From a virus, in IMG/VR virus record IMGVR_UViG_3300020428_000054, positions 1 through 30,332 of that record: 30,332 nucleotides of DNA. One strand, written 5' to 3'. Shown in pieces: positions 1-30,332 of this stretch (the stretch's first letter is position 1; each line of letters starts with the position of its first letter). The position numbers were made by a program, and so were the translations under genes. The notes beneath the pieces are model-generated. The model did not search any database, was not told the DNA's origin, and saw nothing but the letters and a program-made list of their open reading frames with translations.

Positions 1-2
1 TC

Positions 3-167
3 TTGGATGAAGTCTTAGAACAAGGTGGCCTACCTCCTGCAAAGATTAAACCCTCCTTTGAAGGATGTTATAATTACAAAAAACTTAAGAAAGAGGGTTT
101 AGTTGATGAAAAGTCAGAGGATGATGATCCAAAGACTGCTTATGACCAGATTCCCCATAGATATTGA
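3..167 (+). CDS. C-terminal fragment of an unknown phage protein
   Basis: The reading frame is open from the window edge to a TGA at 165-167, giving the last 54 residues. The other two forward frames stop within the first 20 bases. The fragment is hydrophilic, with a Lys-rich stretch followed by an acidic stretch (EKSEDDDPK). I see no known motif and do not recognise the family. It is followed after 23 bases by a small membrane-protein gene on the same strand. It could be the end of a conserved cyanophage hypothetical; nothing more can be said without the upstream sequence. Confidence 0.6.
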   Translation: MDEVLEQGGLPPAKIKPSFEGCYNYKKLKKEGLVDEKSEDDDPKTAYDQIPHRY

Positions 168-190
168 GGAATCTAACCTAAATATAGATT

Positions 191-529
191 ATGAGTCCAG
201 ACAGACATGACATACCCATTATAGGGGATTTCTATACCAAGGCAGAAGTAGATCAAATGATTGCTAATGCTTTAGAAGAAGCTCGTGCTATTGATGAGAA
301 ATCAATGGCTGACCATAACTTTAAGGCCACTATAATTAGTATGATTCTTGGATTTATCTGTCTTGCATTATTTGTGGACGGATTATTAAGGATTTTAGGC
401 ATCATTCCACCATTTATGGACTTAGATGTAAACGTCATTGACGATATTACAGAGTCGGTTAAGGAAGATCTGATGCCCATGATTCAGGATACAGCAATGA
501 AAGCACGGGGTTATATACCTAGAATCTAA
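191..529 (+). CDS. Small single-pass membrane protein, unknown function
   Basis: 112 residues from an ATG. The N-terminal half is soluble and helical, with a YTKAEVDQMI stretch resembling short coiled-coil motifs. One strong hydrophobic segment lies at about residues 47-72 (IISMILGFICLALFVDGLL), followed by an amphipathic, acidic C-terminus. This suggests a protein anchored in the host membrane. The stop codon overlaps the next ATG by one base (TAATG), so translation is probably coupled. It opens a run of four small membrane proteins up to base 1133. I do not recognise a named family; a holin-like or superinfection role is only speculation. Confidence 0.7.
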   Translation: MSPDRHDIPIIGDFYTKAEVDQMIANALEEARAIDEKSMADHNFKATIISMILGFICLALFVDGLLRILGIIPPFMDLDVNVIDDITESVKEDLMPMIQDTAMKARGYIPRI

Positions 530-774
530 TGAACGACTTCGCATTTTTGCTATATTTCGTGTTGTTCGCAGGAACAGCAGGAGCGACATTTGCATTTATG
601 TGGAAAGTTATGACTTCTACATTAGAAGCTGCAAACAAACAACCTCCACCAAGAAGAGATACCCTTCATCCAGAAATGAGGGATATCAAGAATGGAGAAC
701 AATTACTTGTCTTTAGACCCGAACCAGATGATGATGAGGATGATGAAGACGAGGTTTTTATTATACGCAAATAA
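529..774 (+). CDS. Small N-terminally anchored membrane protein with acidic tail
   Basis: 81 residues. An N-terminal hydrophobic helix (about residues 4-27) is followed by a Pro/Arg-rich linker (PPPRRD) and a very acidic stretch, PDDDEDDEDE, near the C-terminus. The layout, one membrane helix then an acidic soluble tail, resembles the 75-residue protein at 5178-5405, so the two may be distant relatives. The ATG overlaps the stop of the preceding membrane-protein gene by one base. Function unknown. Confidence 0.7.
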   Translation: MNDFAFLLYFVLFAGTAGATFAFMWKVMTSTLEAANKQPPPRRDTLHPEMRDIKNGEQLLVFRPEPDDDEDDEDEVFIIRK

Positions 775-777
775 ATC

Positions 778-852
778 ATGTGGTATATTATTTTTTGGAC
801 AACACTTACAATGTTCGTATTAGTTCAAACAGGAGTATTTAAAAAGAAATGA
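778..852 (+). CDS. Putative 24-residue membrane peptide
   Basis: A very short frame of 24 codons from ATG 778 to TGA 850-852. It encodes one hydrophobic helix rich in Trp, Phe and Thr and ends in Phe-Lys-Lys-Lys, which would give a positively charged tail on the cytoplasmic side. It fills the gap between two small membrane-protein genes. Its stop overlaps the next start as ATGA (849-852), the coupling pattern used throughout this region. That arrangement is the main reason to accept it; no family is recognised. Confidence 0.45.
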   Translation: MWYIIFWTTLTMFVLVQTGVFKKK

Positions 853-1133
853 TTTTTCTAATCTCGATAATGTCATTTGCAAATTTTGTATTCTATCCTC
901 TGGTGATAGGCGCAATTATTGCTGTGATAATAGAACAGATACTTAGAGCCAGAGGTGATGAGGATGTTCCCAAAGATGTGAAGAATGTCTTTGTTGCTAT
1001 GGGTATCCGAAAGTATTTGATTAGACAAGCATGGATATTTAATATCATATGGTTCATAGGATACTTTATCCTTATGTTTACAGTAGGTAGACAACAACCA
1101 GCAGCAATGCCCGATATGTTATGGCAAGGATAA
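849..1133 (+). CDS. Small two-helix membrane protein, unknown function
   Basis: 94 residues with two hydrophobic segments, about residues 1-29 and 60-80. A charged cytoplasmic-type loop between them contains RARGDEDVPKDVKN. The start overlaps the preceding 24-codon frame by four bases (ATGA). The topology, two helices with short ends, is compatible with small holin-like proteins, but there is no lysis gene beside it to support that. The neighbouring minus-strand frames look like shadows. Function not assigned. Confidence 0.68.
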   Translation: MIFLISIMSFANFVFYPLVIGAIIAVIIEQILRARGDEDVPKDVKNVFVAMGIRKYLIRQAWIFNIIWFIGYFILMFTVGRQQPAAMPDMLWQG

Positions 1134-1134
1134 A

Positions 1135-1434
1135 ATGAGTAAAATTGATACACAGGGAATGGGTGGCCCAGTTGATCCAAATTATGTCCCTGATGGTAAA
1201 CCACAAGAACACAAACCTGCTGAGGTTAGACCTCGTAGGTTATTTACCGAGACTTATGCTAAGGAGATGAAAATCCTTATTAATGAAGTATTAGACGAAC
1301 GAGAATATAAAAAGAGGATGGCAGGCCCGTATGACGTTGGCGGATATGAATTGCCTCCATCATACTTTGACACGGAACACTTTAAGTATCGTGTTGGAGA
1401 GGAAGAACCACCTTATCAAGATTGGAGTTTATGA
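1135..1434 (+). CDS. Hypothetical soluble cyanophage protein
   Basis: 99 residues, hydrophilic, with no membrane segment. The N-terminus is Gly/Pro-rich and extended. The middle (about residues 35-62, around TETYAKEMKILINEVLDE) is predicted helical, and the C-terminus is rich in Tyr, Glu and Pro. It starts one base after the previous stop. Its own stop is embedded in the start of the deformylase gene (ATGA at 1431-1434), so the two are probably co-translated. No family recognised. Confidence 0.65.
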   Translation: MSKIDTQGMGGPVDPNYVPDGKPQEHKPAEVRPRRLFTETYAKEMKILINEVLDEREYKKRMAGPYDVGGYELPPSYFDTEHFKYRVGEEEPPYQDWSL

Positions 1435-1889
1435 AGATTAAAAGAATAGGAGACAGATGTTTACGACTTACTTCTGAGGAAGTGGTATTCGAGAAGAATG
1501 AGATACATAAATTATTCACGGATATGTGTGAGGCCATGTATGAAGAAGATGGTATTGGTCTTGCAGCACCTCAGATAGGGATTAATAAGAGAGTTATAAT
1601 TGTAGATGAGACAACAGAAGAACATGGCAGATATACTCATTTAATGGTAAATCCCAAAATCACTTGGAAAAGTGAGGAAGAGGTATTATTTGATGAGGGA
1701 TGCCTAAGTGTACCAGATCAAAATGGAGAGGTGTCACGACCTAAAGAAATTAGGGTAACCTTCCAGAATAAGGATGGTAAATATAAGAAATGGAAACTTG
1801 ATGGATTGGCAGCGAGAGTTGTACAACATGAAGTGGATCATTTAGATGGTATACTATTTGTCGATTACCTAAAAGAGACCGATGTTTAA
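1431..1889 (+). CDS. def: Peptide deformylase (phage-encoded)
   Basis: 152 residues. Removes the N-formyl group from nascent proteins; in cyanophages the enzyme is known as an auxiliary gene thought to act on host photosystem proteins such as D1. All three family motifs are present: GIGLAAPQ at 41-48, EGCLS at 89-93 (metal ligand C91) and HEVDH at 133-137 (metal ligands H133 and H137, catalytic E134). It is shorter than bacterial enzymes (about 165-200) because the C-terminal extension is missing, as usual for phage forms. I chose ATG 1431, which overlaps the upstream stop as ATGA, over an in-frame TTG at 1422. It overlaps the next gene by 8 bases. Confidence 0.95.
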   Translation: MKIKRIGDRCLRLTSEEVVFEKNEIHKLFTDMCEAMYEEDGIGLAAPQIGINKRVIIVDETTEEHGRYTHLMVNPKITWKSEEEVLFDEGCLSVPDQNGEVSRPKEIRVTFQNKDGKYKKWKLDGLAARVVQHEVDHLDGILFVDYLKETDV

Positions 1890-2097
1890 CTTCAAAAAGA
1901 TCAAAGAAAAAAGAATGGAACGATATGAGAAGTATCGTGAGAAGTGGAGGGAAGAGATAAAATCCATTGTCAGAGAGGCTATGGATGAGTGGACAGCAGA
2001 CTGTGAATATTTGACTAAATCAACAGATAAGGAGGGACGTTATTACTGCTCTAAATCTGATTGTGAGGGAGTAAGGTTTAATGATAAGGAAGATTAA
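1882..2097 (+). CDS. Hypothetical charged small protein
   Basis: 71 residues. The N-terminal half is strongly basic and helical (FKKIKEKRMERYEKYREKW), probably an amphipathic or coiled-coil helix. The C-terminal part contains three cysteines (C42, C56, C61) in a hydrophilic context. Spacing does not match a standard zinc finger, though metal binding is possible. It overlaps def by 8 bases and the next small gene by 17 bases. Unknown function. Confidence 0.6.
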   Translation: MFNFKKIKEKRMERYEKYREKWREEIKSIVREAMDEWTADCEYLTKSTDKEGRYYCSKSDCEGVRFNDKED

Positions 2098-2233
2098 GGG
2101 CCTTATTATACGGGCTCTAAATAAATTGATTCCTGATCCTAAAAAACAGGAATTAAATAATACTGCATTTAAATGGAATAATGAATATTCTTTCCATCCC
2201 GCTGGACAAAAGGATGAAGATGCAGTAAAATGA
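2081..2233 (+). CDS. Putative 50-residue protein upstream of heme oxygenase
   Basis: A short frame from ATG 2081 to TGA 2231-2233. The N-terminus is basic and amphipathic (MIRKIKGLIIRALNKLIP), then a polar tail follows (PAGQKDEDAVK). Without it the interval 2098-2251 would be an unusually long gap for this region. It overlaps the previous gene by 17 bases and ends 18 bases before ho1. No family recognised; the amphipathic helix could bind membranes or nucleic acid. Confidence 0.5.
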   Translation: MIRKIKGLIIRALNKLIPDPKKQELNNTAFKWNNEYSFHPAGQKDEDAVK

Positions 2234-2251
2234 TCAGGTAACCTTAAAAAT

Positions 2252-2938
2252 ATGGATTTCTCAAAGCAAATCAAAGAAGGTACAAAGAAGTCTCATACTA
2301 TGGCTGAGAATACGGGATTCGTTAAGAATTTCCTTGCAGGCATGGTTAATGAGGAGAATTATAGGGGACTAATTGCTAATTTCTACTTTGTGTATAGAGC
2401 ACTTGAAGAAGAAGTTGCCAAGAAGAAAGATAACCCTGTACTTGGCCCTATAGCGTTCGATGAATTAAAACGATGCCCCTCCTTAGCAAAGGATTGTGAG
2501 TATTTCTATGGTTCTCAATGGAGAGATATTATCGCTCCAACAGACGGATGCCAAAATTACATTAATCGCATTAGGGAAGTTGACCCAGAACTATTAGTGG
2601 GACATCACTATACACGTTACCTTGGTGACTTGTCTGGTGGTCAGATACTCAAAAACATAGCAGAGAAGGCTCTTAATCTTCAGGATGGGGGTCTTGCTTT
2701 TTATGAATTTGACGAGATTCCAGATGGTAAGGAATTTAAGATTAAATACCGTGCCGCATTGGATAATCTACCCATTGATGAATCTCAGAAAGATGCAATT
2801 ATCGAAGAGGCAAATGTTGCCTTTAAGTTAAACATGCAGATGTTTGAAGAGATTGAAGGTAACAGTCTCAAGGGATTTATTAAACTCCTTTGGGGATTTG
2901 TTAAATCCAACATTAATAATTGGAGACGAGGTGAATGA
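2252..2938 (+). CDS. ho1: Heme oxygenase (biliverdin-producing)
   Basis: 228 residues, the usual length for cyanobacterial HO-1. It opens heme to biliverdin IX-alpha using reduced ferredoxin, the first step of phycobilin synthesis, and is a known cyanophage auxiliary gene. The proximal heme-ligand histidine is H15 in the conserved TKKSHTMAE stretch. The distal helix signature YLGDLSGGQIL is intact, with the glycines that make room for the heme, and GLAFYEF follows as in cyanobacterial enzymes. It starts 18 bases after a small gene and overlaps the next gene by four bases (ATGA). No bilin reductase gene (pebA, pebS, pcyA) is in the window, so its biliverdin must be used by a host enzyme or by a phage gene elsewhere. 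Confidence 0.96.
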   Translation: MDFSKQIKEGTKKSHTMAENTGFVKNFLAGMVNEENYRGLIANFYFVYRALEEEVAKKKDNPVLGPIAFDELKRCPSLAKDCEYFYGSQWRDIIAPTDGCQNYINRIREVDPELLVGHHYTRYLGDLSGGQILKNIAEKALNLQDGGLAFYEFDEIPDGKEFKIKYRAALDNLPIDESQKDAIIEEANVAFKLNMQMFEEIEGNSLKGFIKLLWGFVKSNINNWRRGE

Positions 2939-3225
2939 CTTGGTTTTTAATTGTCCTTAGTAACTTATTTTTATATGCTGCTCTAAGAATTCATTTGGTT
3001 AGGAAATTCCGAACCAGTTATTCCATTTATCTAAAGGATGGAGATGGTAAAAGACAAACTTTGACTGCTACTATTGCACATCTTCTAGAAGCAGATGAGA
3101 TACATGACAAAAAGATCATGTACCTTGCTCAGGAAATGGAAAAACAATGGATGAATATCGAACAGATTGCATTGGTTACAGGTGCAGAGAAATACTGCAC
3201 TGAAAAGCCGCAACAAACACCATGA
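2935..3225 (+). CDS. Hypothetical membrane-anchored protein
   Basis: 96 residues. A hydrophobic N-terminal segment (about residues 2-21, WFLIVLSNLFLYAALRI) is followed by a mostly soluble helical domain. It could be a signal anchor facing the cytoplasm. It is translationally coupled to ho1 (ATGA overlap) and to the next gene by another four-base overlap. No motif for bilin or iron metabolism is visible, so the link to ho1 is only positional. Confidence 0.62.
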   Translation: MTWFLIVLSNLFLYAALRIHLVRKFRTSYSIYLKDGDGKRQTLTATIAHLLEADEIHDKKIMYLAQEMEKQWMNIEQIALVTGAEKYCTEKPQQTP

Positions 3226-3449
3226 AAGATCAAGGATCTATAGATGTTGATGAGACTAAGATTGAGAAGTACAGGAGGGCATTAGACATCTTTATAGAGT
3301 CTGTGCAAAAACCTGATAATCAACTTAGATCTTGCGCTCATAACCAAAAGTGTTATAATGAGTTGATGGAAGTTAGAGAGACTGTATTAGTCTATCTACA
3401 GAAAGATTTGAGGATCAGGGGGTTCCATAATCAGGGCCCTATGTCGTGA
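3222..3449 (+). CDS. Hypothetical small soluble protein
   Basis: 75 residues, hydrophilic and mainly helical, with two cysteines (SCAHNQKCYN) in a CxxxxxC arrangement. It overlaps the preceding membrane-anchor gene by four bases and its own stop overlaps a GTG start (GTGA at 3446-3449). I do not recognise a family. The tight overlaps on both sides support it as a real gene. Confidence 0.55.
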   Translation: MKDQGSIDVDETKIEKYRRALDIFIESVQKPDNQLRSCAHNQKCYNELMEVRETVLVYLQKDLRIRGFHNQGPMS

Positions 3450-3610
3450 ACCTATTAGAAAAACAAATCTTAGTGGTGAGAAAGTTAAGAGAATCTATGC
3501 CTTTACAGGACAAAGCGTACTTTTACCTATCCCCTATGTTAAATACTAAGGTTCACAAGAAAACGGAGAAGTTACAGGGTGCAAGACGAGTTACAGAGAA
3601 AGGATCTTAG
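3446..3610 (+). CDS. Putative 54-residue protein with GTG start
   Basis: From GTG 3446 to TAG 3608-3610. The GTG shares four bases with the preceding stop, the same overlap geometry as its neighbours. The product is basic and helical (LLEKQILVVRKLRES near the N-terminus, KKTEKL near the end). It fills part of the otherwise empty interval before talC. There is no family match that I recognise, and the start codon is uncertain. Confidence 0.4.
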   Translation: MNLLEKQILVVRKLRESMPLQDKAYFYLSPMLNTKVHKKTEKLQGARRVTEKGS

Positions 3611-3737
3611 AAAGACAGCGAAAAGGTTAATTAAACAAGCAAAGAAGAATCCACAACTTTGGACGGATTCAGATGTGATGTATGCAAAAATGATCAAACG
3701 ACAAAACAAAAAACAAAAACATGAAGATCTTCCTTGA
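3579..3737 (+). CDS. Putative basic small protein overlapping talC
   Basis: 52 residues from GTG 3579 to TGA 3735-3737. A Shine-Dalgarno-like GGAG lies at 3565-3568, ten bases before the GTG. The product is very basic (KTAKRLIKQAKKNPQLW, then MIKRQNKKQK), and its KRLIKQAKKNP stretch resembles small conserved cyanomyovirus proteins as I remember them. It overlaps the previous short frame by 32 bases and talC by 17 bases. The alternative is that only the part from an internal ATG is translated. Confidence 0.5.
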   Translation: MQDELQRKDLRKTAKRLIKQAKKNPQLWTDSDVMYAKMIKRQNKKQKHEDLP

Positions 3738-4368
3738 TACCGCCGATTTTGACCTGATTAATGAAAGAGTTCAGACAGGTCTTATAGATGGCGTTACAAC
3801 AAATCCCACACTCATATTGAAGAGTGGTGGAGACCCAATAGAGACAATTAAAAAGATCTCTGGTGAGTTTCCTTATTTTGAATCTATATCTGCAGAGGTA
3901 GTTGCAGAGACTGCTCCTGAGATGATAGAACAGGCACAAGCATTTAAAGGACTGAATAATGTTACTATTAAAGTACCATTGACTCAAGAAGGTCTGAAAG
4001 CTTGTAAGATGTTAACATCAGATGGATTCACGGTTAATGTAACATTATGTTTCTCAGTCGCACAGGCAGTTCTTGCTGCAAAGGCTGATGCCACCTACAT
4101 TTCACCATTTGTAGGTAGAGTTGATGATAACTCTTTTGATGGAGTGGGATTAGTCAAGGATATTGCATCTCTATATAAAGAACACTTGTCAAGAACTCAA
4201 GTATTGGCTGCGTCTTTGAGGAATGTAGCTGATGTTGCCAAGTGTTTTTCTGTCGGAGCAGAGGTGGTAACTATGCCTCCTTCAATCTTTGACAAGATGT
4301 ATAACCATATTTTGACTGATAAGGGCTTAGAGTTATTCCAAAATGACTGGAATTCGATCAATGGATGA
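3721..4368 (+). CDS. talC: Transaldolase, TalC/fructose-6-phosphate aldolase type
   Basis: 215 residues, typical for the small TalC/FSA class. In cyanophages TalC acts in the pentose phosphate pathway and is thought to divert carbon toward NADPH and ribose for nucleotides during infection. Visible signatures: FLDTAD near the N-terminus (D6), GVTTNPTL at 24-31, and the Schiff-base lysine K84 in TIKVPLT. The C-terminal half has the expected barrel-strand motifs YISPFVGR and VLAASLRN. The start overlaps a small basic gene by 17 bases. A small conserved gene overlaps its stop. Confidence 0.95.
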   Translation: MKIFLDTADFDLINERVQTGLIDGVTTNPTLILKSGGDPIETIKKISGEFPYFESISAEVVAETAPEMIEQAQAFKGLNNVTIKVPLTQEGLKACKMLTSDGFTVNVTLCFSVAQAVLAAKADATYISPFVGRVDDNSFDGVGLVKDIASLYKEHLSRTQVLAASLRNVADVAKCFSVGAEVVTMPPSIFDKMYNHILTDKGLELFQNDWNSING

Positions 4369-4558
4369 TTGGAGATATAGTGAAGAACGTATGAAAATAC
4401 GTCAAGAATCTTTTTTAGCACTTAAACTTTACAATGATTTAGATCATGTCAGGTTCCTCTATGAATTTTGCCAAATCTGGGTATCGCAGGGTAAAAAAGA
4501 CACCAGAGGAATTGAAGAGCATTTTCTTAGATACTGCGAAAACGCTAAAAATCCGTGA
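4361..4558 (+). CDS. Hypothetical small helical protein
   Basis: 65 residues from ATG 4361, which overlaps the talC stop by 8 bases; an earlier in-frame ATG at 4343 would overlap talC more deeply and is less likely. The product is helical, rich in Tyr, Trp and charged residues (MDDWRYSEERMK, then YNDLDHVRFLYEF and EEHFLRYCE). Such small proteins are common in cyanomyoviruses, though I cannot name the family. Its last 113 bases overlap the next gene in another frame; see the findings. Confidence 0.55.
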   Translation: MDDWRYSEERMKIRQESFLALKLYNDLDHVRFLYEFCQIWVSQGKKDTRGIEEHFLRYCENAKNP

Positions 4559-4760
4559 AAATTCAATAGTAAGAGTTCCCGACGGCGGAGGTACATATAC
4601 CGAAGGTCGGGTTCTTTTTATAGGTGATGAAGATCAAAAAAGAAGTTTGGACAACAGAAGACATGAAGTTTATTTTACGGTTTGTTTTAATGAAGAATCC
4701 CTTTCTGCCCTCTTGGTGTTTAAACATCAATGGCCTTCAGTGGAAATAGTTAAGTATTAG
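4446..4760 (+). CDS. Hypothetical protein with beta-rich C-terminal half
   Basis: 104 residues from ATG 4446. The N-terminal 40 residues are basic. From about residue 41 the sequence looks like a small beta-barrel domain (SIVRVPDGGG, GRVLFIGDED, EVYFTVCFNEESL, WPSVEIVKY). Starts at ATG 4461 or TTG in the same frame are possible, since no strong ribosome site precedes 4446. Its first 113 bases overlap the 65-residue gene in the +1 frame. It ends four bases before the glutaredoxin gene. Confidence 0.55.
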   Translation: MSGSSMNFAKSGYRRVKKTPEELKSIFLDTAKTLKIRENSIVRVPDGGGTYTEGRVLFIGDEDQKRSLDNRRHEVYFTVCFNEESLSALLVFKHQWPSVEIVKY

Positions 4761-4764
4761 GATT

Positions 4765-4998
4765 ATGTTTATTATCTACGGAAAAGAGGATTGCCCTATG
4801 TGTTTCAAGATCAAAACTGTTCTTGAACTATTAGGAAAAGATTATGAGTATAAAGAACTTGATGTTGATTATACTACAGAAGAATTTGAGGAAAAGTTTC
4901 CAAACACTCTTGCCCTACCTCAAATCATTTTTAATGACAAACATCTAGGAGATGCTAATCAAACCTTAAAATATTTAAAAGAACATAGGGTGATTTGA
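4765..4998 (+). CDS. Glutaredoxin
   Basis: 77 residues, a compact glutaredoxin. It reduces disulfides or supplies electrons, classically to ribonucleotide reductase during phage DNA synthesis. The redox motif CPMC occupies C10-C13 after the first beta strand (MFIIYGKEDCPMC). The cis-proline loop is LALPQIIFND, and GDANQTLKYL matches the GSH-binding C-terminal helix region. The middle residues (PM) differ from the common CPYC, as often in phages. It lies four bases after the previous gene and one base before the next start. Confidence 0.9.
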   Translation: MFIIYGKEDCPMCFKIKTVLELLGKDYEYKELDVDYTTEEFEEKFPNTLALPQIIFNDKHLGDANQTLKYLKEHRVI

Positions 4999-4999
4999 T

Positions 5000-5161
5000 A
5001 TGTTACCTCCAGACATGGACATAAATAAGGGCGTTGAACTATTACTAAAGGGAGAACAAAAACCGAAACCATCACCTAAAAATCTACTCGATTTAAGATT
5101 TACTCTATTCGGTAAAGAATTTAGTCTATCATTCGACATTAAAGACAAAACCAGTAATTAA
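5000..5161 (+). CDS. Hypothetical 53-residue protein
   Basis: From ATG 5000 to TAA 5159-5161, starting one base after the glutaredoxin stop. The sequence has an N-terminal helix (INKGVELLLKGEQ), a Lys/Pro-rich linker (KPKPSPK) and a beta hairpin (LRFTLFGKEFSLSFDI). The composition looks like a real protein and it fills the gap exactly. Small proteins of this type are frequent in cyanomyoviruses; I cannot assign a function. Confidence 0.6.
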   Translation: MLPPDMDINKGVELLLKGEQKPKPSPKNLLDLRFTLFGKEFSLSFDIKDKTSN

Positions 5162-5177
5162 TCTTGGGAGAAAACCA

Positions 5178-5405
5178 ATGGAAGCTTCAATTCTTGTTGT
5201 AATGACCATGTTATGCGTGACATTTCTGTTTATTGGTGGTATAATTGGCTGGTTAGCCCAACAAAATAATTATCTCGGATTACAACAACAGGCAGTGTAC
5301 ACACACCCAGAGATGTTTGACGAGAATGGGAATATACTTCCCGATGAAATCGTAGCCGTGAGGTTTGAAAACAATGACGACAGCGAAGAAGACGACGAAG
5401 AGTAA
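5178..5405 (+). CDS. Conserved small membrane protein with acidic tail
   Basis: 75 residues. One N-terminal transmembrane helix (about 3-26, with GGIIGWLAQ) is followed by a soluble domain containing YTHPEMFDENG and ILPDEIVAVRFE and ending in an acidic run (DDSEEDDEE). I recall very similar proteins in many cyanomyoviruses, without a function. A ribosome site GGGAG lies at 5164-5168, about nine bases before the ATG. Its last 32 bases overlap the next gene. Confidence 0.75.
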   Translation: MEASILVVMTMLCVTFLFIGGIIGWLAQQNNYLGLQQQAVYTHPEMFDENGNILPDEIVAVRFENNDDSEEDDEE

Positions 5406-5961
5406 ATCTACGTCTACTAGGAAACCTAGGACTCGCAAAACTACAGCAACTAAAACCCCTGTGACTAAACCAAGGACGGTGACAGTTAAGAAAAAAGAAC
5501 TGCCACCTAATCCTTTGGTACATGAACTATTAGAAGCTGTTGATTCTGAAAGAGTTAAAGCGAAGAAAGTAAATCTACTCCGACAACATGGGGATGATTC
5601 TTTTAAAATGGTAATGATTTGGAACTTTGATCCAAGTGTAGTATCTGTATTACCTGAAGGTGGTGTTCCATACCAACCTGTAGATACAGCTGAACTTGCA
5701 GATAAGGACAAAGGAGTTCCATCCAGAACTACGATTCGTAACTGTGCAAATCAGTTCTATCGTTTTGTTAAAGGTGGTGATGACCAACTCAATAAGATAA
5801 AGAGAGAAACTATCTTTATTAATTTGTTAGAGACTCTTCCTCAAGCAGAGGCTGAGATTCTTATTCTTGCAAAGGATAAGGCTTTGGGAACCAAGTATGG
5901 TATTACTCAGGATCTAGTTACTGCAGCATGGCCAGAAATCACATGGGGGAACCGCAGTTGA
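5374..5961 (+). CDS. DUF6433-type protein with basic N-terminal tail
   Basis: 195 residues from ATG 5374, chosen over TTG 5365 because AGG at 5361-5363 sits ten bases before 5374 and is too close to 5365. The first ~45 residues are a Lys/Thr/Arg-rich tail (TTAKKTTKSKSTSTRKPRT), as in histone H1 or other DNA-binding tails. The rest matches the cyanophage DUF6433 pattern: KVNLLRQHGDDSFK, IWNFDPSVVSVLPEG, FYRFVKGGDD, ETLPQAEAEILILAKDKAL. Function unknown; the tail suggests nucleic-acid contact. It overlaps both neighbours. Confidence 0.75.
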   Translation: MTTAKKTTKSKSTSTRKPRTRKTTATKTPVTKPRTVTVKKKELPPNPLVHELLEAVDSERVKAKKVNLLRQHGDDSFKMVMIWNFDPSVVSVLPEGGVPYQPVDTAELADKDKGVPSRTTIRNCANQFYRFVKGGDDQLNKIKRETIFINLLETLPQAEAEILILAKDKALGTKYGITQDLVTAAWPEITWGNRS

Positions 5962-6269
5962 AAATCATTCATGAAGATTGCGATCCCAAACTAGCACAAA
6001 ACAAGAAACTTCCTTATACAGCATATCTCGTAGAGTATGTTAAGGAAGTGGAAACTGATGGTAAGAAGTCAGATAAAACTTGTTATGACATTACTTTATG
6101 TCAGAAACAGGTGGATATGTTTGATCATTACTATGATAAGTATAAGAAAGGTTTGAAGAAGTGGACGCAAACTGAAGGTCAAATGAACCCTAAACTCTGG
6201 AGAGATAGTATGCTCAAACCAGAACCAGAGAAGAAACCCAAAAAACCACAGAAGAAGAAAAATGGATGA
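5958..6269 (+). CDS. Conserved hypothetical protein with Lys/Pro-rich tail
   Basis: 103 residues from TTG 5958, which overlaps the preceding stop (TTGA) and has GGGGGA at 5945-5950 seven bases upstream. ATG 5943 and ATG 5928 are in frame but lie inside the previous gene and lack a ribosome site. The conserved-looking core includes IIHEDCDPKLAQNKKLPYTA and CYDITLCQKQVDMFDHYYDK. It ends in a basic tail (KPKKPQKKK). Possibly a small nucleic-acid-associated protein; no named family recognised. Confidence 0.65.
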   Translation: MKIIHEDCDPKLAQNKKLPYTAYLVEYVKEVETDGKKSDKTCYDITLCQKQVDMFDHYYDKYKKGLKKWTQTEGQMNPKLWRDSMLKPEPEKKPKKPQKKKNG

Positions 6270-6465
6270 AGTGAGACAGGAAAACCCTACTAGTACAGGT
6301 AAGGTTGAAATGAATGCTGAGGAGTATGCAAAACTCATCAAGAAGTATAAGAAGACGAAGAAGTATATGAAGTCTAATTTATTTGCTGTAAAAACTATGG
6401 ATGGCACAGAGAAATATGTGTCAAACTTACTGAAGGAAGCTGATGAAGCAACTGAAGGTTTATGA
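6262..6465 (+). CDS. Hypothetical small Lys-rich protein
   Basis: 67 residues from ATG 6262, overlapping the previous stop by 8 bases and the next start by 23 bases. The centre is a basic helix (AKLIKKYKKTKKYMKSNLF) and the C-terminus is acidic (LLKEADEATEGL). It looks like a conserved cyanophage small protein without known function. Confidence 0.55.
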   Translation: MDEVRQENPTSTGKVEMNAEEYAKLIKKYKKTKKYMKSNLFAVKTMDGTEKYVSNLLKEADEATEGL

Positions 6466-6928
6466 TGATTTTCTAAATCCAGAAGATTACGAAAACCTTC
6501 GTAAACTTATGATGGATGATTCCTTACTTAACTGGAACTTTTCTGATGGCATAAACATGCCTGGAGATGGAAAGTACCAGTTTTGTCATATTTTCTATCA
6601 TAGATATCAACCTAGAAGTGAATACTGGGGTGGTCTTATCCCTATGATAGAAAGGATAGACCCATCAGCAATTGTTAGGATTAAGGCCAATCTAAATATG
6701 AAAACACCTGAAATAGAAGAGTATGAATTGCATACTGATGTTGACGATGCTATCACTTCCATCTATTATGTGAATACCAATAATGGTTACACTAGATTTG
6801 AAGATGGAACAAAGGTTGACAGTATAGCCAATCGTATGTTAATATTTGATTCTAATCTGAAACATGCAGGCACATCATGTACCGATGAACTTCGTAGGTG
6901 TGTAATCAATTTCAATTATTACGTTTAA
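6443..6928 (+). CDS. 2-oxoglutarate/Fe(II)-dependent oxygenase
   Basis: 161 residues. Double-stranded beta-helix oxygenase that would use 2-oxoglutarate and O2 to hydroxylate an unknown substrate. The metal facial triad is visible: H97 and D99 in HTDVDD, and H141 in LKHAGTS. R151 or R152 in ELRRCVINFN is the likely 2-oxoglutarate-binding arginine. It shares the core NGYTRFEDGTKVDS with the protein at 7791-8291, so the two are paralogues on either side of thyX. Substrate not deducible. Confidence 0.85.
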   Translation: MKQLKVYDDFLNPEDYENLRKLMMDDSLLNWNFSDGINMPGDGKYQFCHIFYHRYQPRSEYWGGLIPMIERIDPSAIVRIKANLNMKTPEIEEYELHTDVDDAITSIYYVNTNNGYTRFEDGTKVDSIANRMLIFDSNLKHAGTSCTDELRRCVINFNYYV

Positions 6929-6929
6929 A

Positions 6930-7091
6930 ATGGCCCAACCCGATAGAGAAAGATTAAAACTAATCTATAAGAACCTAAGATCTCTTGTAGATGCACTGGA
7001 ATCAGAGGTTTACTCAAATACAGATTCTTATACTATCAGAACCAAAGAGAAAGAAAAAGTCACTTATGGCGATCAGATAGAAGAATTATGA
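6930..7091 (+). CDS. Hypothetical 53-residue protein upstream of thyX
   Basis: From ATG 6930 to TGA 7089-7091. It begins one base after the oxygenase stop and ends overlapping the thyX start (ATGA at 7088-7091). The product is a charged helix pair ([20 protein letters not shown], then [13 protein letters not shown]). Exact fit between its neighbours and normal amino-acid composition support it. Function unknown. Confidence 0.6.
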
Positions 7092-7801
7092 ACGTACAAT
7101 TAGTTAATGTCACTCCTGATGCGGAGAAGACTATGGCATATATTGCCAGAGTATCTAATCCCAATAATCAGGACAATGAAAAATTTGCTGGACTGTTAAA
7201 TTACTGTATCAATCATCAGCATTGGTCTGTATTTGAACAGTCTTCTATGACTTTAGAGATCGAGACTACTCGTGCCATTGCTGCACAGATACTACGTCAT
7301 AGGTCTTTTACTTTTCAAGAATTTAGTCAGAGATATGCTGATAGTTCAGCATTGGGTAAGATCCCATTGCCTGATCTTAGGAGACAGGATACAAAGAATC
7401 GTCAAAACTCGACAGACGATTTGGATCCTTTTATTAGACAGACTATAGAAAAACAAATAGTAACTTTGTTTAGTTCTTGTGAGGCATTATATGAACAGAT
7501 GCTTAAGTCTGGTGTTGCAAAGGAATGTGCTAGGATGGTTCTACCTCTCGCCACACCGACTAGAATATACATGACTGGTTCATGTCGTTCTTGGATCCAT
7601 TATATCTCTCTGAGGACTGCCAACGGTACTCAGAAGGAACATATGGACATTGCGAATGCTTGTAAAGATGTATTCGTTGGTCAGTTTCCCGTTGTCTCTG
7701 AAGCCCTTGGATGGGAACGAGATCTTGTTCAAGATTTAGTTGAGAACGTAAAAGAGGCTGCTGAGAAGGTAAAAAAAGTCATGGAATCTGATGAAACCTG
7801 A
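7088..7801 (+). CDS. thyX: Flavin-dependent thymidylate synthase
   Basis: 237 residues. Makes dTMP from dUMP with methylenetetrahydrofolate and FAD/NADPH, supplying thymidine for this AT-rich phage. The ThyX motif is present at residues 70-83 ([14 protein letters not shown]), with Thr in place of the first Ser of the textbook RHRxxS form. The dUMP-activating arginine region follows ([15 protein letters not shown]149), then SWIHYISLR. Length is normal for the family. It is coupled by ATGA to the 53-residue gene upstream and overlaps the following oxygenase gene by 11 bases. Confidence 0.95.
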
Positions 7802-8291
7802 GATAATTGATAATTTTTTAGATCATCGAGAGTTTGATTATGTTAAAAATGCTTTCAGTAATCTAGAATACAGTCCTATCCCAGGCGCTTCTGGAGAGGA
7901 AACAGAAATTCTTCATTGGAATTATTATTCTGTTAAAACGATCTATCTGAATGACGAACCAGTTGATGAGTCTTGGGGTGTCATTAGAGACGTTTTTCTT
8001 CCTAAATTCCATTTAGCATGTCAGTATAAGACTATGCTTAGGGTTAAAGTAAACTTTTATCCTTATTGTGAAACTTTTCACAAGCATCCCTATCATACTG
8101 ACCAAGATTTCAGTCATCAGGGCGCTATTTTTGCATTGAATACCTGTAACGGCTTTACAGAATTTGAAGATGGTACTAAAATAGATAGTGTTGAGAATAG
8201 ATTATTTTTATTCGATCCTAGTGTTAAACATCGTTCCACTAATACTACGGATGCTATGGGACGATTTAATATCAACTTTAATTTTTTCTAA
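7791..8291 (+). CDS. 2-oxoglutarate/Fe(II)-dependent oxygenase
   Basis: 166 residues. Same fold and core as the protein at 6443-6928. Facial triad: H102 and D104 (YHTDQD), H147 (VKHRST); likely 2-oxoglutarate arginine R158 (GRFNINF). [18 protein letters not shown] is the signature shared with its paralogue. It starts inside the last 11 bases of thyX, so the pair flank the nucleotide gene. The substrate is unknown; modified nucleotides or proteins are both possible. Confidence 0.85.
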
Positions 8292-8292
8292 T

Positions 8293-8556
8293 ATGGCTAC
8301 TTATCCAGTAATACATAAAGAGACAGGAGAACAGAAAGAAGTACAGATGAGCATTACTGAGTGGTCTCAGTGGTGTAAAGACAATCCTGATTGGCATAGA
8401 GATTGGTCAGATCCATCTACAATGCCAGGGGTAGGAGAAGTTGGAGAATGGAGAGATAAACTGAATAATAAACATCCAGGCTGGAAAGAGATTACAGACA
8501 AAGCTGAAAGGTCTGGGGGAATTCAAGGACGTTTAGCAAATCGAGGTATCACCTAA
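8293..8556 (+). CDS. Conserved hypothetical protein upstream of phoH
   Basis: 87 residues from ATG 8293, two bases after the oxygenase stop; the frame is open further upstream inside that gene but has no better start. The sequence is Trp-rich and ordered: IHKETGEQKEVQMSITEW, then NPDWHRDWSDPSTMPGVGE and HPGWKEI. I recall this WSDPSTxPGVGEVGEW pattern from other cyanomyoviruses, with no function known. One base separates it from phoH. Confidence 0.7.
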   Translation: MATYPVIHKETGEQKEVQMSITEWSQWCKDNPDWHRDWSDPSTMPGVGEVGEWRDKLNNKHPGWKEITDKAERSGGIQGRLANRGIT

Positions 8557-8557
8557 C

Positions 8558-9319
8558 ATGCCAAGAAAGAAAAGAAGTAACTCCAATGATCCAATTGGAG
8601 TAGGTATGACTGCGAAACAGATGAGGCGCAAGAAACCTATCAATAATGGCATGTTGGTAGAGGTAGAACCGATAACGGACAATCAAAAGATTCTTTTTGA
8701 CCATTATGCAAAAGGTAAGAATATTTTTGCTTATGGTGCAGCGGGTACAGGTAAGACTTTTATTAGTCTCTATCTTGCCCTAAAAGATGTTCTTGATGAT
8801 ACAACACCTTTTGATAAAATATACATCGTAAGGTCTCTAGTATCTACAAGAGAAATTGGTTTTCTTCCTGGCGATCATGAAGATAAATCATTCCTTTACC
8901 AGATTCCCTATAAGAATATGGTAAAGTACATGTTTGAAATGCCTTCTGATAGTGATTTTGAGATGCTCTATGGCAATCTGAAAACACAGGAGACAATTTC
9001 ATTCTGGAGTACTTCATTTATCCGTGGAACAACACTTGATAATTGCATTGTCCTAGTTGATGAGATGCAAAACTTGAATTTTCACGAACTTGATAGTATA
9101 ATAACAAGAGTTGGAGATAACTGTAAAATAATGTTTTGCGGTGACTCTACTCAAACAGATCTTACAAAATCATATGAGAAGAATGGCATCTTAGATTTTA
9201 AACGTATCATTGAGATCATGGAAGATGATTTCGGTGTTGTTGAATTCGGTATAGATGATATTGTTCGCTCTGGTCTAGTAAGAAACTATTTGGTTACTAA
9301 ACTTGCACTTTCTTTATGA
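8558..9319 (+). CDS. phoH: PhoH-like P-loop ATPase
   Basis: 253 residues. PhoH-family nucleotide-binding protein, widespread in marine phages; often linked to phosphate starvation but its real role is unsettled (RNA or helicase-related functions are proposed). Walker A is GAAGTGKT at 60-67 and Walker B is IVLVDE at 164-169. FCGDSTQTDL (193-202) is the helicase-like motif III typical of PhoH. The N-terminal 30 residues are basic. The stop overlaps the next gene by four bases. Confidence 0.95.
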   Translation: MPRKKRSNSNDPIGVGMTAKQMRRKKPINNGMLVEVEPITDNQKILFDHYAKGKNIFAYGAAGTGKTFISLYLALKDVLDDTTPFDKIYIVRSLVSTREIGFLPGDHEDKSFLYQIPYKNMVKYMFEMPSDSDFEMLYGNLKTQETISFWSTSFIRGTTLDNCIVLVDEMQNLNFHELDSIITRVGDNCKIMFCGDSTQTDLTKSYEKNGILDFKRIIEIMEDDFGVVEFGIDDIVRSGLVRNYLVTKLALSL

Positions 9320-10005
9320 CGTTTACTCATTTGAATAAACTTGGTGATTTTGAGTTAGAAGCCAATACTATAGATGGGGTGAGATATTATGATCTTCCAA
9401 ATGGTAAGAAAGCCCCTTCTATCACCTCGGTAACTAGTTTTTATAATCGCCAAATTTTTATAAACTGGCGTAAGAAAGTTGGTGAAGAGACTGCCAATAA
9501 GATTACGAAAGTATCTACCGATAGAGGTACAAGATTTCACGATCTAGTGGAAAAATACCTGTTGAATCAGGATATTGATACCATAGATGGTGTACTTCCA
9601 ACAACTAAAGCGTTGTTTATTGCAGCTAAAGATTCTTTAGACAATATAAATAATATACATGCTCTAGAAAAACCATTGTATTCTGAATACTTTGGTATTG
9701 CAGGAAGAGTAGACTGTATTGCAGAGTATAATGGCGAGTTAGCCATAATAGACTTCAAAACATCTAAGAAAATCAAACCTGAGAAATGGTTGGAAAACTA
9801 TTTCGTCCAAGAAACCGCATACGCCTGTATGTACTATGAAATGACAGGCACAGCGGTAGAGAAGATCGTGACTTTAATGGTCGCTGATAATGGAGATGTT
9901 AAAGTTTATGAAAAACGCAACAAAGGTGAGTATATTAAACTTCTTACCAAGTATATCAAAGAATTCGTCACCCACAAACTTAGTGAGTATGGAGAAAGAG
10001 GTTAA
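9316..10005 (+). CDS. PD-(D/E)XK exonuclease, RecB/MGME1-like
   Basis: 229 residues. Predicted nuclease for phage recombination or replication. Visible active-site elements in order: H75 in RGTRFHDL, D133 in GRVDCIAEY, D146 and K148 in AIIDFKTS, and Q165/Y169 in QETAYA, which matches the RecB-nuclease QxxxY motif. This order is that of mitochondrial genome maintenance exonuclease MGME1 and Cas4/RecB nucleases. It overlaps phoH by four bases (ATGA) and gp33 by 17 bases. Confidence 0.85.
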   Translation: MTFTHLNKLGDFELEANTIDGVRYYDLPNGKKAPSITSVTSFYNRQIFINWRKKVGEETANKITKVSTDRGTRFHDLVEKYLLNQDIDTIDGVLPTTKALFIAAKDSLDNINNIHALEKPLYSEYFGIAGRVDCIAEYNGELAIIDFKTSKKIKPEKWLENYFVQETAYACMYYEMTGTAVEKIVTLMVADNGDVKVYEKRNKGEYIKLLTKYIKEFVTHKLSEYGERG

Positions 10006-10243
10006 CGAACTATTACAAGAGAAATTTCTCTGTCAGAACAAGTTCACAAGTGATATTGAACAGCTTGTACTTAAATCCGATCTCAATTATATTGAGGCGA
10101 TTATTAGCTATTGCGAAGAAAAAAACATTGAATTTGAGTCTGTAGGGAAATTAATTTCCAAACCTCTTAAAGACAAGTTAAAAGCAGAAGCTACGGAATT
10201 AAACTACCTTAAGAGAACTTCTAGATCTAAACTACCGATATGA
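9989..10243 (+). CDS. 33: Late-promoter transcription coactivator gp33
   Basis: 84 residues from ATG 9989, preferred over an ATG at 9890 buried in the exonuclease gene. It matches the cyanophage gp33 pattern: VNELLQEKFLCQNKFTSDIE near the start, then LNYIEAIISYCEEKNIEFES, GKLISKPLKDKLKAEA and a basic end LKRTSRSKLP. In T4 gp33 binds RNA polymerase and the sliding clamp (gp45) to activate gp55-dependent late promoters, the kind of promoter visible at 10530, 16426 and 27139. T4 gp33 is somewhat longer (112). Confidence 0.8.
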   Translation: MEKEVNELLQEKFLCQNKFTSDIEQLVLKSDLNYIEAIISYCEEKNIEFESVGKLISKPLKDKLKAEATELNYLKRTSRSKLPI

Positions 10244-10524
10244 TTTTTTGGATTGGTTTCACTCTCATGTTTTTTAATGAGGGTTTTGTTATGATGCGCC
10301 ATGTATCACCGTGGTTCGCAAAAAGACGAGATGGTTTCATCAAAAGATTTGGTGATAACATCTGGTACAGACTTCATGGTACTATAGATTGGTTATGGAT
10401 ATCATTCGTAACCTGTGGTTTAATTGTTAACCCTAATAGGGTATTCCATATAATAGTGTTAGCTATTTTCTGGGGTCTTTCCTTCGGAATATTCTACCTT
10501 CCAAGGTGGATAAAAAAACGCTAA
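10240..10524 (+). CDS. Small multi-pass membrane protein
   Basis: 94 residues with three hydrophobic segments, about residues 1-18, 46-64 and 67-86, and a positively charged loop between the first two (RRDGFIKRF). The C-terminus is basic (WIKKR). It overlaps gp33 by four bases. No family is recognised. A membrane role during infection is possible; holin function cannot be judged. Confidence 0.65.
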   Translation: MIFWIGFTLMFFNEGFVMMRHVSPWFAKRRDGFIKRFGDNIWYRLHGTIDWLWISFVTCGLIVNPNRVFHIIVLAIFWGLSFGIFYLPRWIKKR

Positions 10525-10529
10525 ACCCT

Positions 10530-10537
10530 TATAAATA
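10530..10537 (+). promoter_or_regulatory. T4-type late promoter motif TATAAATA
   Basis: A perfect TATAAATA, the -10-like element read by the gp55/gp33/gp45 late transcription system. It lies in the short gap after the membrane-protein gene. Its last A is 22 nt before the A of the ATG at 10559, the same distance seen at 16426-16432 and 27139-27145. It would transcribe the DUF1825-like gene. Confidence 0.65.
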
Positions 10538-10558
10538 CTAGTAGGTCAGAGTCTTAAC

Positions 10559-10906
10559 ATGAGTGGATTTTTCAAGTCTCCTGTAGTTCGTGCTGCTATG
10601 GCAGAGATACAGGAATTACAAGAAGACATTATGAGTGGAATTGTTTCCTCTGGATTCAAAGAATCCCCTAGCAGTGCTGCTGGAAGGAGACATATTACTA
10701 ATATGAAAAAACTTCTCGATAAACAGAGAAACTTTATGTTTCGTCTGAAGTTGGAGAAGGATGACCCTGATGCTATTGAGATGAGGGAACAGATCTTAGA
10801 ATCTGCAAAGTTTCTAGGTCTACAACCTGGCCAAGATATCAATTCATTTTTTGATGTCATGAGTCAAACCTTGGATAAGTTAGAAAATAACTTGCCTAAG
10901 GACTGA
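10559..10906 (+). CDS. DUF1825-like conserved protein
   Basis: 115 residues, all helical. The pattern resembles DUF1825 proteins of cyanobacteria and cyanophages: GFFKSPVVRAAMAEIQELQE at the N-terminus, MKKLLDKQRNFMFRLKLEKD in the middle and FFDVMSQTLDKLE at the end. Function is unknown. It stands alone between a late-promoter motif and the gp32 promoter. Homologues on host chromosomes suggest exchange between host and phage. Confidence 0.72.
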   Translation: MSGFFKSPVVRAAMAEIQELQEDIMSGIVSSGFKESPSSAAGRRHITNMKKLLDKQRNFMFRLKLEKDDPDAIEMREQILESAKFLGLQPGQDINSFFDVMSQTLDKLENNLPKD

Positions 10907-10920
10907 TTATTCGGTATAAT
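10892..10920 (+). promoter_or_regulatory. Sigma70-like promoter for gp32
   Basis: TTGCCT at 10892-10897 and a perfect TATAAT at 10915-10920 are separated by 17 bases, the optimal spacing. This host-type promoter begins within the end of the DUF1825-like gene and points at gp32, whose ATG is at 10962. A ribosome site GGAG (10950-10953) follows. It fits early transcription of gp32 by host RNA polymerase. Confidence 0.75.
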
Positions 10921-10961
10921 ACAAACAATCCTAACAAATACAAAAATACGGAGAATACTAA

Positions 10962-11879
10962 ATGTCATTTGCTGCATTAAAGAAACAATCTAAAGCAGGA
11001 TCTCTCACAGAGAGATTAATGAAGAAAGTTGAGAAACTCAACGAAAAGGGTGGTAAGAATGTTGATGAACGTCTTTGGAAACCAGCTGTAGATAAGGCAG
11101 GTAACGGATACGCAGTTATTCGATTCCTTCCTGCACATGCTAATTGTGAACTTCCTTGGTCACAAGTTTGGAGTCATGCCTTTCAAGGGCCTGGTGGTTG
11201 GTATATTGAAAACTCTTTGACTACACTTGGTAAAGATGATCCTGTTGGTGAACTTAACAGGAGTCTATGGAATAGTGGTAGAGAGTCTGATAAAGATATT
11301 GCTCGTAAGCAGAAGCGTAAGCTTTCTTACTATGCAAACGTTTATGTTGTGAAGGATTCAAGTAATCCTGAGAATGAAGGAGGAGTATTCCTTTATAAGT
11401 TCGGTAAGAAGATCTTTGATAAGATCACTGCTTCTATGCAACCAGAGTTTGAGGATGAAGAACCAATTAATCCTTTTGATTTCTGGAAAGGTGCTAACTT
11501 CAAGTTGAAGATTAAACAGGTTGCAGGATTCTGGAACTATGATAGTTCAGAGTTCGGTAAGGTTGAGGCACTTTTAGATGATGATGCGAAGCTAGAGGAG
11601 ATCTACAATAAGATCTACGACCTCAGTGAGTTCACCGCTGAAGATCAGTTCAAACCTTATGAGGCTCTTAAGACTCGTCTTGACACAGTTCTTGGTACTA
11701 AACTACCAACTGGTTCATTACGTTATCAAGATCCAGAGGTTGCTGATGAGGACAACCATCGTGAGGTGGCTGCTCCTGTTGATGAGGAGTTAGAAAAGAT
11801 CGCTGCTGCGGCAACGAATCAGACAACGGAAGAAGAAGATGACGCATTGAGTTATTTTCAACAACTAGCAGAGTCATAG
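10962..11879 (+). CDS. 32: Single-stranded DNA-binding protein gp32
   Basis: 305 residues (T4: 301). Coats ssDNA during phage replication and recombination. The core aligns with T4 gp32: YAVIRFLPAH, SHAFQGPGGWYIEN, KRKLSYYANVYVVKD, PENEGGVFLYKFGKKIFDKI. A basic N-terminal region serves cooperative binding and an acidic tail (TEEEDDALSYFQQ) partner-protein contact. H72 matches a T4 zinc ligand, but the three cysteine ligands are replaced, so the zinc finger appears lost. Own sigma70-like promoter upstream, terminator right after. Confidence 0.95.
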   Translation: MSFAALKKQSKAGSLTERLMKKVEKLNEKGGKNVDERLWKPAVDKAGNGYAVIRFLPAHANCELPWSQVWSHAFQGPGGWYIENSLTTLGKDDPVGELNRSLWNSGRESDKDIARKQKRKLSYYANVYVVKDSSNPENEGGVFLYKFGKKIFDKITASMQPEFEDEEPINPFDFWKGANFKLKIKQVAGFWNYDSSEFGKVEALLDDDAKLEEIYNKIYDLSEFTAEDQFKPYEALKTRLDTVLGTKLPTGSLRYQDPEVADEDNHREVAAPVDEELEKIAAAATNQTTEEEDDALSYFQQLAES

Positions 11880-11900
11880 ATTACTGTTAATTCCTAAAAG

Positions 11901-11927
11901 AAAAGGGGTCTTACGACCCCTTTTTTT
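11901..11927. terminator. Bidirectional rho-independent terminator
   Basis: GGGGTC at 11905-11910 pairs with GACCCC at 11915-11920 around a TTAC loop. The stem is extended by four A-T pairs and followed by seven Ts on the + strand. On the minus strand the stem is followed by TTTTCTTTT. It lies between the convergent gp32 and gp53 genes and can stop both. Its T run includes the gp53 stop codon. Confidence 0.9.
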
Positions 11928-12681
11928 ATTGCCCACTTAGTCTTGGGTTATATGCAGACTTAGATCTTCTAGAAATATAATTAGTAGATTTTTTATATTT
12001 CATTATGCTAGTCATATCACTTACAACTACATCTAAGAAGTCATCTTTAAGTATTTTGATTCTTCTTTTAGCATCGTTTAGTTCTTGTTCATATTGATAG
12101 TTAGTAATTGGGAATACATTACCATGAGTAATTATATTGCCACTACTATCTTTAACTGTACCTGCAGCATCTACTGAGGACATTTCATTTAGTTGAATTG
12201 TTCCACTTAGGGAAACTTCTGTTTGCCTATTTTTATTTCTTTCTAGATAACTACAATCGAAGTTAGAGTCTACTACTAGACCTTCTGGTATTACTACTCT
12301 AGCAAAGTCATCTACAAATAATTCAGTAAGATAGTGGTGAACTTCTTCTAATTTTTCGTCACTGCCATATTTGGATAATACAAATTTTCTAAAGTCAACA
12401 TCAGTAAGAGGCCATTCATCTCTTATTTTAGTGATATTATTTGTAATCAGAATAATCCAATCAAAACGAGGATCTCCATATACTCTTTCTGCAACCTCTT
12501 CTGGCCTTTCATTACCTAAGATCATATAATCTTCAAAGTAAGTGACAACACTCATCATGTCATCACGAATTTTAGGTCTTCGGAAGAGATTCTTTACAGG
12601 AATATATTCATCGTTAGCTGACCTATCGGTCATTCTAGAGACGTATTCTAAGTCTGGGAAGTATGAGAAATAACCTTGCAT
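11926..12681 (-). CDS. 53: Baseplate wedge protein gp53
   Basis: 251 residues. Part of the baseplate wedge; in T4 gp53 joins wedges together around the hub. The N-terminal part carries the family pattern: YFSYFPDLEYVSR, then NLFRRPKIRDD, RPEEVAERVYGDPRFDWIIL and NNITKIRDEWPL. The C-terminal half is less conserved and helical (EQELNDAKRRIKILK). T4 gp53 is 196 residues, so this form is longer. It is last in a minus-strand operon; its ATG follows the gp48 stop by one base. Confidence 0.88.
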   Translation of the reverse strand: MQGYFSYFPDLEYVSRMTDRSANDEYIPVKNLFRRPKIRDDMMSVVTYFEDYMILGNERPEEVAERVYGDPRFDWIILITNNITKIRDEWPLTDVDFRKFVLSKYGSDEKLEEVHHYLTELFVDDFARVVIPEGLVVDSNFDCSYLERNKNRQTEVSLSGTIQLNEMSSVDAAGTVKDSSGNIITHGNVFPITNYQYEQELNDAKRRIKILKDDFLDVVVSDMTSIMKYKKSTNYISRRSKSAYNPRLSGQ

Positions 12682-12682
12682 T

Positions 12683-14398
12683 TTAGTAACCTACGTCTGA
12701 TGAGTTTTCATCATATTGTTTGATCAATGCGATAGGCATTAGATCTCCTACATCATTTGGAGTTTCTGGATTATGCTGTCTACCTTCAGCAATATCTTTA
12801 CTATAATCTGTGTTGTAGATTGGTTCTAGTTCTTGGAATGTTAGGTTCAATTGAACAGCGATAGGCATACCATGATCATATGACATCCACTTTCCTTCAG
12901 GCGTATAGTTAATATCACATTGAGTCAATGCACATGGTTTGAATTTGTTTACACCAAGGATATTTTTATTATTTTCAGTAACATATCGTATTCTGAATAT
13001 GTTTGGTGTTCCTAGGAAGAATGAAGGGGCGCCTGCTTTACCTGATTCAGCACCTGAATTAATTCTTTTTAGTTTTCTAGGAGCAGACCATTGTTTAAAT
13101 GCACGAAGAATCATTCTTACATTGTGAGCTTCCAATGAATTTCTTGGACTCATTAAGTATTGGAATTGGAAAGTTCTTAGTCCTACTCCAGTAAATAAAA
13201 GTTCGGTGTTTGAGTTAGCTACAACACCTACACTTCTTTTTAGGATATCTTCTGGACTAACTTGGGTTCCCATTTTCTCTGCCAACTGACTTATATGGTT
13301 TGCCATCATGTCAGTTCTACCACTTTGTTGTGATACTCTATCAAATTGTTGACTGAGTTTTCTCATAGCTCCACCCATCCCAAAGAAATCACCAGTAAAC
13401 ATACTAGTCCATGCTCTCTTACTTGTTTGTTGGATTGCACCCATAGCCTGAGTATTCATATTTTCCTCAGCCCATTTCCTTGTGTTTGAGTCCATCATAT
13501 TGTTGGGCATAGGTAGTTTTATACCTGCACCTAATTTCTTTTTGAATGGTGTACCTCTTGTAACTCCTTGTCCAGCAGAACCACCACCAGAACCACCAAG
13601 AGCTCCTGCATATGGGGGTTGATAACTATAACATTGGAAGAATGTATGATCCATACTACTGGACATATCCATAGGATATTTCACAATTTTCTTGAACATT
13701 ATGTCATCAGAATTCTGCATATGTCTGGACATATTTTGAAACTGTTCTTGGCCGCCACTACCACTTCCGCCAGGTGTTAAAACATCCATAACCTCCGCAG
13801 AAAAATTCAACGTTCCTTTAGCAGCTTTACTTAATCCAGATGATACTGTTTTCCACCACATATTTTTTTCTTGAGAATTATTGTTCTGTGCTACCTTTCC
13901 ATCAAGAACTTGGTTTGATTTCCAACTATCAGTGTCATTATAACTTGTTTCTATTCCATCTGGTGCATTAGATTCATTTGTCCAAGCTTGGTTGTTTTCA
14001 CCTATAGCGGCATTGCTTGCTTTAACCCCATTTTTTATCTGTACGTCGTGAGTTGCTTGTTTTTTAGGATTTAAGTGTTCTGGGTTAGGTGCTCCGTTAA
14101 TAGTTTCTGGAGTTATTTCATTCTGATCCCATTTTCCATTTTTGTATATTGCATTTCTGTTTGGTTTTTCTTGCCCTAAATCATCAACTGGTCTGACTGT
14201 CGTATCTCCTCCTTGCTTTTTGAATACCTTATATTTTTCTACTTGTCCGTTTTCCTTTCCTTGTTTTATTTCATCGCCAATAAAAACCTCATCTCCACTC
14301 TGAGATTCTACCTGCAAAGCCTGGAGATATCCTTTTTTGAACGTCATACGGTTGCCCGTAATGTTGACGTTATATTGTTCGTTAATGGTTTGGGACAT
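12683..14398 (-). CDS. 48: Baseplate tail-tube cap gp48
   Basis: 571 residues. Caps the hub and starts the tail tube together with gp54. The conserved domain is in the C-terminal third: TGVGLRTFQFQYLMSPRNS, VRMILRAFKQWSAPR, LGTPNIFRIRY and LTQCDINYTPEGKW, then VQLNLTFQELEPIY, the tube-like beta fold shared with gp54. T4 gp48 is 364 residues; the extra length is an N-terminal polar region rich in Asn and Gly. It overlaps the upstream gene by one base. Confidence 0.82.
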   Translation of the reverse strand: MSQTINEQYNVNITGNRMTFKKGYLQALQVESQSGDEVFIGDEIKQGKENGQVEKYKVFKKQGGDTTVRPVDDLGQEKPNRNAIYKNGKWDQNEITPETINGAPNPEHLNPKKQATHDVQIKNGVKASNAAIGENNQAWTNESNAPDGIETSYNDTDSWKSNQVLDGKVAQNNNSQEKNMWWKTVSSGLSKAAKGTLNFSAEVMDVLTPGGSGSGGQEQFQNMSRHMQNSDDIMFKKIVKYPMDMSSSMDHTFFQCYSYQPPYAGALGGSGGGSAGQGVTRGTPFKKKLGAGIKLPMPNNMMDSNTRKWAEENMNTQAMGAIQQTSKRAWTSMFTGDFFGMGGAMRKLSQQFDRVSQQSGRTDMMANHISQLAEKMGTQVSPEDILKRSVGVVANSNTELLFTGVGLRTFQFQYLMSPRNSLEAHNVRMILRAFKQWSAPRKLKRINSGAESGKAGAPSFFLGTPNIFRIRYVTENNKNILGVNKFKPCALTQCDINYTPEGKWMSYDHGMPIAVQLNLTFQELEPIYNTDYSKDIAEGRQHNPETPNDVGDLMPIALIKQYDENSSDVGY

Positions 14399-14886
14399 TA
14401 TTGACGCCAGTTGAAGGCTTTATGTTTGGGGTATTTTCTACCACTTTTATGTATAAATTTTTCAGTAGGCAAAAGGGATATCCCTGCCCAATCTTCATCA
14501 TCTGGTACTCTATACTGATTCCCTATGCCAGCATAGTGATACTTATGTATACTATTTTTAGGCACAGTCGTACCTTTATTTAGTAAGCCATTTGCAACAG
14601 AATCCCTATAATCAGGATTTATATAATGTAAGTTACATCCTAACCACCCATCAACATCCATTCTTAGTACAACTGCTAATGGTTGAACATCCCAGAATTC
14701 GTATCTGTCTGGGTGTGTTACACCATATGAAAAGAAGTACATACCATGCATTTCAAATCCCTGTGTGTCACTGAGACTTGTATTATGTTCTTGTACTTCA
14801 GATAAGGCACCTTCCAATTCGGAGACATACCAGTCTCCACTTCGGAATTTCTTGCCTGCTTTTTCTTTAATTTCTGCTGCAATCAT
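14398..14886 (-). CDS. Conserved protein of the gp4-gp48 module, unknown function
   Basis: 162 residues between gp4 and gp48, coupled to both by 4- and 1-base overlaps. A helical N-terminus is followed by an ordered, aromatic-rich domain: HGMYFFSYG, YEFWDVQPLAVVL, GWLGCNLHYINPDYRD, then HYAGIGNQYRVP and a conserved-looking end RKYPKHKAFNW. The pattern of an FF.Y strand, a D.QPL strand and a G.NLHY strand reminds me of a widespread unnamed phage family, but I cannot name it. By position a head-completion or tail-assembly role is likely. Confidence 0.75.
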   Translation of the reverse strand: MIAAEIKEKAGKKFRSGDWYVSELEGALSEVQEHNTSLSDTQGFEMHGMYFFSYGVTHPDRYEFWDVQPLAVVLRMDVDGWLGCNLHYINPDYRDSVANGLLNKGTTVPKNSIHKYHYAGIGNQYRVPDDEDWAGISLLPTEKFIHKSGRKYPKHKAFNWRQ

Positions 14887-15323
14887 GCGATTCCTAGTTC
14901 TTTTTCGGTCATGATTCTGAATTCATACTTTCTATCAGCACAGTAGGACTCTGCTGCTTTCCACTTCGCTTGATTAACAACGTATGTCTGTACTTCATAT
15001 GCCCATGATTTAGTTCTCTTTTTGGGGTTTTTCTTGGGCATCTTAAGTTGTTTTGCTGGTTTAACTTCAATCACTACGTTTCTTGTCTTTCCCAGTGCAT
15101 CTCTATATTTAATAAAAAAGTCTGGGAAGTATCTGTGTACTTTATTATCTAAGGGACTTTTATATGGTATCCAGAATTCTTCAGACTGCCATTGACTTAT
15201 ATTTTCTGTTAGATCACAGTATTCCATGAACTTTTTCTCCCAAAGTGATCTATAAATGATCTGTGTTGGGTCACCTTTATACTTTTTAGGTCGTTTTGGT
15301 CTAAATTTCCCTTTATAAGCCAT
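14883..15323 (-). CDS. 4: Head completion protein gp4
   Basis: 146 residues (T4 gp4: 150). Needed to finish the DNA-filled head before tail joining. T4-like pattern: GKFRPKRPKKYKGDPTQIIYRS, WEKKFMEYCD, then PLDNKVHRYFPDFF and VVIEVKPA. The last two contain D68 and E86-x-K88, which with E29 form a PD-(D/E)XK/TnsA-like nuclease constellation. First gene of the minus-strand operon; it ends overlapping the next start (ATGA). Confidence 0.9.
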   Translation of the reverse strand: MAYKGKFRPKRPKKYKGDPTQIIYRSLWEKKFMEYCDLTENISQWQSEEFWIPYKSPLDNKVHRYFPDFFIKYRDALGKTRNVVIEVKPAKQLKMPKKNPKKRTKSWAYEVQTYVVNQAKWKAAESYCADRKYEFRIMTEKELGIA

Positions 15324-15359
15324 AAAAACTCATATACATAGTATGTTAAGTCATAGTTT

Positions 15360-15366
15360 TATTTAG
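15360..15366 (-). promoter_or_regulatory. Late promoter motif CTAAATA for the minus-strand operon
   Basis: Read on the minus strand, the sequence directly before the gp54 ATG is CTAAATAA, a cyanophage late-promoter core. It lies 37 bases before the gp4 start, in the only gap between the divergent gp4 and gp54 genes. It would drive gp4 through gp53, ending at the terminator near 11901. The longer spacing than at the other three motifs lowers confidence. Confidence 0.45.
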
Positions 15367-16419
15367 ATGGCAGGTCAACAATCACGTTACTTTAAACCAA
15401 GTGATTTAGTAGCCAGAACTACAAGTTCCGATCTGGAGCCTGGGTATGAGAACATATTGGAAGATAATTCTGTAAATCAAGCTGATAAATTTGTCTCTTT
15501 ATTTTATAATAAGGATTCTTACAGGGAATTACAGAGTTTCCAAGAAGCTTTGGGTGCTCCTTCGTTATCTAACTTCTTCAAGATAACAATGGATATTGGT
15601 TCTGAACCTCCAGAACCTATAAGACAGTTTCCTGCCGATTCATCAGCAGGACAACAAATTACTTCTGATAAAAGAAAAGCACAAGGTTTGAATCAATGGT
15701 TGACTAGTGCTGGAGTATTGGGAACAGATGATCCTAAACAAAGGTATGAGTTGTTATGTAATCAGGCTATGTTGCCTGGAACATCTATGAATGTTTCTCA
15801 GGAAATAGGTAGTAGACAGGGAATTACAGAAAGATTTGCAACACAGAGACAGTATACAGATATATCTATAGGTTTCTATGTATCTTCTGATTATAAGATT
15901 CTGAGACTATTTCAAGAGTGGATGAATTTTATGAATCCATTATATGTCGGTCAAGAGGGAGTAACACCTGATATGGCATTTCCTGGCGGTTATCCAAGTA
16001 ATGATGAGAGTTATGCATATCACAGGTTTAGATATCCTAGTCAATATAAAAAGAATCTTGCAGTTACTAAGTTTGAAAAGAATCTAGGAACTGGTGTTGA
16101 TGGTGGTAGATATAATATTTCTTCTGTGGGAAGAGCAGGAGAATCTTATACACCTGATGCTATTACTTATGTTTTTGTAAATGCATTTCCTACATCTATA
16201 CAGGACATTGCTTTAAATTATCAGGCTGGACAAATTTTGGAATGTCAAGTAGAATTTACCTATGATAGGTATTATATTGTTAATCATCTTGGCGATGCTG
16301 CTAAACCTCCAAATAATCAGGGAGGACAACTAACTTCAGGTTCGGATAGACAAGGATTACCTAATCAGCAAGGAAACAAGAGCAGCGGAAGATTCTTACA
16401 AAAGTTAAACGCCTCGTAA
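15367..16419 (+). CDS. 54: Baseplate tail-tube initiator gp54
   Basis: 350 residues (T4: 320). Binds gp48 and starts tail-tube polymerisation. Recognisable stretches: GAPSLSNFFKITMDIGS near the N-terminus, YELLCNQAMLPGTSM, TERFATQRQYTDISIGFYV, KILRLFQEWMNFMNP and, near the end, TYVFVNAFPTSIQDIALNY with ECQVEFTYDRYYI. The C-terminus is a low-complexity Gly/Gln tail. It is divergent from gp4; I see no clear + strand late motif or strong ribosome site before it. Confidence 0.88.
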   Translation: MAGQQSRYFKPSDLVARTTSSDLEPGYENILEDNSVNQADKFVSLFYNKDSYRELQSFQEALGAPSLSNFFKITMDIGSEPPEPIRQFPADSSAGQQITSDKRKAQGLNQWLTSAGVLGTDDPKQRYELLCNQAMLPGTSMNVSQEIGSRQGITERFATQRQYTDISIGFYVSSDYKILRLFQEWMNFMNPLYVGQEGVTPDMAFPGGYPSNDESYAYHRFRYPSQYKKNLAVTKFEKNLGTGVDGGRYNISSVGRAGESYTPDAITYVFVNAFPTSIQDIALNYQAGQILECQVEFTYDRYYIVNHLGDAAKPPNNQGGQLTSGSDRQGLPNQQGNKSSGRFLQKLNAS

Positions 16420-16425
16420 ACCGCT

Positions 16426-16432
16426 CTAAATA
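16426..16432 (+). promoter_or_regulatory. Late promoter motif CTAAATA before gp26
   Basis: CTAAATA followed by ATAACG lies in the 34-base gap between gp54 and gp26. Its last A is 22 nt before the A of ATG 16454, exactly as at 10530-10537 and 27139-27145. It would start transcription of the gp26 to hub gene series. Confidence 0.65.
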
Positions 16433-16453
16433 ATAACGATTAAATACTAAATC

Positions 16454-17173
16454 ATGCCTTTACCAAAAATCCATACGGCTGAGTATGAGTTGAAATTACC
16501 TTCAAATGGAAAAACTATAAAATATAGACCATTTCTGGTAAAAGAAGAAAAGATTCTTATACTTGCACTAGAGACCGAAGATCAAAAACAAATAACCAAC
16601 GCTGTTAAACAAGTTCTAAAGAACTGTGTTATTACTAGGGGTATTAAAGTTGAAAACTTACCAAGTTTTGACATAGAATATCTCTTTTTGAATATTCGTG
16701 GCAAATCAGTGGGTGAAACAATTGATCTCCTTGTTACATGTGGTGACGATGGCGAAACAGAAGTCGCTGTTGGTGTTGCTATTGATGATATACAAGTAAC
16801 AAAGAATGAGGATCACACTCCAGACGTACAATTAGATGATGATTATAGTGTGAGGATGAAGTATCCTTCAATGAGTCAATTTATAGAGACTAACTTTAAT
16901 CAAGAAGGTGAGGATGCAGTTGATCAGTCATTTGAAATCATTGCTTCATGTATTGACAGTGTTTATAATGAGTCTGATGTCTTTGCAGCTTCTGACTGTA
17001 CTAAGAAAGAATTAAAAGAATGGGTAGAGTCTCTTACTTCTGCACAGTTTCAAAAGATCGAAGAATTCTTTGAGACAATGCCTAAGTTGACTCATACTCT
17101 TGAGGTCACTAATCCCAAAACTAAGAAAAAGAATACTGTTGTACTGGAGGGGCTAACAGATTTTTTCGGTTAA
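16454..17173 (+). CDS. 26: gp26 family baseplate/tail assembly protein
   Basis: 239 residues (T4: 208). Member of the T4 baseplate gp26 family. Typical stretches: YELKLPSNGKTIKYRPFLVK, KEEKILILALE, FDIEYLFLNIRGKSVGE, then MKYPSMSQF and CIDSVYNESDVFAASDCTKK, LTSAQFQKIEEFFETMPKL. T4 gp26 was long called a hub protein but is absent from the mature hub; a chaperone role fits better. Its last codons contain an in-register T TTT TTC slippery heptamer, and the next gene begins two bases after its stop. Confidence 0.85.
   Translation: MPLPKIHTAEYELKLPSNGKTIKYRPFLVKEEKILILALETEDQKQITNAVKQVLKNCVITRGIKVENLPSFDIEYLFLNIRGKSVGETIDLLVTCGDDGETEVAVGVAIDDIQVTKNEDHTPDVQLDDDYSVRMKYPSMSQFIETNFNQEGEDAVDQSFEIIASCIDSVYNESDVFAASDCTKKELKEWVESLTSAQFQKIEEFFETMPKLTHTLEVTNPKTKKKNTVVLEGLTDFFG
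17161..17167 (+). promoter_or_regulatory. Putative -1 ribosomal frameshift site T TTT TTC
   Basis: The heptamer TTTTTTC is read by gp26 as gaT TTT TTC, the X XXY YYZ register needed for -1 slippage. After the slip, reading continues as CGG TTA AGT ATG into the next small gene without a stop, passing the gp26 TAA at 17171-17173. Its place, end of the gene before a small gene and then the tape measure, matches G/GT tail chaperone frameshift sites. Confidence 0.55.
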
Positions 17174-17175
17174 GT

Positions 17176-17364
17176 ATGTCTCATATTGATCTTGAGACAT
17201 ACTTCAGAATTAATTTTGCTCTCATGCAGTACCATAAATATTCATTATGGGATATAGAAAATATGCCTCCGTGGGAACGAGACATCTATGTTGGACTCCT
17301 TAGATTACATATTGAGGAAGAAAACCTAAAACAAAAGCAACGAGAAGCACAGCTTAATGGCTAA
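17176..17364 (+). CDS. Small tail-assembly protein (T-like or gp51-like)
   Basis: 62 residues. The core YHKYSLWDIENMPPWERDIYVG followed by a Glu-rich helix (EEENLKQKQ) resembles the short hub-assembly or tail-chaperone proteins found after gp26 in T4-like phages; I cannot separate gp51-like from T-domain-like by eye. ATG 17176 lies two bases after the gp26 stop, and its frame is open upstream through the slippery site. It may therefore be made alone, as a gp26 fusion, or both. It overlaps the tape-measure gene by 8 bases. Confidence 0.7.
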   Translation: MSHIDLETYFRINFALMQYHKYSLWDIENMPPWERDIYVGLLRLHIEEENLKQKQREAQLNG

Positions 17365-19096
17365 ATTTTCATCTAAAATGTTTAAAGCACCCAAAGTTGG
17401 GAAGGGTGTGTCTAGCGTTAAGAAGAAGAGTAGCCTCCTTGGGAAGAAAGGGAGTAGGAAGAGCGTATATGGTGGTGTAGGTGGAGCCCCAAAGGGTTCG
17501 ATAAAAGGTAAGAATATATTAAAGGGAACTGGTAAGAAGATAGGGCCTATCAGACCAGACCTTAAAAAGGGTGGTATAAGGAAGATTAATAAACTGGTAG
17601 AGACTAAAGTTCAGAACCTTGTTCCAAAACTATCACAAAAGATTGAAGCCAAAGTAGATTCCTTTGATCCTAGTAAGTTCATGGGTAAGATCTTTGATGG
17701 TGGATTGGATTCACTGAGAGGATTTGGATCTAGTCTTGATGGAATGAAAGGATCTATGCAGGGTGCAGTAGATTTCCTTAATAAGGCAACTGAAGTTGCA
17801 AGTACGTTTATAACAAAATTAGCAAGGGCTAAACAGAAGAAAGGTGGTGGACTTATAGGAACATTATTCAAAGGTCTTGCTCTTGCTGGAGTTGCTGCTC
17901 TTGCTGCACCTCATATAGCCAAGGTAGCATTATTTGGTGGTGCAGTAGCTGCTGGAAAGGGATTGTGGAAGAAGGGTATTGATTTTATAAAGGGTAGATT
18001 TAAGAAGAAGAAAAAAGAGAAGAAGAAAAAAGAATCTAAAGCTAAGAAACAGAGAAAGAATCTCTTTAAAGGTGTATTGGAGAAGTTCAATAATACCTTA
18101 GATTTCTTGAACCCTTTAAACAAAATGAAGAAAGGGAAGAAAGAGGTTGATACTCATTCGCAAAAAGATATCTTTAAGAGTGGGCATAAACAGGATATGC
18201 AGGGTAATAGGACAGATGATTTAACTGTCTATGATTCTGATAAATCTGATCAAGTCTTTACGTTAAAGATTGATTCTAAGGATGGAAAGGTTATTAATGG
18301 GAATGAACTTCAACAAGAGATATTAGATAAAAAGAAAGAACATACTACACTGAGAAGGAAAGTTAATAATAGGGATGATGAATCTATTGAAGAAATTGAA
18401 GAGACTGATAGGATGGAGAGCAGACTGGAGGAATTGGAGAATCAACTTGAAGATTTAATGATGCAAGAGGGATCTGGTGCTACCAAATCCGACTTAGTGA
18501 AAGGTAAATCAGAACAACAAGCTTCTGGTGTTGAAGGTATGGTTCAGAAGGGTGAACAAGGAGAACAAGGTAAAGAAGGTAAGAAAGGTGGATTGGGTGG
18601 TTTCATACAGAATACTACTAAGAGTGTTAAGAATGTTGCTGGAAAGATTGTTAAGTCTACTCCACAGTATAAGTTGATTCAGATGGTTAAAGAGAACAGA
18701 GAGAAGATTCAAAAAGGTGCTGTGGGTGGTGCTAAGGGTATGTTTAATCAACTTCCACAAGTTAAAGCAGCAAAGTGGGTAGGTGGAAAAGTAAAAGGTG
18801 CAGCTGGTTGGCTTGGTAAAGGACTAAGAGGTATGGTTGATTCTGCTCTTGGATTTAGAAAGGATAATGCGAACGCAATATCTCAACCAGCTAAGAAAGG
18901 AGGTGCAGATGGTGGAGAAGGTGGTATAGTTCCAATAAAGATAGGTAAACGTAAGGACTCTAAGGGAGGGCAGTCACAACCACAAACTGTACTTAAGGAT
19001 CCAGCAAACAAAGTTCCTTCTTTGTTATCAATGGATAGGAGGAATCTCCATACCCCTTATGCCAAGTCTACTTTTAATATAGTTGATGCATTGTAA
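17357..19096 (+). CDS. Tape-measure-like tail protein (gp29 position)
   Basis: 579 residues, close to T4 gp29 (590), which sets tail length. The N-terminal 75 residues are very basic and Gly-rich (KKKSSLLGKKG, SIKGKNILKGTG). Helical segments lead into a hydrophobic block at about 164-201 (KKGGGLIGTLFKGLALAGVA) like tape-measure membrane segments. Poly-Lys/Glu stretches, an acidic coiled coil (RMESRLEELENQLEDLM, about 350-370) and a second Gly-rich basic half follow. Assignment rests on position, length and composition, not on clear gp29 identity. Confidence 0.6.
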   Translation: MAKFSSKMFKAPKVGKGVSSVKKKSSLLGKKGSRKSVYGGVGGAPKGSIKGKNILKGTGKKIGPIRPDLKKGGIRKINKLVETKVQNLVPKLSQKIEAKVDSFDPSKFMGKIFDGGLDSLRGFGSSLDGMKGSMQGAVDFLNKATEVASTFITKLARAKQKKGGGLIGTLFKGLALAGVAALAAPHIAKVALFGGAVAAGKGLWKKGIDFIKGRFKKKKKEKKKKESKAKKQRKNLFKGVLEKFNNTLDFLNPLNKMKKGKKEVDTHSQKDIFKSGHKQDMQGNRTDDLTVYDSDKSDQVFTLKIDSKDGKVINGNELQQEILDKKKEHTTLRRKVNNRDDESIEEIEETDRMESRLEELENQLEDLMMQEGSGATKSDLVKGKSEQQASGVEGMVQKGEQGEQGKEGKKGGLGGFIQNTTKSVKNVAGKIVKSTPQYKLIQMVKENREKIQKGAVGGAKGMFNQLPQVKAAKWVGGKVKGAAGWLGKGLRGMVDSALGFRKDNANAISQPAKKGGADGGEGGIVPIKIGKRKDSKGGQSQPQTVLKDPANKVPSLLSMDRRNLHTPYAKSTFNIVDAL

Positions 19097-20775
19097 TGAA
19101 GACTTCGATATCCACATTAAAAGTTAATCAGAAAGCTCAGAAGTCTGTTGATACCGCTGAAAGTAGTATCAATAGATTTAAAAGGTTTTTGTCTAGTCGT
19201 AAAGTAGGAAATGATATTCCTCAGAATTCTGAAATACAGAGGGCACAGAATTTTATAACTAAGTTTGAACCTGTTGCTAAGGGTGGTGGCCTCATGGGTA
19301 ATCTCATGAAGGGTGCTGGTGCTTTAATATTACTTCCTATGTTACTTGCTAAGGGAGCAATGGCTGGGCCAATGGATGTGACTTCACATATGATGGGTGC
19401 TTATGGTGGTGATAAGGATGCAGTTCAGAAAGATGTACAAAAGGCACAACAAACAAAGGATAAAGCTAAAGATGATTTAGATAAAACTACTGAGTCTGGT
19501 AAGGATATTAGTAAGAGTACCGTAGAAAATGTCAAGAATATAGACAAAGATAAGAAACAAGGTAAGTTAAAACCAGAAGATACACCTTCAGATGTTGAAG
19601 AGTCTCAAGAGGCCTTATCACAGGAAAGTCCTGAGAAGATAGAGGCTATGTCTGGAACCAGTGATGTTGGTGAACTTGATGTAACTGTTAAAGATACTAA
19701 TAGGTTTGCTGAATTAATTGCTAGATTCGAGAAGTTGACCAAGGCAGGATCTTTCATGGAAGGCAAACCAGAGGTAGTTGGTGGTGGGCCTGGCCAGAAA
19801 GTAAAACGAATGGGTGCTGGGTTGTTAGATGCACTGACATTCAATGCATTTGATTTTGATAAGAAGAATAAAAAGAGGAAAGAAGGTAAAGATGAGGAGG
19901 TTACCGAGGTTCCTATAAAGATAACCAAGGCATCACCTCAAGAAGATATGATGGGTCAGAAGAAACCTACTTCTACAGGATCTATGGATACTGAGAGTGA
20001 GGACTTTGCTGCTTTAACTGCGGTTTCTGCTTTGGAAGGTGGAGATTCTCAATCAAGAGCAGATGTTGCACAGTCAATCTATAATAGACATGCTGATGGA
20101 TATGTGCCTGGTGGTAGTATTAAAGATGTAGTTACTGCTGATGGTCAATATCAACCTGCATATAAGGATCCTAATGTATCCGAAGGGCCTGGTACAAAGA
20201 CATCTAAGGAGTTTAAGAATATTACAGACAGAAAGAGTGCAGTAGTGGCAATGATGTCTTATTATGAGAGGAGAGGACAAGATGTAACTAGGAAACAAAT
20301 GGAGGAATTATATGATAAGACTGCAGCAGATTTACAGAATCCTGAATTACAGTCAGAGGCTGCAAAACATGTTGGTGGTAGAACAGAGTTTCTTGGTGGT
20401 AAAGTAGAGGGTAGTGATGTTGTGGATAGGGGTGGATATGAAGATAATGCTTTCTTCCAAGAGTATGGGTCTGGAAAACAAATGGAAAGAGGTGCTGTTG
20501 ATAATCCTTTGTTGACGAGTGATGCATCTCAGGTTGAAGGAAGATCTATAGATAAGTCAGCACCAGAGCAATATCCAGAATATGATGTTGCACAAGGAGG
20601 TGGAGGAGGACAACCTACTATTCTTGCACTTCCACCAGAGGATGCTCCATCACCAAAACCGACACCAAGTATGCCTCAACAAGCACAACCACAATCACCA
20701 GAATTTATTCCTTTAGGTGAGGATTCAGCAACCACTTTAGCTATGATGCAAATACAAGGATTAGGAGCTTCATAA
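19096..20775 (+). CDS. Tail protein with SleB-like cell-wall hydrolase domain
   Basis: 559 residues. The N-terminal part repeats the tape-measure style: a helix, then KGGGLMGNLMKGAG opening a hydrophobic block (about 62-90). A charged linker follows. Residues about 303-400 resemble SleB/cell-wall hydrolase domains: AVSALEGGDSQSRADVAQ, then SIYNRHADG, SIKDVVTADGQYQPAY. The likely catalytic acid is E314. The C-terminus is Pro/Gln-rich. It probably cuts peptidoglycan during DNA injection, replacing the missing gp5 lysozyme domain. The start shares one base with the previous stop. Confidence 0.65.
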   Translation: MKTSISTLKVNQKAQKSVDTAESSINRFKRFLSSRKVGNDIPQNSEIQRAQNFITKFEPVAKGGGLMGNLMKGAGALILLPMLLAKGAMAGPMDVTSHMMGAYGGDKDAVQKDVQKAQQTKDKAKDDLDKTTESGKDISKSTVENVKNIDKDKKQGKLKPEDTPSDVEESQEALSQESPEKIEAMSGTSDVGELDVTVKDTNRFAELIARFEKLTKAGSFMEGKPEVVGGGPGQKVKRMGAGLLDALTFNAFDFDKKNKKRKEGKDEEVTEVPIKITKASPQEDMMGQKKPTSTGSMDTESEDFAALTAVSALEGGDSQSRADVAQSIYNRHADGYVPGGSIKDVVTADGQYQPAYKDPNVSEGPGTKTSKEFKNITDRKSAVVAMMSYYERRGQDVTRKQMEELYDKTAADLQNPELQSEAAKHVGGRTEFLGGKVEGSDVVDRGGYEDNAFFQEYGSGKQMERGAVDNPLLTSDASQVEGRSIDKSAPEQYPEYDVAQGGGGGQPTILALPPEDAPSPKPTPSMPQQAQPQSPEFIPLGEDSATTLAMMQIQGLGAS

Positions 20776-22181
20776 TGTCAAGTCTTAATAAGGTAGATTT
20801 TAAAGATATTACTGTAACTCCCGATCAGGAAGTTAAGTATGGATCTGGAGAACAATCTGATACTTCCAAATCTGGATTAAGTGCTGAGAATATAACCAGT
20901 AAGGTAGTCCAGATAGACTATTACGAGGATATATTATCTCCTGCAATTACTTGTTATTTGAAGTGTTCCGATACTACAAATATGCTTAGTAGGATACCTC
21001 TCAGAGGATATGAGAGGCTTGATATGGTTATTGGAACTAATAATGGTGATATAAAATTTACTACTGATGACGGTCAAAATAATCCTTTGTATGTTACTGG
21101 TATTGAAGAGGTTAGTAAGAACGAGAACCAAGAGATTTTTACTCTATGTTGTAGTTCATTGCAGAATTTAATGAATGAGACTGTTAGATGTCAAAACAGA
21201 TATAAGAAGGCAGAGATTAGTACGCATATAGAAACTCTTCTTAAAGATGTATTGAAAGTTCCACCAGAAAGGATGATGGTGGAGAAGAGTATCACACAGT
21301 ATGAGTTTATTGGTAATACTAGAAAACCATTTTATCTTTGTACTTGGTTATGTCCTAAGGCCCAACCAGCAACTACTGGTAAAGCTGGAGGTACTTCTGG
21401 ATTTTTATTCTATGAGGATTTTGATGGATATAAGTTTAGATCAGTAGATGGTATAATTGCCTCGACTGAGAATGTTGATCCTAAGTTACTTATATCTGCT
21501 GGTGGTGATGCACCACCAGAAATAGAGACATATGTTTTCTCAACCTCTGTTGATCCTGGCGAGGAATCAGATAACGATCATAAGATTGTCCATCATTATA
21601 TGGATAAGACAACAAATCTACAAAAGAATCTTAGAGTTGGGTTATACTCTAACTTGACATATTTCTTTAATCCTGTAGATTGGAGTACGAATGTAATCCA
21701 TCATAAACTAAAAGAAGAGTTGCATAGAGATGGTATGAAGACTGCTGCTGGTGAAGTTCCAATCCCTGCAGGAGATATTACTGAATATGCTTCTAGACTT
21801 TTAGTTAGAGTAGGTGATAGAGGTATGTTAGGGCCTTCACTAAAAGAAACTAATGACGATGGTGAAACAGAAGGTTCTGGTAGACAGGATGAGGACATGG
21901 CTAGAGCATTCTCTAGATACACATTACTCTTCACACAGTCACTAAATATAACTGTACCATGTAATATTAGATTACGTGCTGGTGGCATCATCAATGTAGT
22001 GGTTCCCGTTTCTGGGCCAGCTGCTAATGAAGGTGGTACTGATACAGCTGATAAAAAAGAAGTTGATCAACAACTTAGTGGATTTTATATTATTCGTAGT
22101 CTACGTCATCACTTTGAATTATCTGAAGGTAAAAACGTTACCGCCTTAAATCTTATACGAGATTCATTTGGACTAAATTGA
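20775..22181 (+). CDS. Baseplate hub protein, gp27-like
   Basis: 468 residues (T4 gp27: 391). Forms the central hub that carries the spike. Patterns fitting the gp27/gpD-type hub: VVQIDYYEDILSPAITCYLK, LRGYERLDMVIGT, LYVTGIEEV, then YEFIGNTRKPFYLCTWLCPK, FLFYEDFDGYKFRSVD, LNITVPCNIRLRAGGIINVV and FYIIRSLRHHFEL. These are the barrel strands and the linker of the hub fold. Its neighbours, a gp5-like protein and tape-measure-like proteins, support the call. Confidence 0.8.
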   Translation: MSSLNKVDFKDITVTPDQEVKYGSGEQSDTSKSGLSAENITSKVVQIDYYEDILSPAITCYLKCSDTTNMLSRIPLRGYERLDMVIGTNNGDIKFTTDDGQNNPLYVTGIEEVSKNENQEIFTLCCSSLQNLMNETVRCQNRYKKAEISTHIETLLKDVLKVPPERMMVEKSITQYEFIGNTRKPFYLCTWLCPKAQPATTGKAGGTSGFLFYEDFDGYKFRSVDGIIASTENVDPKLLISAGGDAPPEIETYVFSTSVDPGEESDNDHKIVHHYMDKTTNLQKNLRVGLYSNLTYFFNPVDWSTNVIHHKLKEELHRDGMKTAAGEVPIPAGDITEYASRLLVRVGDRGMLGPSLKETNDDGETEGSGRQDEDMARAFSRYTLLFTQSLNITVPCNIRLRAGGIINVVVPVSGPAANEGGTDTADKKEVDQQLSGFYIIRSLRHHFELSEGKNVTALNLIRDSFGLN

Positions 22182-22204
22182 TTTAAAACATTTGGAGACA
22201 ATTT

Positions 22205-22432
22205 ATGGAAAGTATAGAACAACATATCGCCAAGGACAAAGAGATCCTTGACAATCCTCAGACAAATCCTCAAACGAGGAGACATATTGAGGAAGAACTT
22301 CATGATTTAGTTGAATACGAAGAACATCATCATGACGAGATAGTTGCAGGAGATCATCACGATCCTAATTGCATCGAACTCTTTTGCGACCAGCATCCAG
22401 ACGAGCCAGAGTGCTTGATTTATGACGATTAA
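22205..22432 (+). CDS. Conserved small acidic His-rich protein
   Basis: 75 residues. Two helices (MESIEQHIAKDKEILDN and RRHIEEELHDLVEYEEHHHD) precede a compact end with CDQHPDEPECLIYDD. The HH-rich stretch and two cysteines could bind a metal, but this is a guess. I recall this pattern in other cyanomyovirus tail modules, between the hub and gp5-like genes. Ribosome site GGAG at 22194-22197. It could be a small structural or assembly protein. Confidence 0.68.
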   Translation: MESIEQHIAKDKEILDNPQTNPQTRRHIEEELHDLVEYEEHHHDEIVAGDHHDPNCIELFCDQHPDEPECLIYDD

Positions 22433-22438
22433 TGAATA

Positions 22439-25012
22439 ATGTTAGACAGTGCCCTATTAAAGACCAATTTTATTGGCCGAGATGGTTTTGTATGGTGGAT
22501 AGGCAGAGTTGCCCCACCTAAAGTTTGGCGTGACGAAGCGACAGACACTGACGCTGGATGGGCATTTAGATGTAGAGTTAGAATTATAGGTTATCATCCA
22601 TTTGATGATAGTATATTAGCAGACGAAGATTTACCTTGGTCACATGTTCTGGTTGATGCTACCTCTGGTAGTGGACAGGCATGTTTAGGTGAAAGTTCTA
22701 GAATGGTAGGAGGAGAAACAGTCTTCGGTTTCTTCTTGGATGGTGAAGAAGCACAACAGCCAGTCATCTTTGGTGCATTGGCTAGGAATGTAAATCCATT
22801 GGGGCCTAAAAACTCCGATGGATTTTTAATTCAACAAGGGCCTACGAACTTTAATGACAGAGATAAAACTCAGAGAGAAAATGCTTTTGGTATTGGTAGT
22901 GGAAGAGAGTCGGGTGCAGAGGGACTTACCACGCAACCATTACCAGATGCAAAAACAGCAGGAACGCCATCACAAAACGCTACAAATAAAGTTGGTGAAG
23001 AAAAGAAAATAAAGAAATCTGATGGATCTGAGGAGAAGGGAGAACGAGCAGGAGGAAGAGAAGGTATTAGTAAAGCCAGAGCATCAGATGTTGCCTTTGC
23101 AAATATAAGTTTAGGCCCTCACACAAGAAATAATGCATGTGAGAATGATGCCCTTAGTGATATTACACATGTTATAGGAAGTTTCCTCAAGACAGTAAAT
23201 TCTCTTACAGAATATGCTGGTGTCTATATTGATACTGCAAGGAATATGATAAAGGATATTAATAAGATAATTGGTAAGGCTGGTCGTTTGATTACTGGAC
23301 TTGTCAAACAGATTATTAATACACTTAGAGATAAGATATTAGGTTTACTTGGAAAGAGATTCAGAGATTTTATTGGGTTAATAGTTCCAGAACCACAAAA
23401 ATCTCCAGTAGTAAATGCTTTCAAGAGGATAATGGATATTATCTTCTGTATCTTTGATAAACTTGGTATTGATCTTGGTAAGAATATCAAGGATATGCTG
23501 AAGGATATGGTAGGTAAGTCATTAAACAATACTGCTTGCGCTGTGGAACAGGCAGTTGGTGCATTGATGGCAGATGTTAATGATAAAATCAGTGAAGGTT
23601 TAAGACCAATTACAATGGGATTAGATTGGTTGACTGGTGCTATAGGTGGTATTGGTAGTTTACTGGGTAAAGTATCATCATATATTGATATGTTACTTTC
23701 ATTCTTGGCTTGTGATAATCTACAATGTAAGGAATATGAAGATTGGTCACAAGGAATGGGCTTAACTCAGAAACCTCAAGTGAGTTTTGCTGGTATGTTG
23801 GGCAGTATGGATACAATTAATAATTTAGATCAGGCTGCAAATTTAGGTATTAAGGATAGGTTCTCACTCTTAAGTTTAATGGGTGCTGGAGTTCCTGAAT
23901 TATTTGATTGTAATGAGAAAACCAGTAGTCCTAAGAATCAGGATGATCTGGGAGATTCCATTCCGCCAGGATTTATATGGGAAGATTGTATCCCTCCTAA
24001 AGTAGAGGTTCATGGAGATGGTACTAAGACTGCTGTTCTTCTTCCTATAGTATCATCTGTTAATGGTAGTATATTAACATTAGAAATTTTGGATGCAGGA
24101 TTTGGATATACAGAACCACCATTTATTGCTCTTATTGATAAGACTCGTCATGGTGGTGGAGCCAAAGCACAAGCAATATTAGATAGTAGTGGTCGTATTG
24201 TTGACATATACATGATTACTAATGGATCTGGATATTGTCAGGCAACCAATGTAGTTCCTCCAAAATTCCCTGTTACTGAAGGGCCTGAAGTTATTGAAGG
24301 AACACAAGATGTTGCTCCATATATTACATTTACAACTCCTGCTGATGATGCAGTTGGAGTTCAAACTGCCGTAAATCTATCAGTTACTTTCAATGAACCA
24401 GTATTGAAGGGTGCAGGTGATATTACACTCACAGAGTCAATAACCAATGCGACTCATGAGAAGATACCTGTACGAGATTCTAGAATAACTTTCTTATCTG
24501 ATAGGATTGTACAGATAAATCCTAGAAATGATCTTAAACCAAATACAGAATATTTTGTCTCAATGACAGAGGGTTCATTTTTAGATATGAATAATAACCA
24601 GTTTGCTGGTATTGCAAAGACCGATACTTATAACTTTACAACCAGAGGAATTTCTGGTATTGGTAGTGAGGCTGTTGGTATTGTGACAACTCTTATTCCA
24701 TATAGACCTGGCATTGGATATACAGATGGTGATATAGGTCAGGTGGGTGATTGTTACTTCAATCTATTATTGACTCCTGCTGGTTCTGTTGTTGGAGTTC
24801 GAGATATTGCTTGTAAAGACAAACATAAAGTGACTCCAAAGGTCACAATAAATACTAAGACTGGTACTGGGGCTCAATTAATTCCTGTGGTATCATATAG
24901 TCCTGATTACGTTGCTGATGTTGGAGAAAAACCAGATAGAAATAGGGTATTGGTTATTGATGTTATTGATTGTGTTGGTAAACCACTTACAGGTAGAGGG
25001 GTAACATCTTAA
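22439..25012 (+). CDS. 5: gp5-like baseplate hub protein lacking the lysozyme domain
   Basis: 857 residues. Residues about 8-116 form the gp5-type OB domain: NFIGRDGFVWWIGRV, FRCRVRIIGYHPFDDS, DEDLPWSHVL, then VFGFFLDGEEAQQPVIFGA. A long helical middle (about 225-430) with amphipathic repeats follows. GxGY repeats (DAGFGYTEPP, NGSGYCQ, PGIGYTDG) occur near 540-600 and 755. A Big_5/SbsA-type Ig domain lies at about 627-735 (TPADDAVGVQTAVNLSVTF). The T4 lysozyme domain and C-terminal beta-helix are absent; the next gene supplies a needle-like repeat. Confidence 0.8.
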   Translation: MLDSALLKTNFIGRDGFVWWIGRVAPPKVWRDEATDTDAGWAFRCRVRIIGYHPFDDSILADEDLPWSHVLVDATSGSGQACLGESSRMVGGETVFGFFLDGEEAQQPVIFGALARNVNPLGPKNSDGFLIQQGPTNFNDRDKTQRENAFGIGSGRESGAEGLTTQPLPDAKTAGTPSQNATNKVGEEKKIKKSDGSEEKGERAGGREGISKARASDVAFANISLGPHTRNNACENDALSDITHVIGSFLKTVNSLTEYAGVYIDTARNMIKDINKIIGKAGRLITGLVKQIINTLRDKILGLLGKRFRDFIGLIVPEPQKSPVVNAFKRIMDIIFCIFDKLGIDLGKNIKDMLKDMVGKSLNNTACAVEQAVGALMADVNDKISEGLRPITMGLDWLTGAIGGIGSLLGKVSSYIDMLLSFLACDNLQCKEYEDWSQGMGLTQKPQVSFAGMLGSMDTINNLDQAANLGIKDRFSLLSLMGAGVPELFDCNEKTSSPKNQDDLGDSIPPGFIWEDCIPPKVEVHGDGTKTAVLLPIVSSVNGSILTLEILDAGFGYTEPPFIALIDKTRHGGGAKAQAILDSSGRIVDIYMITNGSGYCQATNVVPPKFPVTEGPEVIEGTQDVAPYITFTTPADDAVGVQTAVNLSVTFNEPVLKGAGDITLTESITNATHEKIPVRDSRITFLSDRIVQINPRNDLKPNTEYFVSMTEGSFLDMNNNQFAGIAKTDTYNFTTRGISGIGSEAVGIVTTLIPYRPGIGYTDGDIGQVGDCYFNLLLTPAGSVVGVRDIACKDKHKVTPKVTINTKTGTGAQLIPVVSYSPDYVADVGEKPDRNRVLVIDVIDCVGKPLTGRGVTS

Positions 25013-25587
25013 TGGCTGAAGACTCTAAGTTAGATATACAACAAACCACGACTCAGGAATACTATGGAACGTATCCTGGCTTTAGGATTGCTTCTGGTAT
25101 AAAGATTCCTGATGGTGATCTTAAAGATGAGTATGTTGACTTTGAGATGGTCAGCAACGAACTTCAAGGATTTTCATTCTATAAGAACGGTTTACATAAG
25201 TTAGTTGTCAATGGAACTTCTTATGAGACTGTTGGAATTGATGGTAAGGCAGGTGAACCAACAAAGGTAATTTGTGCTTCTGTTGGAGATATTGTTCTAG
25301 AAGCGCAAGATGGTGATATAATATTAAAGGCAAGAAATGTAAGACTTGATGCTAAAGAAGAACTTACATTAAAGTCTGCTAAACATATATTATTAGATGG
25401 TGCGGTTATGAACCAAAAGGCAACTAATATTAATATTCTTGCAAGGAAGAGTCTATCAATGGGAGCCCAGTTTATTGAGGTTAGTGGTGGGGTATCAGTA
25501 GAAGAAGGTACTCAGACTGATAAGAAACAGGCAGGATTCCTTGGTAGTTTGATCTCCACATTCGATAAGTTTAAGGATTTCTTATAG
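25012..25587 (+). CDS. Beta-helix spike/needle protein (gp5 C-terminal-like)
   Basis: 191 residues. The middle has short beta repeats typical of the gp5/VgrG needle: SVGDIVLEAQDGDI, ILKARNVRLDAKEELTLKSA, KHILLDG, then NINILARKSLSMGAQ. Such repeats build a trimeric beta-helix that pierces the outer membrane. The N-terminal part (about 1-85) is a different beta domain (GFSFYKNGLHKLVVNG). It starts one base inside the end of the OB-domain gene, so the T4 gp5 activity is split over two genes here. Confidence 0.72.
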   Translation: MAEDSKLDIQQTTTQEYYGTYPGFRIASGIKIPDGDLKDEYVDFEMVSNELQGFSFYKNGLHKLVVNGTSYETVGIDGKAGEPTKVICASVGDIVLEAQDGDIILKARNVRLDAKEELTLKSAKHILLDGAVMNQKATNINILARKSLSMGAQFIEVSGGVSVEEGTQTDKKQAGFLGSLISTFDKFKDFL

Positions 25588-26472
25588 ATGGCAAAGACCG
25601 TTTCGATAATGATGGTCGGTGACAAAGAAGTCATCGGAGCATTAGATACATCATTCCTTGCGCCAGGATCAAAAATATATCCAGGCACCCTTGCGGTTAA
25701 TGGCCCTGTTTATTGTGGACTGATACCTAATCAAGGAATACCACAGGCAACTGTGATGATAGGCCCTCCTATTGGTATCCCTGCTTCACCTCCATATTCA
25801 TTACAGGTTGATGGTATATCAAACTATAGAACTGGTGTTACCAACTTCTATACACTGAATAACTATTATGCTTTGTGTACTAAGTATGCACCTACCATTA
25901 GGAACTCCACTAGTATAACCAATGGAGTCAATACAAAGAATGCTTTAAACGTTGCAAATGATAATTCACAGTTTAATGCCAATCTTACTGTTGCAGGTAA
26001 GGTAACTATTGGTGGCACACTTAGAGTTGGTGGTACAATTAGTAGTCCAACTATTACTATGTTGAGTGCTAGAATTTCTTCTAAGAAGGGATTCGATATT
26101 CCACATCCTACTAAAAATAATCATAGACTAAGACATGTTTGTCCAGAAGGCCCAGAGTCTGCTGTTTATATTCGTGGTATATTAAAAGATAAGAATGTTA
26201 TTGAACTCCCTGATTATTGGAAAGGATTGATAGATCCAGAGAGTATTTCGGTTCAATTAACTGCAATTAATCATCCACAGGATCTATATGTAGGTGATGT
26301 TATTGATTGGGGTACAAAGGTAGAAATCAAGTCAGGCACTGGAACTTCTATCAATTGTTATTATGATATATGGGCCAATAGACTCGGAGAACCATTACAT
26401 GTTGAATACAAGGGCTTGACACCAAGGGACTATCCAGGCGATAATAAGGAGTATAATATTAACGGTTTATGA
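25588..26472 (+). CDS. Tail fibre/spike-like structural protein
   Basis: 294 residues. The N-terminal ~70 residues are Gly/Pro-rich beta (ALDTSFLAPGSKIYPGTLAV, VMIGPPIGIPASPP). Residues about 125-165 are short beta repeats (NLTVAGKVTIGGTLRVGG). The C-terminus has the KKGFDIPHPTKNNHRLRHVC, GPESAVYIRGILKDKNVIEL module that recurs in cyanophage fibre-type proteins. It directly follows the needle gene. Role in the tail tip or host binding is an inference. Confidence 0.7.
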   Translation: MAKTVSIMMVGDKEVIGALDTSFLAPGSKIYPGTLAVNGPVYCGLIPNQGIPQATVMIGPPIGIPASPPYSLQVDGISNYRTGVTNFYTLNNYYALCTKYAPTIRNSTSITNGVNTKNALNVANDNSQFNANLTVAGKVTIGGTLRVGGTISSPTITMLSARISSKKGFDIPHPTKNNHRLRHVCPEGPESAVYIRGILKDKNVIELPDYWKGLIDPESISVQLTAINHPQDLYVGDVIDWGTKVEIKSGTGTSINCYYDIWANRLGEPLHVEYKGLTPRDYPGDNKEYNINGL

Positions 26473-27146
26473 GGATACATAAAATCTTTCCGTTGATTGT
26501 ATATCAAGGGGAAGTTGAGTGCCATGAGGAATTTAAGCACTACTTAAGTTCTTTGAGGGATTATTGGTTTAATGGGTATCAGAATGAGAGTCCAGAGTTC
26601 TCTGGTAAAATATTTCTACATAATGATCCAAAGTATAGTTCATTCTTTACTGAGTTAAGTAGTCATATTGATGAATATTATAAGGTTCTTAATGTAGATT
26701 ATGATAAACTTAGTTATCATGTAGTTAAGTCGTGGACTGGATTTCATAACCCCGAAGTGCCAGTATTGAAACCTCATAACCATAATGAAACTAATCTAAG
26801 TTTCATTTATTATGTTAAAACAGATGAGAATTCTGATAGGTTATTACTTATGCAGAATACTAATAGAAATGAATCTGTTGGAGGCTTATTTGAAACATCT
26901 AATCAGAAAAATTTGATAAAGATGTTTAATGAATATAATTGTAATTATTATACGGTTACTCCAAAAGAAGGTACGGTGGTAATATTCCCCGCTGATACCA
27001 TACATAGTACCCAAAGAGTTTCTAACGAACAGGAAGAAAGAATAGTTATTCCTGGCGATATAAGAGTTACTTTAAAACCAGAGTATTCTGACTACTCACA
27101 GGGATCAACACATCCTGAACAATGGTTGGAATTGTCCAATAAATAA
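26469..27146 (+). CDS. 2OG-Fe(II) oxygenase-like protein in the tail module
   Basis: 225 residues. Likely 2OG-FeII_Oxy_5-type oxygenase. H103-N-H105 lies in KPHNHNETNLSFIYYVK and H179 in TVVIFPADTIHSTQRV, with R191 (EERIVIPGDIR) as the probable 2-oxoglutarate arginine. This order, HxH then G.hhhFP...H then R, is characteristic. It overlaps the fibre-like gene by four bases, which hints that a tail protein could be its substrate; that is only an inference. Confidence 0.75.
   Translation: MRIHKIFPLIVYQGEVECHEEFKHYLSSLRDYWFNGYQNESPEFSGKIFLHNDPKYSSFFTELSSHIDEYYKVLNVDYDKLSYHVVKSWTGFHNPEVPVLKPHNHNETNLSFIYYVKTDENSDRLLLMQNTNRNESVGGLFETSNQKNLIKMFNEYNCNYYTVTPKEGTVVIFPADTIHSTQRVSNEQEERIVIPGDIRVTLKPEYSDYSQGSTHPEQWLELSNK
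27139..27145 (+). promoter_or_regulatory. Late promoter motif ATAAATA before the 536-residue gene
   Basis: ATAAATA within CAATAAATAACG, overlapping the last codons of the oxygenase gene. Its last A is 22 nt before the A of ATG 27167, the same spacing as at 10530-10537 and 16426-16432. A ribosome site GAGG follows at 27151-27154. Confidence 0.55.
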
Positions 27147-27166
27147 CGATGAGGACTTAAGAAACA

Positions 27167-28777
27167 ATGGCAGATCCACAGGCAATAGCCAAGAGACTTA
27201 GAGATAGTAAACAACAGTCTGCAACAGAGGCTGAGGTTATTGCGGAGCAATTGGCCCTTAAGGATGTTATTATTGATGAGTATGACGAGTTAATTAATAA
27301 GTTGGATGATAAGATACCTCCTCTTATTTCACCTATCAATACTAAGATTAAGGCAGTAGAGACTGCATATCGTGCCAGAATTACTCATGGATGTAGGAGT
27401 GATCTTGCATGGCAACTTCAAGAATCAAATAATAACTGGTATAATCAAGATGTTCAAATTTATAAGGTAGTAAAAGATCCTGCCACATATAAGTTCTTAG
27501 GATATTATGGTGCAAAGTATTGGAAGTATCCTAAGAATAGAGAGTATGGATCTAACGTAGTAGAGATTATTGATAATGCAGATGCTATTGTAGGTAGTGC
27601 ATCTCTTGTTTTACAGGATGAAGATGCTGGTGATATGGTTGGTTTAGCAACAAACACTTCTATCCAAACTATTCAAATTGGAGATTATATTACTGACTCA
27701 TTAGATTATGCAGTAATATTTCAAGCAGGTTCTTCAACAGCAGTGACTGGTATAGGTACTACCAGTTATGATGCTAAAGCATATGCCGTATCTGGATTCT
27801 GTACATCAGGAGATAATAAAGTTTATGGTGATCAGAAGGTAGGATTTATAACTGACTTTAGTGTTGGTGATAAGTTCTATGGTGCATCAAATAAGACTGG
27901 TGGAGGAATGATACCTAATAATACAGAAATTACTGGATTCGGTACTGCTATAGGTATTGTGAGTTATACAACTTCCAATGGTATTCAAAGTGCCATGAGT
28001 GTTACTCTAGACTATGCAATTTTAAGTAATCCAGTCAGTGCAAGTATTGCCTCTACTATTGGTACATCATTCTATGTTGGTGTTGTATCTACTTATTATA
28101 ATTTGTCATTGAGCGCACCAGCAAGTTCTACAGGAATTAATAGTTCTTTCTTAGTTGTAAGACCAGGCGATACTTCAGATATAGACTTTGAATCTTCTAA
28201 GAACCCAATAGATCCAGTAGAGATTGCTATTGCTAAAGGTGCTCAGATAGGTAAAGGACATAAGTTAGAACTTATTAATAATGGTGATCCTGATATTGTT
28301 GCACAGTGGAGTCAGATAAAGGATGAACCAGAACCTGCCGTTGGTAATGGTAGGGCAGAATATTGGGTTGGAACGACTAATTGGCCAGTGTATTATCCAT
28401 TTAATTCAGGTGGTAGTGCAGTAGATCCAATATATGCTTCAGAAGGACATCAGATTGTTATTGCTGTTGGTGGAACTGCTAATACTACTATGGCATATGA
28501 GAATACTCCTCCAGGCGGTAGTATTCCAGGCGATTGTGGTACTTATGATGCTGCCATTGCTGCAGCAGAGGAAGAAATGAATAATACTATTAATGCCGCA
28601 GTACCAAAAATCAATCACTATATAGGTGGTGCAGACAGTTTACGAGAGTTGAGAAACGAGGATGAGACTCAAGCTTGGGGTTATTTACAGGCAATAGGAT
28701 TCCTCAATGCTAAAGGTAAGAGACAACTCTCGCAAGCTGAGAAGATAGAAGACTTTAACTGGAAAGAAATTACGTAA
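27167..28777 (+). CDS. Large structural-type protein of the tail module
   Basis: 536 residues. The N-terminal ~85 residues are helical and probably coiled coil (AEVIAEQLALKDVIIDEYDE). The middle (about 100-330) is beta-rich and Gly/Ser/Thr-rich with repeats such as VTGIGTTSYD and GFGTAIGIVSY, like fibre or baseplate-arm proteins. The C-terminal part has conserved-looking stretches (KGAQIGKGHKLELINNGDPD, AEYWVGTTNWPVY) and a helical end. A similar protein occurs in other cyanomyovirus tail modules as I recall; exact role unknown. Own late promoter and GAGG site. Confidence 0.65.
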   Translation: MADPQAIAKRLRDSKQQSATEAEVIAEQLALKDVIIDEYDELINKLDDKIPPLISPINTKIKAVETAYRARITHGCRSDLAWQLQESNNNWYNQDVQIYKVVKDPATYKFLGYYGAKYWKYPKNREYGSNVVEIIDNADAIVGSASLVLQDEDAGDMVGLATNTSIQTIQIGDYITDSLDYAVIFQAGSSTAVTGIGTTSYDAKAYAVSGFCTSGDNKVYGDQKVGFITDFSVGDKFYGASNKTGGGMIPNNTEITGFGTAIGIVSYTTSNGIQSAMSVTLDYAILSNPVSASIASTIGTSFYVGVVSTYYNLSLSAPASSTGINSSFLVVRPGDTSDIDFESSKNPIDPVEIAIAKGAQIGKGHKLELINNGDPDIVAQWSQIKDEPEPAVGNGRAEYWVGTTNWPVYYPFNSGGSAVDPIYASEGHQIVIAVGGTANTTMAYENTPPGGSIPGDCGTYDAAIAAAEEEMNNTINAAVPKINHYIGGADSLRELRNEDETQAWGYLQAIGFLNAKGKRQLSQAEKIEDFNWKEIT

Positions 28778-29295
28778 TGAAGAAAGAAATTTTTGCTATT
28801 CCTATCTTTGAAGATAAGGTTGACATCGAGAAGATTAAGTTACCAGAGATGGCAACTGAACCCACATGGGATGCAGGTGTCCCATCTACTTTCGCTAAGA
28901 AACTACCTCTTGAAAATGAGGCATATGAACACTTATCTAGTATAATCAATCAGAATTTATATGATGGAAATCTTTTGGGGGCAAACCCCAAATTCGGGCA
29001 TATATGGTATAATAGATATGATAAGCATCACTATCAAGATGCCCATCTTCATCCAGGCTGTCAGTGGAGTTTCATCATTTATGTTGATCTCCGTCCCAAG
29101 ACTTCTTTTTTAAACCCATCAATGGGTTTGATCCAGAATCAAATGGGTAATAATTTGGAGGCATTTCCTTTAGATTATAAACCAGACCTAGAGCCAGGAA
29201 GTATTATCATATTTCCATCATTCTTGATGCACATGGTAAATTCTGGTAATGAAGGGACTACCATTTCTGGTAATGTTTACATGGACTACTGTTAG
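28777..29295 (+). CDS. 2OG-Fe(II) oxygenase-like protein, arginine apparently missing
   Basis: 172 residues. H90-L-H92 in YQDAHLHPGCQWSFIIY and H152 in IIIFPSFLMHMVNSG match the HxH...H metal site of this family. Where an arginine normally follows, the sequence reads EGTTISGNVY, with Thr instead. It is a close paralogue of the protein at 29670-30197: both share DFQD/HYQD-type leads, QWSFI, FLNP, DY.P.L..G and IIIFPSF. Its ATG shares one base with the previous stop. It may be an oxygenase with altered cofactor binding or a non-catalytic relative. Confidence 0.7.
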   Translation: MKKEIFAIPIFEDKVDIEKIKLPEMATEPTWDAGVPSTFAKKLPLENEAYEHLSSIINQNLYDGNLLGANPKFGHIWYNRYDKHHYQDAHLHPGCQWSFIIYVDLRPKTSFLNPSMGLIQNQMGNNLEAFPLDYKPDLEPGSIIIFPSFLMHMVNSGNEGTTISGNVYMDYC

Positions 29296-29307
29296 GAGGA
29301 AAAACTT

Positions 29308-29595
29308 ATGGACATGGAGGAGTACAAGGAGAGATGTGATAAAGTTGAGGACATGGCCTATGCTGCAAAGGGTGACAACCCAACAGCATTTGGTAATGAC
29401 TTATTACTTCAAAATATTGATGCGTTTGGGGTTGCCATTGCCGATTTACATCATAAAGTAAGGGCATTGGAAAGAGCCTCAGAAGAGAATGAGAGACAGA
29501 TCCTAGGTCTCAACAATGAAATTGCTTACTTACATAAGGAGATTGAAAATGGTAAAACGCACACACACAATCAAGAAGAAGAACGACAAGCATAG
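29308..29595 (+). CDS. Coiled-coil protein with a perfect Shine-Dalgarno
   Basis: 95 residues, hydrophilic. The N-terminal part (KVEDMAYAAKGDNPTAFGND) precedes a long coiled coil (about 45-85, HHKVRALERASEENERQILG) and a His/Glu-rich end. AGGAGG at 29294-29299, eight bases before the ATG, is the strongest ribosome site seen in the window, so the product may be abundant. It sits between the two oxygenase-like paralogues and overlaps the next short gene. Unknown function. Confidence 0.65.
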   Translation: MDMEEYKERCDKVEDMAYAAKGDNPTAFGNDLLLQNIDAFGVAIADLHHKVRALERASEENERQILGLNNEIAYLHKEIENGKTHTHNQEEERQA

Positions 29596-29680
29596 TCAAA
29601 TTTGGGAATGGGAAGAGACTCCTGAAGTAAAAGAAGCACTAGAACGATTACACCAAGATATCAAGAAAGATGCGGAATGA
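29549..29680 (+). CDS. Putative 43-residue charged protein
   Basis: From ATG 29549 to TGA 29678-29680. The product starts basic (VKRTHTIKKKNDKHSQIW) and ends as an acidic/basic helix (EETPEVKEALERLHQDIKK). It overlaps the coiled-coil gene by 47 bases and the next oxygenase-like gene by 11 bases, filling the interval between them. No family recognised. Confidence 0.5.
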   Translation: MVKRTHTIKKKNDKHSQIWEWEETPEVKEALERLHQDIKKDAE

Positions 29681-30197
29681 GTTCTTCTCCGTTCCATTTT
29701 TCATTGATAAGGTAGATTTAGAGAAGATTCAAGTCATAGATGAGAGTCAACAACCTACCTTTAGGTCAGGTTTGATGACCAGTCTCAGAACTAATAAGCA
29801 AGTTAGTCATGGGACTATTGAACACTTATCTGAAGTCATTAGTAGAAACATTGATACCATTGGTGTTAAGTATGGTGCTGCTAAGATAGATGAGATCTGG
29901 AGGAATACTTATACTAATCAGGATTTTCAAGATCCTCATATCCACTGTTATTCACAGTGGAGTTTTATATTATATGAGGATGTTGATGTATCCAGAACAG
30001 TCTTCCTTAATCCTTATAGGTTTAGGGTGGAATCCCAGATGGCCATGTATGATGAGTATTTCACGATGGACTATAGACCAGAACTACATAATGGTGATAT
30101 AATAATATTCCCATCATTTGTAGAACACTATGTTCTCAGTGGCGGCACAGGAACTACCATTGCTGGTAATGTATTCTTGACACCTTCGGAAGGGTAG
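29670..30197 (+). CDS. 2OG-Fe(II) oxygenase-like protein, second tail-module paralogue
   Basis: 175 residues. H90-I-H92 (FQDPHIHCYSQWSFILY) and H153 (IIIFPSFVEHYVLSG) sit at the same positions as in its paralogue at 28777-29295. Again the segment after the last histidine reads TGTTIAGNVF, with no arginine. The start lies inside the preceding short gene by 11 bases. Its last six bases (GGGTAG, stop included) are also the first six of tRNA-Tyr. Confidence 0.7.
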   Translation: MRNEFFSVPFFIDKVDLEKIQVIDESQQPTFRSGLMTSLRTNKQVSHGTIEHLSEVISRNIDTIGVKYGAAKIDEIWRNTYTNQDFQDPHIHCYSQWSFILYEDVDVSRTVFLNPYRFRVESQMAMYDEYFTMDYRPELHNGDIIIFPSFVEHYVLSGGTGTTIAGNVFLTPSEG

Positions 30198-30273
30198 ATG
30201 TCCGAGTGGTTAAAGGAGAGGGACTGTAAATCCCTTGGCTCTGCCTACGTTGGTTCAAATCCAACTCTACCCA
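30192..30273 (+). tRNA. tRNA-Tyr (GTA)
   Basis: Full cloverleaf with a long variable arm. Acceptor GGGTAGA (30192-30198) pairs with TCTACCC (30266-30272), discriminator A at 30273. Anticodon stem AGGGA/TCCCT (30219-30223, 30231-30235) encloses loop CTGTAAA with anticodon GTA at 30226-30228. T arm GTTGG-TTCAAAT-CCAAC. No CCA is encoded: CCT follows, so CCA must be added by the host enzyme. The first six bases overlap the upstream coding sequence. Confidence 0.93.
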
Positions 30274-30277
30274 CCTC

Positions 30278-30332
30278 GCCTCTATAGCACAGCGGTAGTG
30301 CAGGGCTTTTGTAAAGCCAAGGTCGGCGGTTC
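30278..30332 (+). tRNA. tRNA-Thr (TGT), cut by the window end
   Basis: Begins GCCTCTA four bases after tRNA-Tyr. D arm GCAC-AGCGGTAG-TGC, then anticodon stem GGCT/AGCC around loop TTTGTAA with anticodon TGT. The T arm starts GGCGGTTC at the edge; the 3' half of the acceptor is missing. The outermost anticodon-stem pair looks like a G-A mismatch. Phage tRNAs for A-ending codons fit the AT-rich genome. Confidence 0.85.

Follow-up and report, generated by a model that had tools for sequence, protein, structure and literature searches.

A programmed -1 ribosomal frameshift near the 3' end of the gp26-type gene of this marine cyanophage very probably yields two forms of a tail assembly chaperone from a single gene. 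The window analysed here is an entire virus record of 30,332 bases, and the reading is built on a slippery heptamer, the open frame that follows it, their conservation at the level of single codons, relatives that keep the downstream domain but have no start codon for it, and the likeness of the N-terminal domain to solved tail assembly chaperones. A first-pass annotation had proposed both the frameshift and its analogy with lambda G/GT, and the conservation, the start-less relatives and the fold likeness support the two proposals at the level of sequence.

We infer that ribosomes do slip at this site, at a rate low enough for the majority to terminate at 17171 and release gp26 as the short form (TAC-N, 239 aa). 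Others, fewer in number and delayed by an upstream Shine-Dalgarno (SD)-like element, GGAGGGG, and in this clade also by a downstream hairpin, would shift back by one base on T TTT TTC and then read CGG TTA AGT ATG and onwards, giving the long form (TAC-NC). By analogy with lambda G/GT, the short form would coat the tape measure protein, and the extra domain of the long form would recruit the tail tube protein.

The probable slip site and its conservation

The heptamer is read in the gp26 register as X XXY YYZ, two codons 5' of the stop, the gene ending GAT TTT TTC GGT TAA. Beyond it, the -1 frame has no stop from CGG (17167-17169) until the TAA at 17362-17364, a run of 65 codons that passes through the small ORF listed in Table 1. 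The window thus reads as the first-pass annotation had it, both for the position and register of the heptamer and for an open frame adding about 65 residues across the gp26 stop. The fusion is predicted to be 238 + 65 = 303 residues long with the junction peptide NTVVLEGLTDFFR, and the zero frame ends in DFFG; a small-ORF product begun at its ATG would have the N-terminus (M)SHIDLETYFR.

Table 1. Features of the gp26 region, in positions of the window.
Feature	Position	Strand	Basis
Tail tube protein, neighbour upstream	15367..16419	+	phrog_45 (E 9e-33), PF23849 (E 2.9e-12)
gp26-type gene, probable TAC-N (short tail assembly chaperone form), 239 aa	16454..17173	+	PF12322, phrog_150, AlphaFold2 model aligned to 2ob9 and 3klu
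SD-like GGAGGGG, 8 nt 5' of the heptamer, likely 5' stimulator	17146..17152	+	Alignment, counts of SD-like 4-mers, Glu codon bias
Slippery heptamer T TTT TTC	17161..17167	+	Register and conservation
-1 frame extension, putative C-terminal domain TAC-C, 65 codons and stop	17167..17364	+	Open frame; phrog_634 (E 9.4e-26, ATG-started part)
Perfect 12-bp hairpin, likely 3' stimulator, with the ATG of the small ORF in its stem	17172..17204 (17172-17183 with 17193-17204)	+	Folding
Small ORF by gene-finder convention, from ATG 17176; gp51 or hypothetical in relatives	17176..17364	+	ORF list, annotation of relatives
579-aa gene, tape-measure position	17357..19096	+	Position only, no family match above cut-off

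Heptamers of the XXXYYYZ type occur in frame 34 times among the 33 ATG-started ORFs of at least 100 aa on both strands of the window, not all of these ORFs being genes. For three of the 34 the distance to the stop is no more than 30 nt, and two (at 5883 and 17161) have a -1 frame reaching at least 30 codons beyond it; the one at 17161 is the only heptamer to combine both properties. A second in-frame T TTT TTC is found at 8282-8288, 7 nt 5' of the stop of the ORF at 7791-8291, where the -1 frame runs on for only about 7 codons more.

For the comparison, 319 sequences were assembled, namely the window and 318 loci taken from its nearest relatives, four further scans and 14 named phages. Four of these have no gp26 ORF (L210, L212, L225 and L237, in which the matches stop where the available DNA ends or shortly before), leaving 315. 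A heptamer with six T residues (T6) lies near the stop in 311 of the 315, as TTTTTTC in 301 and TTTTTTT in 10, and because it is so widely kept, a chance origin of the site is excluded; the 311 loci are not independent, since one contig can yield several (L032, L137) and L229 may repeat HTVC008M. The four sequences lacking it are Vibrio K357 (L090), T4 (L092), phiMAM1 (L093) and a locus whose reading frame ends early (L230). The -1 frame is open in 311/311, and all 300 loci in which its end is present run for 55-64 codons beyond the stop. An alignment of gp26 ends had been suggested in the first-pass annotation as a check, with loss of the heptamer or the frame in close relatives as the outcome that would tell against slippage; no such loss was found, GAT TTT TTC being unchanged in 80/80 of the nearest IMG/VR relatives (71-96% identity), among which the stop is TAA, TAG or TGA and the adjoining codons vary.

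The same picture emerges from individual codons. Within the clade, 76 of 82 rows cover the full stretch and give 59 distinct sequences. The longest stretch without any variation among these covers columns -12 to -3, and GAT, TTT and TTC are constant throughout; three single codons elsewhere, among 50, likewise have zero third-base entropy. Codon counts over the larger sample used 310 rows (the 315 less the four without a heptamer and less one filtered row). The first slip codon is TTT in all 310 and the second TTC in 300 and TTT in 10; at most other invariant Phe columns both codons occur, for instance TTC 189/TTT 121 and TTT 182/TTC 127, and two further Phe columns share the strong preference for TTT (300 to 9 and 273 to 25). 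Such freezing of the slip codons reads as selection on the nucleotides themselves, beyond any need for Phe-Phe.

A run of at least six T in 311/315 would also be what is expected if the two forms arose from transcriptional rather than ribosomal slippage. As the run is short, closes with C in 300/310 rows and is surrounded by likely ribosomal stimulators, we give this reading the least credence of those weighed here.

More broadly, the site was followed in 24 named phage genomes, hand-picked from the search results. The T6 heptamer and the open -1 domain occur together in 18 of them: seven kyanophages of cyanobacteria, Pelagibacter HTVC008M, Caulobacter Cr30, Aeromonas Aeh1, 65, Ahp1 and AS-yj, Vibrio K567, XZ1 and 6E35.1a, Stenotrophomonas YB07 and Rhizobium RL38J1. 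The heptamer is TTTTTTT in Cr30 and HTVC008M and TTTTTTG in RL38J1. The T6 heptamer is absent from the gp26 end of T4, Salmonella STML-198, Klebsiella phi1_146055, Klebsiella HMGUkp1, Vibrio K357 and Serratia phiMAM1. In the case of K357 (L090 3160-3396) and phiMAM1 (L093 3184-3411), a TAC-C-like open -1 domain nevertheless follows the gp26 homologue, with matches to phrog_634 (E 0.039 and 8.5e-8, respectively) that are bettered by those to phrog_9633; despite this domain, neither phage has an X XXY YYZ heptamer, a point against the frameshift reading, the corresponding sequences being ACTTTTC and GGTTTTC.

Elements likely to stimulate slippage

Flanking elements were compared in 146 representatives, chosen by 4-mer overlap from the heptamer-bearing rows and hence uninformative on the frequency of the heptamer. 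An SD-like 4-mer is found 6-16 nt 5' of the heptamer in 141/146, against 8.8% of 6570 control windows. The Glu codon inside the element is GAG in 122 and GAA in 12, a preference that is reversed elsewhere in the gene (GAG 840, GAA 2017).

Downstream of the heptamer, the hairpin of the window folds with -15.7 kcal/mol (z -4.28), and 0/200 shuffles are as stable; S-SSM7, whose host is Synechococcus WH8109, has the same heptamer and hairpin as the window. Over 143 of the 146 representatives, the 50 nt 3' of the heptamer have a mean folding energy of -12.0 kcal/mol versus -6.0 in control windows, with 208/1856 control windows folding as well as the site; z is below -2 in 98/143 representatives, as judged against mononucleotide shuffles. 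Folding downstream is weak in some lineages (L211, L181 and L086).

The stem was further compared in 145 representatives, 83 of which, diverse in sequence, were taken for alignment, covariation and RNAalifold. Its position recurs with differing sequence in different clades, and the covariation score of the 83 is 0.212, versus 0.152 for shuffled alignments and at most 0.148 for slid controls. Pairs changed on both sides are not in excess among the 83, as 112/500 shuffles reach the same number. A universal hairpin is rejected, RNAalifold giving no consensus structure and no pairs on these sequences and only 59.6% of cells pairing. The hairpin, strong in the clade of the window, is a clade-level feature, and what holds generally is the heptamer together with the upstream element.

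Slippage or re-initiation at the small ORF

In the window, an ATG lies only two bases past the gp26 stop, and the first ATG of the -1 frame is at this same position (+5, counted from the first base of the stop) in 98/146 representatives; it is at +2 in 4, +14 in 6, +20 in 1 and at least +23 in 37. The small ORF is, moreover, annotated as a gene of its own in S-SSM7, P-SSM2 and ACG-2014f. Such an arrangement would fit a separate gene (gp51) translated from ATG 17176 by translational coupling or re-initiation, with the heptamer incidental, a reading we consider very improbable. It leaves the frozen Phe codons unexplained, and the ATG of the window would be buried in the hairpin stem. No SD-like 4-mer is found 5-13 nt 5' of the ATG at +5 in any of the 98 representatives that have it. 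Above all, the frame and its domain are intact in loci that offer no such start. Counting ATG, GTG and TTG as start codons (ATT, CTG and the like being left out), 61/311 loci have none in the -1 frame between 10 nt 5' and 15 nt 3' of the stop, and 20/146 representatives have none up to +20 nt, the first lying at +50 or beyond. In those 20, the conserved block starts ahead of any of these codons, and the -1 peptide directly after the slip, for instance FRIALLHNTLENYFQTNFALMHHHKW in Syn19, has the same motifs as in the other representatives. Because so many relatives have no ATG, GTG or TTG near the stop, re-initiation cannot be the shared route, and as the only route it is rejected.

The junction itself points the same way, towards slippage. 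In 59/59 distinct clade sequences the -1 frame reads R-L-S/G-M across it, and the base changes seen here (CGC, CGG, CGT) leave the -1 residue as it is and alter that of the zero frame. The ATG is likewise invariant in 59/59, and is kept despite the variation of the preceding codon between Ser and Gly. This constancy would suit a third product made in addition to the short and the frameshifted long form, namely a free C-terminal domain started at ATG 17176 in phages that have it. As the same ATG also serves as a codon of the -1 frame and as part of the stem, and is preceded by no SD-like 4-mer in the 98 representatives with an ATG at +5, we regard three products as improbable. The first-pass annotation had left room for re-initiation at 17176: from these comparisons it is at most an addition to slippage, and could supply such an extra product in phages like that of the window; the start-less relatives speak against it as a shared mechanism.

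With frameshifting as the preferred mechanism, the burial of the ATG in the stem invites a tentative suggestion, one we would ourselves rate as somewhat unlikely. The 12-bp hairpin may boost slippage specifically in this clade and at the same time hide the start of the small ORF, such that one RNA element would both set the ratio of short to long form and forbid free TAC-C. In other lineages the ratio would be set differently; that of T4 would have dispensed with the need by duplication into genes 26 and 51. If this is true, the kyanovirus series represents a natural experiment in setting and rewiring the chaperone ratio.

The two routes predict different peptides. For the S-SSM7 fusion, the predicted tryptic peptides are ENTVVLEGLADFFR and LSMSHINLETYFR, and the ATG-started small product of S-SSM7 would begin (M)SHINLETYFR. 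The small domain is unannotated in S-CAM1, ACG-2014b and Aeh1 and is started at an internal Met in Syn19, so that the records of these four phages leave out a conserved domain in whole or in part.

The two probable chaperone forms and their known counterparts

The gp26 of the window belongs to PF12322, the T4 baseplate protein family that includes gp26 (E 1.8e-77, 260.4 bits against a curated cut-off of 24.5), and to phrog_150 (E 1.9e-83). The small ORF weakly matches the last columns of phrog_150 (E 0.0005), which hints that some members of that family are natural fusions. The AlphaFold2 model of gp26 (pLDDT 85.6) aligns within its first 96 residues with solved structures, over residues 1-86 with the HK97 tail assembly chaperone (TAC) 2ob9 and over 1-88 with YqbN (3klu); YqbN and 3fgx we take to be prophage chaperone relatives. 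VIA-align gives Z 7.8 (rmsd 4.1, 86 aligned) for 3fgx, 7.7 (4.1, 84) for 2ob9, 7.2 (4.2, 86) for 3klu and 5.2 (4.6, 84) for 5ir0, the next structure falling to 2.6; values of Z below 8 can mean a merely common arrangement, and the Foldseek match to 2ob9 is not significant (E 2.0). The gp26 of HTVC008M weakly matches the Pfam family Phage_TAC_3 (E 0.018, below the cut-off of that family). A profile search of solved structures gave two weak matches only, both to MtrB; no NCBIfam family matched the window proteins searched, and megablast of gp26 against phage records gave no match, near-identical records possibly being missing from that set.

In gene order, the tail tube gene stands upstream of gp26 and a gene in the tape-measure position downstream, the latter so named by position only, as it has no match above cut-off in PHROGs, Pfam or NCBIfam. 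In Cr30 and HTVC008M, annotated tape measure genes lie downstream, with one more small gene between. Elsewhere in the tail region of the window, searches of PHROGs and NCBIfam with a 559-aa gene (19096-20775), which follows the tape-measure position and precedes the next tail protein, gave no match, and Pfam gave nothing above its cut-off; a CP12-like gene (22205-22432; PF02672, E 3.1e-10) is found within the tail gene block, followed by a gp5-like hub protein (22439-25012) with a bacterial Ig-like domain (Big_5, E 1.4e-14). Taking sequence, model and analogy together, the best reading is that gp26 is TAC-N and that the slip would make TAC-NC, as in lambda G/GT. The labels of cyanophage gp26 and 'gp51' would accordingly move from 'baseplate hub' towards tail assembly chaperone.

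In T4 the two forms appear to be encoded separately. T4 gp51 matches phrog_150 over residues 3-248, phrog_634 over 147-246, and PF12322, and resembles T4 gp26 in BLASTP (E 1e-5). A 40-sequence profile (A2) aligned clearly with T4 gp26 in hhalign (98%) and weakly with the single T4 gp51 sequence (probability 14%, E 0.0019), a result that counts against the link to gp51; the link therefore rests on the phrog_150, phrog_634 and PF12322 matches and on BLASTP. By these matches, T4 gp51 is the full-length long form, a natural in-frame fusion of the N-terminal part and the C-terminal domain, and gp26 is the short form, made from a separate gene. In Klebsiella HMGUkp1 (L328 1501-2794), gp51 and gp26 stand in tandem, overlapping on one strand, unlike the divergent pair of T4, an arrangement that may be what is left of a tandem duplication.

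Passages of a T4 review (PMC3004832) call T4 gp26 and gp51 hub assembly chaperones and describe gp51 as essential yet absent from the final particle. Genetic work cited in those passages places gp26 inside the T4 hub (PMC3004832), a placement that a transient chaperone does not need and hence a point against the chaperone reading. The data given here, gathered separately, support the view of T4 genes 26 and 51 as a short and a long form split between two genes, a view relevant to the long-standing problem of the role of gp51.

Frameshifting of this kind has precedents. The 2022 study of Vladimirov et al. is said to have found it conserved in several groups of T4-like phages, T4 using genes 26 and 51. 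In excerpts of a 2016 review, G-T frameshifting is called widely conserved among long-tailed phages 'except T4' (PMC5009743). Parts of later papers credit Vladimirov et al. 2022 with identifying the TAC genes of T4-like phages (PMC12846349, PMC10885494), describe poly-T slippery sites as known in their TAC-N genes (PMC12846349), and mention T4-like phages that instead have a longer fusion gene beside the short one (PMC10885494). The suggestion in the first-pass annotation that a slip in a T4-type gp26 may be a new instance is thus preceded by that study and, in these excerpts, by the papers citing it. In the literature searched, mainly open-access and covered by titles and the openings of abstracts, no description of this site in cyanophages, together with the element upstream of it, the hairpin and the lineages that have no start codon, was found among the matches listed. 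The site is a well-supported case of the phage tail-chaperone frameshift already reported for T4-like phages, and is not new in kind because their TAC genes and poly-T slippery sites have been reported.

As far as the T4-like TACs of Vladimirov et al. 2022 are represented in the citing excerpts, the picture here is the same, with gp51 long and gp26 short. The TACs of Vandenendeviridae and Andersonviridae, as sketched in part of PMC12846349, likewise have a -1 frame that is open and conserved, with a poly-T motif at the TAC-N 3' end, but the motif, GTTTTT, differs from T TTT TTC. The roles of lambda G and GT with the tape measure and tail tube proteins are outlined in a portion of PMC5009743. 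The site analysed here shares with lambda gpG/gpGT a short gene ahead of the gene in the tape-measure position, a -1 slip site near its stop and a C-terminal extension in the -1 frame. The two differ in their slippery sequence. That of lambda is G GGA AAG, and that of the window is T TTT TTC.
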